A stretch of DNA of 64,000 nucleotides from an uncultured Roseburia sp. (GTDB lineage: Bacteria; Bacillota; Clostridia; Lachnospirales; Lachnospiraceae), in assembly GCA_947567625.1 (NCBI GenBank), contig CANONN010000003.1, positions 1 to 64,000 of the forward strand, in the 5' to 3' direction. A model generated the notes under the pieces. It did no database searches. It was not told the origin of the DNA and was given only the letters and a program-made list of their open reading frames with translations. Of this stretch, positions 1-64,000 are shown piece after piece. Position 1 is the first letter of the stretch, and each line of letters opens with the position of its first letter. Both the position numbers and the translations under genes were made by a program.

Positions 1-793
1 TTTCAATTCTGTCCAAAATTCCCTGCACGCTTATATTCCGGTGTGTCAGATACATTCTCGCCACATCCTCCAGAAATGCTTTGTCTGCACCCGTTGCCTG
101 CTCAATGTCCTCAAGGATATAACCCTTGTCTATATATTTCATAATCTTTTTCACAAGCCGAAATACATCCTTGGAACGCCCGGATTCTTTTTGGGGCATC
201 CCCCACTCGCTGCTTAACTCTGCCGCTTTCGCATGGCCGTAGTACACCTTGACGGGATTTTGCGCAAGTAATTTGCCCCAACTGTCCCCAATCTGCGTCC
301 CTCTATGAATATCCAATTCATACAAAGGATTGAGATCACCAACAAATAGCGCCCCTTCATCCAGACATAAAGAAATGCTGTCCTCGCTATGCCCCGGTGT
401 ATGCACCACTTCCCCTGCAATCCCACATTCCTCCAAAAGCAGACGGCTCTCGTCACAGGAAATGATGCGGATATCCTCATCCACAATTGGCTGATAAAGG
501 CGGTTCCCCTCCTTTGCAAATACCTTGTCTGCATCATGGATATGCGCCTGCTGCACGTCAGTCGCCACAATTCTTACGCCGCAACCGGCAATCTCCTGCG
601 CGATTCCCATGTGATCGGGATGGAAATGGGAAATAAACAGATAGCGGATTTCCTGCACTGTCGCCCCCACCTCGCCAAGCGCCCTGCAAAACCGCAGAAA
701 AGAACCCGCCCACCCCGTATCAAAAAGGATGCTGCCATCCGTCCCCCGGATAAGATATGTGTTTGTGCCGGAATATTTTAATTCTATTATCAT
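1..793 (-). CDS. MBL-fold metallo-hydrolase, 3' end cut by window edge
   Basis: This reading frame runs off the left edge without a stop, so the C-terminus is missing. The start is the ATG at 793-791, preceded by a GGAG ribosome binding site seven bases upstream. The protein opens with a short strand region (MIIELKYSGTNTYLIRG) and carries the metal-binding motif HFHPDH near residue 60. A later HTPGH supplies the next metal histidine, and GDLNPLYELD probably gives the bridging aspartate. These are diagnostic of the metallo-beta-lactamase fold, which binds two metal ions and hydrolyses varied substrates such as thioesters or phosphoesters. About 264 residues are visible. The substrate cannot be predicted. 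It lies downstream of rnfB but is separated from it by a hairpin-rich region, so it is probably its own transcription unit. Confidence 0.85.
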   Translation of the reverse strand, partial: MIIELKYSGTNTYLIRGTDGSILFDTGWAGSFLRFCRALGEVGATVQEIRYLFISHFHPDHMGIAQEIAGCGVRIVATDVQQAHIHDADKVFAKEGNRLYQPIVDEDIRIISCDESRLLLEECGIAGEVVHTPGHSEDSISLCLDEGALFVGDLNPLYELDIHRGTQIGDSWGKLLAQNPVKVYYGHAKAAELSSEWGMPQKESGRSKDVFRLVKKIMKYIDKGYILEDIEQATGADKAFLEDVARMYLTHRNISVQGILDRIE

Positions 794-851
794 CTTAACA
801 CTCCATTTTGCAAAGTTCCATCTGCCTTTTGTACTCCGTCCTTGCCGCGCG

Positions 852-1022
852 GGGTGCGTGCAGCAAAACTGCTAGTTTCCTTACGCACCCTTGTGCAATC
901 GAGTAGGGCAGAGCCATCTTCCCCTACTCGCCGCGCCCCGTGTGCCGCATAGCGGCATGTTTCCGCTGCACGGGGCTGTGCATAAATTTATCGCGGTACA
1001 GCCTAAAAACTATACCGCGATA
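852..1022. repeat. array of four strong inverted repeats between rnfB and the MBL gene
   Basis: Four successive hairpins fill this gap. Arms are GGGTGCGT/ACGCACCC (852-890), CGAGTAGGG/CCCTACTCG (900-930), GCCCCGTG/CACGGGGC (935-976, enclosing TGCCGC/GCGGCA) and TATCGCGGTA/TACCGCGATA (989-1022). The last lies just after the rnfB stop on the minus strand and is followed there by a short AT-rich run, so it may also end rnf transcription. No open reading frame or clear promoter was seen. The arms differ in sequence but the spacing is regular, as in a structured RNA leader for the MBL gene or an intergenic palindromic repeat. Confidence 0.6.
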
Positions 1023-1052
1023 TAATGATCATTATTCTACGAATCCCTCACC

Positions 1053-1844
1053 CTACAGAATAATCTTCTTCGGGCACTTCTGCGCGCAGATGCCGCAGCC
1101 GACGCACTTCTCCTGGTCAATGTAAGCCACATTGTCAACCACATGCACCGCATCCTTCGGGCAGTTCTTCTCGCAGAGATGGCAGCCGATACAGCCGACC
1201 GAACATGCTTTCATGACATTCTTGCCCACATCCTTAGAATTACACTGTACCATATGCTTAGCCTTATACGGCACCAGCTCGATCAAATTCTTCGGGCAAG
1301 CCGCCACACACTTGCCGCATGCCTTGCAGGCTTCTTTATCCACGAGAGCAATGCCGTCTACGATGTGAATCGCGTCGAACGGGCAGGCCTTCACGCAGCT
1401 GCCGTATCCGAGACAGCCGTAGTTACAGGATTTCGGGCCGCCGTTTGGCACAAACGCCATCGCCGCACAGTCCTCGTTCCCGGTATACTCATAGTCGCGG
1501 TTCGCTTTCTCACAGGTTCCCGCACACTTGACAAACGCCACCTTGCGGTCGCCCGCGTCCGCAGAGACACCCATGATCTCGCCGATCTTGGCCGCAACGG
1601 GGTCGCCGCCGACCGGACACTGGTTTACCGGAGCTTCTCCCTTTGCAATTGCGGCTGCAAGACCGGAACATCCCGCAAAACCACAGCCGCCGCAGTTATT
1701 TCCCGGAAGGCACTCTAAAACAGCAACTTCCTTTTCATCTACTTCTACCTTGAACTTTTCTCCGGAAATACCAAGGAAAAATCCAATTAAGATACCCACG
1801 CCGCCGACAACGGCAGCTGCAACTATAATTGCCGTAATATTCAT
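1053..1844 (-). CDS. rnfB: Rnf complex subunit RnfB, polyferredoxin
   Basis: RnfB carries electrons from reduced ferredoxin into the membrane-bound Rnf complex, which reduces NAD and pumps ions. I chose the ATG at 1844 (MNITAIIVAAAVVGG) because GGAGG lies six bases before it. An in-frame ATG twelve bases upstream overlaps that site. The protein has one N-terminal membrane helix (about residues 5-25) and a four-cysteine cluster C-x4-C-x2-C-x4-C at about 45-59. Ferredoxin-type motifs follow at about 140-154, 173-183, 214-228 and 247-257. It is the last gene of the operon and is separated from rnfA by a structured 130-bp element. At 263 residues it is typical of clostridial RnfB. Confidence 0.96.
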   Translation of the reverse strand: MNITAIIVAAAVVGGVGILIGFFLGISGEKFKVEVDEKEVAVLECLPGNNCGGCGFAGCSGLAAAIAKGEAPVNQCPVGGDPVAAKIGEIMGVSADAGDRKVAFVKCAGTCEKANRDYEYTGNEDCAAMAFVPNGGPKSCNYGCLGYGSCVKACPFDAIHIVDGIALVDKEACKACGKCVAACPKNLIELVPYKAKHMVQCNSKDVGKNVMKACSVGCIGCHLCEKNCPKDAVHVVDNVAYIDQEKCVGCGICAQKCPKKIIL

Positions 1845-1850
1845 TTTTTC

Positions 1851-1982
1851 CTCCATTCCGAAGCGTTTTTGCGGAGGAACGCAGACAGAATCTCAAATTC
1901 TGTCTTGCGATCAGAGAAATTTGCGACGCTCCGGCACAAATTTCCGGTTTCATAAATTGCTCATCGGAGAATTTGTGAAACC
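1851..1982 (-). promoter_or_regulatory. structured intercistronic element A, upstream of rnfB
   Basis: On the minus strand the gap from rnfA to rnfB reads as three hairpins and a tail. P1 is 1982-1946, arms GGTTTCACAAATT and AATTTATGAAACC, with one mismatch. P2 is 1944-1916, arms GAAATTTG/CAAATTTC. A conserved CTGATCG follows, then P3 at 1905-1883, arms AGACAGAAT/ATTCTGTCT, then the tail GCGTTCCTC...CGGAATGGAGG. The P2 loop (1934-1926) can pair with the tail at 1866-1858, with one mismatch, as a pseudoknot. The tail contains the rnfB ribosome binding site. The same skeleton with different arms occurs at 13028-13173. It could be a cis-acting RNA or a transcribed intergenic repeat; the function is unknown. 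Confidence 0.65.
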
Positions 1983-1992
1983 TTTTTCCTCC

Positions 1993-2589
1993 TTAAATCA
2001 TTCCTGAGAATCCCATAAACGCAATTGACATCAGACATGCGGTAATCAGTACAATTGCAGTACCCTGGAAAGGCTTTGGTATATCGTTGTATTCGATCTT
2101 CTCACGCAGGCCGGCCATGATGACGATCGCGATAAAGAAACCGATCGCCGTTGCCAGACCGTTTACCACGCTCTCCAATATGCCGTACTCTTTGGTCACA
2201 TTGGTAAGCGCCACACCGAGCACCGCGCAGTTGGTGGTGATCAACGGCAGATACACGCCCAAGCTCTCGTACAGAGGCGGCATATTCTTCTTTAAGAACA
2301 TCTCTACGAACTGCACCAGCGCCGCGATCACGAGAATGAACACGATCGTCTGTAAATAAGTCAGATCAATGCCCTTTTCCATCAGCGCCTGATTCGCAAG
2401 GATAAATTTGTAAATCAGAGAAGTGACAAGGGACGCGATGCCGATGACAAAGATCACGGCGCCGCCCATGCCGGCAGCTGTTTTTGTATTCTTAGATACG
2501 CCCAAGAACGGACAGATTCCAAGGAACTGGCTTAATACCACGTTATTGACAATCGCAGAGCCAATCGCTATTAAAATTAATTCTTTCAT
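1993..2589 (-). CDS. rnfA: Rnf complex subunit RnfA
   Basis: RnfA is an integral membrane subunit of the ferredoxin:NAD oxidoreductase and is homologous to NqrE. The 198-residue protein starts MKELILIAIGSAIVNNVVL and has about six hydrophobic segments. It carries a conserved cysteine in the LGICPFLG segment near residue 26 and a second in the related half-repeat TTNCAVLG near 110. In the family these two cysteines coordinate an iron-sulfur centre between RnfA and RnfE inside the membrane. It follows rnfE by 14 bases and precedes rnfB, in the usual C-D-G-E-A-B order. Length and motifs are normal. Confidence 0.96.
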   Translation of the reverse strand: MKELILIAIGSAIVNNVVLSQFLGICPFLGVSKNTKTAAGMGGAVIFVIGIASLVTSLIYKFILANQALMEKGIDLTYLQTIVFILVIAALVQFVEMFLKKNMPPLYESLGVYLPLITTNCAVLGVALTNVTKEYGILESVVNGLATAIGFFIAIVIMAGLREKIEYNDIPKPFQGTAIVLITACLMSIAFMGFSGMI

Positions 2590-2603
2590 CCGTATCTATC
2601 CCC

Positions 2604-3326
2604 CTATTCTGTTTTGTTGGCGTCCGCGTTTGCTGTCACACTTCTGCCCGTGCAGAGTGCCGACTGCCCACAGGCGGAACAGTCGCCGGTCAGGCAGCCT
2701 GACGGAGCCGCCAGCGGTTTGCCTTTTGCTTCCATCTTCTTGCGGACAATATTCATCACTGCAACCAGGCAGGCCAGCACAAGGAACGCCCCCGGAGCCA
2801 TAACAAAAATGGTGATCGGCGTAAACCAGTCTAACGAAAGCACCTGTACGCCAAAGATCTGTCCCGCCCCAAGGATCTCACGGAGCAAGCCGATGCAGGT
2901 AAGGCCAAGGGTAAAGCCCAGCCCCATGCCGATACCGTCAAAAATCGAGGGAACCACCGGATTCTTGGAGGCATAGCTCTCCGCACGGCCCAGGATAATA
3001 CAGTTTACAACGATCAGCGGGATATAAACGCCCAGCGATTCGGACAGGCTCGGAAGGTATGCCTGCATCATAAACTGCACCATAGTCACCAGGGAAGCCA
3101 CGATCACGATAAAAGCCGGGACACGCACGCCTCCCGGAATCACCTTACGGAATGCGGCAATCAAAAGGTTGGACAATACCAACACCACTGTCGTGGAAAG
3201 TCCCATACCAAGTCCGTTGATCGCTGAGGATGTGACCGCCAGCGTCGGACACATGCCGAGCATCAGGACAAACGTGGGGTTTTCCTTGATAATACCGTTA
3301 TATAAACGCTCTACATTCTTGTTCAT
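2604..3326 (-). CDS. rnfE: Rnf complex subunit RnfE with cysteine-rich tail
   Basis: RnfE is the membrane partner and paralogue of RnfA. Family signatures are LGMCPTLAVT near residue 25 and VVNCIILGRAE near 108, which carry the conserved cysteines. About six membrane helices fill residues 15-205. The start ATG overlaps the rnfG stop by one base, and its AGGAGG site lies inside the rnfG 3' end. The last 35 residues are unusual: a hydrophilic tail with four cysteines in the pattern C-x4-C-x2-C-x5-C. That tail is not needed for the membrane core and may bind a metal or an iron-sulfur cluster. This is an inference from cysteine spacing only. Confidence 0.94.
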   Translation of the reverse strand: MNKNVERLYNGIIKENPTFVLMLGMCPTLAVTSSAINGLGMGLSTTVVLVLSNLLIAAFRKVIPGGVRVPAFIVIVASLVTMVQFMMQAYLPSLSESLGVYIPLIVVNCIILGRAESYASKNPVVPSIFDGIGMGLGFTLGLTCIGLLREILGAGQIFGVQVLSLDWFTPITIFVMAPGAFLVLACLVAVMNIVRKKMEAKGKPLAAPSGCLTGDCSACGQSALCTGRSVTANADANKTE

Positions 3327-3934
3327 TAATTTGCACCTCCTAATACGTTCTGGAAGTATGTGATGCAGGCGTTGACGCCGTTGGCCATCGCCTTGGAAGT
3401 AATCGTGGAGCCGGAGATCGACTCGATTTCGCTGTCAGATGCGGGAGTCTGTTTTACCACCGTAAAAGAATCCACATTCTTGCCCTCAAACTGGCTGTAG
3501 AAAGATTCCTCCTGGGCTTTCATGCCAAGACCCGGCGTCTCCGCGATCGAAGTGATGGAATAGCCGTTGACCGTGCCGTCATTCTGGATACCGACAGAAA
3601 ACGTGATCGTGCTCTGGCTGGCATCCTTTGCAGTTACAGTGATCACATAACCGATGACACTGCCGCCTGCGTCTTTGGCGGCTACCACTTGCTCAATCTC
3701 ATCGGCATAGCCCTCCTCTTTGAGCAGGCTGTTTGCCGCTTCCTCGTCAAACCCCTCGTAATCCTCAAAAGAATCCGCATCTGCAAACACCTGTTTGTAT
3801 GCGTTCTGTGTTTTTTCGTAATTGACTTTCTCGATCGGCTCCTTGGTGATACCGTACACCAGGGCGAGCATAAGTCCCAAAACAATGGTGAAAGCAAATA
3901 AAATTAACGCGTCATGTACGATCTTTTTACTCAT
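3326..3934 (-). CDS. rnfG: Rnf complex subunit RnfG, FMN-binding
   Basis: RnfG carries a covalently bound FMN on the outer face of the membrane and passes electrons through the Rnf complex. The 202-residue protein has one N-terminal membrane helix (about residues 8-29) and an extracytoplasmic FMN-binding domain. The flavin attachment motif is SGSTITS near residue 175, whose second threonine is the expected attachment site. PGLGMK near residue 135 is also typical. The gene starts four bases after rnfD and overlaps rnfE by one base, consistent with tight translational coupling. Family assignment is firm. Confidence 0.95.
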   Translation of the reverse strand: MSKKIVHDALILFAFTIVLGLMLALVYGITKEPIEKVNYEKTQNAYKQVFADADSFEDYEGFDEEAANSLLKEEGYADEIEQVVAAKDAGGSVIGYVITVTAKDASQSTITFSVGIQNDGTVNGYSITSIAETPGLGMKAQEESFYSQFEGKNVDSFTVVKQTPASDSEIESISGSTITSKAMANGVNACITYFQNVLGGAN

Positions 3935-3937
3935 ATG

Positions 3938-4888
3938 TTATTTGCCCCCTTCCTTGCTCTTTGCCTCTTTGACTACGCCAAAGGCTCTCGGCACCGTGAT
4001 CTTTTCAATCATCGGCACAAGCAGGTTGCTTAAGATAATGGCAAAGGAAACGCCCTCTGCGTTCGCGCCCAGCGTGCGGAACAGCCCTGTTAAGATACCG
4101 CAGCAGATACCAAAGATAATCTGGCCGACCGGCGTGATCGGGGAAGTGACATAGTCGGTCGCCATAAAAAATGCGCCGAGCATCAATCCGCCGCCGCAAA
4201 GCTGCGCCACCAGATAATTGGCGTCTAAGCCGTGGCCTCCAAACACAAGGGTAAAAATAGCAAACGTAATAATGTAGGACGCCGGAATCTTCAAGTCGAT
4301 GACGTTCATCAGAATCAGGAAGATCGCACCGATTAAAATGGCAATCACGGATGTCTCGCCGATCGTACCAGCGGTACGTCCGATCAGCATATCCAATGTA
4401 TTGACCGTCTCGCCGTTACGCATAGCTGCAAGAGGCGTCGCGCCGGTATAGGCGTCGGTCACATAATTAGTCATATCGGCGGCAAACGCGATCAAAAGGA
4501 AGCATCTTGCGCCGAGCGCGGGGTTCATAAAGTTCTGCCCCAGACCGCCGAATAAGCACTTCACGACAATAATTGCAAACACACCGCCAATCACTGCCTC
4601 CCACCAGGGAAGATTGACCGGTAAGTTTAACGCCAGCAAAAGTCCGGTCACAACCGCGCTGAAATCCTTGACCGTCTGGTCTTTGTGTACAATCTTGTTG
4701 TACACCCACTCAGAAGCCACACAGCTTGCGATTGTCACTGCCATCAGCAATAATGCTTTCCATCCAAAATTATAGATACCAAACAGGCTCGTCGGAACCA
4801 GTGCAATCGCTACATAAAGCATGATCTTCCCAGTGGTATCTTTGGAACGCACGTGCGGTGATGATGAAACATGATATAAATCACTCAC
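3938..4888 (-). CDS. rnfD: Rnf complex subunit RnfD, FMN-binding membrane protein
   Basis: RnfD is a multi-helix membrane subunit homologous to NqrB. It binds FMN covalently through a threonine and lies on the ion path of the complex. The 316-residue protein begins MSDLYHVSSSPHVRSKDT and has eight to ten hydrophobic segments. It carries the flavin motif TGATPLAAM near residue 150. GLGQNFMNPAL near 118 is also conserved in the family. It sits between rnfC and rnfG with a 38-base gap to rnfC. Length is slightly below that of the proteobacterial homologues, as usual in Firmicutes. Confidence 0.95.
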   Translation of the reverse strand: MSDLYHVSSSPHVRSKDTTGKIMLYVAIALVPTSLFGIYNFGWKALLLMAVTIASCVASEWVYNKIVHKDQTVKDFSAVVTGLLLALNLPVNLPWWEAVIGGVFAIIVVKCLFGGLGQNFMNPALGARCFLLIAFAADMTNYVTDAYTGATPLAAMRNGETVNTLDMLIGRTAGTIGETSVIAILIGAIFLILMNVIDLKIPASYIITFAIFTLVFGGHGLDANYLVAQLCGGGLMLGAFFMATDYVTSPITPVGQIIFGICCGILTGLFRTLGANAEGVSFAIILSNLLVPMIEKITVPRAFGVVKEAKSKEGGK

Positions 4889-4926
4889 GATAATCCACCT
4901 CTCTATTCTATAGAATCTTAATGTTA

Positions 4927-6249
4927 TTATGATTTCTTACGTTTTGCGGCCAGCACCTGTTTTTTCATCGTCTTGATCGACTGAGCCAGCTGCCTTCTCG
5001 CCGGGCAGGCAAAACTACAGCTTCCGCACTCGATACACTCAAGGCCGAACCACTGCTCGAACTCCTCCGACAGGCCGTTGTTCGCAAACTTGGCCAGCCG
5101 CGACGGTATCAACTGTTCCGGGCAGGCTGTGACACAGCGACCACAGTTGATGCAGGCCGACGGCGCAAGCGCTGCCACCTCGTCCTTTGTCAGACACAGC
5201 AGGGAGGAAGAAGTTTTCGTTGTCGGAATATCCAAGCCAAACATGGAAAATCCCATCATAGGGCCGCCGGATATGATCTTCTCGGGCTGCTCTTTGAATC
5301 CGCCTGCGGCGTCGACCAGTTCTGTATAATTGGTGCCGATACTGTAGAGGAAATTGCCCGGCTTGCTCACGGCGTCACCGGTAATCGTTGAGACACGCTT
5401 CATCACGGGCATGCCCAATTTCACTGCATTGTAAACGGCGATAATCGTCTCCACATTGTCCACGATACAGCCTGCGTCCGCCGGCAGCATCTTAGAGTTG
5501 ATCGCGCGACCCGTCACAGCGTAGATCAGCTGTCGCTCGCCGCCCTGCGGATACTTTGTCTGAAGCGGACAAACCTCAAGCCTTGGATCGTCCTTTACCA
5601 TCTCCTGCAATTTGGCAATACAGTCCGGTTTGTTATTTTCAATCCCGAAAATGCCTTTCGCTTTTCCGAAAAGCTGAAGAATGATCTTCATGCCCTCGAT
5701 CAGCTCTTTGGGATTCTCCATCATCCGGCGGTAGTCGGCGGTCAGATACGGCTCACACTCCGCGCAGTTTGCAATGATGTACTCAATTTTTTCCGGCTCT
5801 TTGGGAGAGAGCTTTACATGCGTGGGAAATCCCGCGCCACCCATTCCTACGACGCCGGCCTCTTTTACTTTGTTGATAATGTCCTCTTTGGAAAGCTTTG
5901 TCACATCATCGCATGATGTGTACGCTGCTTCCGTAAACTCACCGTCGTTTTCAATGACGATGGCGTTTACCATGTCGCCCACTGCTACGCGGCGTGGTTC
6001 AATGGCTTTCACCGTACCTGACACGGAGGAATAGATCGGAGAAGACACAAAACCGCCCGCTTCCGCGATCTTCTGCCCTTTCAAAACCTTATCCCCGACA
6101 GCTACAATCGGAGTGGCAGGTGCACCGATATGCTGAGATAACGGATATACCAGATCACCCTTAGGTACAACTTCAACGATCGGCTGATCTTTTGCCAGTT
6201 CCTTTCCTTCATAAGGATGGACGCCACCTTTAAATGTCTTTAAACCCAT
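4927..6249 (-). CDS. rnfC: Rnf complex subunit RnfC, NADH-binding
   Basis: RnfC is the soluble subunit that binds NADH and FMN, related to the 51-kDa subunit of complex I. I place the start at the ATG at 6249 (MGLKTFKGGVHPYEGKEL), which matches the family N-terminus. An in-frame GTG fifteen bases upstream is possible but adds only five residues. A glycine-rich nucleotide-binding stretch GMGGAGFPTHVKL lies near residue 135. Two ferredoxin motifs near the C-terminus read CINCGRCVTACP and CIECGSCSFACP. It is the first gene of the operon, downstream of an extended -10 promoter. Confidence 0.95.
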   Translation of the reverse strand: MGLKTFKGGVHPYEGKELAKDQPIVEVVPKGDLVYPLSQHIGAPATPIVAVGDKVLKGQKIAEAGGFVSSPIYSSVSGTVKAIEPRRVAVGDMVNAIVIENDGEFTEAAYTSCDDVTKLSKEDIINKVKEAGVVGMGGAGFPTHVKLSPKEPEKIEYIIANCAECEPYLTADYRRMMENPKELIEGMKIILQLFGKAKGIFGIENNKPDCIAKLQEMVKDDPRLEVCPLQTKYPQGGERQLIYAVTGRAINSKMLPADAGCIVDNVETIIAVYNAVKLGMPVMKRVSTITGDAVSKPGNFLYSIGTNYTELVDAAGGFKEQPEKIISGGPMMGFSMFGLDIPTTKTSSSLLCLTKDEVAALAPSACINCGRCVTACPEQLIPSRLAKFANNGLSEEFEQWFGLECIECGSCSFACPARRQLAQSIKTMKKQVLAAKRKKS

Positions 6250-6278
6250 TTGTTCGTGCCCCACTTTCTCTTATTTTG

Positions 6279-6355
6279 TATTCTGTTCCGTTCAAGTGAA
6301 CCTGAACCAGAACAACTATCTAATAAATTATACCATAAATATAAAAAGAATGAAT
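6279..6355 (-). promoter_or_regulatory. rnf operon promoter and 5' leader hairpin
   Basis: On the minus strand an extended -10 element TGGTATAAT lies at 6335-6327, with only a weak -35 about 17 bases upstream. Transcription would begin near 6320 and leave a leader of about 70 bases. That leader contains a hairpin around 6279-6312 built on GTTCA/TGAAC and TTCTG/CAGAA arms. I saw no other promoter candidate as good in this gap. Confidence 0.55.
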
Positions 6356-6440
6356 CTTTTTCTTGTACTTTTTTTAATACTTTCGACAAAAACAATATTT
6401 TTTAGGAAACAAATTGTTGCATATGTACCAAATTATCTTA

Positions 6441-6460
6441 AGTTTATGTTAAACTAAAGT
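6441..6460 (+). promoter_or_regulatory. probable promoter of the YprB-like gene
   Basis: An extended -10 element TGTTAAACT ends at 6455. It overlaps a perfect inverted repeat AGTTTA-TGT-TAAACT (6441-6455) that could be an operator. The context is nearly identical to the promoter of the DUF1292 gene at 58452-58460 (GTTTATGTTAAAAT). The -35 is poor, as is common with extended -10 promoters. The leader to the start codon would be about 135 bases and carries the structured element at 6487-6592. Confidence 0.45.
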
Positions 6461-6486
6461 AAATAGCATGAATGTTGCATGAAAAA

Positions 6487-6592
6487 TACATCTAAGGCTC
6501 GTGCCGGCTGGCGCTAACGTGTAACAAGTTCACGCGCCAAGATGTACTAAATTTTACGCTGAAAATGCCGTTTACGCGGCGGAATGAGAGGA
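6487..6592 (+). promoter_or_regulatory. structured leader of the YprB-like gene
   Basis: An outer stem TACATCT/AGATGTA (6487-6493 with 6540-6546) encloses stems TGGCG/CGCCA and CGTG/CACG. A small hairpin GCCG/CGGC at 6567-6580 follows, and it runs directly into GGAATGAGAGGA, which holds the ribosome binding site. The last 30 bases before the start are almost identical to those before dprA (51795-51823). The rest of the element is not shared with dprA as far as I can see. Confidence 0.55.
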
Positions 6593-6595
6593 ACT

Positions 6596-7714
6596 ATGAA
6601 AACATGGCATGAAGAAATACCCTACCGGTTTGATGAACCCGTGACAGCGGAGATTTTTACGGAGCACACCGTTTTCTTTGACATTGAGACTACCGGATTT
6701 TCGCCGGCCCACACCAGTCTCTATATGATCGGATGCGTGTCGAGGAGGGGCGATACACTCATTGTCGACCAGTTCTTTGCCGAGAAAACCATAGAAGAAA
6801 AGCTCCTTCTCCTCTCCTTTATCAATCAGATCGAGCCTTGCGATACCATAATCAGCTTTAACGGCTCAGGCTTTGACATTCCCTACCTGAAAGCGAAATG
6901 CGGCCTGTTGGGCGTAAAAAAGCGCTTCTTAGACTACGCGCATGTGGATATCTATAAAGTGGTATCACAACTGAAATTTTTGTTAAAAACCGAGAACTGC
7001 AAACAGAAATCCATTGAACAATTTCTCGGCATACGGCGGGACGATACGCTAAGCGGCGGCGACTTGATCGACGTGTACAAAAACTACTTAAATCAACCGA
7101 ACGACGAAGCGCTGTTTCTCTTAAGGCAGCACAATTATGACGACATCACCGGTCTTCCCGCACTGCTGCCGGTCCTCGCCTACGACAAGATACTCTGCGG
7201 CCATTATGCGGTAACGTCCATAGAGGGCAGCGAAACGATGGCGCAGAATGGGGAGCCGCGAAAAGAACTGTTAATCACACTCACCAACGATTACCCGGCG
7301 CCCAAGCGCGTCTCCTGTGGCAACGCCCTGTTTTATCTTTCGGTTTATAAGGACAAAACACAGATTAACGTAAAGCTCTTTGACGGAGAGTTGAAGTTCT
7401 TTTTCAAGGATTACAAAAACTACTATTATCTGCCGAAGGAAGACGCGGCCGTCCACAAAAGCCTGTCGACTTATGTGGATAAAGAGTACCGCGAACCGGC
7501 AACGGCGCAAAACTGTTACACCAAAAAAAGGGCTCTGTTTGTCCCTCAATACCGGGAAGTCATGAAACCAAAATTTGTGGAGCATTATCGAGATAAACTG
7601 TCCTACTTTGAACTGACGGAGGATTTCACCGCGTCCGACGTTATGCTGCGGCGCTATGTCAAACAGGTCTTTGATACGCTGTTCGACAAAAACAGGCATA
7701 AAAAGAAAGCATGA
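6596..7714 (+). CDS. YprB-like ribonuclease H-fold exonuclease
   Basis: The N-terminal 190 residues match the YprB/RNase_H_2 family, a DEDD-type 3'-5' exonuclease fold. The first acidic motif is FFDIETTGF near residue 28, the second is SFNGSGFDIPYL near 92, and the third is HNYDDITGL near 180. The remaining 180 residues are not recognised and may bind nucleic acid. I chose ATG 6596 because GAGAGG lies four bases upstream. The in-frame ATG at 6584 is part of the shared leader tail. The gene is divergent from rnf and convergent with cheR. Nuclease activity is inferred from family only; the substrate is not known. Confidence 0.8.
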   Translation: MKTWHEEIPYRFDEPVTAEIFTEHTVFFDIETTGFSPAHTSLYMIGCVSRRGDTLIVDQFFAEKTIEEKLLLLSFINQIEPCDTIISFNGSGFDIPYLKAKCGLLGVKKRFLDYAHVDIYKVVSQLKFLLKTENCKQKSIEQFLGIRRDDTLSGGDLIDVYKNYLNQPNDEALFLLRQHNYDDITGLPALLPVLAYDKILCGHYAVTSIEGSETMAQNGEPRKELLITLTNDYPAPKRVSCGNALFYLSVYKDKTQINVKLFDGELKFFFKDYKNYYYLPKEDAAVHKSLSTYVDKEYREPATAQNCYTKKRALFVPQYREVMKPKFVEHYRDKLSYFELTEDFTASDVMLRRYVKQVFDTLFDKNRHKKKA

Positions 7715-7741
7715 AAGAAACGAAGGTTTTGTGCAAAACGC

Positions 7742-7780
7742 AACAGGCGGGCGATAGATCCTATCTACCGCCCGCCTGTT
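7742..7780. terminator. hairpin between convergent YprB-like gene and cheR
   Basis: A very stable stem AACAGGCGGGCG/CGCCCGCCTGTT, with inner GATAG/CTATC, lies between the two convergent genes. Neither side has a strong T-run, so it may act as a bidirectional terminator or mainly as a 3' stability element. Confidence 0.6.
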
Positions 7781-7814
7781 ACAATGATAACTGCATGACA
7801 GAAAATGGTTTTCT

Positions 7815-8603
7815 TTACCGTAACGGCCGTTCAAAGAAGAACGACTTATTTCTCTCGTATCCGACATCGCGGTAATTGATAATCTGCTCCGTACTGCCGA
7901 TAAACAGGATGCCGCCGGGGGCAAGAGAATCAAAAAACTTCTGATAGATCAAATCTTTGGCCTGCTCCGTAAAGTAGATCACCACATTGCGGCAGACAAG
8001 CAGATGGCATCCGGTCGGATATGTATCTTTTAACAGATCATGCTCCTTAAACTCCACCCGCTGCTTGATCTCTTTCGAGATCTGATAGGAGGTGCCCACC
8101 CGCGTAAAATATTTCGCTTTCAGGTCATCCGGCACGGAGGCAATGCTTTTCTCGCTGTAGAGTCCCATCCTGGCGGTATCAATCACCTGCTTATCAATAT
8201 CGGTGGCAATAATTTTGATATTGCCAAGCGGCAGATGACGCGAGAGAGCCATCACGAGAGAATACGGTTCGTCTCCGGTCGAGCATGCCGCGCTCCAGAC
8301 TTTGAGGTTTTTGCCAAACCGCTTGATCAGATTGGGGATGATTTCCTTGTCCAAAATCGCCCACTGATCGGGATTGCGGTAAAATTCCGAAACATTGATC
8401 GTAAGAAAGTTGATAAACTGATCAAACTTCTCTTTATCTTTGCGCAGTAACGCCACATACGCATCATAGGTCTTGACATTATTTTTGGTGATCAGCGTGT
8501 TGATGCGGCGGCGCATCTGCTTCTCTTTGTATGAATTGAGATCAATTTTTGCCAACTGTAAAATATCTGATTTAAACTTGTTATAATTATCGGTTTCCAG
8601 CAT
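7815..8603 (-). CDS. cheR: CheR chemotaxis protein methyltransferase
   Basis: CheR methylates glutamates on chemoreceptors using S-adenosylmethionine, opposing CheB. The start is ATG 8603 (MLETDNYNKF), with AGGAGG ten bases upstream. A longer frame begins further up but has no ribosome binding site. The N-terminal helical domain carries the arginine-rich stretch QMRRRINTLI. The Rossmann domain shows the SAM-binding motif SAACSTGDEPYSL near residue 115, and LVCRNVVIYF near 205 is typical of CheR. It lies apart from the other che genes, downstream of the S1 gene and a hairpin attenuator. At 262 residues it is a stand-alone CheR. Confidence 0.95.
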   Translation of the reverse strand: MLETDNYNKFKSDILQLAKIDLNSYKEKQMRRRINTLITKNNVKTYDAYVALLRKDKEKFDQFINFLTINVSEFYRNPDQWAILDKEIIPNLIKRFGKNLKVWSAACSTGDEPYSLVMALSRHLPLGNIKIIATDIDKQVIDTARMGLYSEKSIASVPDDLKAKYFTRVGTSYQISKEIKQRVEFKEHDLLKDTYPTGCHLLVCRNVVIYFTEQAKDLIYQKFFDSLAPGGILFIGSTEQIINYRDVGYERNKSFFFERPLR

Positions 8604-8633
8604 GAAAAAGAATCCTCCTGCTCTCTTAGAAAT

Positions 8634-8694
8634 GAAAAACAGGCCGCCACGTGATGTAAGGTGTAGCATGTAGCACTTTATCACATAGCAGCCT
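8634..8694 (-). terminator. attenuator-like hairpin between S1 gene and cheR
   Basis: On the minus strand the arms AGGCTGC (8694-8688) and GCGGCCT (8647-8641) pair with one G-U. An inner stem GTGAT/ATCAC lies inside, and GTTTTTC follows. The position, twelve bases after the S1 stop and upstream of the cheR ribosome binding site, fits a partial terminator that lowers cheR expression. Confidence 0.55.
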
Positions 8695-8705
8695 AATCTT
8701 AGATT

Positions 8706-9824
8706 TTATTCTGCGTCATCCGCAACAGCGTCAATGTCAACGTCTGCGGTCTCTGCCTCCTCACTGTCCTCCGGTGCAAGCAATGCTTTCATAGACAAAC
8801 TGATCTTTTTGTCCTCTTCGTTGAAATCTACGATCTTGGCCTCGATCTCCTGGCCGACCTTTAAGATATCAGACGGTTTCTCCACATGCTCTCTGGAAAT
8901 CTGGGATACATGAAGAAGCGCATCCACTCCGGGCGCCAGCTCGACAAAAGCGCCAAAATCTGTCATACGCGCCACCTTGCCACGAATCACATTGCCGATC
9001 GCAAACTTCTCGGCCGCATCGTTCCACGGATTTTCGTTGGGGAACTTCATACTCAGCGCGATCTTGGTGTCATTGATATCTTTGATGAACACTCTCACCG
9101 TATCGCCGACATTAAATACTTTCTTTGGGCTCTCGACGCGCCCCCATGACATCTCAGAGATGTGAAGCAGTCCGTCTGCGCCGCCCAGATCGATAAATGC
9201 GCCGAAATCCGTGACATTCTTGACGGTTCCCTCTAAGATATCGCCAATCTTGATGCGTGCAAACAGTTCTTTCTGTAATTCTAACTTCTTGGCAACCAAA
9301 AGCTGCTTTCTGTCGCCGATAATCCTCCTGCGCTTTGGATTAAACTCGCTGATGACAAACTCGATCTCCGTGTCCTTGTACTTGGTGAGATCTTTCTCAT
9401 AAGTGTCTGAAACCAGGCTCGCGGGAATAAAGATACGGGTCTCATCCATGATCACACAGAGTCCGCCGTCCAGTACCTGCGCTACTTTTGCGGTCAATAC
9501 CTCTTTGTTTTCAAACGCTTCCTCTAATCTCTTGCTGCCTCTCTCCGCTGCGAGACGCTTGTAAGTGAGAACAACCTGTCCCTCTCCGTCATTGACTTTC
9601 AATACTTTGGCCTCGATAGTATCACCGACAGATACCATGGTCGTCAAATCAGCGTTCGCTTCGTTTGTGTATTCGTTGCGCGTAATAATGCCGTCTGACT
9701 TATAGCCGATATTCAAGACGATTTCTTCCGGTTTCACATCGATAACGGTACCTTCTACTACCTCCCCATTTCTTATTGTTTTCAATGATTCTTCCAACAT
9801 TTGTTCAAAACTCATTTCTGACAT
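8706..9824 (-). CDS. rpsA: S1 RNA-binding domain protein, ribosomal protein S1 homologue
   Basis: This protein has four S1 domains in tandem. They begin near residues 20 (NGEVVEGTVIDVKPEEI), 105, 190 (KIGDILEGTVKNVTDFGAF) and 275 (IGNVIRGKVARMTDFGAF), followed by an acidic tail. S1 proteins bind single-stranded mRNA and assist translation initiation; the four-domain Firmicutes forms are not always ribosomal. The start is ATG 9824 (MSEMSFEQML), with GAGGAGG eight bases upstream inside ispH. The gene overlaps ispH by 20 bases. In many Clostridia ispH and S1 are fused into one polypeptide; here they are separate frames. Confidence 0.9.
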   Translation of the reverse strand: MSEMSFEQMLEESLKTIRNGEVVEGTVIDVKPEEIVLNIGYKSDGIITRNEYTNEANADLTTMVSVGDTIEAKVLKVNDGEGQVVLTYKRLAAERGSKRLEEAFENKEVLTAKVAQVLDGGLCVIMDETRIFIPASLVSDTYEKDLTKYKDTEIEFVISEFNPKRRRIIGDRKQLLVAKKLELQKELFARIKIGDILEGTVKNVTDFGAFIDLGGADGLLHISEMSWGRVESPKKVFNVGDTVRVFIKDINDTKIALSMKFPNENPWNDAAEKFAIGNVIRGKVARMTDFGAFVELAPGVDALLHVSQISREHVEKPSDILKVGQEIEAKIVDFNEEDKKISLSMKALLAPEDSEEAETADVDIDAVADDAE

Positions 9825-10686
9825 TCTTTTGAACCTCCTCAATAATTTTGTTTGGGGTGGAAGCCCCTGCGGTAATACCTACGTTATCGATAGACTTTAG
9901 TACACTAAAATCCATATCCTTAGCGGTTTGTATATAGTAAGTATTGTTGCATTCATTTTTACATATTTCAAATAGCTTCTGCGTGTTGGAACTGTTCTTT
10001 CCTCCTACTACGATCATGGCGTCCACACGGGCTGCAATCCTGGCAGCTTCCATCTGACGTTCCTCCGTAGCATTGCAGATGGTATTTAAAACAATTATAT
10101 CATAACCTTTTTTCTCAATAATTTCAACTAATTCTTGAAATTTATTGTAATTAAATGTCGTTTGTGCTACGATACACACCTTTTTTTGCATATCCGCACT
10201 GTAATTTTCCACTTCTTCCCTGCTGTTTAAGATCGTTGTCGCCTCTGTTTTAGAGCAGCTTTTGATGCCGCGCACCTCGGGATGGTCCTTATTTCCCATA
10301 ATAACAATCTGATATCCCTCACTGCTGTAGCGCTCCACCAAGCGATGAATCTTTAAAACAAACGGACAGGTCGCGTCCACAATCTGATATCCGAGCGCCT
10401 TGATCTCATCGTAGATACCCTTTTCCACACCGTGCGCGCGTATGATGACAGTTCCGCTCGGAGGATAGCCGCGCAGCTCCTCTATGCTCTCGACGACGGT
10501 GACGCCCCTCTCCTCCAAATCCTTCACGACTTCCTCATTGTGGATAATCGGGCCAAAGGTATAGATCGGCAGACGGCTCTTTTGCGCACCGTGCTGTTCT
10601 AACTGTCCATAGACGGTGTCGATCGCCCGCTGGACGCCAAAACAGAATCCGGCGCTTTTTGCCAGCAGAATATTCTTCTCTCCCAT
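9805..10686 (-). CDS. ispH: 4-hydroxy-3-methylbut-2-enyl diphosphate reductase
   Basis: IspH performs the last step of the MEP isoprenoid pathway, making IPP and DMAPP with a 4Fe-4S cluster. Three conserved cysteines are visible: C15 in SAGFCFGV, C107 in DATCPFV and C204 in NTICNAT. The active-site histidine and glutamate motifs HNEEVV and RAHGV are also present. At 293 residues it has normal length. The start ATG follows the cmk stop by a few bases with GGAGG five bases before it. The 3' end overlaps the S1 gene, so the two are probably translationally coupled. Confidence 0.96.
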   Translation of the reverse strand: MGEKNILLAKSAGFCFGVQRAIDTVYGQLEQHGAQKSRLPIYTFGPIIHNEEVVKDLEERGVTVVESIEELRGYPPSGTVIIRAHGVEKGIYDEIKALGYQIVDATCPFVLKIHRLVERYSSEGYQIVIMGNKDHPEVRGIKSCSKTEATTILNSREEVENYSADMQKKVCIVAQTTFNYNKFQELVEIIEKKGYDIIVLNTICNATEERQMEAARIAARVDAMIVVGGKNSSNTQKLFEICKNECNNTYYIQTAKDMDFSVLKSIDNVGITAGASTPNKIIEEVQKNVRNEF

Positions 10687-10698
10687 GGCATCCTCCGC

Positions 10699-11367
10699 TC
10701 ATTTTCCTGTTTTTTCCCGATAAATTCCAAGCAGCGTATTTACGACCTGCTCGATATCCATATAGGAGCTGTCCACAAACACTGCATCGTCCGCCTGCTT
10801 AAGCGGCGCCGTCTCACGGTTCATATCGCGCTCGTCCCGCGCGATAATCTCCCGCTCGATCTCGGCCAGATCACACGTTTCTCCCTTTTCCGTCAGCTCA
10901 TCATACCTTCTCTTGGCTCTGGTGGCCGAGCTGGCGGTCAAAAAGATCTTTACCTGTGCGCCCGGCAGCACACAGGTGCCGATATCGCGGCCGTCCATGA
11001 TCACATCCGTATCCGCCGCCAGAGAGCGCTGAAGCTCCAGCAATTTTTCCCTCACTACCGGATAAGAGCTGGTGACGGACGCCATGGAGGAAACTTCCTG
11101 GGTGCGTATCACACCGTTGACATTCTCCCCGTTTAGCAGTACCTGCTGCTCGCCGTTCTCATATGCGATCTTCACGTCTATATCCGGGCAGGCCGCCCTG
11201 ATCTCCTCCTTGGTGGCAGGGATTTGATTTTTCAGCAGATAGTAAGCGATGGCACGGTACATGGCTCCGGTATCCACATAGATAAATCCCAGTTTCTTTG
11301 CCAGCCGTTTGGCAATCGTGCTCTTGCCCGCTCCGGCCGGCCCGTCAATTGCAATATTCATGCTCAT
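10699..11367 (-). CDS. cmk: cytidylate kinase
   Basis: Cmk phosphorylates CMP and dCMP using ATP. The N-terminus MSMNIAIDGPAGAGKSTIAKRL contains the P-loop. YVDTGAMYRA near residue 30 and MDGRDIGTCVLPGA near 131 are CMP-kinase signatures. The 222-residue length fits the family. GGAG lies about ten bases before the start. It is the third gene of the rpiR-baiN-cmk-ispH-S1-cheR series and is preceded by a triplicated 73-bp repeat. Confidence 0.96.
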   Translation of the reverse strand: MSMNIAIDGPAGAGKSTIAKRLAKKLGFIYVDTGAMYRAIAYYLLKNQIPATKEEIRAACPDIDVKIAYENGEQQVLLNGENVNGVIRTQEVSSMASVTSSYPVVREKLLELQRSLAADTDVIMDGRDIGTCVLPGAQVKIFLTASSATRAKRRYDELTEKGETCDLAEIEREIIARDERDMNRETAPLKQADDAVFVDSSYMDIEQVVNTLLGIYREKTGK

Positions 11368-11386
11368 ACATTATTCTCTCCTTTTC

Positions 11387-11612
11387 TATTTCTTTCATGT
11401 TAGATAATCTTTTCCATGTCTCTGCTTGATGCAACTGATTTTCATCTAACCTTTTCTTCTTTTTCTTTCATGTTAAATAACCTTTTCCATGTCTCTCCTC
11501 GATGCATTTGATTTTTCATCTAACCTTATCTTCTTTTTCTTTCATGTCAAATAATTTTTTCCATGTCTCTCTTCGGTGCAATTGATTTTTTCATCTAACC
11601 TTTTCTTCTTTT
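11387..11612. repeat. three tandem 73-74 bp direct repeats across the 3' end of the flavoprotein gene
   Basis: The string TTTCATGT recurs at 11393, 11466 and 11540, and around each the flanking 70 bases match closely (CATCTAACCTTNTCTTCTT recurs at each). The copy nearest the flavoprotein gene encodes its last residues and stop codon; the other two lie in the gap before cmk. Each unit therefore looks like a duplicated gene end. Expansion by slippage or unequal crossing-over is the likely origin. Confidence 0.85.
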
Positions 11613-13023
11613 TTGAATTTTCATGCGCAACTCCTGCCGATATCCCGGCGAGATAGCCTGTTGACCAGGCAATCTGTAAGTTGAAGCCGCCAGTCATGGC
11701 GTCCACATCCAGCACTTCGCCGCAAAAGTACAGATTTTTGATTCGCTTTGACTCCATCGTCTTGGGATTGACTTCATTTACTTTCACGCCGCCTTTTGTG
11801 ATGATCGCCTCGTTAAAACCGCGCACGCCGCACAGTGTGACCGGAAACGCCTTGATCAGCGCCAGCAGCCCGCGCCGCTCCTCTTTCGTGATTTCGTTTA
11901 CTTTCTTTTCCGGCGAAATGCCGCAAAGCCGCGGCACAACCGGAATCATTTTGGATGGCAGAAGCCCTTCGAGCGCATTTTTAAACTGTTTGTTTTTGAT
12001 TCCCTCAAAATCGCGCAAAATTCGCTTGTCGAGCTGCTCTTGTGTCAACGCGGGCTTTAAATCAATCAATAAGGACAGCTCCTGCGCCGCTGTGGCAGGC
12101 TTTATCGCCGCGCTCGCGCTCAAAATAACCGGACCGCTGACCCCAAAATGCGTAAACAATAGTTCTCCAAACTCTTCATACAGCAGTTTTTTGCCGTGCA
12201 GAATACGGATGGCGATATTTTTTAACGCCAGTCCCTGCATATCCGCGACATAAGGCTCTTTTGCCAAAAACGGCACCAGCGAGGGAGCGGGTTCGATCAC
12301 CGTGTGCCCCAGCTCCCTCGCGAAGCGGTAACCGTCGCCTGTCGCACCCGTTGTCTGGTAGGAAAATCCCCCCGTGGCTACGATGACGGCATCCGCCCGC
12401 AAAAATGTGTGGTCGGCAAGCTCTACGCCGCGCACATAACTTTCTGATCGTTCAGGAACTCCCTCCGAAACTCCTGTCTGGACAGACGGGTGCGCCGCAT
12501 CTCCTTCCCGAACAGACGAGTCCGCCTCTTCTCCTGTCTGGACAGACGGTTGTGCCGCATCTCCTTCCCGAACAGACGAGTCCGCCGCAATCCCTGCCTG
12601 ACCGCACGGCTCTGCCACAATTTTTGCCGCCCTGGTGCGCAGCATGACCTCTACGCCAAGCTGCTCCAGCTTTCGGGACAGCGCCCGTATCACATCCGAC
12701 GCGTGGTCTGAGACGGGGAACACCCGGCTGCCGCGCTCTACTTTGGTCCTACAGCCGCTGCGCTCAAAAAAGTCGATGACACGCTGATTGTCGCAGGCAT
12801 AAAATGCACTGTAGAGAAACTTTCGATTCGTCATGACGTTGGCAAACAGCTCTTCCATATCTCCAGCGTTGGTGAGATTGCATCTGCCCTTTCCGGTGAT
12901 ATAAATCTTTTTTCCCAGTTTTTCATTCTGTTCCAGCAGTACGACGCGACTGCCGCGTTCCGCCGCCGCAATGGCGGCGAACATACCGGCGGCCCCTCCG
13001 CCCACTACAATAATATTGCTCAC
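11542..13023 (-). CDS. NAD(P)/FAD-dependent oxidoreductase, BaiN/HI0933 family
   Basis: The N-terminus SNIIVVGGGAAGMFAAIAAAERG is a dinucleotide-binding Rossmann motif, and KGRCNLTN near residue 55 and VIVATGG are hallmarks of the HI0933/YhiN/BaiN flavoproteins. FCGEVLDVDAMTGGFNLQIAWSTG near the C-terminus is also typical. I favour the GTG at 13023, because GGAG lies six bases upstream. ATG 13035 overlaps the conserved leader tail, and further upstream the frame runs through the structured element. A 20-residue tandem repeat is inserted near residue 150, and the lysine-rich C-terminal tail is made from the 73-bp repeat. The reaction is uncertain; some family members act on bile-acid intermediates, but that is not shown here. 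Confidence 0.88.
   Translation of the reverse strand: MSNIIVVGGGAAGMFAAIAAAERGSRVVLLEQNEKLGKKIYITGKGRCNLTNAGDMEELFANVMTNRKFLYSAFYACDNQRVIDFFERSGCRTKVERGSRVFPVSDHASDVIRALSRKLEQLGVEVMLRTRAAKIVAEPCGQAGIAADSSVREGDAAQPSVQTGEEADSSVREGDAAHPSVQTGVSEGVPERSESYVRGVELADHTFLRADAVIVATGGFSYQTTGATGDGYRFARELGHTVIEPAPSLVPFLAKEPYVADMQGLALKNIAIRILHGKKLLYEEFGELLFTHFGVSGPVILSASAAIKPATAAQELSLLIDLKPALTQEQLDKRILRDFEGIKNKQFKNALEGLLPSKMIPVVPRLCGISPEKKVNEITKEERRGLLALIKAFPVTLCGVRGFNEAIITKGGVKVNEVNPKTMESKRIKNLYFCGEVLDVDAMTGGFNLQIAWSTGYLAGISAGVAHENSKKKKRLDEKINCTEERHGKNYLT
12471..12590. repeat. two 60-bp tandem repeats inside the flavoprotein gene
   Basis: Units 12471-12530 and 12531-12590 differ at only a few positions, and a diverged fragment follows to about 12615. 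Each encodes twenty residues with the core SVREGDAA and PSVQTG. The exact multiple of three keeps the frame. Each unit itself contains two related 30-bp halves. Confidence 0.9.
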
Positions 13024-13027
13024 ACTA

Positions 13028-13173
13028 ATCTCCATTCCGAGAACGTTTACGTTCGAGGAACCGCAGGAGAAATCTGCGAATGCAGTTTCTCCTGTCGGAT
13101 CAGGGCTTATTTGTGACGTTCTCGGCACAAATAACCGTGTGATAAAATCAGCTATCAAGCTGATTTTTCACAC
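13028..13173 (-). promoter_or_regulatory. structured intercistronic element B, upstream of the flavoprotein gene
   Basis: This is the second copy of the element at 1851-1982. P1 (13173-13137) pairs GTGTGAAAAATCAGCT with AGCTGATTTTATCACAC. P2 (13134-13107) pairs TTATTTGTG with CACAAATAA. CCTGATCCG follows, then P3 (13093-13065), arms AGGAGAAA/TTTCTCCT. The tail GCGGTTCCTCG leads into a small hairpin GAACGT/ACGTTC and CGGAATGGAG. The P2 loop CCGAGAACGT (13125-13116) is perfectly complementary to ACGTTCTCGG in the tail (13046-13037). Shared blocks with element A are TTTGTGCCG, GCGTC/ACGTC, CTGATC, GTTCCTC and CGGAATGGAG. P1 begins at the rpiR stop codon. Confidence 0.65.
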
Positions 13174-14090
13174 TAACCCCCAATTTTACTGTAATGCATC
13201 TTGATCGAATCATCAATATAATCGATCTCGTCATTCTCATAAACCTGATACTCGTCCCAAATGTCCTCCAACATCTCGAGCGTCCCCGCCACCTGCCGCT
13301 GCTTTTTCATACAGAGCGCCACGATCAGCGCGTTTATGACGCTAAGGGGCGCCACGAGTGAATCGACAATCGAAGCCATGTCGCTATCGGCGATCAGATT
13401 GCAGGAGGAGTAGAGATTCATGGGCGAGTGAACGCTGTCGGTCAAGGTGATAACTTTTGCGTTGCGGTTGTTGGCAAACTCCATCGCCTTTAGCGTGCGC
13501 ATGGAATATCTGGGAAAACTGATGCCGATAATCACATCGTCTTTACTGATCCGCACCATCTGCTCGAAAATCTCACTGGAACTGCTGGTCTGAATCAGAT
13601 GCACATTCTCAAAAATCAGGGTAAAATAGAACGCCATAAAGCTCGCCAGGGGCGCACAGCTTCTGATGCCGATGATATAGATATGTTTTGCATGCAATAC
13701 GGTGTCCACCGCAGATTCAAAGGCTTTCTGGTCAATTTTCTCCAGGGTGGAGTGTATTTTTTCCGCATCGGATTTTAAGACGCTCTCCAAAATCTCCGAC
13801 TGTGTGATGCGGCCATAAGTCACTTCCATGCGCTGGATGGAGTTTAACTTATTGCGCACCAGCTCTTCTAAGGCATTCTGGAACTCAGGATAGCCTTTAT
13901 AGCCCAGATATGTGGCGAAACGCACCACGGTTGACTCGCTCACCCCCACAATCTCCCCCAGCTTTGCCGCCGTCAAAAATACAGCCTTATCATAATAATC
14001 TGTGATATACGATGCCAGTAGCTTCTGACTCTTGCTCATCTTACTGTAAGATTCATTCATTCGATTGCGCAAATCATTTGAACTGCTCAT
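13173..14090 (-). CDS. MurR/RpiR family transcriptional regulator with SIS domain
   Basis: The 305-residue protein has an N-terminal RpiR-type helix-turn-helix (residues 1-77; GEIVGVSESTVVRFATYLGYKGYPEFQ is the recognition region). A SIS sugar-phosphate binding domain follows at about 120-255 (HIYIIGIRSCAPLA, DVIIGISFPRYSMRTLKAMEFA). Such proteins control sugar or amino-sugar genes in response to phosphorylated sugars. No sugar genes are next to it; the following gene is the BaiN-like flavoprotein, so its target is not evident. It begins just after the terminator of the fla/che operon. Confidence 0.9.
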   Translation of the reverse strand: MSSSNDLRNRMNESYSKMSKSQKLLASYITDYYDKAVFLTAAKLGEIVGVSESTVVRFATYLGYKGYPEFQNALEELVRNKLNSIQRMEVTYGRITQSEILESVLKSDAEKIHSTLEKIDQKAFESAVDTVLHAKHIYIIGIRSCAPLASFMAFYFTLIFENVHLIQTSSSSEIFEQMVRISKDDVIIGISFPRYSMRTLKAMEFANNRNAKVITLTDSVHSPMNLYSSCNLIADSDMASIVDSLVAPLSVINALIVALCMKKQRQVAGTLEMLEDIWDEYQVYENDEIDYIDDSIKMHYSKIGG

Positions 14091-14140
14091 ATTTGATCTC
14101 TTTTCTGACTCATAACGTCCAACGACGCATATTTCTAAAA

Positions 14141-14172
14141 GATTAAAATGCAGGAAGAATCCCTCCCTGCAT
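14141..14172 (-). terminator. terminator at the end of the fla/che operon
   Basis: On the minus strand ATGCAGG (14172-14166) pairs with CCTGCAT (14154-14148), followed by TTTTAATCTTTT. It lies four bases after the last gene of the flagellar locus and before the rpiR-type gene. Confidence 0.75.
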
Positions 14173-14176
14173 ATTT

Positions 14177-14755
14177 TTATTCCTGTTTCTCAATCGGCCC
14201 TGCCTGCAATACAGCGGCGACCTCCTCCATCGTCAAACCATAGGGTATATCATATGTGCCGATACTGATTTTGGAAGCGTACCCGATCTGTGAAAGGTAC
14301 TGCCGAAACAGCTCGGAATCTTCGACAATCCCGTTGACAGCCAATTTTTCACATATGGTGCGGCACACCTCTCCGCGTTCCACCGTAAGGCGGTAGGGCC
14401 CGTCCTGATGTGCCATGGCCTCTGCCGGCGGGTCCGAAATCTCACTCGCGTTTTGCGTAGGCCTGTTCGCGCCCTGCCCCGCCGTCTGCTTTGCCTCACT
14501 ATTCTTCTCCCCGTCTTTTGGGGACGCTTCCTCTGGCTGCTTTGCCTCATCCAAAGCGTCTTCCGTTTCGGATACGGCCGTCTCCGAAGCCTTAGTCGGC
14601 TCGGAATCCGGCATAACCATCCCCAGCGCCGCGGCCCGCTGTTTTATCTCCTCATCCGACAGCTCATGCTTTTGAAGAGAAAAACATATCATTAAAATAA
14701 GTGTCGTGACAATCATCCCTATGCCAAGACCACGCAAATAATATTTTAATTTCAC
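14177..14755 (-). CDS. membrane-anchored protein with MltG-like LysM-fold domain only
   Basis: The start is a GTG overlapping the previous stop by four bases (GTGA). One N-terminal membrane helix (about 8-27) is followed by a low-complexity linker rich in E, A, K and S (about 45-110). The C-terminal 70 residues resemble the N-terminal LysM-like subdomain of the endolytic transglycosylase MltG: VERGEVCRTICEKL, NGIVEDSELFRQYL and SIGTYDIPYGLTMEEVAAVL. The catalytic domain of MltG, with its glutamate, is absent. It may bind peptidoglycan near the flagellum. Its place as last gene of the fla/che operon is conserved only as far as I can infer. Confidence 0.65.
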   Translation of the reverse strand: MKLKYYLRGLGIGMIVTTLILMICFSLQKHELSDEEIKQRAAALGMVMPDSEPTKASETAVSETEDALDEAKQPEEASPKDGEKNSEAKQTAGQGANRPTQNASEISDPPAEAMAHQDGPYRLTVERGEVCRTICEKLAVNGIVEDSELFRQYLSQIGYASKISIGTYDIPYGLTMEEVAAVLQAGPIEKQE

Positions 14756-15555
14756 AGGTCTATCTCTCCTCTATACAAACCAATCACCAGTTTTACTTCG
14801 CCGACCCCGAGAGACAGTCTTCTCGCAATCTCTACCTCGCTGAGACCTTTTTTGTGGAGCAGAAGAATATCCTGATTGTGGTTATCTTTCTCTTCCAAGG
14901 CTTCCTCTTCGTCCATCATCAAAATCTCAACGGACGGCGTCGGCGCCGTCTCGATCTCCTGTGGCTCTTCCTCCTGCACTGCCGCGGCCGATTCCGCTGC
15001 CAATGCCAAAGAAGCCGTCTGACCTACCGTCTGCTGGGCCGCCTTCGGAGCCGTCTGCTGACCTGCCGCCGTCCTCGCGCCCCGCGCCGGTATGGCTGTG
15101 CCCGGCGCTATCGCGCCATGATTGAGCGCCGGCACCACGGTCTCCTGCAGATTGCGGATATCGGCCGCAAGGCGCTGCAAATCCGAGACCATCCCGGTCA
15201 GTTCCCCGTGCTTGTCATTTAACATGCTGTAGAGGAACATAATCTCGTTGTGCGTCTTGTTCATCTCCTCGATCACGGAATCCGAATACTCGCTGATCGC
15301 CATGATCTTTGTATTTGTCTCTTTTTCCAGCGCGCGCTGCACCATGTCCGAAGAGGCGTCGATCTGATTGTCCACAGCATCCTCTATGCGCGGACCGGCG
15401 TTACTAATTTCGTTGTCTACAATGCGTTTTAACTCTGCCTGGCTCAATTCTGCAATCTTGTCCAACTCGGACGGAGACAGCTTTTCCGTGATGAAAAAAC
15501 TGCCTGCCATAAAGATGCAGCCTGCCAACAGCAGAAAAATTTCCACTCCTGTCAT
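14752..15555 (-). CDS. SwrB-like / DUF6115 membrane coiled-coil protein
   Basis: An N-terminal membrane helix (about residues 3-22) is followed by a long helical region with coiled-coil character (25-130). An Ala/Gln/Pro-rich linker comes next, and then a C-terminal helix-turn-helix-like segment (DILLLHKKGLSEVEIARRLSLGVGEVKLVIGLYRG). This architecture and its position after sigD match SwrB of Bacillus subtilis, which promotes assembly of the flagellar type III export apparatus. I use ATG 15555 (MTGVEIFLLL); a TTG twelve bases upstream is an alternative. Sequence identity to SwrB cannot be measured here, so the assignment rests on architecture and context. Confidence 0.7.
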   Translation of the reverse strand: MTGVEIFLLLAGCIFMAGSFFITEKLSPSELDKIAELSQAELKRIVDNEISNAGPRIEDAVDNQIDASSDMVQRALEKETNTKIMAISEYSDSVIEEMNKTHNEIMFLYSMLNDKHGELTGMVSDLQRLAADIRNLQETVVPALNHGAIAPGTAIPARGARTAAGQQTAPKAAQQTVGQTASLALAAESAAAVQEEEPQEIETAPTPSVEILMMDEEEALEEKDNHNQDILLLHKKGLSEVEIARRLSLGVGEVKLVIGLYRGEIDL

Positions 15556-15571
15556 GCCAATACCCAACCTT

Positions 15572-15910
15572 TTATATTTTCATATCAAAGCTGCTGCTGC
15601 TGTGTCCTTTAAAGATCACTTTGCCATCCTCCACAGGTTCGTCCTCTTTTTTTTGCTTTCCTTTCTGCTTGCTGCCGCCATAGCCGCCCTTCCCGCGCTC
15701 CTTGCGGTCATAGCGATACTCCTCCTCTTTCTTTTGGTCCGCTCTTTGAATCTGGCTCTGCACCCGCTGTTCCTGCTGCTGCTCCTGGAACTGGATGTTC
15801 TGCTGCTGCACCATGGGACGATTATCCTCATTCTGCTTCATGGTGCTGACGTCATGTGTCTGCTGAATCATTCCATTAAACTCTACCGGTCTGATCGACA
15901 AATCTCTCAC
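15572..15910 (-). CDS. hypothetical Gln/Lys-rich protein in the fla/che operon
   Basis: The 112-residue product is not recognised. It is hydrophilic, with a central glutamine-rich stretch (residues 34-56) and a basic lysine/glycine-rich stretch (60-90). There is no membrane segment or signal peptide. It starts with GTG seven bases after the sigD stop; a TTG nine bases further in has better spacing from AGGTGAG. Position between sigD and the SwrB-like gene, in frame and tightly spaced, supports it being real. Function unknown; probably disordered and possibly nucleic-acid or protein binding. Confidence 0.6.
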   Translation of the reverse strand: MRDLSIRPVEFNGMIQQTHDVSTMKQNEDNRPMVQQQNIQFQEQQQEQRVQSQIQRADQKKEEEYRYDRKERGKGGYGGSKQKGKQKKEDEPVEDGKVIFKGHSSSSFDMKI

Positions 15911-15916
15911 CTCACT

Positions 15917-16681
15917 TTAATCACTGAAAATCCCCATATAATTGCCCATCTTTTTCCGCATCTTTAGAAGCGCCTTTGTATGTAGCTGAGAAACGCGTGA
16001 TTCCGACACTTCCAAGACATTGCTGATCTCTTTTAACGTCAAATCCTCATAATAATACAAAAGAATGACCTTGCGCTCTTTCTCGGTCAAAAGCTCGAGT
16101 GTCTCACCAAGTACCTTTTTTAACTCCTCCTGTGCGATGGCCTCCTCCGGCTGTATAAAATGCGTGTTATTTCTGGCGTCCATCACCGGCTCGCCGCCCT
16201 GTTCCAAAAATTCGTTCAGAGAAACGACATTGGTCACTTTAAGCTGGGACTGCCAGTCATTCAGCTCGGTCTCTTTGATGCCGATTTCCCTGGCAATATC
16301 CTCATCCGTGGCGTTGCGCCCGGTTTTTGTCTCGATACTTCGTATCGCCTCGTCAATCTTTTTCTGTTTCTGGCGCACGGTTCTCGGAATCCAGTCCATC
16401 TTTCGTATTTGATCTAAAATTGAACCGCGAATCCGCAAACTGGCGTATGTCTCAAATTTTACATCTTTATCCACATCAAATTTGTCGATCGCGTCGATCA
16501 ACCCGAAAATACCGTAGCTGACCAAGTCCTCGTACTCGACGTTATATCCCAGATACATACTGAGCCTACCCGCTACAACCTTTACCAACGGAGCATATTC
16601 TGTGATAATTCTTTCCCGAAGCTCGGGAGAAGGATTTTTGATATATTCATCCCATATTTTTTTTCTCTCTGCTGCTTTCAT
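15917..16681 (-). CDS. sigD: flagellar sigma factor SigD/FliA
   Basis: This sigma-28 family factor directs late flagellar and chemotaxis genes. Region 2 shows YEDLVSYGIFGLIDAIDKFD and RIRGSILDQIRKMDW near residues 50-95; region 4 ends with LKEISNVLEVSESRVSQLHTKAL. At 254 residues it is full length. The start is ATG 16681 with GGAG seven bases upstream. Its place downstream of cheD and upstream of a SwrB-like gene is the same as in B. subtilis. No anti-sigma factor FlgM is present in this window. Confidence 0.95.
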   Translation of the reverse strand: MKAAERKKIWDEYIKNPSPELRERIITEYAPLVKVVAGRLSMYLGYNVEYEDLVSYGIFGLIDAIDKFDVDKDVKFETYASLRIRGSILDQIRKMDWIPRTVRQKQKKIDEAIRSIETKTGRNATDEDIAREIGIKETELNDWQSQLKVTNVVSLNEFLEQGGEPVMDARNNTHFIQPEEAIAQEELKKVLGETLELLTEKERKVILLYYYEDLTLKEISNVLEVSESRVSQLHTKALLKMRKKMGNYMGIFSD

Positions 16682-16732
16682 CAAATATCTCCATGTCTGC
16701 CTGTCTCATCAACAAATTTGACCGATAATGCT

Positions 16733-17014
16733 TTATTCTTCCTCGCTCTCCTCCGGCTCTTCCAAAGCTTCCTCGCCTTCGGTTCCTTCTTCCGCCGCTT
16801 CCGTCTCCCCTTCTTCCGCTTCTGTTTCCTCCGGCTCCTTGAAATTGATATCAAGCAAGAACTTTACCACGCTTCCAAGTATATAAAAGAGAAACAATAC
16901 CAACAGAAGCATTTTCATAAAGCTCAGTGTTTCCATGCCCGCCCATAACCCGGCAATACTCGCGATCAATCCGGCCGACAGTGTAACCATTGCAGGTATA
17001 TATCTTGTTTTCAT
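16733..17014 (-). CDS. small membrane protein with acidic tail
   Basis: The 93-residue protein has two predicted membrane helices (about 7-27 and 31-53) and a C-terminal tail of 35 residues made largely of glutamate with alanine and glycine. It is not recognised as a named family. It lies between cheD and sigD with short gaps on each side, so it should be co-expressed with the chemotaxis genes. The tail could interact with a basic partner; this is speculation. Confidence 0.6.
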   Translation of the reverse strand: MKTRYIPAMVTLSAGLIASIAGLWAGMETLSFMKMLLLVLFLFYILGSVVKFLLDINFKEPEETEAEEGETEAAEEGTEGEEALEEPEESEEE

Positions 17015-17044
17015 AAATATTTCGCCCTTCCCGGTGCCGATCGA

Positions 17045-17530
17045 TCAGATGATTTTAACCGGTTTTCCTATTGATTTAATATAAAATTCGCCCGTCTCGC
17101 AATGAAGCTCCACGGTCCGACCATAATTCAGCCCGGTATCTTCGGCTATGAGACGAATATGCATTTTTTTGAGCATTTCCCTTGCTGCTTCCGCGTTTCG
17201 CGCGCCGATGTTGCCGATATCCGAAAGCCCGTTGACCTCAAACATTTTGGCCCCGCCCGCCATCTTGGCTACCAGGCGTTGACGGCTCGCCCCCGCGGCA
17301 ATCACTTTCTTTAACAATTGATCTATTCCAGTATCTGCAAATTTGGCAATATTCCCGTTATTGCGAACTTTTGTGCTATCCGGCAACATATAATGAACCA
17401 TACCACCAACTTTTGTCACCGGATCATAAAAAGTCAAACCAATACAAGAACCCAGTCCTAATGTTGTAATAATATCAGGACTTTTGCAGATATTTAAATC
17501 TGCCATTCCTACTTTTATTACGTTCCCCAT
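17045..17530 (-). CDS. cheD: CheD chemoreceptor glutamine deamidase
   Basis: CheD deamidates receptor glutamines and stimulates the phosphatase CheC. The catalytic cysteine lies in TLGLGSCIGLTFYDP (near residue 30) and the histidine in GGMVHYMLP (near 47). KMAGGAKMF near 90 is conserved in the family. The 161-residue length is normal and AAGGAG lies upstream of the start. It is preceded by cheC, so the CheC-CheD adaptation module typical of Firmicutes is complete. Confidence 0.95.
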   Translation of the reverse strand: MGNVIKVGMADLNICKSPDIITTLGLGSCIGLTFYDPVTKVGGMVHYMLPDSTKVRNNGNIAKFADTGIDQLLKKVIAAGASRQRLVAKMAGGAKMFEVNGLSDIGNIGARNAEAAREMLKKMHIRLIAEDTGLNYGRTVELHCETGEFYIKSIGKPVKII

Positions 17531-17541
17531 AAGACCTCTCC

Positions 17542-18162
17542 TTATATTGAAATTCCAAGTGATGATAATATTTTAACATAGGAATCCTGCTCCGGCATCA
17601 GGATAAAATATCCATTGATTGCCACATCCGCACATATTTCCGTCTGTATCAACAGCGCATTGTCACCGAATCTGCCAAACTCAATCGCAGGAACGCTCAA
17701 GATGGAGGCCGCCATATCCACTGCGATATAGGGAATCGAAGGCACGATCACCAGATTGGTCAGAGATGACATCGCAGAGAGATAGGAACCCGCAATGATA
17801 TTTCCAATCTCCTTTAACGCGGAAAGCTCCATCTCACCAAACGGCACCTCCGGCGAAACATCCGTCATCATCAGTTTATTTACCAGGTAGCGCGCCGACG
17901 GGATATCGAGCATAAACATCATACTCCCCTCCACGTCCTGCTGTACTTCCAGAAAGATTCCGATTACCACTTCCTCCTCGGCACCGATCGCCTGCCCAAG
18001 GTCTGACACCTCGATCAATCTGATGTTGGGTACATTCATATCGATCTTCATTCCCAACATATTGGCGATGGCGGTGGTAGCATTGCCGGCACCGATATTG
18101 CCGAGTTCTTTTAATACGTCTAAGTACATGTTGTTTACGTCTTCTAAGGTCAAATTATCCAC
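17542..18162 (-). CDS. cheC: CheC CheY-P phosphatase
   Basis: CheC dephosphorylates CheY-P and binds CheD. The phosphatase motif LKELGNIGAGNATTAIANML appears near the N-terminus, and a second copy LSALKEIGNIIAGSYLSAM near residue 115. I favour GTG 18162, because AGAGGAG lies about eleven bases upstream. A longer frame would begin at GTG 18240, inside the attenuator hairpin just after cheW. This leaves a gap of about 85 bases to cheW, which contains the hairpin and T-run. Confidence 0.9.
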   Translation of the reverse strand: MDNLTLEDVNNMYLDVLKELGNIGAGNATTAIANMLGMKIDMNVPNIRLIEVSDLGQAIGAEEEVVIGIFLEVQQDVEGSMMFMLDIPSARYLVNKLMMTDVSPEVPFGEMELSALKEIGNIIAGSYLSAMSSLTNLVIVPSIPYIAVDMAASILSVPAIEFGRFGDNALLIQTEICADVAINGYFILMPEQDSYVKILSSLGISI

Positions 18163-18205
18163 GCCGCTATATTCTCCTCTCAGATTAATTGTTCTATAAT
18201 AAGGT

Positions 18206-18242
18206 AAAATAAGGGCGTCTACACATGCCGTTGCAGACACCC
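18206..18242 (-). terminator. intra-operon attenuator between cheW and cheC
   Basis: On the minus strand GGGTGTCT (18242-18235) pairs with AGACGCCC (18220-18213) with one G-U, followed directly by TTATTTT. It begins seven bases past the cheW stop. The form is that of an intrinsic terminator, so transcription may drop before cheC, cheD and sigD. TATTAT shortly downstream could be part of an internal promoter. Confidence 0.6.
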
Positions 18243-18248
18243 CTATGT

Positions 18249-18698
18249 CTATACTGTTTCCCCTACAACGGAATTGATCTCAAACAAAGAAATCAACTCC
18301 TCTCCATGAGTGCCGATACCATTGATAAATCTGCCTCTGTTGGTAACTTTTTCAATCTCATCCTCACTTAAAGTGACAACCTCTTTTACTTCGTCCACAA
18401 TAATACCGATACAGCCTTTCTCCTCCAGCTTTAAAATGATAATCCTGCTGGCATTGGTGTAGATGTCGTCCTCAAGATTCATCTTGATACGGATGCTCAT
18501 CACCGGCACCACTTCACCGCGAAGATTGATGACGCCTTTAAAATAATTCTGCGCTTTGGGAACCCGGGTAATCTTTTGCATACGGACAATATTATCCACA
18601 TAGCTGATATCGATACCGTACTGCTCATTCCCCACCTTAACCACGATAAACTGTTTTCTCATCTTTTCTGCTGTATCCACTACTCGTAAATTTTCCAT
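18249..18698 (-). CDS. cheW: CheW chemotaxis coupling protein
   Basis: CheW links receptors to CheA. The 149-residue protein shows the CheW fold signatures QFIVVKVGNEQYGIDISYV, ITRVPKA, and FKGVINLRGEVVPVMSIR. It starts 14 bases after cheA. No receiver domain is attached, so it is CheW and not CheV. Normal length and strong motif conservation make this a firm call. Confidence 0.96.
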   Translation of the reverse strand: MENLRVVDTAEKMRKQFIVVKVGNEQYGIDISYVDNIVRMQKITRVPKAQNYFKGVINLRGEVVPVMSIRIKMNLEDDIYTNASRIIILKLEEKGCIGIIVDEVKEVVTLSEDEIEKVTNRGRFINGIGTHGEELISLFEINSVVGETV

Positions 18699-18711
18699 AT
18701 GATTGCCCTCT

Positions 18712-20835
18712 CTATTCCATCAGTGCGTTGGCATCTAAGATCAATGCGACTTCACCGTCACCGAGAATGGTAGCGCCACTGATAAACTTCGTATTATTGA
18801 TATATTTGCCAAGGGATTTGATTACGATCTCCTGCTGTCCGATCAGGTTGTCAACCACCAGACCTGTCAGGTTCTCGCCTTTCTTCACAATCACTACGGT
18901 AAGACTTTCCGGCTCTTTCTCTCTCGGCTCAAAATCAAGCACCTGATCCATGCGGACTAACGGAATGACTTTGCCGCGGATATGGATGACCTCCTCCGCC
19001 TCCACATACTTGATATCGCCCACCGGAATATCCTCGATATTATCAACGGAGCCAATGGAAATTGCATATTTCTCGTCGCGTATCTCCACCATCAATGCCT
19101 GAATAATGGCAAGCGTGAGCGGCAGACGCACCGTAAAGACGGTTCCGGATCCAAGCTCTGTCTTAACCTCGACATCACCGCCAAGCGCTTCGATATTGGA
19201 TTTTACCACATCTAAGCCCACGCCGCGCCCGGAGATATCGGTAATCTTCTTCGCCATCGAAAAGCTGGGCAAAAACAGCAGATTGACAATCTCTTTCTGA
19301 GACATAAGGTTGGCCTGCTCTTCTGTGATAACGCCGCGGTCGATGGCCTTATTCTTTACGGCCTCCACATCAATACCGTTTCCGTCGTCGCCGACCTCGA
19401 TAATAACGTTGTTGCCCTCCTGAAACGCTTTGAGGAAGATACTGCCGACCTCGGCTTTTCCTCTGGCAACACGCGTCTCGTTGTCCTCGAGGCCATGATC
19501 CGCGGAATTGCGCAGCAAATGCTGCAACGGGTCGCCGATCTGATCGACTACCGTGCGGTCGAGCTCGGTCTCCTCACCGGTCATATAGAGCTCCATCTTT
19601 TTGTCCAGTTTTCTGGACAAATCGCGGATCATACGCGGGAATTTGTTTACCACGCTCTCGATCGGCACCATGCGCACTTTCATCACAGACTCATGAAGGC
19701 TTGTGGTGATGCGCTCCAGATATTCGATCTGCTCGTGAAAGCCCTGGTTCTGGAATCCGCCGTTCTCCTGTGCGCCGATGGAAACCAGACTGTTTTTTGC
19801 TATGATAAGCTCGGATACCTGGTTCATCAATGCATCCAATTTTTCTATGTCAACGCGGACGGTCCTGTTTGTCACCGGCTTAGCGGCAGCCATTTTCTTG
19901 GTCGCCCCACCCTGGGCTTTGGAAGCCGGAGCAGCAGCCGTCTCTGCCTCCGCCGGCACTTCCGCCTTTTCGGGTTTCTCTGTCTCACTGGCAGCTGCCT
20001 CGGCCGCCTCCGCTTTCTCCTGCTTTTCGACAAGCGCAGCGTACTTGACTTCTTCGCCCAGCACCTCCTCAATCTCGGACACAGATCGTGCAGCATCTAC
20101 GATCTTGTCATATTCTTCGTTGGTGGACATATAAAAACTAAAATCACAGTCAAAGTGCTCGTCCTCGATCTCCTGGGAGCTGGGACTATACACCAAAATC
20201 TCTCCATACTCCTCGACCGCCTTAAATACAAGAAAAGCTCTCGCCGCTTTCAACAGACATTCTTTTTGTATGTATATGGTCATGCCGTAGATGTGCAGAC
20301 CGCTCTCCTCCGCCGCTTTGATCTTGTCTTTCTCGGAGTTGCTAAGCTCCACCTCAAGATACTTCCGCTCTTTGGCGTCCGCGGCATCCCCGCTCTCCTC
20401 CGCTGGCTTTTTCTCTTCCTTGGCAACAGCGGCAACCGGTTTTTCTCCGTTGGCAGCGGCAATGAAATCGTTCAGCTCTTTGATGATAATCTCATTGTCC
20501 TCCGTACCCTCGTCGGAGCTTGCCTTGATGTTTTCCTGATACCCTTCAATCGCGTCCAGACATTTGAACAGCAAATCTATCATCGCACTGTCCACTTCGA
20601 TCTTACCGCTTCTGACCTCCTGAAAAACATTTTCCATGTCATGCGTCAAATGCTGCATGCGCTTAAACCCCATTGTGCCTGCCATGCCCTTTAACGAATG
20701 TGCGGAACGAAACACCTCATTGATGGTGTCCATATTGTCCGGCTCTTTTTCCAGAGTCATGATGCAATCACTCAGTGATTGCAGATGCTCGTTTGCTTCA
20801 TCAATAAAGACATCCAAATATTGACTAACATCCAT
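18712..20835 (-). CDS. cheA: CheA chemotaxis histidine kinase
   Basis: CheA autophosphorylates in response to receptors and phosphorylates CheY and CheB. The start MDVSQYLDVFIDEANEH at ATG 20835 fits the family. Domains in order: HPt with H46 in RSAHSLKGMAG; a P2-like region at about 180-265; an Ala/Glu-rich linker; dimerization near 330; ATPase with NSADHG, GDDGNGID and GRGVGLDVV; and a C-terminal CheW-like domain. At 707 residues it has normal length. The long antisense open frames here are shadows of its amphipathic coding pattern. Confidence 0.97.
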   Translation of the reverse strand: MDVSQYLDVFIDEANEHLQSLSDCIMTLEKEPDNMDTINEVFRSAHSLKGMAGTMGFKRMQHLTHDMENVFQEVRSGKIEVDSAMIDLLFKCLDAIEGYQENIKASSDEGTEDNEIIIKELNDFIAAANGEKPVAAVAKEEKKPAEESGDAADAKERKYLEVELSNSEKDKIKAAEESGLHIYGMTIYIQKECLLKAARAFLVFKAVEEYGEILVYSPSSQEIEDEHFDCDFSFYMSTNEEYDKIVDAARSVSEIEEVLGEEVKYAALVEKQEKAEAAEAAASETEKPEKAEVPAEAETAAAPASKAQGGATKKMAAAKPVTNRTVRVDIEKLDALMNQVSELIIAKNSLVSIGAQENGGFQNQGFHEQIEYLERITTSLHESVMKVRMVPIESVVNKFPRMIRDLSRKLDKKMELYMTGEETELDRTVVDQIGDPLQHLLRNSADHGLEDNETRVARGKAEVGSIFLKAFQEGNNVIIEVGDDGNGIDVEAVKNKAIDRGVITEEQANLMSQKEIVNLLFLPSFSMAKKITDISGRGVGLDVVKSNIEALGGDVEVKTELGSGTVFTVRLPLTLAIIQALMVEIRDEKYAISIGSVDNIEDIPVGDIKYVEAEEVIHIRGKVIPLVRMDQVLDFEPREKEPESLTVVIVKKGENLTGLVVDNLIGQQEIVIKSLGKYINNTKFISGATILGDGEVALILDANALME

Positions 20836-20836
20836 T

Positions 20837-21898
20837 CTACTGTACCCCCACATTTTTAGTAATCGATTGTGCAACTTCCGGCAACGGAACAACTTCGTCT
20901 ACAATGCCCGTCTCCGCGATCGCCTTTGGCATACCGTAGACCACACAGGTCGCGGCATCCTCTGAGATCACATAGACGGATTTGTCTTTTGCCAGTGATA
21001 AAATTCCCTTGGTTCCGTCCGCCCCCATACCTGTCAAGACCACACACACAACCTGGTCATAGCCACAGCCGCGCAGCGAATCATACATGATATTGGCGCA
21101 TGGACGCAAACCGCTGATGGGCGGCATTTCATTGAGCGATATCCTGTGGGTGGCGCCGTTTCTCTGCACCTCCATATGTTTTCCGCCGGGAGCGATGTAG
21201 ACGATGCCCTTTTTAAGCACTTCGCCGTCCTCCGCCTCTTTCACCTGAATCGGACTGATGACATCGAGTCTTTCGGCCATTGACTTCGTAAATCCAACCG
21301 GCATATGCTGTACCAGTACCACCGGCGCATTGAGATCCTTTGGCAAAAAAGGAATAACGCTCTGCAATGCTTTCGGTCCGCCGGTAGAGCAGGCAATCGC
21401 AACAATCTTATTCCCGTTCCTGCCACCGGAACGGATGTTTGTCACCGGCGCTGACGGCCGCACTCTCTTCGACATGGCGGCAATCGGCACATTGGTTTCT
21501 TTTTTCAGAACCCCAGAAAGGACGCCCAGAAGATTATCCCGAAATCCGATTCCCTTTGCCTCTATGGCATTGGAGGGCTTGGGAACAAAATCCTCTGCTC
21601 CGAGCTCTAAGGCCGTCAACGTGATATCCGCATCCTGTACGGTCAGAGTACTGACCATAATCACAGTCGTCTTGATATTCTCCTTGCGCAACAGCTTTAA
21701 CAGCTCAAGGCCATCCATTCTTGGCATCCTGATGTCAAGAACAACACCGTCATATGTAGTTGTTTTCAATTTTTCGTAAGCTTCCAGACCATCCCGACAT
21801 GTGTCTGCTACCTGAAATGCCTCATCTGAGTTGATTATATCACATATAATCCTCCTCATGAGTGCAGAATCATCAACAACTAAAATGTTTTTCTTCAT
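20837..21898 (-). CDS. cheB: CheB receptor methylesterase, response regulator
   Basis: CheB removes methyl groups from receptors when phosphorylated. An N-terminal receiver domain has the phospho-acceptor D55 in VVLDIRMPRMDG. The C-terminal esterase has the catalytic triad S171 (ACSTGGPKAL), H198 (QHMP) and D294 (GMGADGTKG). The linker between is basic and flexible. It starts five bases before the PilZ gene end and its stop overlaps the region of the cheA ribosome binding site. Confidence 0.97.
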   Translation of the reverse strand: MKKNILVVDDSALMRRIICDIINSDEAFQVADTCRDGLEAYEKLKTTTYDGVVLDIRMPRMDGLELLKLLRKENIKTTVIMVSTLTVQDADITLTALELGAEDFVPKPSNAIEAKGIGFRDNLLGVLSGVLKKETNVPIAAMSKRVRPSAPVTNIRSGGRNGNKIVAIACSTGGPKALQSVIPFLPKDLNAPVVLVQHMPVGFTKSMAERLDVISPIQVKEAEDGEVLKKGIVYIAPGGKHMEVQRNGATHRISLNEMPPISGLRPCANIMYDSLRGCGYDQVVCVVLTGMGADGTKGILSLAKDKSVYVISEDAATCVVYGMPKAIAETGIVDEVVPLPEVAQSITKNVGVQ

Positions 21899-21902
21899 AT
21901 TG

Positions 21903-22664
21903 TCATCCTTTTTCTATGCTATCCCTCTCGGTGCGAAGTCTTCTGCGTTCTTCTTCAAAAATATATCGGATAATTTCTTCCCGTATCTTATTGTCCTGCA
22001 TACGGAACTTTACACGCGCCTCATACATAACACCCTTGGTATTCATGACTTTATAGCTGTCCACCACGTCTGCCACGAGATAATACTGGTTATCGCTGGT
22101 GGCATCCTTCAAATGCAGCTCCAAGAGCAGCACATCCGTATCGCGAATCACCCGCTCGGTGTGGAATCTTGTGCCGCCCCCGCTTAAATCCAGAAGAATT
22201 CCCACCTCGATCTTCTCGTTAAAATGTTCGTCCCTAAGGCTCCCAAAAATCTCATCCACGGTCTCCATCTGCGCCTCCGCCTCGGTCAATATAAAATAGC
22301 GCAAATCCAGCGTGCACGGATAGCGGAAAAACTCGCGGCGCTGAAACTTCTCAAGCGTGGACTTCAACTCCAGCTCCAGCAGATACATGTTGTCTTTTTT
22401 GTAGCGCTCTTTGATAATTCCCAATGCGCGGTACATGCCGCCGTTGGAGAAAAAGACAATCTCAAAGCGAATCCCCAGGGACAAAAGAACCAGACGTCCG
22501 CCCTCCGTCGGCATGGAAAGTAAAATATTTCCGTTTTCTGCAAAGTCCACTACCTGACTCTTATACGCTTTGACATTCTCTCTGGTCTTTTCATCTTTTT
22601 CCAACTTTTGTTTTACACGCATCTCTACTTTGTCGCCAAGGCGAACAATCTCAGAAAAATTCAT
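21903..22664 (-). CDS. PilZ domain protein, YcgR/DgrA-like flagellar brake
   Basis: The N-terminal half is a YcgR-type PilZN domain and the C-terminal half a PilZ domain. The c-di-GMP binding arginines are in FQRREFFRYP near residue 110, and the second motif is DLSGGGTRF near 160. Such proteins bind c-di-GMP and slow the flagellar motor. The start is ATG 22664 (MNFSEIVRLG) with AAGGAGAG upstream. Its position between flhG and cheB in the operon supports a motility role. Confidence 0.9.
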   Translation of the reverse strand: MNFSEIVRLGDKVEMRVKQKLEKDEKTRENVKAYKSQVVDFAENGNILLSMPTEGGRLVLLSLGIRFEIVFFSNGGMYRALGIIKERYKKDNMYLLELELKSTLEKFQRREFFRYPCTLDLRYFILTEAEAQMETVDEIFGSLRDEHFNEKIEVGILLDLSGGGTRFHTERVIRDTDVLLLELHLKDATSDNQYYLVADVVDSYKVMNTKGVMYEARVKFRMQDNKIREEIIRYIFEEERRRLRTERDSIEKG

Positions 22665-22701
22665 ATCGTTCTCTCCTTCTATCATTTATGTATCGATCTC
22701 T

Positions 22702-23577
22702 CTATCTACCTGCAAAAAACCAGGAAAGAAATTGTACAATTCCCCCATACATCCGGGCCTCATTACATTCGTTGTTGATCAGATTGGACGCCATCACCTC
22801 GAATGCCCGTGAGGCGTTGGCCTCCGGCACCTGGATGGAAACAATCTTCTGCTGGCGCACCGAACGGTCGAGCGCCATGTCGTAGGGTATCATTCCCATA
22901 TAATCCACCCGCCCGCTCAAAAACTTTGATACAACGGAACTGAGCTTGTCGTAAACATTTTTGCCCTCCTGCGAGGAGGTAACCTTATTGGCAATCACTT
23001 TAACGGAAGTTCGCTCCCGCCTGAAATTGGGGTTGTGATATAACGTTTTGAGCAGAGAATAGGAATCTGTCAGCGAACTCGGCTCCGGTGTCGTCACCAG
23101 CAGTACCTCAGAACTCGCCATCACAAACTCCAGCACATTATCCGCAATACCGGCGCCGGTATCGACCAGGATCACATCCGCAATCTCGTCGAGCTCACGC
23201 AGGCTCTTCACAAGATACGCAATCTGGTCGCTGGACAGATTGTTCATGCCAATCACGCCGGAACCGCCGGAAATAAACCCGACCCCCATCGGCCCCTCTG
23301 ATATAATATCACGAATATTTCTTCCGCGATAGATCAAATCACTTAAATTATATCGCGGCACGGAGCCAAACATGACTTCTACATTGGCCAAACCAAAATC
23401 CGCGTCAAAAATCAGCACACGCTTTCCCATCTTTTTGAGCTGCACCGCTAAATTGACCGCGATATTTGACTTTCCTGCACCGCCCTTACCGCTGGTTACT
23501 GTTATCACTCTGGCATTCGGCTTATGATTCTGATTTTTAATTTTGATGACATTTCTAAGCTTTTCTGCCTGGTCCAT
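22702..23577 (-). CDS. flhG: FlhG/YlxH flagellar number MinD-like ATPase
   Basis: FlhG is a MinD-type ATPase that works with FlhF to set flagellar number and place. The deviant Walker A motif GKGGAGKSNIAVNL lies near residue 29, followed by VLIFDADFGLANVEVMFG and ILVDTGAGI. The C-terminal region is hydrophobic/amphipathic, suited to membrane binding. It starts three bases after the flhF stop. Length 291 is normal. Confidence 0.95.
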   Translation of the reverse strand: MDQAEKLRNVIKIKNQNHKPNARVITVTSGKGGAGKSNIAVNLAVQLKKMGKRVLIFDADFGLANVEVMFGSVPRYNLSDLIYRGRNIRDIISEGPMGVGFISGGSGVIGMNNLSSDQIAYLVKSLRELDEIADVILVDTGAGIADNVLEFVMASSEVLLVTTPEPSSLTDSYSLLKTLYHNPNFRRERTSVKVIANKVTSSQEGKNVYDKLSSVVSKFLSGRVDYMGMIPYDMALDRSVRQQKIVSIQVPEANASRAFEVMASNLINNECNEARMYGGIVQFLSWFFAGR

Positions 23578-23580
23578 TCG

Positions 23581-24957
23581 TCAACTGCCTCCCAGCAACT
23601 GCTTTACAATCTTTTGCGTATCAAACTGCTCGATGTCATCCGGCACATTCTGACCGGCCGTCATGTACGACAGGTCGGCGCCGGAGTATAGTTTGATATT
23701 TAAAATGTTTCCATATGTCGTAGTCTCATCCAACTTTGTAAAAATCAATTTATAGTCCGCAATCTCTTTATAGATATCTGCAATCTCCAGCAGATCACGA
23801 TACTTTATGGTTGCACTGACAACCAGATAGACTTCTTTCTCATATTGTTCGTCCAGGCCGTCCATCAGGCGCTTCATATCTTCCCGCTGCCCCTCATTGC
23901 GATGGGAAAATCCCGCCGTATCGACGAACACCAGATCGTAATCGTTTACCCGCTCGATCGCCTGATTCATCTCCTCGGCAGAATAGATAATGCTCATCGG
24001 CACGTCCAAAATATTGGCGTAAACCCGCAACTGCTCCGTCGCGGCAATCCGGTATGTGTCGGCAGTCATAAACGCCACCTTTTTACTGTAATCGACCTTA
24101 TATTTTGAGGCAATCTTGGCAATGGTCGTGGTCTTTCCCACACCCGTGGGGCCGATAAAAAATATAATCTTGGGTTTCTTGCCGCTAAGCTGGATGCCGC
24201 GCGCCTTGCCCAATTTTAATATCATCTTCTGGTAGACATTGGATAAGATATAATCGACACTGCTCCCGTTATGGAGTACTTTCTCGGCCTCGTCCATGAT
24301 CTGGTTGACATAGACCTCATTGACCTCATTCTCCAACAGCGTCCGATATAACATTTTGATGAACTGAAAGCTTTCCGTGTTCGAGGCCGCAGGCGGCGTC
24401 ACCCGCTCCACCGGCTCCGGTATTTTTCTGGTCTCTTCACTCGAAAACTGCTTTTCCAAGATATTCGACAAATTTTCCAAACGCCGCTCTAATCCCTCAT
24501 TGTTACTGTTCATCACACTCTCCCGCGCCGCTGTCTGCGGCATAGCCCCCTGTAAGGGCTCCGAAACGGCGGCGACCGGCGCCTCCTGGGATTTTTGCAT
24601 TGCGCTGTTTAGCGCCGCCTGCTGTAATCTCCCCTTCTCTGCCTGCTCGGCGCGCTGGTAAGACGCGCTGCGCCGCTCTTGCAGCTGAGAAATCGGAATG
24701 GATTCGTCGGCGGCAAGATTGATTCCCTTTTTTTCATGCAGCTTCATCGGTGCATTGATTGCATCCTGCGGATTATACAAGCGTTCCCGCTCCTCCATCG
24801 CTGCGGTTACCTCAAACACAGAATTCTTAAAGACCTTAAACGGTCCCTTGGGCTTGATCTCTTTTACATTCATAATGACGGCACTCGCGCCAAGCTCTTC
24901 TTTTGCCTTTTCGATTGCCTCTTCCTTGGTGTTGCCCTGATATTTATTAATGGTCAT
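23581..24957 (-). CDS. flhF: FlhF SRP-type GTPase
   Basis: FlhF is a signal-recognition-particle-like GTPase that targets flagellar assembly. Residues 1-60 form the conserved B-domain (INKYQGNTKEEAIEKAKEELG), then a variable linker rich in Q, E and A. The NG domain carries the G1 motif FIGPTGVGKTTTIAKI near residue 270, MTADTYRIAATEQL and FVDTAG. Its 5' end overlaps the flhA 3' end by eleven bases. The 458-residue length is typical. Confidence 0.95.
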   Translation of the reverse strand: MTINKYQGNTKEEAIEKAKEELGASAVIMNVKEIKPKGPFKVFKNSVFEVTAAMEERERLYNPQDAINAPMKLHEKKGINLAADESIPISQLQERRSASYQRAEQAEKGRLQQAALNSAMQKSQEAPVAAVSEPLQGAMPQTAARESVMNSNNEGLERRLENLSNILEKQFSSEETRKIPEPVERVTPPAASNTESFQFIKMLYRTLLENEVNEVYVNQIMDEAEKVLHNGSSVDYILSNVYQKMILKLGKARGIQLSGKKPKIIFFIGPTGVGKTTTIAKIASKYKVDYSKKVAFMTADTYRIAATEQLRVYANILDVPMSIIYSAEEMNQAIERVNDYDLVFVDTAGFSHRNEGQREDMKRLMDGLDEQYEKEVYLVVSATIKYRDLLEIADIYKEIADYKLIFTKLDETTTYGNILNIKLYSGADLSYMTAGQNVPDDIEQFDTQKIVKQLLGGS

Positions 24958-26989
24958 GATATGTCACCATCCCTACTGATTGTAATTCGATGTTTGATTC
25001 CACTTCATTATAAGATACCACAATTAGGTCTCTGAAATACTCTTCTGTCAATTTTTTGAAATACATTCTGACAATTGGAGACGTGATGACGATAACGCTC
25101 TTGCCCATATTTTCCAGCTTTGCCGCTTCTGACTCCACAGAATTGACAATGGCCTTTGTCTTGTCGGGGTCTAACGTCAGATATGCCCCCTGCTCCGTCT
25201 GTTTTACTGAGGACATAATATCCTGCTCGACTTTTGGGTCCAAGGTGATGACACTTGTCGTCTCATTGGCCGGGAAGTATTTGCTGGAAATCGCGCGCTT
25301 GAGATTCTGGCGCACATATTCCGTCAATACGTCCGTATCTCTTGTAGCCGAGGCATGATCCGCCAGCGTTTCAAAGATACTGAGCAGATCGCGGATAGAG
25401 ATACCCTCGTCCAAAAGATTCTGCAATACTTTCTGCACCTCGCCAAGACCGAGCATCTTTGGCACCAGCTCGTCCACAAGCACAGGATTGCTCTCTTTCA
25501 AATTGTTGACAAGGTTCTGCACATCCTGTCTGGTGAGCAGCTCTGCAATGTGGGACCTGATCACTTCGGTCAGATGCGTCGCGATGATGGACGGCGGATC
25601 TACCACCGTGTATCCAAGGCTCTCGGCGCGCTCCCTCTGCGTCTCGGTAATCCAGATCGCCGGCAGATGGAACGACGGCTCAAACGTCGGGATACCGGTG
25701 ATCTCCTCCTCCACGTATCCCGGATTCATCGCCATATAATGGTCAAAGAGAATCTCACCCTCCGTCACTTGAATCCCTTTTATCTTAATAATATACTGGT
25801 TCGGATTGAGCTGAATATTGTCGCGCAGGCGGATAATCGGCACCACCGTACCGAGCTCCAGCGCAATCTGCCGCCGTATCATAACGACACGGTCCAGCAG
25901 ATCGCCGCCCTGGTTGACATCCGCGAGCGGAATGATACCATATCCAAACTCCAGCTCGATCGGGTCCACCTGAAGCAGGGAAACCACGTTCTCCGGCTTG
26001 CGTATCTCTTCCGCCTCGGTCTCCGCCATGGCGACCTCCTCCTCGATACTCTCGACGCCGATCGACTTGTCCACACTCTTTCCTACGATAATAAACACCA
26101 GTCCATAGATGAGGAACAAAAATGTATTGAGCGGCGTCAGAAAACCGAGCATCATCAGAGCCACACCGACGATATAGAGCACCTTCGAGATACCGAACAG
26201 CTGTCCCACCAGCACATCGCCAAAGTCGGCCTCCTTAGAACCCTTGGTCACCAGAATACCGGTGGCGAGCGAGATACAAAGGGACGGAATCTGGGAACAA
26301 AGGCCGTCACCGATCGTTAAGATACCGTAATGCTGCAGGGCATCCACCGCCTCCATACCGCCGCGCGTGACACCCATAATCGTCCCGCCGATCACATTGA
26401 TAAACGTGATGATCAAACCTGCGGTTGCGTCTCCTTTTACATACTTGGTAGCACCGTCCATGGAACCGAAAAATGCCGATTCCTCCTGAATCTTATTGCG
26501 TCGCTCAATCGCCTCTTTGTCCGTGATCGCACCGGTATTCAAATCGGCGTCGATCGCCATCTGTTTACCGGGCATGGCATCCAGGGTAAAACGCGCCGTC
26601 ACCTCAGACACACGCTCGGAACCTTTATTGATTACAATAAACTGAATCAAAACCAGAATAATAAAGACAATCACACCTACGATAATGTCATTGCCGCCCA
26701 CGAACGTACCGAACGTCGCAACGATATTTCCGGGATCACCGGTGGTAAGAATCAATCGCGTGGAGGATACGTTCAAAGATATCCTGAAAATGGTTGTGAA
26801 CAATAACAGCGTCGGATAAAAGGACAGATCTAACACCTCTTTCACAAACAGTGTGTCAAAGAGTACGATCAATCCTATGGAAATGTTTAAAGCCAGCATT
26901 ACATCTAGCAGAGTGGAGCTAACGGGCACTATTAAAAATATAATTGCAGCCAGAAGATAGATCGCCACACCTATATCCGCTTTCTTCAT
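24947..26989 (-). CDS. flhA: FlhA flagellar type III export protein
   Basis: FlhA is the major export gate protein. Eight membrane helices fill residues 1-320, followed by a cytosolic domain. The FHIPEP-type motif region (PGKQMAIDADLNTGAITD) is present near residue 145. A longer cytoplasmic domain with LDPDKTKAIV and PIVRMYFKKL follows to residue 680. It lies between flhB and flhF in the expected order. The match to the family is strong throughout. Confidence 0.97.
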   Translation of the reverse strand: MKKADIGVAIYLLAAIIFLIVPVSSTLLDVMLALNISIGLIVLFDTLFVKEVLDLSFYPTLLLFTTIFRISLNVSSTRLILTTGDPGNIVATFGTFVGGNDIIVGVIVFIILVLIQFIVINKGSERVSEVTARFTLDAMPGKQMAIDADLNTGAITDKEAIERRNKIQEESAFFGSMDGATKYVKGDATAGLIITFINVIGGTIMGVTRGGMEAVDALQHYGILTIGDGLCSQIPSLCISLATGILVTKGSKEADFGDVLVGQLFGISKVLYIVGVALMMLGFLTPLNTFLFLIYGLVFIIVGKSVDKSIGVESIEEEVAMAETEAEEIRKPENVVSLLQVDPIELEFGYGIIPLADVNQGGDLLDRVVMIRRQIALELGTVVPIIRLRDNIQLNPNQYIIKIKGIQVTEGEILFDHYMAMNPGYVEEEITGIPTFEPSFHLPAIWITETQRERAESLGYTVVDPPSIIATHLTEVIRSHIAELLTRQDVQNLVNNLKESNPVLVDELVPKMLGLGEVQKVLQNLLDEGISIRDLLSIFETLADHASATRDTDVLTEYVRQNLKRAISSKYFPANETTSVITLDPKVEQDIMSSVKQTEQGAYLTLDPDKTKAIVNSVESEAAKLENMGKSVIVITSPIVRMYFKKLTEEYFRDLIVVSYNEVESNIELQSVGMVTYHDH

Positions 26990-27014
26990 GCCATTTCCTC
27001 CTTACTTAACTTAT

Positions 27015-28139
27015 CTAATGTTTATTATTATACACCATAGCGAGGATTTCCGCTACTGCCTGATATAACTCCGGCGGTATTTCGGAACCGATATCCACAT
27101 TTGCATACAGCATCCGAGCCAGCGGCTTATTTTCAACAATCTGGATATTATGCTCCTTTGCGGCCTCACGGATTCTCTGCGCAAGGTGGTCCTCACCTTT
27201 TGCCAGCACAACCGGCGCACGCTGCTTCTCGGCGTCATACTTGACTGCCACCGCAATATGCGTCGGGTTGGTGATCACGACATCCGCTTTGGGCACATCC
27301 TGCATCATACGTCTGGCCGAAGCCTCACGCATACGCTGTCTCTGTTTGCCCTTGATCTGCGGATCTCCCTCTGTGTTCTTGTACTCATCTTTGACCTCCT
27401 GCTTGGTCATCTTCATATCCTCGTTAAAACGATATTTTTGAAAGACCCAGTCGGCAATACCAATCACGAGATACACAATGCTGATTTTTAATCCGGTATC
27501 GAGAATAATGTCACCGCACATTGCAAGCGCCTGATTGAGATGGATATCATACAAAATAAATATATCGTTTGCCTTATCCTTAATAGAAGTATAAGTGATA
27601 ATGGCAATCAAAACAATCTTTAAAATGGATTTTAACAGTTCAAACAGAGAATCTTTTGAAAAAATACGCTTAAATCCATTGACCGGATTGAATTTATCAA
27701 ATTTGGGCTTCATCGGTTTGGCGGAGATTTTCCACCCGACCTGTACAATACTGATGATCAGCGTGATGGCAAAACCGAAGATAAAAAACGGCGCCACGAG
27801 CACGAGCATCTTCTGTATAACTACCAAAAACAGGCTGGAAATCGCCTGTGTGGACAAATCTTTTGCATTGATACTGATAAAATCGGGTATCATATTGAAT
27901 ACATAGTGAAATACTTCCAAAAAACCGGTGCCGACGTTGCCAATAAATATCTTTAACACCAGAAAAAGGACAATCAAAGAAAAAGCAGCCGTCAACTCCT
28001 TGCTTTTTGCGACCTTGCCGTCCTCCCGCGCCTCGCGGAGCTTTTTGGCTGTCGCCGGCTCTGTTTTCTCGCCGCCCGGTCCGTCCTTGGCAAACCATTG
28101 TAGATTATATTTTATTAGCAATTCTTTTCTCTGTCTCAA
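27015..28139 (-). CDS. flhB: FlhB export switch protein
   Basis: FlhB switches export specificity from hook to filament by self-cleavage. The autocleavage motif NPTH is present (VVITNPTHIAVAVKYD, near residue 285). Four membrane helices lie at about 40-215. The N-terminus carries EKTEPATAKKLREAREDG. The start is a TTG one base after the fliR stop, with AAAGGA about ten bases upstream. The 374-residue length is slightly long because of an N-terminal extension of about ten residues. Confidence 0.95.
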   Translation of the reverse strand: MRQRKELLIKYNLQWFAKDGPGGEKTEPATAKKLREAREDGKVAKSKELTAAFSLIVLFLVLKIFIGNVGTGFLEVFHYVFNMIPDFISINAKDLSTQAISSLFLVVIQKMLVLVAPFFIFGFAITLIISIVQVGWKISAKPMKPKFDKFNPVNGFKRIFSKDSLFELLKSILKIVLIAIITYTSIKDKANDIFILYDIHLNQALAMCGDIILDTGLKISIVYLVIGIADWVFQKYRFNEDMKMTKQEVKDEYKNTEGDPQIKGKQRQRMREASARRMMQDVPKADVVITNPTHIAVAVKYDAEKQRAPVVLAKGEDHLAQRIREAAKEHNIQIVENKPLARMLYANVDIGSEIPPELYQAVAEILAMVYNNKH

Positions 28140-28140
28140 C

Positions 28141-28920
28141 TCAATACAATCCTTTTATCACGGAAACCATCATCCGCTGGATCTCCCTGAAAATAAAATT
28201 ACCCACATCGCCCAACAGCACGGAGGTAATAAACAGTACGGCAAATCCCAGCACAATTTTCATCTGCATACCGACCGCAAAGATATTCATCTGCGGCGCC
28301 ACCTTTGCCATGATACCAAGAATACAGTTTAGTATCATAATACAGACAAAAATGGGGAGTACGATACGAAATGCAATGACAAACATATCCCCCATAAAAT
28401 TAGTCATCGTCGTCATCAGGCTGTCCCAGCGAAAAATTTGTCCGTTGACCGGAATCACTTTAAAACAGTCCATGATTGCCCGCAGGACATAGTGGTGCAT
28501 ATCCGTGGCGAGAAACAGCAGCAAAATAAAATAGTTATACAGATTACCGCTGATCGTAACCTGGGAATTGGTGCTGGGATCAAACATGGTTGCCATAGAT
28601 AACCCGATATCCATATCAATGATATTGCCTGCAAATAAAATAATGGAATTACAAATGTTGGCAGCTAGTCCTATCATCAACCCTGTAATTCCTTCTTTTA
28701 ACACAATCAGAGCATATCCAATCATCCCGGTATATTCTACCTGTGACATATCAATCATGCCGCCGACTAAAATGGAAACAAATACCGACAACCCGATTTT
28801 CATTCTGGACGGCACCCCTCTCTGATTAAAAGGAGGAGCGATAAACAGAAAACTGGCTATGCGCACGACTATTAATAGAAATTTTTCAAAATCGTATAAC
28901 GAAAACGTAACATTGACCAT
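28141..28920 (-). CDS. fliR: FliR flagellar export protein
   Basis: FliR is an integral membrane protein of the export gate together with FliP and FliQ. The 259-residue product has six to seven hydrophobic segments and the family pattern FLFIAPPFNQRGVPSRMKIGLS near the N-terminus. It ends just before flhB. It starts eight bases after fliQ. FliR and FlhB are separate here, unlike the fused FliR-FlhB of some Clostridium species. Confidence 0.95.
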   Translation of the reverse strand: MVNVTFSLYDFEKFLLIVVRIASFLFIAPPFNQRGVPSRMKIGLSVFVSILVGGMIDMSQVEYTGMIGYALIVLKEGITGLMIGLAANICNSIILFAGNIIDMDIGLSMATMFDPSTNSQVTISGNLYNYFILLLFLATDMHHYVLRAIMDCFKVIPVNGQIFRWDSLMTTMTNFMGDMFVIAFRIVLPIFVCIMILNCILGIMAKVAPQMNIFAVGMQMKIVLGFAVLFITSVLLGDVGNFIFREIQRMMVSVIKGLY

Positions 28921-28928
28921 ATGTCATC

Positions 28929-29198
28929 CTAACGAATATAGGCCGCGAAATTTGACCATAACCTCGTCATATATTCAACCAGATTATTCAAAATCCACGA
29001 GCCAAACAACATCAGCCCCAAAAACACGCAGATGATCTTGGGCACAAATGTGAGCGTCTGCTCCTGAATAGAGGTAACCGTCTGAAAGATACTGACGATT
29101 AATCCCACTACCAAAGACACCAACAATAACGGTATGGACGTAATTAAAATCGTATAGAGTGCTTCACGCACAATATCAAGAACCTCACCCTGTGTCAT
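28929..29198 (-). CDS. fliQ: FliQ flagellar export protein
   Basis: FliQ is a small export-gate subunit with two membrane helices, here at about residues 16-36 and 52-75. The 89-residue protein begins MTQGEVLDIVREALYTI and has TSIQEQTLTFVPKI in the loop, which is typical. It lies between fliP and fliR in the canonical order. Confidence 0.95.
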   Translation of the reverse strand: MTQGEVLDIVREALYTILITSIPLLLVSLVVGLIVSIFQTVTSIQEQTLTFVPKIICVFLGLMLFGSWILNNLVEYMTRLWSNFAAYIR

Positions 29199-29229
29199 AT
29201 CCTCACCTTCTTCACTGTCAGCTCCGCCG

Positions 29230-30093
29230 TCAATAGAACGTTCGCATCAAACTGCCAATCACCAGATTCCAACCGTCTGCCATAATAAACAGCAAAATCT
29301 TAAAGGGCAGCGAAATGGTCGTCGGCGGTAGCATCATCATACCCATAGACATCAGCACCGAAGCCACAACCATGTCGATGACGATAAACGGGATATAGAT
29401 GACAAATCCCATAATAAAGGCATAACGCAGCTCACTCAGTATAAATGCCGGTATCAGCATCACCATCGGAACCTCTTCCTCCCTGTTATAGGATTCCCCT
29501 GCGATATCAATAAACAGCGCCAGATCCTTATCAAGCGTCTGTCCCTCCATAAACGTGCGAAGCGGCGCTTCGGCCTCCTCCATCGCCTGTTCAAATGTGA
29601 TCTCACCATTGTCAAGCGGCACAATCGCTTTCTCGTTGATCTCCTGAAACGTGGGCCACATAATGAAAAAAGTCATAAACAAAGCAAGACCAATCATCAC
29701 CTGATTGGGCGGAGAGCTCTGCGTACCAATTGCTGTACGGACAAAATGCAGTACGATAATAATGCGGGTGTAAGACGTCAACATAATCAGCAAAGACGGC
29801 GCCAGCGCAATGATCGTGAGTACTAACAAAGCGCGCACCGGTGTTGACAGCGACCCCGTATCGTTATTGTAGTTGACGGAGAAACCATTCGTACTATCAC
29901 TTTTGGCATCCAACAATCCTTCATTTTCAGCGGGCGGCGTCAACCCTTCAATCCCCTGCAGATCGCCGGACGCTGCGTACACCTGGGTATGAAACCCCAT
30001 AAAAATCAATGCCGACATAAAAATAAGCACAGCCGCCAGAAATGATATTCTACAATATGCTTTTTTTAATCTTGTCATAATATTCCTTTGCAC
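29230..30093 (-). CDS. fliP: FliP flagellar export protein
   Basis: FliP is the core of the export pore. An N-terminal signal peptide-like helix (about residues 14-40, ending AASGDL) is followed by the family motifs LTSYTRIIIVLHFVRTAIGTQSSPPNQVMIGLALF and FVIYIPFIVIDMVVASVLMSMGMMMLPP. Four mature membrane helices are present. The 287-residue form with a cleavable leader is usual. It begins one base after the fliO stop. Confidence 0.95.
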   Translation of the reverse strand: MQRNIMTRLKKAYCRISFLAAVLIFMSALIFMGFHTQVYAASGDLQGIEGLTPPAENEGLLDAKSDSTNGFSVNYNNDTGSLSTPVRALLVLTIIALAPSLLIMLTSYTRIIIVLHFVRTAIGTQSSPPNQVMIGLALFMTFFIMWPTFQEINEKAIVPLDNGEITFEQAMEEAEAPLRTFMEGQTLDKDLALFIDIAGESYNREEEVPMVMLIPAFILSELRYAFIMGFVIYIPFIVIDMVVASVLMSMGMMMLPPTTISLPFKILLFIMADGWNLVIGSLMRTFY

Positions 30094-30480
30094 TTAATCC
30101 TTCTTTTTCGGGAAGCGCTCCTTTACCTTGGATAAAATCTCCTGAAAGCTTTCCGTTTTTAAAACGCTCTCCGAATGATCCACAGACAACGACGAAATCT
30201 GTTCTGCCGTCAGCTGTGTCAAGAGACTGACTTCGTCCTTGCCGACAGCAATCACAAGATACACGTCGCCTGTTTTGATAATCTGAATAAATTTGTTGTT
30301 CGCTATTCTGGCTGTCTCGACCACCTCGATATTACGTCCTGTCATCTGCCCTTTCTGATAACCAGCCAGCCACCTCGTCACGATATATGTGATAAAGAGG
30401 ACAAACAAAAAAATAAGTAAAACACCGACGAGCTGGATAAAACTGCTCAAAGAAGAACTAAGCAATATATGTTTAACCAA
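30094..30480 (-). CDS. fliO: FliO flagellar biosynthesis protein
   Basis: FliO assists FliP assembly. The 128-residue protein has one membrane helix (about residues 10-36) followed by a small basic cytosolic domain (NIEVVETARIANNKFIQIIKTGDVYLVIAVGKDEVSLLT) typical of FliO/FliZ. The start overlaps the end of cheY by eight bases. Sequence conservation in FliO is low, so the call relies on context as well as architecture. Confidence 0.9.
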   Translation of the reverse strand: MVKHILLSSSLSSFIQLVGVLLIFLFVLFITYIVTRWLAGYQKGQMTGRNIEVVETARIANNKFIQIIKTGDVYLVIAVGKDEVSLLTQLTAEQISSLSVDHSESVLKTESFQEILSKVKERFPKKKD

Positions 30481-30832
30481 CTACTTTCTTTACGGCTTCG
30501 AGTACGCGCTCTGCCTGGAACGGCTTCACGATAAAGTCTTTTGCCCCTGACTGGATTGCCTCGATTACCATCGCCTGCTGTCCCATAGCGGAACACATAA
30601 TGATATTTGCGCTGGCGTCAATCTCTTTAATTTTCTTCAGAGCCTGAATACCATCCATCTCCGGCATGGTAATATCCATCAATACCAAATCCGGCTTTGT
30701 CTCGGGATATTTCTCTACCGCAATCGCTCCATTCTCTGCTTCAGCAGCAATCTCATAACCGTTCTTGGTCAGAATGTCCTTAATCATCATTCTCATAAAT
30801 GCTGCATCATCACAAATCATTATCTTTGCCAT
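30473..30832 (-). CDS. cheY: CheY response regulator
   Basis: This single receiver domain protein carries the chemotaxis signal to the switch. Acidic residues DD at 8-9 form the metal site, D53 in VLMDITMPEMDG is phosphorylated, and the conserved K is in DFIVKPF near 103. The 119-residue length is normal. It lies between fliY and fliO, as in B. subtilis, which supports its identity as the motor-binding CheY. Confidence 0.96.
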   Translation of the reverse strand: MAKIMICDDAAFMRMMIKDILTKNGYEIAAEAENGAIAVEKYPETKPDLVLMDITMPEMDGIQALKKIKEIDASANIIMCSAMGQQAMVIEAIQSGAKDFIVKPFQAERVLEAVKKVVG

Positions 30833-30874
30833 AATATTCTCTCCTATTCCTTTACATTTTTCTTGGTTTTTGGA

Positions 30875-32032
30875 CTATTTTACTATCTCAGTAATACGGA
30901 TACCATAGCTCTCTTCTATGATGACTACCTCGCCCTTGGCAACGTATTTCCCGTTTACTAACACGTCAATTGGTTCACCAGCGATACGATTTAATTCTAT
31001 AATAGTTCCTGGTGCAAAATCAAGGATTTCTTTTATGGATTTTGAAGTTCTTCCAAGCTCCACCGTCACCTCAAGGGGCACATCCATAATTAAATCGATA
31101 TTTTCCGGCCCGAAGCCCATCGGCATGTTGCCCGAAAAAGCCTGAAACTGTGCAGGCTGCACGTTTACCTGTTGTCCATACATCTGTGACATATCCATCC
31201 CCATCATCGGCTGACCCATCATCGGCTGTCCCATCATCATCGGCTGACCCATAGGCTGTTGCGGCATCGGCTGTGGTGCCGGCATCGGCTGCGGCGCTAC
31301 GGCCGGGGCCGGCTCTTTTTTTCTCGCTCCTGCGGTAGAATTTGTATCTTCCTCCATATTCTTTGAGACACTCGAGCACATCTCTTTCGCGAAAGATACC
31401 GGATACAACTGCATAATCTCACTGTCGATCAGGTCTCCAATTTCCATCCGGAAAGAGATCTTGACAAACTCTCCCGACAAAAACTCGTCGATCGTACTCT
31501 CATCGACCGTATCCTGCAAATCAACCAGATCGGCAGTCGGCGGACTGATATCGATCACTTTATTTAACATGGATGATAACGACGTGGCCGAAGAACCCAT
31601 CATCTGATTCATGGCCTCACTGATGGCGCTCAAATGCAATTCTCCAAGCTCCTGTTCGGTGTTTGTACCGTCACCGCCCATCATCAAATCCGTGATAATC
31701 TTTACATCATTTTCCTTTAATACAAGGATATTGCTGCCATCCAGACCTACCGTATACGCTATGCGGATAAACACACATGGGCGTTCGTAGGCGTCGCATA
31801 TATCACTCCAAGTTGCAAATGATACTACCGGTGTGGAAATCTCTACCTTTCTGTTTACCAGAGAAAACAAGGTAGTAGCTGCTGTTCCCATACTGATATT
31901 GCCAATCTCACCGATGGCGTCCTTCTCATCACTGCTCAGTAATTCCCCAACAGACGCAGACGTCGTCTCGTCATCGCCGGAACTATTTAACAGAGCATTG
32001 ATTTCTTCCTGGGACATTACTCCTCCATCCAT
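30875..32032 (-). CDS. fliY: FliY switch protein (FliN fused to CheC-like phosphatase)
   Basis: FliY is part of the flagellar C-ring and dephosphorylates CheY-P. The N-terminal peptide MSQEEINALL resembles the CheY-binding peptide of FliM. A CheC-like domain with two phosphatase motifs follows (EIGNISMGTAATTLF near 43 and LSAISEAMNQMMGS near 132). The C-terminal 75 residues form the FliN domain (VPLEVTVELGRTSKSIKEILDF). Between them is a linker made of Met, Pro, Gln and Gly repeats (about residues 235-285). AGAGGAG seven bases upstream supports ATG 32032. Confidence 0.95.
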   Translation of the reverse strand: MDGGVMSQEEINALLNSSGDDETTSASVGELLSSDEKDAIGEIGNISMGTAATTLFSLVNRKVEISTPVVSFATWSDICDAYERPCVFIRIAYTVGLDGSNILVLKENDVKIITDLMMGGDGTNTEQELGELHLSAISEAMNQMMGSSATSLSSMLNKVIDISPPTADLVDLQDTVDESTIDEFLSGEFVKISFRMEIGDLIDSEIMQLYPVSFAKEMCSSVSKNMEEDTNSTAGARKKEPAPAVAPQPMPAPQPMPQQPMGQPMMMGQPMMGQPMMGMDMSQMYGQQVNVQPAQFQAFSGNMPMGFGPENIDLIMDVPLEVTVELGRTSKSIKEILDFAPGTIIELNRIAGEPIDVLVNGKYVAKGEVVIIEESYGIRITEIVK

Positions 32033-32033
32033 T

Positions 32034-33014
32034 CTACTGCTCCTCTCTAATTACTGATGTAATTCTTACTGCATAATTGTCACCGGAAGCGCCCGGCAGC
32101 GCAGTAAACTTTCGCAAATTACCAACAAATATATTTAACTCCTCATTTACCTTGGTATCTAAACGTATAATGTCACCTAACTGCAAACCGATGAAATCGT
32201 TTACCGATATGCTGCTGTTGCCGAGCACCGCTTTGATCGGCATCGGCGCCTTGGAAATCAAAGCCTCCACCGTATCCGTATAAACTTTCTCATCCTTATC
32301 CTGCAAACTCGAATACCAGTACTTGGTATTTAACTTATCCATAACGTCTTCCAGCGTCATATACGGAAGACAGATATTGATGAGACCCTCCACATCGCCA
32401 ATCTTAATGTTCAATGTCAGAAGCGCGATCATCTCAGTCGGGGATATAATCTGCGCATACTGCGAATTCGTCTCGATACGCTCCAGACGCGGTGTCAATT
32501 CATGCACACTGCTCCACGGCTCGATCAAAAGCTCCACGCAGACATTATAGATTCGCTCGATAATCAGCAGCTCGATCTCGGAAAACTCACGCACTTTATC
32601 AAGCGGTGTTCCAATACCGCCCAACATCCGGTCTACAATCGAATAACCGATATTATTTGCCATCTCGATAATAATACTGCCGGAGAGAGGCGCAAAATTG
32701 ACAATCCCCAGCAGTACCGGGTTCGACAACGCGTTGGAGAACTCAGAATAGGTGACAGCCTCCGAACTCATCACTTCCACCTGCACAGACTTTCGCAAAT
32801 AAACCGGTAAATTGGCTGATAACAGCCGCCCATAATGTTCAAAAATAATCTCAAGCGTGCGCAAGTGCTCTTTCGAGAACTTAGCAGGACGTGCGAAATC
32901 ATAATTTTTTATTTGTTTTTCTTTCTTTTCTTCGATATTTTCCACATCGAGCTCACCGCTGCTCAACTGTTTCAATAATCGATCAATCTCATCCTGCGAT
33001 AAGATATCACTCAT
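32034..33014 (-). CDS. fliM: FliM flagellar motor switch protein
   Basis: FliM binds CheY-P and reverses the motor. The N-terminus MSDILSQDEIDRLLKQL is the CheY-binding peptide. The middle domain has the GGxG signature in DRMLGGIGTPLD, and a C-terminal SpoA domain ends the protein (RLDTKVNEELNIFVGN). The 326-residue length is normal. It overlaps the upstream region of fliY closely, with no spacer. Confidence 0.96.
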   Translation of the reverse strand: MSDILSQDEIDRLLKQLSSGELDVENIEEKKEKQIKNYDFARPAKFSKEHLRTLEIIFEHYGRLLSANLPVYLRKSVQVEVMSSEAVTYSEFSNALSNPVLLGIVNFAPLSGSIIIEMANNIGYSIVDRMLGGIGTPLDKVREFSEIELLIIERIYNVCVELLIEPWSSVHELTPRLERIETNSQYAQIISPTEMIALLTLNIKIGDVEGLINICLPYMTLEDVMDKLNTKYWYSSLQDKDEKVYTDTVEALISKAPMPIKAVLGNSSISVNDFIGLQLGDIIRLDTKVNEELNIFVGNLRKFTALPGASGDNYAVRITSVIREEQ

Positions 33015-33051
33015 CCTTTTTCACCACCCAATCGCGTCTCATGTATGACTC

Positions 33052-33579
33052 TTATTCTGCATTTACACTTGAGAAATTGACACCTACGATAAAATCTTTC
33101 CCTTCAAACATAGACTGCATCGAGGAAAGAATCTCTTCCTTTACCGCCTTATGGCTGTCGGCTTTAAACTCGTCTATCGTATAGTTAGCCACTATGGTGT
33201 TGATCTCATTGCGGATAATCGTCTCTTTCTCTGCCAAGCCCTCGCTTCCCTTGTATGTGGAGTAAGCATCGCTCTTTGTATTCAGCGACAATCCCACGGA
33301 GAAGATTGCATAATGGTCTTTCTCATCGCCCTCGACAGGCTTCAGAGAAACCGTGAAATTATCTGCAATATTATATACTTCAATATCCGCAATCGGAACC
33401 TGTGTGAGATCCTTGTTCTGCCCGCCTTCCAGTTCCAGATCAATAGCCGAGCACACCTCGTCGATGAGCGCGTTTGATTTCTTGGTCTGCGGAATCACCG
33501 TAAACACAAGAATAGCCGTTAAAACAAGATTTGCCAAAACCAGTGTAAGTATAAGTACCGATATCAGATTCTTTTTCAT
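33052..33579 (-). CDS. fliL: FliL flagellar basal body-associated protein
   Basis: FliL surrounds and supports the stator. The 175-residue protein has one N-terminal membrane helix (about 8-29) and an extracytoplasmic domain ending with the family-like FKADSHKAVKEEILSSMQSMFEGKDFIVGVNFSSVNAE. It lies between motB and fliM in the canonical order. FliL sequences diverge, so context supports the call. Confidence 0.9.
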   Translation of the reverse strand: MKKNLISVLILTLVLANLVLTAILVFTVIPQTKKSNALIDEVCSAIDLELEGGQNKDLTQVPIADIEVYNIADNFTVSLKPVEGDEKDHYAIFSVGLSLNTKSDAYSTYKGSEGLAEKETIIRNEINTIVANYTIDEFKADSHKAVKEEILSSMQSMFEGKDFIVGVNFSSVNAE

Positions 33580-33591
33580 ATGCTTTCCTTC

Positions 33592-34419
33592 CTATTCATT
33601 AACATTGTCATTTAGATTAGAATAATATGAATTATAGATTTTGATCTCAACGCGCCTGTTTCTCGCTCTTCCCTCCGGGGTGCCGTTGTCGGCGATTGGA
33701 AGATATTCTCCCCTTCCCGAAGACTTAAAATGAGCCGGTATAATATCCGTCACTTCCCGCAGATAATCCGTCACGGTTAAAGCCCTGTACATCGAGAGGA
33801 CATTGTTATCCTCATATTTGGATGAGTGTATCGGGACATTATCCGTATGTCCTTCCACCTCAATGACATTCTCGCTGTATATGCCGATCACCTGACCGAT
33901 CTTCGCAATCAGGTCATATGCCTCGGAGCGCAGCTCGGACTTTCCCGAATCGAACAGCAGCGCACCGTTCATATTGATGATCACATACTCTGCATTGAAG
34001 TCGACTTCTACCTTATCCTGCAGGCCATGCCACTCGACCTGCTTCTCAATCTCCTCCGCCATCTCCTCGGACTCTTTTAACGCCTGCTCCTCATACTCCT
34101 CCATAAGCTCCTGGTTCGCTTCCAAGTCATTGGACTCGGTATCGGCCGTGTTGGCCTCCTCATAATAGCTGTCAAGCATTTCCAACTGACTGACCCCGGA
34201 GGAAATCATCATGCCGTCGCTGATCGAAGCGCCGCCCGCCGGCAAAATGCTGAATGCGCTCTGTAAAGATGCCACCACTTTCTGAAACTTTTCGGCATCC
34301 ACGCTCGACATGGCGAACAGCAAAACGAAGAAGCAGAGCAACAGATTCATCAAATCGCTGAATGTCGCCATCCACGCAGGGGAACCCTTTGGCGGGTCTT
34401 CCTGTTTCTTTCTCGCCAT
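33592..34419 (-). CDS. motB: MotB stator protein
   Basis: MotB anchors the stator to peptidoglycan and carries the ion-binding aspartate, here D22 in ATFSDLMNLLLCFFVLLF. One membrane helix (20-40) is followed by a long charged linker and a C-terminal OmpA-like domain (VEGHTDNVPIHSSKYEDNN, RRVEIKIY). The gene starts directly before motA ends. Whether it uses protons or sodium cannot be decided safely from sequence alone. Confidence 0.95.
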   Translation of the reverse strand: MARKKQEDPPKGSPAWMATFSDLMNLLLCFFVLLFAMSSVDAEKFQKVVASLQSAFSILPAGGASISDGMMISSGVSQLEMLDSYYEEANTADTESNDLEANQELMEEYEEQALKESEEMAEEIEKQVEWHGLQDKVEVDFNAEYVIINMNGALLFDSGKSELRSEAYDLIAKIGQVIGIYSENVIEVEGHTDNVPIHSSKYEDNNVLSMYRALTVTDYLREVTDIIPAHFKSSGRGEYLPIADNGTPEGRARNRRVEIKIYNSYYSNLNDNVNE

Positions 34420-35214
34420 TTACTCTTCACCGCCTTCATTGGCTCCTGTACGCTGTGACGGAGCTAAGAATGATTTCAATTTTTCTTCTATCACACGTGG
34501 GTTCTCTCCCGCCTGTATCGAGAGAATACCTTCCACCGTAATTTCCTTAATCTGCATTTCCACTGCGTTGTTTGCGCTGAGCTTTGATGCGATCGGATTA
34601 CACAGCCAGTTCGCAATCAGAGAACCGTACAATGTCGTAACCAACGCAACGGCCATGTTTGGCCCGATCGATGCCATATCGTCCAAAGCTCCAAGCATCA
34701 GAATCAAACCGATCAGGGTACCGATCATACCCCAGGCAGGGCCAAGCTCCGCCCACTTTTCCCAAACACCGATACATTTTTTATGTCTCGCCTCCACACA
34801 GGAAAGATCTGTATCCAAAATCCCTCTCACCAGCTCGGGGTCGGTACCGTCGACCACCAGCATAATGCCCTTCTTTAAGAAGTCATCTTCAATACCGTTG
34901 GCCGCCTCCTCCAACGCCAAAAGCCCTTCCTTTCGCGCCGTGTTGGCCAATTCTATAATATGCGTAATCACTTCTGAAGGGTCCTGTACGGTGCTTTTAA
35001 AGAACAGTTTGATCGCCTTTAATCCGTTGAGGAAGTCCGGCAGCTTGTTAGAACCGAGCGTACCGGATATAGAACCACCGATTGTAATAATGACAGACGC
35101 AGTATCCCACATCGCCTTCAAACCGCTGGGGCCGGCATTAGAAATTACCCCGACCAAAAACATTGCCACACCAAGTAAGATACCCAATAAAGAAGCTATA
35201 TCCACTTCATCCAC
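34420..35214 (-). CDS. motA: MotA stator protein
   Basis: MotA forms the rotating part of the stator with MotB. Four membrane helices are visible, at about residues 7-25, 33-53, 150-170 and 180-200. The cytoplasmic loop carries the conserved torque residues around GLLALEEAANGIEDDFLKKG. PAWGMIGTLIGLILML is the family signature. It follows a gap of about 270 bases after flgE that holds a terminator; the usual flbD gene is absent. Confidence 0.95.
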   Translation of the reverse strand: MDEVDIASLLGILLGVAMFLVGVISNAGPSGLKAMWDTASVIITIGGSISGTLGSNKLPDFLNGLKAIKLFFKSTVQDPSEVITHIIELANTARKEGLLALEEAANGIEDDFLKKGIMLVVDGTDPELVRGILDTDLSCVEARHKKCIGVWEKWAELGPAWGMIGTLIGLILMLGALDDMASIGPNMAVALVTTLYGSLIANWLCNPIASKLSANNAVEMQIKEITVEGILSIQAGENPRVIEEKLKSFLAPSQRTGANEGGEE

Positions 35215-35349
35215 CTACCAATCTCATTTTCTCTGACATAAAATGTAAAATTAGTCAGACTACCACATAAAATAGTCTCTCCGTATGATTTTACTAAATT
35301 TCTCTCTACTTGTCTACTTTCTTTTACAAATTTTTTTGCTTCCGCTATC

Positions 35350-35408
35350 AAAAAACAAAAAATCCGTGCAGCCTGTTCCATATCCTGTATGTTTGAAACA
35401 GGCTACAC
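35350..35408 (-). terminator. terminator after flgE, before motA
   Basis: On the minus strand GTGTAGCCTGTT (35408-35397) pairs with AACAGGCTGCAC (35377-35366) with one mismatch, followed by a run ATTTTTTGTTTTTT. This is a strong intrinsic terminator inside the flagellar locus. The rest of the gap up to motA holds a small hairpin (AGACTA/TAGTCT) and no gene or clear promoter. Confidence 0.8.
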
Positions 35409-35481
35409 GCAGATTATACCACATATAGTAGAACGTGTGAATACATTTTACTATATATTTTATTTTAAAAATGTCAAAAGA

Positions 35482-37134
35482 TTACCGCTTCAGATTGACA
35501 AGCTCCTCAAGCAGCGTGTCGGATGTCGTGATGACACGCGAATTTGCCTGGAAACCACGCTGTGTGATAATCATCTGTGTAAACTCTGTGGAGAGATCTA
35601 CGTTTGACATCTCCAGCTCGCCAGACGTCATCTTGCTTCCGTCCGCTGAAATCTCAATACCGATACCGTCGAAATCACCAGAGTTTAACGTCGTCGTATA
35701 ACAGTTGTCTCCCACTTTCTCAAGACCGGACGCGTTGGCAAACTGCGCCACTGCGATCTGTCCCAAAAGCTCGGTGTTGCCGTTGTCGTATGTACCAAAG
35801 ATCTTGCCGCCGTTGTCTACGGAAAGACCGATCAACGCACCTAGCTTCTTACCTTTTCCAGTCGTACCGTCAAGCATACCGGAATCCATGCCCGCCGTAG
35901 ATTTTCCAAGGTTATTGGAATCTTTCAGCTGAGAAAAGTCAATGGAAATATTGGCAAACTGATCGCCGAACAGATTCATGTTGAGCGATACCGCATCGGC
36001 CCCCTGGCCGCCGCGCGTGCCCACGCCCTGGAACGTACCGTCCCCTGTGCTGAAGTTAATATCATAATTGATGGTATCGCCCGTGATTATCAGCTCACCC
36101 TTTGAACCGAAACCAACATCAACGCTATCATCATTTTGGATTTTTTCCAGCATGGTGTCGCCGATATTTTGATAAACCTGTTTCAGGTTATAGGTGGTCT
36201 CGGGATTGCCGCCATCCGTAAATACTTTTCGCGTCCTATCCCATGTAAGCGGGTTCTGCTGCGGATCGTTGCCCAAATGCACGCTGCCGTCCGAGGCCAG
36301 GCAGAATCCTTTATTTACCTTGTCATAAGTGCCAATCACCGCGTCCTGATTTAAAGAACCGAACAGCTGCTGCAGCGCCGGCGTTGCATTTTCCGCCTTG
36401 GGATCGTAGAATGTCGTCCCGTCGCTGTTTAAAATCTTTTCCAGCTCCACGGTATACTGCCCCTTGGTTCCAGTCGACTTGATCGCAAAGCGCGCTGTGT
36501 AGGAATATCCCAGATTATCATAGAATGTCAAGGTATTGTACAGACCAGTATCGCTCATCACATCGGGATCATTGCGGTCCAATACGCCCGTGCAGATACC
36601 GTTCGTCGTACACTCAGGCGGTGAGGTGAGATTCTCCGTCGCCATAATCTGAAGCGGAGATACTGTATCCTTCTTGATCTGCTGTGTTTCCGGGTCTACC
36701 TGCCATCCCATTACCGTGTAACCGGTGGATGTCATACAGAGATTGCCCGCACCGTCGACATAGAACGAACCGGAACGGGTAAAGAGATTCTCTGAACCGT
36801 TGTTTACTACGAAAAAGTTGGTAGAGTTTGCATCCGTCAGACGGATATCAAACGGGTCTCCGGTGGACTCAGCCGCACCGGACGAAGTGATCGTGATCTT
36901 CGTGGATGCCATACCCACGCCGAGACCAATCTGTTTTTGGTTCACACCGCCGGTTCCCATCTCCTGGTTTGCACCGGACGCCTGCGAAGTGGTTTGGTAT
37001 AAGATATCCTGGAATGTTGTCTTGGATGCTTTAAATGCTACGGTGTTGACGTTGGCGATATTGTTACCGATAACGTCCATCTTTGTCTGATGGGTCTTCA
37101 AACCAGACACCGCAGAGTACAATGATCTCATCAT
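35482..37134 (-). CDS. flgE: FlgE flagellar hook protein
   Basis: FlgE polymerises into the hook. The N-terminus MMRSLYSAVSGLKTHQTKMDVIGNNIANVNT and the C-terminus DLSTEFTQMIITQRGFQANSRVITTSDTLLEELVNLKR are the two coiled-coil rod/hook signatures. Between them is a large variable exposed domain. At 550 residues it is longer than enterobacterial FlgE (about 400), as is common in Firmicutes. It follows the TIGR02530-type gene and precedes a terminator. Confidence 0.95.
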   Translation of the reverse strand: MMRSLYSAVSGLKTHQTKMDVIGNNIANVNTVAFKASKTTFQDILYQTTSQASGANQEMGTGGVNQKQIGLGVGMASTKITITSSGAAESTGDPFDIRLTDANSTNFFVVNNGSENLFTRSGSFYVDGAGNLCMTSTGYTVMGWQVDPETQQIKKDTVSPLQIMATENLTSPPECTTNGICTGVLDRNDPDVMSDTGLYNTLTFYDNLGYSYTARFAIKSTGTKGQYTVELEKILNSDGTTFYDPKAENATPALQQLFGSLNQDAVIGTYDKVNKGFCLASDGSVHLGNDPQQNPLTWDRTRKVFTDGGNPETTYNLKQVYQNIGDTMLEKIQNDDSVDVGFGSKGELIITGDTINYDINFSTGDGTFQGVGTRGGQGADAVSLNMNLFGDQFANISIDFSQLKDSNNLGKSTAGMDSGMLDGTTGKGKKLGALIGLSVDNGGKIFGTYDNGNTELLGQIAVAQFANASGLEKVGDNCYTTTLNSGDFDGIGIEISADGSKMTSGELEMSNVDLSTEFTQMIITQRGFQANSRVITTSDTLLEELVNLKR

Positions 37135-37222
37135 AAGTCAAGTGACCTCCTAATAATTATGCTATCGTGCTGTATTCCCCTCTATCAGTCAGAGAATAAT
37201 GCGCTTCCTTAAAAAGGTCCAG

Positions 37223-37618
37223 CTACATAATTACAGCACCATCAATGTTTGTGTAAATGTTATCGTCTGCACCCGCCCGATCCATTGCCGTCACCACCGT
37301 CTTATTCGGCACATTGACAATAAACGCAAGGGAATCAACGATAACAAGTGATTCTCGAATTCCTTTTTCGTCTGCCTTTATCACGCCGGTCTCTAAACGC
37401 TCGCTCTGCTCTTCGGACAAACTGATATTTCGGTCTGCCAGCCGCATCGCGGCATGTTTGGAAAACTTAAGCGCCAAGCTTCCGGTAACATCCTGTTTCC
37501 GTTTTAAAATCTCTTCAAAGGATACTCCCTGGGATTGTGGCATTTCACTGGGTTTGCCAGTCAAATATCTGTCAGCTGCCTGCTCGATAGAAACAAACTG
37601 GTTACTGATCTTATTCAT
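37223..37618 (-). CDS. TIGR02530-type flagellar operon protein
   Basis: This 131-residue protein matches the small conserved flagellar protein found between flgD and flgE in Firmicutes. Diagnostic stretches are SFEEILKRKQ and LKFSKHAAMRLADRNISL, with IVNVPNKTVVTAMD near the C-terminus. Its role in hook formation is not well defined. GGAGG lies before the start. It is soluble with no membrane segment. The assignment is from memory of the family and its fixed place in the operon. Confidence 0.85.
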   Translation of the reverse strand: MNKISNQFVSIEQAADRYLTGKPSEMPQSQGVSFEEILKRKQDVTGSLALKFSKHAAMRLADRNISLSEEQSERLETGVIKADEKGIRESLVIVDSLAFIVNVPNKTVVTAMDRAGADDNIYTNIDGAVIM

Positions 37619-37632
37619 ATTCCCATCCTCCC

Positions 37633-38412
37633 TTATTTTGTCTCGGTAGTTCCCCCTGAACCCTCTGCTCCGCCGGTTCCTTCTCCTCCACCGGAACCTT
37701 CTGTTCCTCCTGTGCCTTCTGTTCCGCCGGAACCTTCTGTTCCTCCTGTGCCTTCCGTCTCGTCTTTATCGCCGCCCGAACTGTCACCAACCAATTTGTT
37801 GGCCTGTTCTAACAGTTCATTGTATTTCTTCAAGGTATCCGAACTGATATACTGCTTTTGGTAAGCGCTCAGACTCTGATATACCGTTGCAAGTTTCTTG
37901 ACTGCATCCACATCTTTCACCGTAAGCTTTGACGGATCAGGCAGTTTCGCCACGGCCGCCTCAAATGCGCTCGCCAGTGTGACTGCTTCCATATAATCTC
38001 CATCAATTACCTGATATACATCTGACACGGAGTACTTGTTGCCGTTGATATACAGGTACTGCTGACCGTTATCGTACTCCACATAATCCACATAACCCTC
38101 GGCCACATTGATGCCGTTCGTTCCGGAATCTTTAATGAGGACATATTTGCCGACCAAATCATTTGCCATGCTGCTCTGCAAAGCGTCCTGCATATTTAAA
38201 GTCGCCTCCACCTGGGAGAACGTTGCCAGCTGTGCTACATAGTCTGTATTGCTCGTCGGTTCCAATGGGTCCTGATACTGCATCTCGGCACAGAGTAACT
38301 GTAAAAATTGGTCGTAACCAAGTTTTCCTTTCTCCTCGGCCTCTTTTTCTTTCTCGGATGCTATCTTATCGTTTTGAATGGTACCATCCTGTACAGGTGC
38401 TATCAATGCCAT
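37633..38412 (-). CDS. flgD: FlgD hook-capping protein with extra C-terminal domain and repeats
   Basis: FlgD caps the growing hook. The core is at residues 30-140, with LGYDQFLQLLCAEMQYQDPLEP and NTDYVAQLATFSQVE as the family signature. Residues 141-208 are unlike FlgD and resemble a helical repeat of Firmicutes surface proteins (KLTVKDVDAVKKLATVYQSLSAYQKQYI). The last 50 residues are a Gly/Glu/Thr repeat (GTEGSGG units). It is separated from fliK by a short gap with AAGGAG. The extra parts are visible; their function is unknown. Confidence 0.9.
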   Translation of the reverse strand: MALIAPVQDGTIQNDKIASEKEKEAEEKGKLGYDQFLQLLCAEMQYQDPLEPTSNTDYVAQLATFSQVEATLNMQDALQSSMANDLVGKYVLIKDSGTNGINVAEGYVDYVEYDNGQQYLYINGNKYSVSDVYQVIDGDYMEAVTLASAFEAAVAKLPDPSKLTVKDVDAVKKLATVYQSLSAYQKQYISSDTLKKYNELLEQANKLVGDSSGGDKDETEGTGGTEGSGGTEGTGGTEGSGGGEGTGGAEGSGGTTETK

Positions 38413-38442
38413 GTTTTCACTCTCCTTTCATGTTGCGGCCCG

Positions 38443-40020
38443 CTAAGCCGTAAAATCTATGGAATTGCCGTTGTCCGCCATGATTCTGGCTACCAGAGCC
38501 TCCTCCTCGGACATCAGGCCGCTAAGGCCGTCCAGGTCATCCATATCGTTTAAATTGATCCTGCGGTTTGTCCTAGTGTTCTTTTCCCGCTCCTGTGCCT
38601 GCTGTTCCTCCTGCTTGGCCTGCTGTTCAAGATTGTGCTCAAACGCATGCGGCTCCGCCGAAATCTCAACCGCCTCCACCTTGATGCCTGCCTGGCTCAT
38701 ATTAACTTTCAGGTCAGCCATCTGCGCTTCCAACGCTTCACGCACCAGTTCATTTTGCGTATAGATCTTGGCTGTCACATTGCCTTCCCGTGAGGTCAGC
38801 TCCAAATACAGCTTTCCAAGGTGTTCCGGGTTGAGCTGCATCTCTAAGGTAGTGGCGCGCTCTGCGGTGTGCAGCTGTGTGAACTCCACGATCTGACGGA
38901 TTACATCTGCCGTGTTGATCGGATTGGTGTAACCTGACATCTGCCCGGTCTGCTCCGGGACAAACGATACGCTGTTGTCCATATTTGCCGCCGCAGCCGC
39001 ATGTACTTCGTGTCCTGCGTGCTGCGCCGCCTGGCCGAATGTCTGTTTTTGCCGCCCCGCAAAATCTCCCTGATCTAAGAGCTGTTCCCCGTCATTGTCC
39101 ACGGAGACTACGGTCTTCACCAGCGCGCTCTCCACGCCCGCATCCTCGTCGGAACCTGCTGGCTCCTCTGCCATGGGCTTTATCTCGGACTTCATCTCCG
39201 CGGCTCTGTTCTCCAAAACGTCTCCCTCTTTGCCCGCAAGCTCAGCCTGCGCTCTGTCGGGGCGCTCCTTTGTCACAGGCACGGCGTTCTCCGCCGCCTG
39301 CTGTTCGGATTGCGTAAGCACGGTCTCCTCCTGCGCCAAGCCATCCGCGGCTTCCTCCGTATCCGGTATGATCGGAATCTCTTCCGGCGCTGTGACTGCC
39401 TGCTCCGGCAACTGTACGCCGGACGCATCTGTCAAAAGATCACAAAGATGCTCCGCCGGTATCTGAAGCTTTTGCGCAAGCTCCGCCGTAAGACTGCCCA
39501 CCTCCTGCATCAACTGCAGAAAGTCTGCGTGGAACAGGACGTCTCCCACATCGTCCGCACCGATCAATCCCGCCGTGAGCGCGGCAAGATTAGCCGGATT
39601 TGCAAGATCAAGCACGCCCAAGCCCAACTCTGCCATCACGGCTTCCAGTTCCTCTTTTGTCACGCCAAGGCGGTCACAAATGGCCTCTTTTACTTCCTGG
39701 CCGTATGCTTCCACTTCCTCAGCAGCCATCTTTTGGTCTGGAGTGGTCTGTCTCTCTTCACAGGTCGCTACCCTGGTGTGTTGGTGTGAATAACGGTCAT
39801 ATTCCGACGCGTCCATTTTCACTGGCTCCTCTGTCTTTCCCACCACATCCGTATTCGTCTCTGCCGGCCCCGCCGATACCATCTGGTTTAACTGCGAAGA
39901 CATCTGCTGCATACAATTTGCAAAGGCTTCGTCCAGCTTCTCCTTTTTGGTATCCACGCCGGCAGCGGCATTGCCCTGTGGCAGCATGCGATTAAACGCT
40001 GCTATTGTGGTACTTCCCAA
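38443..40020 (-). CDS. fliK: FliK hook-length control protein
   Basis: FliK measures hook length and triggers the export switch. The 525-residue protein has a low-complexity N-terminal two-thirds rich in A, E and Q. The conserved C-terminal domain lies near residues 380-460 (TLEMQLNPEHLGKLYLELTSREGNVTAKIYTQNELVREALEAQ). The start is TTG with AAGGAGGAG eight bases upstream. It lies between the YlxF-like gene and flgD as expected. Confidence 0.9.
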   Translation of the reverse strand: MGSTTIAAFNRMLPQGNAAAGVDTKKEKLDEAFANCMQQMSSQLNQMVSAGPAETNTDVVGKTEEPVKMDASEYDRYSHQHTRVATCEERQTTPDQKMAAEEVEAYGQEVKEAICDRLGVTKEELEAVMAELGLGVLDLANPANLAALTAGLIGADDVGDVLFHADFLQLMQEVGSLTAELAQKLQIPAEHLCDLLTDASGVQLPEQAVTAPEEIPIIPDTEEAADGLAQEETVLTQSEQQAAENAVPVTKERPDRAQAELAGKEGDVLENRAAEMKSEIKPMAEEPAGSDEDAGVESALVKTVVSVDNDGEQLLDQGDFAGRQKQTFGQAAQHAGHEVHAAAAANMDNSVSFVPEQTGQMSGYTNPINTADVIRQIVEFTQLHTAERATTLEMQLNPEHLGKLYLELTSREGNVTAKIYTQNELVREALEAQMADLKVNMSQAGIKVEAVEISAEPHAFEHNLEQQAKQEEQQAQEREKNTRTNRRINLNDMDDLDGLSGLMSEEEALVARIMADNGNSIDFTA

Positions 40021-40085
40021 TGTTGCTCCTCCTTTCTTTTCTTAATTATATTATAAAAAGCTGCTGCTTCTTATAACCAAACATA

Positions 40086-40910
40086 TTAAGGTTTCATAAT
40101 TTCTGTCACTTTCGCTGCCGTCTCCGCGTCCATTTTCCCTAAAATATCGGCTCTCGACTGTTCATCCATCTCTTTTAATATTCTGGCGACCAGCTTGAGG
40201 TTCTTCGTCATGGTATTGAAGATCGCCGCCGCTTCCTTCGGCTTCATGTTGGCGTATGTATTGACATAGCTCTTAATCTCGTCATCCGCCTCCGTCTGTT
40301 CTACCACCTGGCGATAAATCACCTCGGCGGTCGCAGGGTCGATACTCTCATAAAACTCTTTATATTGTTCTATATCGGGCGCCTGATCGGAAAAGACAAC
40401 CTCCTCGTAGAACTTTTGCTTCTCCGCCTCAAAGGCCGCCTCCTCTTGTTTATATCGCTGTAGCTCCGCCGCCTGGCTCTCCAGTTCGGCAATATAGGCG
40501 GCATTGTCCGTGGACGTATTCTGCGCTTCGGCCAGGGCGATCTCCAGGGCCTTGATGCGTTCCACCGCTAAATCCATGGAATCGAACGCGTATTCGTCAT
40601 TTTCCGTGGAAAGCTCTTCCAGGTAAGAATCGGGAAGAATCTGATTGACATAGGGAACATCCTTAAGCACAGGGCCAAGCACCGTGGAGCCAAACTCTCC
40701 CACATCCCATTTGATCAGAAGAAGAATGATCGCCAGCCAGATCACGATAATGATAATCGTCACAAAAAATATGGCAATTTTTCCGCCTACGGTCTCCTCC
40801 CCGGCATCGAGGTCGTCTCCCTGCTTCATGGCTTTGGCTTTTTTCTTTTCTTCTTTCTTTTTTGCCTTTTGTGCCTTTTTATCTACAACTTCTTCATCGA
40901 TATCAGCCAT
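40086..40910 (-). CDS. YlxF/MotE-like flagellar protein
   Basis: The 274-residue protein has a lysine-rich N-terminus, one membrane helix (about 46-68) and a coiled-coil (115-165). A C-terminal MgtE_N-like domain follows (YANMKPKEAAAIFNTMTKNLKLVARILKEMDEQSRADILGKM). This matches the YlxF/MotE family found between fliJ and fliK; MotE of alpha-proteobacteria acts as a chaperone for motility proteins in the envelope. Function here is inferred from architecture and gene order. Confidence 0.8.
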   Translation of the reverse strand: MADIDEEVVDKKAQKAKKKEEKKKAKAMKQGDDLDAGEETVGGKIAIFFVTIIIIVIWLAIILLLIKWDVGEFGSTVLGPVLKDVPYVNQILPDSYLEELSTENDEYAFDSMDLAVERIKALEIALAEAQNTSTDNAAYIAELESQAAELQRYKQEEAAFEAEKQKFYEEVVFSDQAPDIEQYKEFYESIDPATAEVIYRQVVEQTEADDEIKSYVNTYANMKPKEAAAIFNTMTKNLKLVARILKEMDEQSRADILGKMDAETAAKVTEIMKP

Positions 40911-40924
40911 TTGAAACCTCCTTT

Positions 40925-41404
40925 TTATGTCAAGCCGGCAACGCCGCTTTCTGTGCTGCTCTCCGCGTCATTGTTGTATGTGTAACTTACCAGCTCATCA
41001 ATCTCTTTCCCCTCGGCCGCCAAAAGCTCCTGTTTAAACAGCTCAAATGCCTTTTCGCGCAGTTTCTCGTGTGTCTTGCGCTCTATCATCTCCTCGTTCA
41101 GCTTCTGCCTCGCGGCCTCGACGTCCTTTTCCGCCATATGTACCTGCATCATCTGCGTGCGCTGCAAGCTCTTCATGACATCGACGGCCCGCTTGCACTC
41201 GCGGATCGCCTGCACGTCAATCGCGCCGCTCACCAGCTCCTTAGCCTGATTCTCATACACGGCGCGGCGCAACAAGATCTCCTGAAGCTTCTGCTGCTCC
41301 TCCGTCAGACGGGCATTGGCGAGACTGTAAGCAATTTTCGCCTGGTTTTCCATCTTTAACTTGACATTTAGAATATTCTGCATTCGATAGACAAACTTTG
41401 CCAT
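40925..41404 (-). CDS. fliJ: FliJ export chaperone
   Basis: FliJ is a coiled-coil protein that links FliI to the export gate. The 159-residue product is almost wholly helical and charged, starting MAKFVYRMQNILNVKLKMENQAK. It follows fliI by 42 bases. Ribosome binding is weak (AGGGAATT). Family sequences vary, so position after fliI and coiled-coil pattern are the main evidence. Confidence 0.88.
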   Translation of the reverse strand: MAKFVYRMQNILNVKLKMENQAKIAYSLANARLTEEQQKLQEILLRRAVYENQAKELVSGAIDVQAIRECKRAVDVMKSLQRTQMMQVHMAEKDVEAARQKLNEEMIERKTHEKLREKAFELFKQELLAAEGKEIDELVSYTYNNDAESSTESGVAGLT

Positions 41405-41446
41405 AATGATGATAATTCCCTTCCGGCACGATGGGGCACTCCGCTA

Positions 41447-42754
41447 TCATGCAAACAGACGACGCAGCAGATCAATCTCCTCGTCAAACTGAAACTTCTC
41501 GTCCGTCTGCTGACACAAAAAGGCATTTACCTCGTCGATCTTTTGAATTGCATAATCAATTTCTTTGTTGGAGCCCCGCTTGTAGGCTCCGATATTAATC
41601 AGATCTTCTGCTTCATTATATGTGGCAAGCACGTTTTTGAGCCTGCCCGCCAGCTCCTTGTGCTCTTTCGTCGCAATGGAACTCATGACACGGGAAATGC
41701 TCTGCAGTACGTCGATCGCCGGATAATGGTTTTTGTGTCCGAGCTTACGGTCAAGCATGATATGACCGTCTAAAATACTGCGGGCGGTATCGGTAATCGG
41801 CTCGTTGAAATCGTCGCCGTCCACCAAAACGGTGTAAAGACCGGTGATCGAACCCTTTTCGGCCGTCCCGGCCCGCTCTAAGAGCTTTGGCATCTCAGAG
41901 TACACGCTGGGCGGATATCCTCTTGTCACCGGCGGCTCGCCGGATGCTAAGCCAATCTCCCGCTGTGCCATAGAAAATCGTGTCAGCGAATCCATCATCA
42001 ACAGCACGTCTCTTCCCTGCGCGCGAAAATACTCTGCGATCGCCGTCGCCGTTTTCGCCGCATTCTTGCGGATTAACGCCGGTTTGTCGGAAGTGGCGAC
42101 AATCACGACGGAGCGCTTCATTCCCTCCGGGCCTAAGTCGCGCTCGATAAACTCCCGCACCTCTCTGCCTCGCTCCCCAATGAGGGCAATGACATTGATA
42201 TCCGCCTTTGTATTGCGGGCGAACATGCCAAGAAGCGTACTTTTTCCCACACCGGAGCCGGCGAAGATACCGATACGCTGTCCTTTTCCGACGGTGATCA
42301 GCCCGTCCACCGCCTTGACCCCCAGCGGAAGCGCCTCTGAAATGATCTCGCGCGCCATAGGGTCGGGCGGCTGTGCCTCCACCGGATATTCCTCGTTTGA
42401 CGCGATGCTCTCCACATCCGTCGGCCGCCCGATACCGTCTAAGGTATGGCCCAAAAGGCCGTCCCCGACCGGCACCGTCAGCGGATGCCCGGTATTCTCC
42501 ACGACACAGCCCACGCCGATGCCCTCCACATTGTCGAGAGGCATAAGCAGCAGACGTTTGTCACGAAATCCCACGACCTCCGCCATCACCGTAATATTGT
42601 CTGCCGCATCAATCACGATGCGGCACAAATCGTTTAATTTAGCATCGGGCCCCACCGATTCGATCGTCAGGCCCACTATTTTTACAACTTTTCCCAAACG
42701 GTTGAAATAAGTCTTTTCGGCAAGCTGTAAATATTTCTCAACCTCATGTGTCAT
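41447..42754 (-). CDS. fliI: FliI flagellar export ATPase
   Basis: FliI is the ATPase of the export apparatus, related to F-ATPase beta subunits. Walker A is GIFAGSGVGKSTLLGMFAR (near residue 160) and Walker B DVLLMMDSLTRFSMAQREIGL. I chose ATG 42754 (MTHEVEKYLQLAEK), which has GGAG six bases upstream; the frame remains open for seven more codons. It ends before fliJ. Length 435 is typical. Confidence 0.95.
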   Translation of the reverse strand: MTHEVEKYLQLAEKTYFNRLGKVVKIVGLTIESVGPDAKLNDLCRIVIDAADNITVMAEVVGFRDKRLLLMPLDNVEGIGVGCVVENTGHPLTVPVGDGLLGHTLDGIGRPTDVESIASNEEYPVEAQPPDPMAREIISEALPLGVKAVDGLITVGKGQRIGIFAGSGVGKSTLLGMFARNTKADINVIALIGERGREVREFIERDLGPEGMKRSVVIVATSDKPALIRKNAAKTATAIAEYFRAQGRDVLLMMDSLTRFSMAQREIGLASGEPPVTRGYPPSVYSEMPKLLERAGTAEKGSITGLYTVLVDGDDFNEPITDTARSILDGHIMLDRKLGHKNHYPAIDVLQSISRVMSSIATKEHKELAGRLKNVLATYNEAEDLINIGAYKRGSNKEIDYAIQKIDEVNAFLCQQTDEKFQFDEEIDLLRRLFA

Positions 42755-42768
42755 GGCAAACTCCATCA

Positions 42769-43572
42769 TCAACAACTCAATGAGCGAATATCTTTAATCA
42801 AGTTCTCCAGCTGGACCCCAAGGCTGCACTCAAATACCCCGGCGTCGGTCTCAATGATACAATCACTGCCTGCCAATGTGGAATCCGCCACGACGTCCAA
42901 GCCGATATCATGGCCCACGCGCTCTAAGATGCTCTCTTTGTGATTCTCGACAAACTGTACATTGTCCCCTGCCACTCTGATGCGAAAGCTCTTCTCTCCC
43001 TCAATATGCAATATGGTATTATTGATGAGAGAAAGCAGTATTTCTTTTTTATCGCTAAACTGTATCTGAAATACCTTGTCAAACACTTCAAGGATCGCGT
43101 CTACCAGATCGTGTTCCATCCGCTCCCGCTTCCCGCAGTAATCGCTTTCGAGGGCCTGCTGTCTCTTAGCATAATCGGCTTCAAGCTGCTCTTTTTGTTC
43201 GGCGAGCTCCTTGCAATACATCTCTTTGCCATTTTGGTAGCCCTCTTCCCTGGCGCTTTCAAACACTTCGTCTCTCTGTTCATTGGCCTGGGCTACGATA
43301 CGTTCCGCACGGCTTTTGGCCTCCTCTAAAATCTGTTCGGCCTCCTCTTTGGCGAGTGCGACATAATCCACTTCCTCCTGCTCGAAATCAGCGGCGTCCT
43401 CCGCAAAGATTCCCGGCGCAAAACCGTCCGGGTCTACCAGACGTCCCGAGGTTGCGGCAGATTTTTTTATCTCCTTGCGAATCAGATCCTGTGCATACAC
43501 ATCCGAATCGATGACCCTAGCGTTCTTATTGTTGATGAGCCACGGCTTATAAAGATTAGACAACGATCTCAT
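42769..43572 (-). CDS. fliH: FliH flagellar export regulator
   Basis: FliH binds FliI and controls its activity. The protein starts MRSLSNLYKPWLINNKNAR at ATG 43572 (GGAGG-rich sequence upstream). It has a central charged coiled-coil (about 65-140) and a C-terminal domain related to V/F-ATPase stalk subunits (GADSTLAGSDCIIETDAGVFECSL-like pattern at the end). The 5' end overlaps fliG by about 17 bases. Length 267 is normal. Confidence 0.92.
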   Translation of the reverse strand: MRSLSNLYKPWLINNKNARVIDSDVYAQDLIRKEIKKSAATSGRLVDPDGFAPGIFAEDAADFEQEEVDYVALAKEEAEQILEEAKSRAERIVAQANEQRDEVFESAREEGYQNGKEMYCKELAEQKEQLEADYAKRQQALESDYCGKRERMEHDLVDAILEVFDKVFQIQFSDKKEILLSLINNTILHIEGEKSFRIRVAGDNVQFVENHKESILERVGHDIGLDVVADSTLAGSDCIIETDAGVFECSLGVQLENLIKDIRSLSC

Positions 43573-44563
43573 CACCTCCGCCTCTGGAGATAACAATCTC
43601 GCCTGCGTCCTCAAGTTTACGGATTACACTTACAATCTTCTGCTGTGCCTCCTCAACATCCTTCATACGAACAGGTCCCATAAATTCCATGTCTTCCTTG
43701 ATCATAGCGGCAAGACGTTTGGAGAGGTTCTTGAAGATCACATTCTGAACCTCCTCGTTGGCGCCCTTTAGGGCGATACCAAGATCGGAATTCTCCACAT
43801 CGCGGAGAACACGCTGAATCGCGCGGTCGTCCAGCAGGAGAATATCCTCGAATACGAACATTTTCTTGCGGATCTCGTCTGCCAACTCCGGCTCTTCAAT
43901 CTCAAGAGATTCCATAATATGTTTTTCGGTAGAACGGTCTACGGTATTTAAGATATTGACGATCGCATCCACGCCGCCGACGATCGTGTAATCCTGATTG
44001 ACTAAGGATGCCAGCTTTCTCTCCAACACTTTCTCCACTTCTTTGATGACATCCGGCGAGGTGCGGTCCATCATGGCAATACGCTTTGCGACGTCCGCCT
44101 GCTTTTCCGGCGGCAGGGCGCCGATTACCATAGCAGCCTGCGCCGAGGTAAGATAAGACAAGATCATTGCGATTGTCTGCGGGTGTTCATCCTGTATGAA
44201 ATTGAGCAGCTGACTCGGATCTGTCTTTCTGACAAACTCAAACGGCCGCACCTGCAGGGAAGCGGTAAGCTTCGTGATAACCTCCTGCGCTTTGTCCGCT
44301 CCCAGCGCTTTGTCGAGCAGCTCCTTGGCATATCCGATACCGCCCTCTGCGATATACCGCTGTGCAAGACAGATCTGATAGAACTCCTCCAGCACATCTT
44401 CTTTAATCTGCGGCGATATACTTCTGGTATTGGCAATCTCCAGCGTCAACTCTTCGATTTCATCTTCTTTTAAGTGTTTAAACACATCGGCTGAACGCTC
44501 CGGTCCCAACGCAATCAATAAAACTGCCGCTTTCTGTACCCCATTTAATCCATCTGTTGCCAT
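43556..44563 (-). CDS. fliG: FliG flagellar motor switch protein
   Basis: FliG generates torque with MotA. Signatures are QKAAVLLIALGPERSADVFKHL at the N-terminus, EHPQTIAMILSYLTSAQAAMVI in the middle (EHPQTIA) and the charged torque helix FVFEDILLLDDRAIQRVLRDV near the C-terminus. The 335-residue length is standard. It starts shortly after the fliF stop. Confidence 0.97.
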   Translation of the reverse strand: MATDGLNGVQKAAVLLIALGPERSADVFKHLKEDEIEELTLEIANTRSISPQIKEDVLEEFYQICLAQRYIAEGGIGYAKELLDKALGADKAQEVITKLTASLQVRPFEFVRKTDPSQLLNFIQDEHPQTIAMILSYLTSAQAAMVIGALPPEKQADVAKRIAMMDRTSPDVIKEVEKVLERKLASLVNQDYTIVGGVDAIVNILNTVDRSTEKHIMESLEIEEPELADEIRKKMFVFEDILLLDDRAIQRVLRDVENSDLGIALKGANEEVQNVIFKNLSKRLAAMIKEDMEFMGPVRMKDVEEAQQKIVSVIRKLEDAGEIVISRGGGDEIVV

Positions 44564-44566
44564 AGT

Positions 44567-46171
44567 TTATTCCCACTCCTCATTCAGCCAGTTACGCAGT
44601 AATGCCGCTGCGGCTTCCGGATTTTCTTCTACAAACTTCTCAATGAGAAGCCTTGTCTCTGATTTCTCTGTAAATCCAATATCCTCCAAGCCTTCCTCCG
44701 ACTCCTTGGTGGATTCTAACAAGCTCTCAACAGAAAGCTCCGCCTCGACCTCCTCGGCCTCTTTCTCTTTCCTGGTGCTGCGGAATACCACAAATCCCAA
44801 GAGCAGGAATATCAATACGGCAAGAATAATCTGCAGGTAATCGGACAGTCCCCTGCCGCCTGCGGACGCCTGGAAGATCGGCTCGTTCTGCGCGATGATC
44901 GAGATATTCTCCACCGGAAATCCCGTCGCGTTGGCTACCATCGTGTAGTAGCTCTGATCTACCTCTACCTGGACCGGCGCACTGTTGGCCGCGATATATT
45001 CGTCAAACGACATGCCGTCGAGCGCTCCGGCTGCCCGAAGCGCATCTTCGCTGTGTATCACATAATTGGTCGCCACTAAGGAAACGGACGAGGTGTCATA
45101 ATTGATCTTGCCCACAGCCGACTGCCGGTCGGTCACCTGCTCGTTGTTCTGATATCTGATTGAACTATCGCTGATCGTCGAGGAGGTAATCTCGCCGTCC
45201 TCTAACATATAAGCGGTGTCATCATTGGTATCCGTACCGGGCACGCCCGCATATGTACCGGTGCTCTCCGCCTCATACTGGCTCTGCTCACCGATCATAC
45301 CGTTGGTCTGCCCGTCCGGCGCGTAATATTCTCTAGTGGTTGTCCGCACGGAATCAAAGTCCATATCCAGCTTGATGCCGACCTCCACATGGTCAAACAG
45401 GGAGGACCCTACCATAACATCCTTGACTTCACTCTTAATGCGGTTCTCTGACTTGGCCCGGTAAGAAAGCTGGCTGCTTGCCGCCCCCACGGAAGTGGAG
45501 GAATCCCCTCCGGAAAACAACACGTTGGAATTGGAATCCAGAATCAAGATGTTGTCCGTCGTTTCATTGCCGACCTGCGTTGCGATGTACTGCGCGATGC
45601 CCACCGCTTTCTCATCGTCCATCTCCTCGTTTAACGTCAGGATTACGGCCGCATGGGCCTCCTCCTCCCTCGCTAGGATGGTTCCGTCATCGTTGGGCAA
45701 ATCCACGGTAACCGAGGCAAAATCGACGTTGGAGAGCGACATCAGCTGCTCTGCAAAGTACACCTGCAAATAATCCTTATAGCGTTTTGTCTTGTCGGCC
45801 TCGGTGGAACTGAAGCCTCCTGCAAAAACGCTCTCCAAATCAAATCCCTTCGTCGGGATATCGTTCGTTCCAAGCAGAATCGACGCCGTAGCGATATCGT
45901 CTCTGTCCACATAAAAAATCAGCCCGTCCTGAGACAGCTTGTATTTGACCGAATTGTCTCCGTCCAAAACCTCTTTTACTTTTCCTGCTTCCGCCGTGGA
46001 GGTACACTCCACCAGCACTTCCATATGCGGCCTGCTGACTACAAAGGCGAGTATTCCCAATGCCAACAAAATAACCGCAGCAATACTGATCAGCAGTGTC
46101 TTTTGTTTCGTATTATACTTCTTCCACCAATCCTGCACCTTGGTCAGGATATTCTGTAATTGTTCCGGCAT
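44567..46171 (-). CDS. fliF: FliF MS-ring protein
   Basis: FliF forms the MS ring in the membrane. The first membrane helix is at about residues 26-46, and YscJ-type ring-building motifs follow (STAEAGKVKEVLDGDNSVKYKL, TKRYKDYLQVYFAEQL, VTVDLP). A second helix lies near 440-460. The C-terminal tail that binds FliG ends FVEENPEAAAALLRNWLNEEWE. At 534 residues it is full length. Confidence 0.96.
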   Translation of the reverse strand: MPEQLQNILTKVQDWWKKYNTKQKTLLISIAAVILLALGILAFVVSRPHMEVLVECTSTAEAGKVKEVLDGDNSVKYKLSQDGLIFYVDRDDIATASILLGTNDIPTKGFDLESVFAGGFSSTEADKTKRYKDYLQVYFAEQLMSLSNVDFASVTVDLPNDDGTILAREEEAHAAVILTLNEEMDDEKAVGIAQYIATQVGNETTDNILILDSNSNVLFSGGDSSTSVGAASSQLSYRAKSENRIKSEVKDVMVGSSLFDHVEVGIKLDMDFDSVRTTTREYYAPDGQTNGMIGEQSQYEAESTGTYAGVPGTDTNDDTAYMLEDGEITSSTISDSSIRYQNNEQVTDRQSAVGKINYDTSSVSLVATNYVIHSEDALRAAGALDGMSFDEYIAANSAPVQVEVDQSYYTMVANATGFPVENISIIAQNEPIFQASAGGRGLSDYLQIILAVLIFLLLGFVVFRSTRKEKEAEEVEAELSVESLLESTKESEEGLEDIGFTEKSETRLLIEKFVEENPEAAAALLRNWLNEEWE

Positions 46172-46189
46172 TTTCGATTACTCCCATCC

Positions 46190-46507
46190 TTAAATCTGCA
46201 TATTCATCAATTCTCTGTAAGCTTCCAGTATCTTATCTTTGACAGCCGTCGTGTACTGAATCGCGCTCAATGCCTTAGATGCCGCAATCTGCATGTCGTG
46301 CGGGTTGTCCGCCAATCCCAGTGCAAACTGCATCTGCGCAGCCTCCGCCTGATTTTGCAGCGTGTTGGTCTCTCCGACCAAATCCATCGCGGCGGACAAT
46401 ACCGATGCGAAATCATCGCCCGCAGCCTTACCGCTGCCGAGCAGCGTATTTTCCGTAACTATATTCATATAATCCGGCGTAATACCGGTCAACATTGAAA
46501 CATCCAT
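46190..46507 (-). CDS. fliE: FliE basal body protein
   Basis: FliE joins the MS ring to the rod. The 105-residue protein carries the family pattern FASVLSAAMDLVGETNTLQNQAEAAQMQFALG and ends in IQYTTAVKDKILEAYRELMNMQI. It lies between flgC and fliF in the usual order, with AAGGAG before the start. Confidence 0.94.
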   Translation of the reverse strand: MDVSMLTGITPDYMNIVTENTLLGSGKAAGDDFASVLSAAMDLVGETNTLQNQAEAAQMQFALGLADNPHDMQIAASKALSAIQYTTAVKDKILEAYRELMNMQI

Positions 46508-46565
46508 CTCTTGACTCCTTATCTTATTGAAAAATGAAATTCAAGCCTGCTGCACCGGCAATCGC

Positions 46566-47006
46566 TTATGAACCGATCTTTAACGCCGCCTGCACCATGC
46601 TCTTTGACGAGTTAAAGGCCGTGGTGTTGGCCTCATAAGCCCTTGTGGCATCAATCAGATTGGTCATCTCGGTTACGGTATTGACATTTGGATAGCGCAC
46701 ATAGCCGTTTTCGTCCGCGTCGGGATGCGCCGGATCATAATCCATGATAAAATCCGTCTCCATATCGCTTCTCACAGAGGTAACCTTCACGCCGTTCCCA
46801 ACCAGACGCTCCCTGGAAGTGGAATAATATGTACTAAACGGCGTCACCTGCTTCTCCTGAAACGTGACGATCTTGCGACGGTACGGTTCCCCGTTCTCCG
46901 TCCGCGTCGTATTGATGTTGGCAATATTCTGCGCAATCGTGTCAATGCGGAAACGCTCTGCCGTCATACCGCTGGCGCTGATATTAAAGCCCTGAAATAA
47001 TCCCAT
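46566..47006 (-). CDS. flgC: FlgC rod protein
   Basis: FlgC is a proximal rod subunit. The N-terminal signature is NISASGMTAERFRIDTIAQNIANINTT and the C-terminal is NVNTVTEMTNLIDATRAYEANTTAFNSSKSM. The 146-residue length is normal. AGGAGG precedes the ATG. It follows flgB by about 65 bases. Confidence 0.96.
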   Translation of the reverse strand: MGLFQGFNISASGMTAERFRIDTIAQNIANINTTRTENGEPYRRKIVTFQEKQVTPFSTYYSTSRERLVGNGVKVTSVRSDMETDFIMDYDPAHPDADENGYVRYPNVNTVTEMTNLIDATRAYEANTTAFNSSKSMVQAALKIGS

Positions 47007-47070
47007 ATTCTGTCATCCTCCTTAAGAAAAACCGTTTGACCGCTAATGGCCTGCATATCGATCCGACCGT

Positions 47071-47466
47071 CTACTTGATCGCCGCCTGTATTCTCTGGAA
47101 CTCTGAGTTAATCGCGGAAGTCAGGAGTTCGTATCGCAGTTCCTCGGAAGCCGACTCCACCTGCTCCGTGTCAATATCTACGTTATTTTTGTCCAGACGA
47201 TAAGAAAAGAAAGCGGAGTCATCATAGACCTCAGGGGAGAGATCGCTAAGATGCGTGTTGAGCCCGCGCACCTTTTTATCCAAAGACTCATACTTAGAAG
47301 CCCCCATCTCCCGCTTTAACACACTCTGAAAATCTATATCCTGCCGCTTAAAACCAGGTGTATCATAGTTGGATATGTTATTGTTGATAATCTCTTTCCT
47401 CAGCCAGCTCGCATCGGCCGCCTTATCCAACACATTGATATAGTCGAACCCGTTCGTTGTAAACAT
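47071..47466 (-). CDS. flgB: FlgB rod protein
   Basis: FlgB is the proximal rod subunit and first gene of the flagellar operon. The N-terminus MFTTNGFDYINVLDKAADASWLRKEIINNNISNYDTPGFKRQDIDF carries the rod signature with NNISNYDTPGFKR. Length 131 fits. It lies directly downstream of codY, the same junction as in B. subtilis. A sigma-A type promoter and AAAGG ribosome binding site are seen upstream. Confidence 0.96.
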   Translation of the reverse strand: MFTTNGFDYINVLDKAADASWLRKEIINNNISNYDTPGFKRQDIDFQSVLKREMGASKYESLDKKVRGLNTHLSDLSPEVYDDSAFFSYRLDKNNVDIDTEQVESASEELRYELLTSAINSEFQRIQAAIK

Positions 47467-47515
47467 ATCTTAGCCCCTTTCTTCACAGTACACAATACTA
47501 AGAATACCTTACTTT

Positions 47516-47550
47516 ATTATAAAAGATATTTTCAAAAACACAAGTGTTTT
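47516..47550 (-). promoter_or_regulatory. fla/che operon promoter with overlapping palindrome
   Basis: On the minus strand -10 TATAAT lies at 47521-47516 and -35 TTGTGT at 47543-47538, with a 16-base spacer. An inverted repeat AAAACAC-AA-GTGTTTT (47535-47550) covers the -35. The stretch TGTTTTTGAAAATAT across the spacer resembles a CodY box (AATTTTCWGAAAATT) with about five mismatches, so CodY control is possible but weakly supported. Confidence 0.55.
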
Positions 47551-47626
47551 TTGTCGTTTTTTACATCATATTGTATTTTTTTGTGACATTATCCACAAGA
47601 TATTAGCTTTTTCTACCAATTTCTGC

Positions 47627-47673
47627 AAAAAAATACCACGGATTCCAGTTTCTCTGATAATCTATGGTATTTT
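47627..47673 (-). terminator. terminator after codY
   Basis: On the minus strand AAAATACCA and TGGTATTTT form a nine-base outer stem around an inner GATTATCAG/CTGGAATC hairpin, followed by TTTTTTT. It lies twelve bases beyond the codY stop and separates codY from the flgB promoter. Confidence 0.85.
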
Positions 47674-47684
47674 GCGGTTTATCC

Positions 47685-48467
47685 TCAGTGACTCAGATTC
47701 TCGTTTTTGATTTTCTCTAGCTCCTCAAAGACCACGTCGTTGAGGACTTTGATATAAGTGCCTTTCATGCCGGAAGAGCGGGATTCGATGACGCCGGCGC
47801 TCTCAAATTTGCGCAGCGCATTGACAATCACGGAGCGCGTGATTCCTACCCTGTCCGCGATCTTGCTCGCCACAAGGATTCCCTCTTTGCCGTCCATCTC
47901 GTCAAAAATATGTGTAATCGCTTCCAGCTCCGAAAACGACAGTGTGCTAATCGCAGATTTTACTATCTGAATTTTGCGCGTCTCCTCGGCGTTTTCCTCG
48001 TTGACCGAGCGCATCATCTCCAGTCCGACAACGGTAGTGCCGTACTCGCTCAAAATGATATCGTCGATATCGTACAGCTGTTCCCTGCGGTAGACAAACA
48101 AGGTGCCCAGCCTCTCGCCCGCGATATCGATCGGCGTGATAATCGCCGTGTAAGACTTTACCCCATCCATAAAACCAAGGGTCTCAAGATTGACGTTTTC
48201 TTTTGTGGACAGTATGCCAAGCAGCCGTTCGTTTAACAGTGGATCAATAAACCCCCCGACTTCATCCACGATCAGTTCGCCGATTTCTTCGATCCCCGCA
48301 GCCAGACCGGTTCCCAGCACTTTGCCTTTCTTGCTGATCACCAGGATATTGGAGGAAAGGATGTCCTTTAACACATCACAGATATCGTTGAATATCACTT
48401 TGGAAGAGCTGTTATTGTGGAGCAGTTTGTTGATCTTTCTTGTCTTATCTAATAATTGAACACTCAT
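47685..48467 (-). CDS. codY: CodY GTP-sensing global repressor
   Basis: CodY senses GTP and branched-chain amino acids and represses genes when nutrients are rich. The N-terminal GAF domain begins LLDKTRKINKLLHNN and includes NILVISKKGKVLGTGL. The C-terminal winged helix reads ASKIADRVGITRSVIVNALRKFESAGVIESRSSGMKGTYIKVLND, almost invariant in the family. Length 260 is normal and GGAGG precedes the start. It lies between topA and flgB, as in Bacillus but with hslVU missing. Confidence 0.97.
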   Translation of the reverse strand: MSVQLLDKTRKINKLLHNNSSSKVIFNDICDVLKDILSSNILVISKKGKVLGTGLAAGIEEIGELIVDEVGGFIDPLLNERLLGILSTKENVNLETLGFMDGVKSYTAIITPIDIAGERLGTLFVYRREQLYDIDDIILSEYGTTVVGLEMMRSVNEENAEETRKIQIVKSAISTLSFSELEAITHIFDEMDGKEGILVASKIADRVGITRSVIVNALRKFESAGVIESRSSGMKGTYIKVLNDVVFEELEKIKNENLSH

Positions 48468-48588
48468 GTGAATTCCTCCCGCTTTGCAAACAAGTTTCTG
48501 TGCTGGTATCTACTCTAACACATTTATTCTGATAATTCAACATATAACCGTTATTTTTGCAATATTTCTAATTATTTTGCAAAACAGT

Positions 48589-50688
48589 TCAGATACCTTC
48601 ACGATCGCCTTCGGCGTCTTTTTCCTTGTTTTCGGCCAGATAACCACATTGTTCATTTGCGCAGACAATTTTGCTGCCTTTGACTACCATATAACCGCCG
48701 CACCGGGGACATTTATCGCTGACAGGTTTTGCCCAGCTCATAAAATCACATTCTGGATTGTCCTCACAGCCATAATATTTCCTGCCTTTTTTTGTTTTTC
48801 TCAGCACGACCTCTTTCCCGCACTTGGGACAGGCAACGCCGATCTTCTCCAGATAAGGCTTGGTGTTGCGGCACTCGGGAAAGCCCGGACAGGCCAAAAA
48901 CTTCCCGTGCGGGCCGTACTTGACTACCATATAGCGGCCGCAGAGATCGCAGACCACATCCGTCACCTCGTCCTCGATCTTGACCTTTTCCAGGTCCTTT
49001 TCCGCCGCCTTTACCGCCTCGTCAAGATCGGGGTAGAAGTTGCGCACGACCGTCTTCCAGGGAACGTTGCCATCTCCCACACTGTCCAAAAGAGACTCCA
49101 TATTGGCGGTAAAGTTTTCGTCCACAATCGTCGGAAACGACTCTTTCATGATCTGGTTCACCACCTCGCCAAGCTCGGTGACATACAGGTTTTTTGCCTC
49201 TTTTACGATATAACGCCTGCCAAGAATCGTCGTGATCGTCGGCGAATAGGTACTCGGGCGCCCGATTCCCAGCTCCTCCAAAGCCTTTACCAAAGATGCC
49301 TCCGTATAATGCGCGGGCGGCTGGGTAAAATGCTGTTTTTCCTCCAAAGACTCCCTGGTGAGCACCGTATGCTCGTCGATGCTTTTCAAGAACACGTTGG
49401 AATCTCCCTTCTCGTCCTCCTCACTGGTGTACACGGACATAAATCCGTCAAATGATATCCGGGAAGCTGAGACGGAAAACCGATAAATACCGGCCCCGAT
49501 TTTGACATTGGTCGTCTCATAGATCGCGGATGACATGCGGCTGGCCACAAAACGCTTCCAGATCAGCTGATACAGGCGGAACTGATCTCTGGAAAGCGAA
49601 TCCTTCACTGCCGCCGGCGTCCTTGCGATATCGGACGGGCGTATCGCTTCGTGTGCGTCCTGAATCTTTGCCCCGCTCTTTTTCTGCGCCGGCGCATCCG
49701 CCGTATAGCGTTCGCCATATGCACCGGAAATATATTCCCTCGCCAGCACATCCGCCTCCTCGGAGACGCGCACGGAGTCCGTTCTCAGATAGGTGATAAG
49801 ACCTACCGTTCCCTCGCCCTTGACGTCGATTCCCTCATATAACTGCTGCGCAATCCGCATGGTCTTTGCGAGCGGAAAATTGAGCGCTTTTGACGCCTCC
49901 TGCTGCAAGGTACTGGTAGTAAACGGAAGCGGCGCCTTCTTGGTGCGCTCTCCCTTTTTCACTTCGAGCACATGAAACGTTTCATTTTCTAACGCCTTAA
50001 GTACCTGCTCCATCTCTTCGCGCGAGGAAATGGCAAGTTTCCCCTGTTCGGTTCCCTGTAGCTTTGCCACAAGTTGCTTTTTCTCCCCCTTGACGGAGAG
50101 CTTTGCCTCCAGGGTCCAGTATTCCTCGGGGATAAAGGCGTTGATCTCCTCCTCCCTGTCGCAGATGATGCGCAGCGCCACAGACTGAACTCTGCCCGCG
50201 CTAAGCCCCCTCTTTACCTTGGCCCAGAGCACCGGGCTAATCTGATACCCCACCATGCGGTCTAAGATACGCCTCGTCTGCTGGGCGTCCACCATATTCA
50301 TATCGATCGCGCGCGGCTCTTTTAACGAGGCTTTCACCGCACTCTTTGTGATCTCGTTAAACGTGATGCGCCGCATATTTTTGTCCGTCAGCTTGAGCGC
50401 CTGGCTCAAATGCCAGGAAATCGCTTCTCCCTCGCGGTCCGGGTCGGTTGCAAGATAAACTTTTTCCGCTTTCTTTACTTCCTTGCGAAGCTTTGCCAGA
50501 ATATCTCCTTTCCCCCGGATTGTAATATATTTCGGCTCGAAATCATGCTCAAAGTCAATCCCCATCTGACTTTTGGGAAGATCTCTCACATGCCCGTTTG
50601 AGGCGACCACCTCATAATTTTTCCCTAAAAACTTTTTAATTGTCTTCACCTTGGCAGGCGACTCGACAATCACAAGATATTTTGCCAT
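48589..50688 (-). CDS. topA: DNA topoisomerase I
   Basis: TopA relaxes negative supercoils. The Toprim domain starts KYLVIVESPAKVKTIKKFLG and has the acidic ATDPDREGEAIS motif. The active-site tyrosine is in GLITYLRTDS near residue 297. Three C-terminal zinc ribbons are present, CDLCGRYMVVKYGPHGKFLAC, CPKCGKEVVLRKTKKGRKYYGC and CPRCGGYMVVKGSK. AAGGAG precedes the ATG. At 699 residues it is standard for Firmicutes. Confidence 0.97.
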   Translation of the reverse strand: MAKYLVIVESPAKVKTIKKFLGKNYEVVASNGHVRDLPKSQMGIDFEHDFEPKYITIRGKGDILAKLRKEVKKAEKVYLATDPDREGEAISWHLSQALKLTDKNMRRITFNEITKSAVKASLKEPRAIDMNMVDAQQTRRILDRMVGYQISPVLWAKVKRGLSAGRVQSVALRIICDREEEINAFIPEEYWTLEAKLSVKGEKKQLVAKLQGTEQGKLAISSREEMEQVLKALENETFHVLEVKKGERTKKAPLPFTTSTLQQEASKALNFPLAKTMRIAQQLYEGIDVKGEGTVGLITYLRTDSVRVSEEADVLAREYISGAYGERYTADAPAQKKSGAKIQDAHEAIRPSDIARTPAAVKDSLSRDQFRLYQLIWKRFVASRMSSAIYETTNVKIGAGIYRFSVSASRISFDGFMSVYTSEEDEKGDSNVFLKSIDEHTVLTRESLEEKQHFTQPPAHYTEASLVKALEELGIGRPSTYSPTITTILGRRYIVKEAKNLYVTELGEVVNQIMKESFPTIVDENFTANMESLLDSVGDGNVPWKTVVRNFYPDLDEAVKAAEKDLEKVKIEDEVTDVVCDLCGRYMVVKYGPHGKFLACPGFPECRNTKPYLEKIGVACPKCGKEVVLRKTKKGRKYYGCEDNPECDFMSWAKPVSDKCPRCGGYMVVKGSKIVCANEQCGYLAENKEKDAEGDREGI

Positions 50689-50714
50689 CTCCCACTCCTT
50701 TTAACCGCAGCAAA

Positions 50715-51794
50715 TTATAATCTTTTTACATAATAATTTTTAAAATTTTCTGCAATCAGCTCTTTTTGTATGAGACCATCCAGCAATACTGCAAGCTGCT
50801 GCATGGAATACTGTGTTTTCTCCAGAAGTTCTTCCAGACTTTTCGGTTGTAAATCCAGACAACTATACACCAAGCGTTCTTCTTTTTCAAGTGAAAAATT
50901 ATTTAAATTTTGGGTATGTGCGTCGGAAACCGGCGACAAGTTCAGATCTTTCGCCAATAATTCCACATCAAAAATAATTCCCGCCCCCTGGGAAATCAAA
51001 TAATTGCACCCCTCGCCAAGCGCGTCATGTATCCTGCCCGGAACCGCATAGATATCTTTGCCCTGCTCTAGGGCCAGGTCGACCGTGATCAAAGAGCCGC
51101 TCTTTTTTCTCGCCTCCACGACGATCACCACGTCGGAAAGCCCGGCGATAATACGGTTTCTTTGCGGGAACTGCCCGGCGCGCGGTTTTGTGCCCGGCGG
51201 ATACTCCGACAAAATGCCGCCATTTTTCTCTAAGATCGCCTGGTAAAGATTCCTGCTGGTGGACGGATAGCAGACATCGGCGCCGCAGCCTAACACCGCG
51301 TAGGTAGTTCCTCCCGCCTTAAGCGCTCCCCACTGTCCGCCGGCGTCGATGCCTCTGGCCATCCCGCTTATTACCACGGCGCCGCAGGCGGACAGCGCGC
51401 CGCCGATCTCTTTGGCCACGGCATAGCCGTACTCCGAGCACTGCCTGGCCCCCACAATGGCAACGGTCTTTTTCGCCGCCGAAAAGGGCTTTCCCCTGCC
51501 GAAAAGAACAAACGGGGGATTGGCAATGTCGCGCAATCTCTGCGGATACGCTTCCTCCTCCATCGAACAGACGTACATCCCGCTCTCGATCAGTTTATGA
51601 TACTCCCGCTCATGGTCCCCATTTTTGCTGGCAAGGATGCACTCGACCTCCTCCGGCCGAAAAAGATGCGTTTTTTCTAACTGTTTTTTGGATAAACCAT
51701 ACACTTCCCTCGCACATCCTGCCATCGCGAGCAGGCGCAAAATTCTCAGATTGCCGATTCCGGGAATCGTTGTAAGCCAATACGCATAGTTCAT
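50715..51794 (-). CDS. dprA: DprA/Smf DNA-processing protein
   Basis: DprA loads RecA on single-stranded DNA during transformation and recombination. The Rossmann domain reads KTVAIVGARQCSEYGYAVAKEIG, VISGMARGIDAGGQWGAL and YPSTSRNLYQAIL. The C-terminal winged-helix domain is present. I place the start at ATG 51794 (MNYAYWLTTIPGIG), preceded by GAGAGG; a longer frame has no ribosome binding site and runs into the leader hairpin. Together with yifB it belongs to a DNA-uptake type set, though no competence pilus genes are in this window. Confidence 0.94.
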   Translation of the reverse strand: MNYAYWLTTIPGIGNLRILRLLAMAGCAREVYGLSKKQLEKTHLFRPEEVECILASKNGDHEREYHKLIESGMYVCSMEEEAYPQRLRDIANPPFVLFGRGKPFSAAKKTVAIVGARQCSEYGYAVAKEIGGALSACGAVVISGMARGIDAGGQWGALKAGGTTYAVLGCGADVCYPSTSRNLYQAILEKNGGILSEYPPGTKPRAGQFPQRNRIIAGLSDVVIVVEARKKSGSLITVDLALEQGKDIYAVPGRIHDALGEGCNYLISQGAGIIFDVELLAKDLNLSPVSDAHTQNLNNFSLEKEERLVYSCLDLQPKSLEELLEKTQYSMQQLAVLLDGLIQKELIAENFKNYYVKRL

Positions 51795-51823
51795 GTATCC
51801 TCTCATTCCGCCGCACAAGCGGC
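51795..51823 (-). promoter_or_regulatory. leader tail of dprA shared with the YprB-like gene
   Basis: On the minus strand the hairpin GCCGC-TTGT-GCGGC (51823-51810) runs straight into GGAATGAGAGGA and the ATG four bases after GAGAGG. The tail before the YprB-like gene (6567-6595, plus strand) is identical apart from a few bases in the loop and just before the ATG. The remaining bases up to the yifB stop (51824-51913) show a second small hairpin CACT/AGTG and no gene. Confidence 0.6.
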
Positions 51824-51913
51824 ATCACTCTCCAGTGTTTTGATTCACTTCATCTATCTCACTTTAACTCCTTCACTTTAACCTTAGGCAGCGTTTCAGT
51901 GTATGCCGACGCA

Positions 51914-53449
51914 TCAATCTCTCGCCGCTTCCCAGAACTGTCTGTCCACGCTGCGGTAACAGACCGCCTCTTTCAGGTGCGCCATGGAAATATCCCTGCT
52001 CTGCTCGAGGTCGGCCAGCGTGCGCGCCACTTTCAGCACTTTATGATAAGACCGCGCCGTAAGGTTTAATTTCTGGTAGATTTGCCCCATGTAGTCCTCC
52101 TGCTTTTGGGAAAGACAACAGTATTCTTTGACTTTGACGCCCGTGATCTGGCTGTTGTAAGAAAAATCTTCCCCGCGGTAGCGCTCCCGCTGCAACTGCT
52201 GCGTTTCCAACACCCGCGTGCGTATCTCCTTTGAGGTCTCTTCCGCCTGCGTCTCATTGAGCTCCCGGAATAACAGCTGCGGCGCCTCCACACAGATGTC
52301 AATGCGGTCTAACAGCGGCTTGCTGATTTTTCCGATATAGCGGCTCACCGACTGTGCGCTGCAACGGCACCGCTGCATATCGGGATAGTAACCGCATTTG
52401 CATGGGTTCATGGCCGCCACCAGCATAAAATCTGCCGGAAAGTCGTAACTGCCGTGCAGGCGTACCAGACGCACCGTCTTTTCCTCCATCGGCTGCCGCA
52501 GCACATCGAGTGCATTTTTCTGAAATTCCGCCAGTTCGTCCAAAAAAAGGACCCCTTTGTGCGCCAGCGATATCTCGCCCGGCTTTGGCACCACGCCGCC
52601 GCCCGACAGCCCCTGCATCGTGATCGTGTGATGTGGCGCCCGGAAAGGCCGCTCCTGCATCAGATGTTCCCGTTTGCGAAAGAGGCCGCTGACACTGTAG
52701 ATTTTTGACAGTTCCATCTGTTCGTCTGCGGTAAGCGGCGGCATGATCGTGGGAATCCGCGCGGCGATCATGGTCTTGCCGGCTCCCGGCGGCCCCATCA
52801 TCAAAAGATTGTGCATCCCGCTCACCGCCACCTCGCACGCGCGCTTTAGCAATTTCTGGCCATGAATATCCGCAAAGTCGAGCTTATGCTCCTCGCCAGT
52901 CTCTTCTATATTAATAGGCGGCCCGCAGATTCCACCCGGCTCTCCGCGCAGGATAGCAAGCACCGCGCCCAGGCTGTCAGCCGCAAAAATCTCGATGCCG
53001 GACACCAGTCCTGCCTCCCGCACATTGTCCGGCGGCACAATGCAGCGGCCGATTCCCTGACGCTTGGCCTCCGCCACCATCGGCAAAATACCGGATACCG
53101 GCTGCGTCTTTCCGTTTAATCCCATCTCTCCGATCAGAAAAGTGCCCGCAAGCGACTGCGGCGCCACCACTCCCATCGCCGCCAAAACGGCTACGGCTAT
53201 CGGTATATCAAACCCGGAACCGCTCTTACGGATATTGGCGGGCGAAAAGTTCACCGTAATGCGCTTGGCCGGCAGCACATATCCCGCGTTGCGCAGAGCG
53301 GTGCGCACTCTCTCCTTAGATTCCTTGACCTCCGCCGCGAGAAATCCCACCATCTCAAACACCGGCAGACCGTCGCAAACGTCCGCCTCCACAAAAACGG
53401 GAATACTCTCGATTCCGTGAATAATTGCTGTTGAAACAACACTATACAA
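51914..53449 (-). CDS. YifB/ComM Mg-chelatase-like ATPase
   Basis: The N-terminal Lon-protease-like domain (residues 1-165) is followed by an AAA ATPase with Walker A MMGPPGAGKTMIAARIPT near 218 and Walker B VLFLDELAEF. A C-terminal Mg-chelatase-type domain ends the protein. This is the YifB/ComM family, which in some bacteria acts as a branch-migration helicase in natural transformation. The start is TTG with AAGGAGAG upstream. At 511 residues it is full length. It is the first gene of the yifB-dprA-topA-codY series. Confidence 0.93.
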   Translation of the reverse strand: MYSVVSTAIIHGIESIPVFVEADVCDGLPVFEMVGFLAAEVKESKERVRTALRNAGYVLPAKRITVNFSPANIRKSGSGFDIPIAVAVLAAMGVVAPQSLAGTFLIGEMGLNGKTQPVSGILPMVAEAKRQGIGRCIVPPDNVREAGLVSGIEIFAADSLGAVLAILRGEPGGICGPPINIEETGEEHKLDFADIHGQKLLKRACEVAVSGMHNLLMMGPPGAGKTMIAARIPTIMPPLTADEQMELSKIYSVSGLFRKREHLMQERPFRAPHHTITMQGLSGGGVVPKPGEISLAHKGVLFLDELAEFQKNALDVLRQPMEEKTVRLVRLHGSYDFPADFMLVAAMNPCKCGYYPDMQRCRCSAQSVSRYIGKISKPLLDRIDICVEAPQLLFRELNETQAEETSKEIRTRVLETQQLQRERYRGEDFSYNSQITGVKVKEYCCLSQKQEDYMGQIYQKLNLTARSYHKVLKVARTLADLEQSRDISMAHLKEAVCYRSVDRQFWEAARD

Positions 53450-53650
53450 TCTCTCTCTCCTTATTTATTACGGTTGGAAATAAAATATTCCATTCCTTGC
53501 TGCACACATTTTAAATGACATTGAAATTTGGGTACATATATTCCTTTGAAATAGGGAAAACACATATAAAACTTGAAAGAAACACACAAAAGAATTGTTT
53601 TGATTTGAAAGAATTAAAAGAAATCTGCTGATTCTTAACACCTTGTCTGC

Positions 53651-53726
53651 ACAAAAGCCCTCTGCCCGCGGGCTATACTGCCAATAGAGGCGGCGGACCA
53701 TCTGCGCCGCCACCAATATTATACCA
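53651..53726 (-). promoter_or_regulatory. yifB promoter and leader with two hairpins
   Basis: On the minus strand an extended -10 TGGTATAAT lies at 53726-53718, with TTGTTT about 18 bases upstream as a weak -35. The leader first forms GGCGGCG/CGCCGCC (53711-53689). It then forms AGCCC/GGGCT (53674-53656) followed by TTTTGT, which is terminator-like. About 200 further bases lead to yifB; I see no gene in them. Confidence 0.5.
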
Positions 53727-53747
53727 TACATTCATCACAGGAAACAA

Positions 53748-54371
53748 CTATTCTTCAAATATTTTTTTTAATTTTCCCAGTGCCTTTTTCTCGATTCTCG
53801 ACACATAGGAGCGGGATATCCCGACTTCCATGGCGATCTCACGCTGCGTCATCGGCTCATATCCGCACAGCCCATAGCGGTGGACAATGACATAGGTTTC
53901 CCGCTGGTTGAGCGTATCGGCCAACATCTCCCGCAACAGCTTAATCTGCCCTGCCAGCTCCATATGCTCGAGCACATCGGGTTCGTCGTTCACCACCACT
54001 TCCAGCAGGTTGACCTGATTTCCCTCCTTATCTGTACCGATCGGTTCATAGAGTGAGACTTCTTTGGAGATTTTGCGCCGCGCCCGAAAATACATCAGCA
54101 GTTCATTGTCGATACACCTGGCTGCGTATGTGGCGAGCCGGCTTCCGTGACCCTCTTTGTAAGTGCCGATCGCCTTGATGAGGCCGATCGTCCCAATGGA
54201 GATCAAATCTTCCATTTCCTCGTCGGAATTTTGGTACTTTTTGGCGATATGCGCCACAAGGCGCATGTTGTGAAGTATCAGATCATTTTTTGCTTCAAGG
54301 TCGCCTTTTTTCATTTTATTTAGACAATCATTTTCCTGTTCTGGCGTAAGTGGAGATAAAAAAGTTTTCAA
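53748..54371 (-). CDS. sigK: sporulation sigma factor SigK-like
   Basis: This sigma-70 family factor has region 2 motifs NMRLVAHIAKKYQNSDEEMEDLISIGTIGLIKAI and region 4 ending REIAMEVGISRSYVSRIEKKALGKLKK, which match SigK, the late mother-cell factor. At 207 residues it lacks the membrane-inserted pro-sequence of about 20 residues known from B. subtilis pro-SigK. The start is TTG with AAAGGTG upstream. The gene is intact, with no skin-like element inside it. SigE-type factors are similar, so SigK is preferred but not certain. Confidence 0.85.
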   Translation of the reverse strand: MKTFLSPLTPEQENDCLNKMKKGDLEAKNDLILHNMRLVAHIAKKYQNSDEEMEDLISIGTIGLIKAIGTYKEGHGSRLATYAARCIDNELLMYFRARRKISKEVSLYEPIGTDKEGNQVNLLEVVVNDEPDVLEHMELAGQIKLLREMLADTLNQRETYVIVHRYGLCGYEPMTQREIAMEVGISRSYVSRIEKKALGKLKKIFEE

Positions 54372-54446
54372 GAACGCACCTTTAAAGCTTTGTTACATCC
54401 ATTCTATGTGAAGTACAAGCTTTCTGTGCTTTTCCAGCTTTTTTTT

Positions 54447-55460
54447 CTACCGTATTCTCTCGGTCAGGCCCACCTTCTTTTGCACTTTGCGCAGTGTCTT
54501 CTCCGCAAAATACCTTGCTTTGCCGTCGTTTTCTTTGATGCGCGAATCGATATAGCTCTTGTCGGCGACAAGCTCCCGGTAACGCTCCTGGAGCGGTTTT
54601 AACCGAGCGGAAACCGCCTCCCCGACGGCCAGTTTAAAGTCGCCGTAGCCCTTGCCGGCGAACTCGTGCTCTGTCTCCTCCCTGGTCTTACCGGTGACAG
54701 CTCCATATATATCGATCAGGTTGCTGACGCCGGGCTTGGACTGGGCGTCATAGCGCACCTCGCTCCCGGAATCCGTCACTGCGCGCTTGAATTTGCGCAT
54801 AATCGTGTCCACATCATCCAACAGATAAATCGTCGCGTTTGCGTTCTCGTCCGATTTGGACATCTTGCGCTCCGGCTCCTGTAAACTCATGACTTTGGCG
54901 CCGGACTTGCCGATATACGCCTCCGGAATCGTAAAGACATCCCCGTAAATATTGTTAAAACGCAAGGCGATGTCCCGGCAGATCTCCAGATGCTGCTTTT
55001 GGTCGATGCCCACCGGAACCACATCGGTCTGATAGAGCAGAATATCGGCCGCCATCAGAACCGGGTAAGTGTAGAGACCGGCATTGATGTTGTCCGCATG
55101 CTTCGACGCCTTGTCTTTAAACTGTGTCATACGGTTGAGCTCACCCATATAGGTAAAACAATCCAATATCCAGCCGAGCTCGGCGTGCGCCGAAACATGG
55201 GACTGAAAGTAGATGCAGTTCTTCTCCGGGTCCAAACCGGCCGCCACATAGAGCGCGTACAGATTTCTGGCATTTTTGCGAAACTCTGCCGGATTCTGGC
55301 GCAGTGTCAGAGAATGTAAATCCATGACGCCGTAAAAACGCTCATACGCGTCGTCGTCGGACAGATCGACCCAGTTCTTTAACGCGCCCAGATAATTGCC
55401 AAGGGTCAGCGTCCCTGTCGCCTGCATACCGCTGTATAATATTTTCTTCTCGCCTATCAT
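54447..55460 (-). CDS. trpS: tryptophan-tRNA ligase
   Basis: TrpS charges tRNA-Trp. Signatures are GMQATGTLTLGNYLGALKN (the HIGH-type region) and RKMSKSDENANATI (KMSKS). I start at ATG 55460 (MIGEKKILYSGMQ) with AAGGAG about ten bases before; a longer frame overlaps the upstream gene end. Length 337 is normal. It lies between a DUF5662 gene and sigK; no T-box leader was seen. Confidence 0.96.
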   Translation of the reverse strand: MIGEKKILYSGMQATGTLTLGNYLGALKNWVDLSDDDAYERFYGVMDLHSLTLRQNPAEFRKNARNLYALYVAAGLDPEKNCIYFQSHVSAHAELGWILDCFTYMGELNRMTQFKDKASKHADNINAGLYTYPVLMAADILLYQTDVVPVGIDQKQHLEICRDIALRFNNIYGDVFTIPEAYIGKSGAKVMSLQEPERKMSKSDENANATIYLLDDVDTIMRKFKRAVTDSGSEVRYDAQSKPGVSNLIDIYGAVTGKTREETEHEFAGKGYGDFKLAVGEAVSARLKPLQERYRELVADKSYIDSRIKENDGKARYFAEKTLRKVQKKVGLTERIR

Positions 55461-55503
55461 CTCTTCTATCTCCTTTTTCCCGGCGCACCGCCTTTCCAAA
55501 CGG

Positions 55504-56115
55504 TCACGCCTCCGCTTCCATCTTCTCTCTCACATGGTCAAGACGCTTTTTATTGTAGGGCACCGTACCGCGCAGAAGACGTCTGCGGATAAACTGAAAT
55601 GTCGCTTCCTCGCCGCGCTTTGCAAGCATGGTGAGAAGGAGCTCTAGCAGCGCTCTGGTGTCCTCATGCATGATATAGTGATCGCAGCCCTTTTTGTAGT
55701 ATTCGAGCGGGCTGCTGTCTGTATACCGCTCCTGCTGATAGATCTTGGAGGCGGACATACGGTCAATCAACATCTCCACCACATACTTTACCGGCATCTT
55801 CATACCGCACATGCCGGAATGTTCTAACTTTCCATCCACCTTCTTTGGGACACCGTAATCAATCCAGTATTCCAGATGGTGCCGGTTGCGCCCTTTATGG
55901 TGAAGCCACGCGGACGAATAGCCCACAGCCGCGCGCTCCGCATTATTCGGGCTCATCGTACCCCGGTAATATTTGCAGCCGACCCAAAATTCTGCCGGCG
56001 AATATTTTGACAAATCATGCATAAGCCCCTGCCGATAAAGCCCCACGCGAAAACAGCCCTGCATAACCAGCTTCTTATGCCTGGTAATCGTCAAAAGATG
56101 CTCTTTTATTTTCAT
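55504..56115 (-). CDS. DUF5662 family protein
   Basis: This 203-residue soluble protein belongs, by its pattern, to DUF5662: MHDLSKYSPAEFW near residue 33, HHKGRNRHHLEYW near 72 and KMPVKYVVEMLIDRMSASKIY near 105. Several histidines and aspartates are spaced as in a metal-binding helical bundle, but no reaction is known. It overlaps the GH13-like gene region closely, with the stop of that gene twelve bases upstream of the chosen ATG. Neighbouring genes give no clear clue. Confidence 0.75.
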   Translation of the reverse strand: MKIKEHLLTITRHKKLVMQGCFRVGLYRQGLMHDLSKYSPAEFWVGCKYYRGTMSPNNAERAAVGYSSAWLHHKGRNRHHLEYWIDYGVPKKVDGKLEHSGMCGMKMPVKYVVEMLIDRMSASKIYQQERYTDSSPLEYYKKGCDHYIMHEDTRALLELLLTMLAKRGEEATFQFIRRRLLRGTVPYNKKRLDHVREKMEAEA

Positions 56116-56123
56116 TTGACCAT

Positions 56124-58040
56124 TCACCCTTTCCGTTTCTTAGAACTTTTACTCCCCGCGGCTTCTTTTCCGGCGCTTTTGCCCGTTAATATGGCAATAG
56201 ACTGGGGATCAACCTGAAGCTGATACTGGTTTTTTGCCCGCTCCGGCGTCTCCAAAAAAGCTTCTTTCCCCCGCGAAGTATCGATCACAAGATACCAGCA
56301 CTTTTTTTCCGGCAGCTTCGGCAGCGCCAGCGTTTCCATGCCATTGTGAAATTTATATGCGATATAGACAAAATCTTCCGGGCAATCGTCGCCATAACAC
56401 CCGTAATACATTAGCCCCACCGCCTCCTTTGCCGCAGAGACTGAAAGCACCCACGGGTGCAAACTGTGATAGGACAGATCGGGGAATCCCCTGTGCATAT
56501 CATCCCGCATCTGCATCGGCGTCTCCTTGCAGATGATCGGGTGCGCGCCGCGAAATTCTGCCAGCTTTCTCACGGCCTGCGTCAGCCAGGCAAATTTTTC
56601 CCCTTTTTTCCAATTCAGCCAGCCGGTGCGGTTATCCTGGCAATAGGCGTTATTATTGCCACCCTGGGAATTGCCGAACTCATCCCCCGCCATCAGAAGC
56701 GGAACGCCCTGCCCCATCATGAGAATCACCAGGGCATTTAACAACTGCCGCCGGCGCAGCTCGTTGACTGCTTTTCTACCACTTCTGCCCTCACAGCCGC
56801 AATTGCTGCTGAAGTTCCAGTCGCTCCCGTCCCGATTGTTCTCTCCGTTCGCCTCGTTGTGCTTATCCTGATAGGCGAAGAGATCATAGAGCGTAAACCC
56901 GTTATTGCCGGCAACATAGTTGACAAACCCCTGCACGTCGTGCTGCTTGCGCTGCTGGCATAAAAACTGGTTCATGTCCGCCGAAATATGGTTGAGCGCT
57001 CTGCGCACCGGATAAAGGTACTCATCCTTGTATACAAATAAGCGCGGAAACGCACTTTTGCGCTCAAAGAGTATCGGCTCAAATCCGCCGGAAAATAACT
57101 TTGTCCTGCTCAAAAACATATCCTGCGCGGCAGCCGTCACCGGAACGGAGGCCCCGAGCAGATGAAAGCCGTCCACATGGTATTCCCTGACCCAGAAGCG
57201 CAGGGCGTCCAAGATGATGTTTTGGTTCATATTATCATCAAAATACATCTCCATCACGGCTTCCATGCCGTTTTTGTGCAGCTCCAGTATCAATTCTTTT
57301 AATTCCATGGAAGGATGATCGGTGCTGCCGTAGGAAGCTTTTACGGCAAAATAGTTGCCCTGCACATAGCCCCAGCAGTTGACGCGCTCCACATCATGCT
57401 CTCTCGGCGGCACAATGAGATCGCCTTCCTCCTCTTTCCACTGTATATTAGGGGGCATCTGCGGCGCTCCCGCAAATACCAGTTCCTCAAACTCATAGAT
57501 CGGCATAAACTCTACCGTAGTAACCCCCAATGATTTTAAATAGGGGATTTTTCGCTTTACTGCGGCAAAAGTCCCCCGTATTTTCCCCTGCAAGCCAGCA
57601 TCCATGGAAAATGACCGCACATGGAGCTTGTAGATAAACATCTCTCCTTTGGGAACTTCCGGCTTGCTGTCTAACGCCCAGTCAAAGTGCTCCGACAGGC
57701 AGCCCCCATATATGCGGTAATGGTGTTTCTCCCGGCTGAGGTCATGCCACTTCTCCCTGCCTATAATACGCCTGGCATAGGCATCCGTGCGGATTTCACC
57801 GTTGATCTCATAGTTGTACATCAGATTCCTCGCAGAAAGCCCCTCGATGCGCACAGAGCGCACAGACCCCATACAATACTCTGCCGGGACCACCAGCCTC
57901 TCCGCGAGCCGATGGTCTTTACGGTACAAAAGTATTGCACAATCGTCCTCTTTCTCCCCTTCAAAGGTAAAAACCAGCGCGTTATTGTCTATCTGCACAC
58001 CGAGTTTTTCGTAGTTTCCTTCTTTTAAAGTATATCCCAT
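56124..58040 (-). CDS. GH13 glycogen-debranching-like protein without catalytic residues
   Basis: The overall sequence follows the GlgX/isoamylase type: an N-terminal CBM48-like domain, KLHVRSFSMD, NCWGYVQGNYFAVKASYGS, then DLFAYQDKHNEANGENNRDG and LLMAGDEFGNSQGGNNNAYCQDN. However, the GH13 catalytic sites are changed. The nucleophile Asp of GFRFDLA is Leu (GFHLLGA), the acid/base Glu region is KLFSGGFE, and the HDG of region IV is NNG. Region I, usually DVVxNH, is EMYFDD. The protein is therefore probably not an active glucanase and may bind glycogen or regulate. I start at ATG 58040 (MGYTLKEGNY); AAGGTGG lies upstream. Confidence 0.85.
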   Translation of the reverse strand: MGYTLKEGNYEKLGVQIDNNALVFTFEGEKEDDCAILLYRKDHRLAERLVVPAEYCMGSVRSVRIEGLSARNLMYNYEINGEIRTDAYARRIIGREKWHDLSREKHHYRIYGGCLSEHFDWALDSKPEVPKGEMFIYKLHVRSFSMDAGLQGKIRGTFAAVKRKIPYLKSLGVTTVEFMPIYEFEELVFAGAPQMPPNIQWKEEEGDLIVPPREHDVERVNCWGYVQGNYFAVKASYGSTDHPSMELKELILELHKNGMEAVMEMYFDDNMNQNIILDALRFWVREYHVDGFHLLGASVPVTAAAQDMFLSRTKLFSGGFEPILFERKSAFPRLFVYKDEYLYPVRRALNHISADMNQFLCQQRKQHDVQGFVNYVAGNNGFTLYDLFAYQDKHNEANGENNRDGSDWNFSSNCGCEGRSGRKAVNELRRRQLLNALVILMMGQGVPLLMAGDEFGNSQGGNNNAYCQDNRTGWLNWKKGEKFAWLTQAVRKLAEFRGAHPIICKETPMQMRDDMHRGFPDLSYHSLHPWVLSVSAAKEAVGLMYYGCYGDDCPEDFVYIAYKFHNGMETLALPKLPEKKCWYLVIDTSRGKEAFLETPERAKNQYQLQVDPQSIAILTGKSAGKEAAGSKSSKKRKG

Positions 58041-58188
58041 GCTGTCTTCCACCTTTTTCTCTTCCTGCAAACCAAACATATCTGCTAACATTATACAGTT
58101 TCAACCGTTCTTTGTATAGCTCTTTTTACCGTTCTGCCGCCTATCTGTTACTATATTCCTAGTAAAATAATAAAAATTGTAACCATTC

Positions 58189-58386
58189 AGCCTTCGGCTT
58201 CCCTGCTATTTGGCACTACCGGCTGCTAACTGCGCAGCAAGTGCACAGTTGCAGGCAAAACTATTCCGCCTTCGGCTTCATAGTTACGGAATCCGGCTCA
58301 TTTAAAGGTTGTCTTCGACAAAGAGCCGGATTCCCGCTTGGCTAGATATACGCGTTCTTGCGGACTTTGCAGCGAGTGCAAAGTCC
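58189..58386. repeat. hairpin array between the GH13-like gene and DUF1292
   Basis: This 200-base stretch is a chain of hairpins: AGCC-TTC-GGCT (58189-58199); CTGC(T)AACTG/CAGTTGCAG (about 58223-58254); AATCCGGCTC/GAGCCGGATT (58290-58332, enclosing TTGTC-TTC-GACAA); and GGACTTTGCA-GCGAG-TGCAAAGTCC (58362-58386, perfect). Two loops share CAGCRAGTGCA although the arms differ. No open frame, promoter or terminator fits this segment. It may be a non-coding RNA or an intergenic repeat. Confidence 0.6.
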
Positions 58387-58436
58387 TGAGCTGAACTGTT
58401 ACTTGCAGGCCAAACTATTACCAAAAATCGCTGTTC

Positions 58437-58460
58437 TTTTGGACAGGTTTATGTTAAAAT
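58437..58460 (+). promoter_or_regulatory. promoter of the DUF1292 gene
   Basis: An extended -10 element TGTTAAAAT ends at 58460. The matching promoter ahead of the YprB-like gene has the same GTTTATGTTAAA context. The -35 is weak. AAGGAG lies seven bases before the ATG at 58490. Confidence 0.5.
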
Positions 58461-58489
58461 AGAGACAAATAACGAAAAGGAGATCATCT

Positions 58490-58804
58490 ATGGCAGATAA
58501 CACAAATATAAACGAAGAAGAAGATATCGTTGTAACGTTGGATTTGGACGACGGTACCCAGGTAGATTGCGCGATCTTGACCATCTTTGGCGTAAACGGA
58601 CAGGACTATATCGCCCTGCTGCCGCTCGACGAGACGGGCGAGCCAAACGAAGAGGGCGACGTCTATCTCTACCGCTATTCCGAGGATGACGACGGCAATC
58701 CCGAACTCGACAACATTGACAATGACAATGAGTACGAAAAAGTTGCCGCCCGCTTTGATGAGCTTTTAGAAGAAGCCGATATCGAAGAACTCTTAGACAA
58801 CTGA
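58490..58804 (+). CDS. DUF1292 domain protein
   Basis: The 104-residue acidic protein matches DUF1292 of Firmicutes: VTLDLDDGTQVDCAILTIF, GQDYIALLPLDETGE and DVYLYRYSEDD are the recognisable blocks. Nearly a third of its residues are Asp or Glu. The family has no known biochemical role. It is the only plus-strand gene in the right half and is convergent with the helicase gene, with a gap of one base between stop codons. Confidence 0.9.
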   Translation: MADNTNINEEEDIVVTLDLDDGTQVDCAILTIFGVNGQDYIALLPLDETGEPNEEGDVYLYRYSEDDDGNPELDNIDNDNEYEKVAARFDELLEEADIEELLDN

Positions 58805-58805
58805 T

Positions 58806-60641
58806 CTAACCGTTCTCCCCTCTCGCTTCCCGGATAAATCTTGAAACTTCTGCATCTTTATGATTCAGCTGTCTGACTGAAAAAAGATGCAGATTTTTTT
58901 TGGCGCGCGTCATCCCGACATAGAACATACGGCGCTCCTCCTCGAGCTCATGCTCCAAAACAGCTTTTTTGTACGGCATAATGCCCTCATTGACATCCAC
59001 AATATAGACGCGCTCAAACTCCAGTCCCTTGGCGCTGTGCAGCGTCGCAAGCAAAACACTGTTACTGTTTTCGGCCATCTTAAGGCGCATCTGCTCCAGC
59101 TCCTTGGCATAAGACTCTATATGGGCAAACCAGGCGTCAAATGTCCGATACTCTTTTGCGCTCTCCGCAAGTTCGTCCAGCACTTCAAACAGATCATCGG
59201 CCCTGATGCGGCGGTAATCCGCATATTCCTCACAAAACTCGTCGTAGCCGATGCCTTTGCGGATATATTGTATCGCCGCAAACGGGCTTAAACGTGACAG
59301 CCGTTTGATATCCTGCGAAAGCTGTTCCACGCGCCGCCGCATCCACGGCTGTTCGTCATAATACCACTCCAGCACATCCAGGCTTACCGTGTCCGAATCC
59401 AGCGCGCTTCGGCTGATATAGCGCTTGGGCCTGTTGATGATCTGCAAAAAATCCCCTCTGGCGCGGCTGCCCTTGGCTATGCGCAGGTAGGCGAAGAGAT
59501 CTCTGGCAATCCAGTGCTCGTAGAGATTGGGAATATTGTCTTTTGTGCGGAACGGAATATTATATTCGAGCAGTTGTTCCATCAATAAGCGCGGCTGTGT
59601 ATTGGTGCGGAACAATATCGCGAAGTCACAAAACGCCCCTCCCCGCTCCGTCACTTCCTGCATATCACGAATGATGCGCAGATTTTGTCTTTTCTGGTCG
59701 GGAAACAGCCCGTATTCCACCGCCGCTCCCGGCGGCCCGGCCGCTTTGATGGCCTTGTCGTAGCGCGCCTTGTTGCAGCCGATTAAGCGCAGCGCCGCAG
59801 TCACAATCTGCGCGTCTGAACGATAATTGGTGTCTAATAGTACCTGCGCCGCGTCGGGAAAGCTGTCGCGAAAATGCAGCATAATCTCCGGTTTTGCGCC
59901 GCGAAAATGGTAAATCGACTGATCGTCATCGCCCACGACAAACAGATTTTTCGTCTCCCCCGCCAAAAGCTTAATCACATCAAACTGTACCTTATTGATA
60001 TCCTGAAACTCATCAATCAAAATATACCGGAATCTGCGCTGCCATCCCTGTAAAATATCCTTTCTCTCGCGAAACAGCTCATAAGTATAGACGAGCATAT
60101 CGTCAAAATCAATCCATCTGCCCCGATAGAGATATTCCTGATATTCCGAGAAAATTTTGCGGAACGTGTGCTCCGCACAGTTTTTCGCATAGTAATTGGC
60201 AATCTCCACACCGGTATTTTTCACCATACCGATCTCCCCCAGGATGGACGCTATCAATTCGTTTTCATCTTCGTATTCCAGCCGATATTTGCTGATGATC
60301 TCCCGCAAAAACTGATATTTTTGCTCCTCACGGATAATATTGTCCGCGGTATAATGATATGCCTGCTTTAATACAGAAAAATAGACCGCATGAAATGTGC
60401 CGAAAGTAACCCGCCCGGCGTTCCCCTGCATACGGTGCATAAAGCGCTGCTTCATCTCCCGCGCCGCCGCCTTGGTAAACGTGATCACCAGAATGTGCTC
60501 CGGGGCAATCCCATAATCCGCGATAAGAGTGCGCGTCCGCTCCGTAATGACAGTGGTTTTGCCGGAACCCGGCCCTGCCAGGACCAGCATAGGGCCATCC
60601 TTATGCCGGATGGCCCGCTGTTGTGAATCGTTTAATTCCAT
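58806..60641 (-). CDS. UvrD/Rep-type DNA helicase
   Basis: This superfamily 1A helicase shows Walker A LAGPGSGKTTVITERTRTL (near residue 20) and motif Ia VITFTKAAAREMK. Further motifs are LIDEFQDINKVQFDVIK, GDDDQSIYHFRGA, LLATLHSAKGLEFERVYIVDV (motif V) and YVGMTRAKKNLHLF (motif VI). At 611 residues it is shorter than PcrA (about 720) and lacks the longer C-terminus. It overlaps the gltX stop by one base, so the two are coupled. Confidence 0.93.
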   Translation of the reverse strand: MELNDSQQRAIRHKDGPMLVLAGPGSGKTTVITERTRTLIADYGIAPEHILVITFTKAAAREMKQRFMHRMQGNAGRVTFGTFHAVYFSVLKQAYHYTADNIIREEQKYQFLREIISKYRLEYEDENELIASILGEIGMVKNTGVEIANYYAKNCAEHTFRKIFSEYQEYLYRGRWIDFDDMLVYTYELFRERKDILQGWQRRFRYILIDEFQDINKVQFDVIKLLAGETKNLFVVGDDDQSIYHFRGAKPEIMLHFRDSFPDAAQVLLDTNYRSDAQIVTAALRLIGCNKARYDKAIKAAGPPGAAVEYGLFPDQKRQNLRIIRDMQEVTERGGAFCDFAILFRTNTQPRLLMEQLLEYNIPFRTKDNIPNLYEHWIARDLFAYLRIAKGSRARGDFLQIINRPKRYISRSALDSDTVSLDVLEWYYDEQPWMRRRVEQLSQDIKRLSRLSPFAAIQYIRKGIGYDEFCEEYADYRRIRADDLFEVLDELAESAKEYRTFDAWFAHIESYAKELEQMRLKMAENSNSVLLATLHSAKGLEFERVYIVDVNEGIMPYKKAVLEHELEEERRMFYVGMTRAKKNLHLFSVRQLNHKDAEVSRFIREARGENG

Positions 60642-62104
60642 TATGCTTCATCCTTTTGTAAGAGGGAGATTCCCATTCTAATCCGCTTAAGGGACTCCTC
60701 CTTGCCGAGAATTTCCATAAGCTCCGTGGCTCCGCCCGGCGTCATCTGCTTCCCGGAAACCGCGGTGCGCACCGGCCACATCACATAGCCGTTTTTCACG
60801 CCCTTTTCCTGCACATAACCGGTAAGAAGCGCATAGAGCGCATCGTTGCTGTAATCCTCCTGCGCCTCTAAGAGCGGCAGAAGATCGTTTAGCACCGTGA
60901 GCGAAGTCTCCTCCGTCGTCTTCATCTTCTTATGGGCGTACATGGAAGTATCGTACTTTGGCAGCGACGCAAAGAAGTCGATGTGACCGGCGATATCGGG
61001 AAATACCTCGATGCGCGTCTTAACCATGGCCGCAATCTTTCTAAGATCGAGATCGCTTGGAATGACCTCTTTTATATAAGGCTCGGCCATCTCATAAAAT
61101 GCCTCAAAGTCCATCGCTTTGATGTATTCCCCGTTCATCCACTTAAGCTTGCCATAATCAAAAACTGCCGGTGATTTGCTGATCCTGTGGTAATCAAACT
61201 CCTGCACCAGCTCCTCGAGCGAAAAGATCTCACGGTTGTCCTCCGGGCTCCAGCCAAGGAGCGCGATATAATTGACCACGGCTTCGGCCAAAAAGCCCTG
61301 CTCCAACAGATCTTCAAATGAGGAGTGGCCGCTACGCTTGGACAGCTTTTTGTGGTTTTCGTCGGTAATTAACGGCAGGTGGATATAAACCGGAGACTGC
61401 CAGCCAAACGCGTCATAGAGCCTCTGGTATTTGGGGGAAGAGGAGAGATATTCGTTGCCCCGAACCACATGCGTGATATGCATGGTATGGTCGTCCACCA
61501 CATTGGCAAAATTGTAGGTCGGATAGCCGTCGGATTTGATGAGTATCATGTCATCGAGCTCTGCGTTCTCCACCGTGATATCTCCGTAGAGCTCGTCATG
61601 AAATGTCGTTGTCCCCTCGTTCGGTATATTCTGACGGATGACAAACGGCGTGCCTGCGGCAAGCTTAGCCTCCACCTCTTCCCTGCCAAGGCCAAGACAG
61701 TGCTTATCGTAGATCATGATCTCTTTGCCGTCCACCACTTCGGTGCGCAAAGACTCCAGGCGTTCCTTATCGCAGAAGCAATAATATGCCTCGCCTTTCT
61801 CGATCAGCTCTTTGGCATACTGCATGTAGATTCCCGTCTTTACGCGCTCACTCTGCACATAAGGACCGTATCCGCCGTCCTTGTCCGGTCCCTCGTCATG
61901 GCAAAGACCGGTCTTTGCCATAGTACGGCGAATGATATCGACCGCCCCCTCCATCAGTCGCTCCTGGTCGGTATCTTCAATGCGCAGCATAAAGTCCCCG
62001 CCGTCGTGTTTTGCAATCAGATACTCATACAATGCAGAACGCAAATTTCCCACATGCATTCTGCCGGTAGGGCTCGGCGCAAATCTTGTTCGTATTTTAC
62101 TCAT
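60641..62104 (-). CDS. gltX: glutamate-tRNA ligase
   Basis: GltX charges tRNA-Glu and in bacteria without GlnRS also tRNA-Gln. The HIGH-type motif is [21 protein letters not shown] and the KMSKS-type motif HKKLSKRSG. The stretch [13 protein letters not shown] is typical of class I GltX. At 487 residues it is full length. AAGGAG precedes the ATG. It lies between the receptor gene and the helicase gene. Confidence 0.95.
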
Positions 62105-62147
62105 TCTAAACTCTAATCTCCTTCTAATTTATGGGGTTCTTTTCAAC

Positions 62148-63881
62148 CTATAGCTTGGTGAAAATAGCCGTCTCTTTCTTTAAGTCTCCCGCAATCTCAA
62201 AATTTTCATCCATGCGCTTGGAAATATTGTCCATATCGGAAACCAGCTCCTGGGTGCTGTCCGCCGCGTTTGCGACGCCGTTGACGCCCTCCTCGATGGC
62301 ATGGGCAATCGTGTTGATGGCCGCCGCAATCTCGCCCATCGTTTCCTTCAAAGAATCCGTCTTGTTCTCAAACTCGTCCATACTGCGCTCAATGACAGAC
62401 GCTTTTTTCTTATACTCGCTGCCCGACTCTACAAACGTCTCAAATTCCGGCAATATCGCGTCGTTCATATACTGTACCAGGCCGTTGGCATGCTCCGCCA
62501 GGTTATGTACGGCGCTGATGACAATTTTATTGATCTGCTGGATATGGTTGGCAGCCTCCTGGCTGGCCGACGCCAGCTGGCTGATCTCCGTCGCCACTAC
62601 GGCAAAACCGCGCCCTGCGTCCCCGGCTCTGGCCGCCTCGATGGAAGCGTTAAGCGCCAGCAGGTTCGTCTGGCTGGCAATATTTAAAATATCCTCGGTC
62701 AGGTTATTGACCTGGTTGACACTGTTGCTCTCCTCGATTGCCTTGTTTAAAACGGCGAGAATCTCATTGACTTTCATGCTCGTGGACTCCATATTGGCGC
62801 GGGCCGACGCCTCTAAGAGATCCGCGTGTTCTTTCATTTCTTTGGTATAGTTGCTGATATCTGTCGTGCGGTCCGCGATCACATCCACCTCCTGCTTGAC
62901 CGCCTCCGTGTTTTGGTTGATCACCGCGACATTGCCCGACATCTCCTCCATCGTCGCCGAAAGCTCCTGCGTCAGCGCCGACAAATCCGAAACGCTGCCG
63001 TTGGAGGTCATGACGCTGTCACGCACCTCGTTTACCACCTGTTCCATACGGTTGGAATTGTTGATGATAATCTTAAAGATATCCTGCAGCTTTCCCATAA
63101 ACAGATTGATACCGCTGCCGACGGCCGCAACTTCCCGGTTGGAAAGAATCGTCACCCTCCTCGTCAAGTCGCCCTCGCGATTGTCAATATCCTTAATGAT
63201 TCCTGTGATCTCTCTCTCCGTCTTTGTCAACGGCTGTATCACAAATCCAAGTACGCTGAGCAGCGCCGCAATCAGCGCCACGACACAGACAACGATCGTG
63301 ATCACCGTAAACATGAGCGAATTGGCGTACACCTTGGACAGCTGTCCTTTCGCGCTGTCCGCCCGCTCATTTATCTTATCCTGTATCTGGGCAATACTGT
63401 CCTCCATGGCCTTGGCATATTCGGAGATGGCACCGTTTGCAAGGGCATACGCCTCCTCGCTCTTGCCCGCCGCCGAGTATGCCATCAGATTGGCAATCTC
63501 GTACTTCATTCCCTCATATCCGGCCACCAATTGGTCATACGCGCCTTGATTTTCCCCGATCACATATTTTTGAAACTGTTCCAGGTATTCCTCCAATACC
63601 GCCTCTTCCTGCCGTATACTGTCTACAAGTGAGATCATCGAATTCAGATCTGTCGATACAATATGTGACAGGCCCAGCTTGTGAATCGACTGCGTCTCTT
63701 TTTGTATATTGGCCAGCTCCGCAATGCAGCTCATATAGCCGTTGGCGATCTGGTTGGCATTTGCGTTGACGCTGCGCACATTGCGGACCGCCAGAATATT
63801 GGAAAAGATACTGACAATGCCCAAGATAAACACCGGCAGCAAAATAATAATCTTTGTACTGATACGTCCCTGCTTTTTCAT
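62148..63881 (-). CDS. methyl-accepting chemotaxis protein
   Basis: This receptor has an N-terminal membrane helix (about residues 10-32), a four-helix-bundle type extracellular domain (33-180) and a second helix (about 190-212). A HAMP domain follows, then a methyl-accepting domain with the hairpin tip [34 protein letters not shown] start at ATG 63881 ([10 protein letters not shown]), with GGAGG seven bases upstream; the upstream open frame lacks a site. A GC hairpin (GCTGCGGC/GCCGCGGC) directly precedes that site. The ligand is not predictable. At 577 residues it is a standard class receptor. Confidence 0.94.
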
Positions 63882-63928
63882 CCCTGTACCTCCATGCCGC
63901 GGCCCTGCCGCAGCCAACATCCGCGCCC

Positions 63929-64000
63929 CTACTGCACGGTAGAAGCCGTGACCCCCGTCACCAGCTCATCCATCAGCTCCTGCAGATCTTTGCCGTCAGG
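63929..64000 (-). CDS. C-terminal end of a gene cut by the right edge
   Basis: The last 23 codons before the stop at 63931-63929 read [20 protein letters not shown] followed by TVQ, a plausible helical C-terminus. The window contains no start. The gene lies 48 bases upstream of the receptor and is probably co-transcribed. The family cannot be assigned from this fragment. Confidence 0.5.

Follow-up and report, generated by a model that had tools for sequence, protein, structure and literature searches.

Two gene junctions on a contig of an uncultured Roseburia sp. are filled by similar folded sequences, which raises the question of what kind of element stands in the same orientation before two different genes. 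Inspection of the window, the whole stretch of 64,000 nucleotides that was analysed, showed that both elements (A and B) lie on the minus strand where a first-pass annotation had placed them. As that annotation had claimed, each occupies the gap from the stop codon of the upstream gene to the start codon of the next. Element A is followed by rnfB, which starts with ATG (window 1844-1842), and element B by a BaiN-like gene that starts with GTG (13023-13021). The gene names at both junctions are backed by Pfam (Rnf-Nqr, FeS/Fer4, HI0933_like, and rpiR-HTH plus SIS). The parts of the two elements are listed in Table 1.

Table 1. Elements A and B, their structural parts and bordering signals in the window.
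Feature	Position	Strand	Basis
Element A, 132 nt, rnfA/rnfB junction	1851..1982	-	model match 1851-1980, E 6.4e-22 (model trained on A among others)
A: P1 hairpin, 5' terminal	1946..1982	-	folding
A: P2 hairpin	1916..1945	-	folding and covariation
A: pseudoknot strand in P2 loop, CCGGAGCG	1927..1934	-	partner swapping and covariation
A: P3 hairpin	1881..1908	-	folding and covariation
A: pseudoknot tail strand CGCTTCGG, common to P4	1858..1865	-	partner swapping and covariation
A: P4, alternative hairpin (TTCC...GGAA)	1856..1879	-	family-level covariation; weak in A itself
A: element-borne Shine-Dalgarno GGAG, 6 nt 5' of rnfB ATG	1851..1854	-	inspection
rnfB native Shine-Dalgarno GGAGG, now 5' of element A	1988..1992	-	inspection and relatives' sites
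Element B, 143 nt, rpiR-family gene/BaiN-like gene junction	13030..13172	-	model match E 6.2e-25 (model trained on B among others)
B: P1 hairpin	13138..13172	-	folding
B: P2 hairpin	13104..13136	-	folding and covariation
B: pseudoknot strand in P2 loop, CCGAGAACG	13117..13125	-	partner swapping
B: P3 hairpin	13061..13097	-	folding and covariation
B: pseudoknot tail strand CGTTCTCGG, common to P4	13037..13045	-	partner swapping and P4 covariation
B: P4, alternative hairpin	13035..13060	-	folding and covariation
B: element-borne Shine-Dalgarno GGAG, 6 nt 5' of GTG start	13030..13033	-	inspection
TAG at 5' border of B, stop of rpiR-family gene	13173..13175	-	inspection

A and B are members of a large family, and the further copies that the first-pass annotation had proposed to look for exist. 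In the Roseburia sp. genome itself, a model search at E <= 1e-3 identified about 45 matches, the 11 own-genome copies used to build the model matching by construction; more were found across further Lachnospiraceae records, among them the culturable Parablautia intestinalis D8-82, and another family of the same order also contains them. Distribution within the genus is patchy: among 37 genomes, this one included, seven have 9-46 matches, four have one and 26 have none. The copies are about 100-185 nt long, non-coding, short, dispersed and high in number, as MITEs are, and unrelated genes are preceded by copies identical over 143 nt. Plasmids gave no family match; among phages, three unannotated faecal records matched in part. 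Rfam returned no credible match, HEARO and riboswitches included, for the whole window at the gathering score or for the two elements at permissive settings, in agreement with the earlier statement that no known RNA family is recognisable here. We also found no description of such an element in the accessible portions of the literature searched, a scope that excluded preprints and most subscription papers.

Several measures indicate selection on RNA structure, as first proposed from the two copies alone. Both elements fold much more stably than shuffled sequences, with z scores of -5.1 (A) and -10.1 (B). Across 51 divergent copies, 90.6% of the cells in P2, P3 and the pseudoknot are paired, compared with 77.6% after shuffling, and the covariation score of these helices is 0.369 versus 0.150, a value reached by none of 500 shuffles. 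The base of P1 behaves likewise, with 74 of 90 distinct copies pairing at five of five positions with their own partner, against a mean of 45.3 and a maximum of 55 when partners were swapped. The pseudoknot suspected between the P2 loop and the tail is supported: its longest pairing run (G-U counted) extends over 10 bases in element B and 9 in element A, and copies form 8.10 bp with their own strand but 6.15 bp with a swapped one, a value that none of 2000 swaps reached. Given the roughly 45 genome matches and the pairings that covary across the 51 divergent copies, the pattern first noticed in A and B exceeds chance. P4 (TTCC...GGAA) also covaries at the family level, and its 3' strand is the 3' strand of the pseudoknot. 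The first reading had mentioned neither P4 nor the dispersal and mobility of the family.

We then examined the borders. The copies begin with TGTGAAAA and end with AATGGAG, with junctions and termini uncertain by a few bases (about 3 nt). Just downstream, 126 of 146 canonical copies open an ORF of at least 40 codons (or one running to the end of the locus), and the other 20 do not. The start codon lies 6 or 7 nt past GGAG in 116 of these 126 ORFs, compared with 99 of 314 ordinary genes. The earlier alternative of an intergenic repeat, presumably transcribed, that supplies the ribosome-binding site is supported. On the 5' side, a Shine-Dalgarno-like motif is present within 14 nt in 84/111 copies and in 20/111 control windows. 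Unlike MITEs such as BOX and RUP, the copies inspected have no terminal inverted repeats. Pairs of filled and unfilled sites revealed no constant target-site duplication, a Shine-Dalgarno-like motif being found on both sides.

In the relatives displayed, both the rnfA-rnfB junction and the BaiN junction are without the element in 29 of 29 cases. Two of the 29 have a different hairpin element at the rnfA-rnfB junction. Two sister genomes that are 92% identical at the rnf locus allowed a closer comparison. Ten insertions are unshared: eight of their sister counterparts are plain Shine-Dalgarno/start junctions, one is plain but lacks a start codon, and one is a diverged sequence with element-like remains. 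These comparisons indicate that the family is mobile and inserts between the native Shine-Dalgarno and the start codon; gain rather than loss is suggested by the majority of relatives without the element, not by a tree. Only one site among 22 loci compared is clearly shared by the sisters. There the element is identical at 143 of 144 positions, compared with about 90% in the flanks and 76% at downstream third codon positions, a degree of conservation not required of a purely selfish element.

We therefore consider it probable that A and B are copies of a mobile element that is small, structured and non-coding, and tolerable because the ribosome-binding site is restored. The element would insert in the sense direction, within the short stretch that separates the Shine-Dalgarno of a gene from its start codon, leaving the old Shine-Dalgarno upstream. 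Its own 3' end, AATGGAG followed by a spacer of 6-7 nt, would become the new ribosome-binding site and presumably be used in translation. An insertion repaired in this way should be nearly harmless, so that copies could build up at gene starts. The conserved fold consists of P1, P2, P3 and a 3' strand with two possible partners, the P2 loop in the pseudoknot and the 5' arm in P4. Recognition of the folded RNA or single strand by the mobilising machinery is the most likely reason for its conservation; in that case the fold would serve mobility and a trans-acting factor would exist.

Among the alternatives, the most probable is spread without a dedicated transposase, in which excised or copied elements recombine at short homologies; we regard this as possible but doubtful. 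Each of the two borders, GGAG-ATTAG-TGTGAAAA and GGAG-ATTAn-nATGAAAA, looks like a normal ribosome-binding site followed by the start of a gene. TAG forms the 5' border in 68/111 copies, and the border triplet is linked to the 3' spacer (TAG with ATT in 54 and AAG with GAA in 12 of 111), although target choice plus selection would explain this pattern equally well. The spacer ATTTCT, common to five family-2 copies before unrelated genes, is the native spacer of one such gene in a relative; the BaiN-like gene starts with GTG here and mostly with ATG in the relatives displayed; and in 12/111 copies the 5' flank resembles the tail of another element. Homologies of about 20 nt are nevertheless short for RecA-type recombination, and a crossover within the Shine-Dalgarno suits some filled/unfilled pairs but not others.

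It is improbable that the family is an RNA that regulates in cis, be it as riboswitch, thermosensor or protein-binding leader, that controls translation of the next gene through a pseudoknot/P4 switch and that was copied to many genes because such regulation was useful. A conserved covarying structure beside a ribosome-binding site is a trait of metabolite riboswitches, and here two covarying helices have a 3' strand in common that lies beside the Shine-Dalgarno. The single shared copy is much more conserved than its flanks, and the helices contain more G-U than A-C (75 versus 47), which slightly favours the sense RNA strand. Against these points, no gene family recurs among the 131 downstream ORFs beyond one group of five and some pairs, so a riboswitch for one pathway was rejected. 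The family is also absent from most genomes of the genus, and its insertion sites differ between close relatives. Predicted accessibility of the element-borne Shine-Dalgarno is 0.34, versus 0.33 with shuffled elements, in a secondary-structure model without pseudoknots; sequestration or exposure of this motif by the fold was accordingly dropped. The earlier proposal of a new cis-regulatory RNA is not supported in its riboswitch sense; a local effect on the translation of each host gene is possible.

Known mobilising enzymes were sought in the element-rich genomes, mostly drafts, where repeats and mobile genes often go missing. Y1 had no match in six of eight such genomes searched (G000, G002, G006, G015, G032, G064), with one match in G026 and one fragment in G023. 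RVT_1 had none in five of nine (G002, G023, G032, G064, G043), with one or two in each of G000, G006, G015 and G026. DEDD_Tnp_IS110 had none in seven of eleven (G000, G006, G015, G026, G032, G064, G093), with one match each in G043 and G182 and sub-threshold matches in two more genomes. ORF self-comparison over 840 kb, or roughly one quarter of this draft genome, detected no multicopy transposase-like ORF, and the downstream ORFs held no candidate for a gene-bearing version of the element; in a draft, which tends to lose repeats, this is a weak negative. Least probable is a non-autonomous derivative of a known transposon class, be it IS200/IS605 with its hairpin ends and Y1, IS110 with its guide RNA or a SINE-like retroelement: hairpins at both ends, fixed orientation and lack of inverted repeats would fit, and a structured RNA whose loop can pair with its own end formally resembles the IS110 donor guide, but these drivers were rejected as their domains went undetected in many element-rich drafts, and no copy was seen to contain an internal gene by a model that would not join two far-apart halves.

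The mobile element that we favour shares features with several known systems. The bcr1-type repeats of B. cereus, a Gram-positive group, are likewise dispersed and able to fold, but they are not known to be confined to the interval from Shine-Dalgarno to start codon. HEARO/IscB omega-RNA elements are also mobile structured RNAs and insert beside ATGA/GTGA; the present family differs in anatomy, has no Rfam match and showed no nuclease gene in any copy. The BOX, RUP and SPRITE repeats of pneumococcus are small, interspersed, extensively structured, expected to affect co-transcribed genes and apparently nested (PMC3049150), resembling the present family in size, dispersal, strong folding and apparent insertion into one another. 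In the accessible text of that paper, terminal inverted repeats and the causing of target duplications are given as properties of BOX and RUP, neither of which was seen here, and Shine-Dalgarno sequences come up there solely in that BOX-made ORFs had no good ones (PMC3049150). The covarying pseudoknot, the Shine-Dalgarno-to-start location and the element's own Shine-Dalgarno further set the present family apart from what that text describes. REP sequences, given as 20-40 bp in the available part of PMC3733652, and BIMEs are similarly short palindromic repeats of high copy number, but the present elements are about 100-185 nt, contain several helices and a pseudoknot, and stand before start codons. 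IStrons, as presented in the accessible part of PMC4227781, also render their own insertion harmless, by self-splicing, where the means proposed here is restoration of the ribosome-binding site.

More tentatively, the family may represent an undescribed class of mobile element that targets the translation start itself, its two-state fold and portable Shine-Dalgarno forming a mobile, host-compatible unit. Such a unit would move without Y1, IS110 or reverse transcriptase, possibly through ribosome-binding-site homology recombination or an RNA-recognising factor, and several differently built structured families would fill the same niche in the same genome. If so, a mobile element would have specialised for the translation start and would avoid harm by rebuilding the ribosome-binding site, not by splicing. 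In some genomes the element seems to have supplanted the translation signals of dozens of genes, rnfB here among them, so that it may change how genes of gut Lachnospiraceae are expressed and translationally coupled. The pseudoknot/P4 alternative provides a concrete covarying RNA for study.

Both structured elements of the window lie where the first-pass annotation had placed them, on the minus strand, each spanning the interval from the upstream stop codon to the next start codon. Their predicted RNA folding energies are -52.3 kcal/mol for element A (z -5.1) and -65.5 kcal/mol for element B (z -10.1). Rfam gave no match at gathering score across the whole window, and permissive Rfam scans of the two elements returned matches only far under the families' cut-offs, in agreement with the earlier remark that no known RNA family could be recognised.

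Features of the window discussed in the text
Feature	Position	Strand	Location or Pfam assignment
Element A	1851-1982	-	rnfA-rnfB gap
rnfA			upstream of element A; Rnf-Nqr membrane subunit
rnfB			downstream of element A; FeS/ferredoxin subunit
Element B	13030-13172	-	gap between rpiR-family gene and BaiN-like gene
rpiR-family regulator			upstream of BaiN-like gene; assigned by Pfam
BaiN-like gene			downstream of element B; HI0933_like flavoprotein
Short-hairpin family copy	6562-6598	+	start of ORF listed as 6584-7714

A covariance-model search of the kind proposed in the first-pass annotation found further copies in the genome itself and in relatives. In the own genome a motif search had pointed to 31 places, of which about half proved true copies on inspection; the model, built from 11 own-genome copies that match by construction, gave 71 matches there at E ≤ 1 and about 45 at E ≤ 1e-3, two overlapping slightly. 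Matches at E ≤ 0.01 occurred in 12 of 61 genomes searched, including 13 in one genome from another family. Of 37 genomes of the genus, the own among them, seven had 9 to 46 matches, four had one and 26 had none; across the order (196 genomes including the own), eight were positive at E ≤ 1e-4, spanning two families. An exact-motif scan of named genomes yielded at least 117 stretches, in records that include Lachnospiraceae, Acetatifactor, Eisenbergiella, Roseburia, Parablautia intestinalis D8-82 and Lachnospiraceae bacterium COE1; in 80 of these stretches and two viral-collection loci the model scored 89 matches at E ≤ 1e-3, of which a few are antisense or doubtful. A plasmid search with element B returned no match. 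Partial matches to element B were seen in three faecal phage records (L453, MT836788.1, and two more), unannotated 'Bacteriophage sp.' contigs that are possibly bacterial DNA.

The covarying hairpins and possible pseudoknot claimed earlier are supported by shuffling and partner swapping. We aligned 51 cores from P2 to the Shine-Dalgarno sequence, namely element B and 50 others. These 50 come from a set of 76 representatives with less than 90% similarity to one another (from 155 copies), the remaining 26 being long, truncated or odd. For P2, P3 and the pseudoknot (P2 loop with tail) jointly, 90.6% of cells were paired versus 77.6% after shuffling, with 195 versus 59.7 double-changed cells and a covariation score of 0.369 versus 0.150, none of which was reached in 500 shuffles; pairs changed on both sides numbered 16 versus 12.6, a value reached in eight of 500. 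Slid controls were 30-48% paired. The model used to find copies did not include the pseudoknot, and in eight rows an additional loop base shifts the register, to the disadvantage of the pseudoknot in this test. Compared unaligned, the loop and the tail of the same copy shared a mean of 8.10 consecutive complementary bases, versus 6.15 with partners swapped (maximum 6.88 in 2000 trials); in six of the 51 copies the complementarity is just 3-6 bases. For P1, counted apart, all of the first five bases pair within the same copy in 74 of 90 distinct copies, versus a mean of 45.3 and a maximum of 55 after swapping (1000 trials). Among the 32 copies not starting with TGTGA, 20 fully pair their own partner, versus a mean of 0.8 with partners from TGTGA copies.

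An alternative hairpin, P4 (TTCC..GGAA, also GTC..GAC and GCC..GGC), has its 3' strand in common with the pseudoknot, and the two are mutually exclusive over most of that strand. P4 covaries as well: its cells were 90.0% paired versus 76.6% shuffled (0 of 500), with two of five measures not above shuffles. Mean folding energy was -53 kcal/mol for elements versus -31 kcal/mol for shuffled ones. The helices hold 75 G-U versus 47 A-C mismatches, in cells that are not independent, an excess leaning weakly to the sense strand as the RNA. Some copies (L049, L051, L054, L057, L270, L272) have additional small hairpins, for example CGTGAACTTGTTCACG, located between P1 and P2 or within P3, which look as if inserted into the element. 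An own-genome copy, L053, is chimeric: its P2 3' arm is joined to a P4 tail, resembling a template-switch or recombination product.

Most of the elements lie just before an ORF. A canonical Shine-Dalgarno-like tetranucleotide ends 146 of the 161 distinct places collected, and an ORF of at least 40 codons (or reaching the locus end) starts just downstream in 126 of these, with ATG in 117 and GTG in nine. From GGAG to the start there are 6 nt in 90 of the 126 copies and 7 nt in another 26; for comparison, 99 of 314 ordinary ATG-starting own-genome genes have either distance. In several of the other 20 canonical copies, too, an ATG stands 6 or 7 nt away but opens a short frame. Upstream, 84 of the 111 copies whose 5' end is intact have a Shine-Dalgarno-like motif no more than 14 nt from the element (control window, 20 of 111), and in genome G093 GGAGG lies a few bases upstream in 13 of 14 near-identical copies read. 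The last three bases before the element are TAG in 68, AAG in 13 and TAC in seven of the 111, and border and 3' spacer correlate (TAG with ATT.. in 54, AAG with GAA.. in 12). The 5' flank resembles an element-type tail in 12 of the 111 by regular-expression match.

Many corresponding sites are empty. Among the matches listed, the element was absent from the rnfA-rnfB junction in 29 of 29 relatives, typically reading GGAGGAAAAA-(N)-ATG, and from the BaiN junction likewise in 29 of 29. BaiN in these relatives mostly starts with ATG, overlapping the upstream stop in several; here it starts with GTG, and the rpiR-family regulator stops short by a few codons, at a TAG bordering element B. Two loci, L099 (G004) and L101 (G019), carry a different hairpin element at the same rnfA-rnfB spot; by eye, the second loop of that in G004 may pair with the tail adjoining its Shine-Dalgarno sequence.

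Genomes G032 and G064 are 92% identical at the rnf locus and have 15 and 13 matches, respectively. We looked up ten insertions not common to them in both genomes, and in eight the counterpart is a plain Shine-Dalgarno/spacer/start junction. For the locus pair L269/L292 it is plain but without a start codon; for L266/L316 the counterpart, in L316 (G032), has diverged and includes a P2-like stretch, possibly a decayed copy, so this is not a clean empty site. Only one site among the 22 loci compared is clearly shared (L075 in G032, L273 in G064): the element is identical at 143 of 144 positions, the 1-kb flanks at about 90% and downstream third codon positions at 76%, which could reflect selection, gene conversion or late transfer. 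Different subfamilies precede related genes in L052 (G000) and L086 (G002), whose proteins start MNDYIVRATAA and MKDYIVRATAA, which suggests independent insertions.

The 131 downstream ORFs have no common family, the largest group being five ABC-ATPase-like proteins, followed by pairs; this diversity argues against a pathway-specific riboswitch. When folded without pseudoknots, the new Shine-Dalgarno sequence has a predicted accessibility of 0.34 versus 0.33 in shuffled elements (70 of 79 distinct copies), and the old one 0.39 versus 0.35 (58 copies with an upstream motif). We infer that the fold serves the element, not regulation.

Candidate mobilising enzymes are patchily distributed. Searches found no Y1 transposase in G000, G002, G006, G015, G032 or G064, no reverse transcriptase in G002, G023, G032, G064 or G043, and no IS110 in G000, G006, G015, G026, G032, G064 or G093; most of these genomes are drafts, so the absences are suggestive only. 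A single Y1 match lies in G026 and a Y1 fragment in G023, and Y1 occurs in element-free genomes such as G035; element-free G016 has 15 reverse transcriptases, and G000, G006, G015 and G026 have one or two each; IS110 has one match each in G043 and G182, with sub-cut-off matches alone in G002 and G023. An ATTTCT spacer is common to five family-2 copies before unrelated genes and equals the native spacer of one such gene in G015, as if the spacer travelled with the element. The element may spread by insertion that targets GGAGG-like sequences, combined with selection, or by recombination at ribosome-binding-site homology.

Among known kinds of element, small interspersed repeats (BOX, RUP, bcr1, REP) come closest. 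According to PMC3049150, BOX and RUP have terminal inverted repeats and target duplications; in the present element no terminal inverted repeats and no constant target duplication were seen. No report of such an element came up in searches of open-access literature, and there is a real chance that the family forms a new class.

Other families occupy the same niche. When the regions 5' of 705 starts, drawn from 840 kb of the own genome, were clustered, groups with 13, 11, 7, 3, 3 and 2 members emerged, the members of each lying at the same distance from the start codon. Beside the main family these include 11 copies of a second structured family, 7 of a short-hairpin family and one pair of another type, all ending Shine-Dalgarno-like before the start codon. 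The second structured family (L362, L365, L367, L384, L381 and others) has a GATTGAAAATTAAAATTTTCAATC hairpin in several copies, ...TTTGTGTCTGCGCG... and a tail ...GCAGAAATGGAG before the start codon. The short-hairpin family (AATGCCGC..GCGGCGGAATGAGAGG) lies directly 5' of start codons in L361, L366, L370, L372, L377, L380 and the window. A further type, with two own-genome copies (L394 and L361), begins TAGTGTGAAAAATACATCTAAGGC and ends GGGGATTA before ATG.
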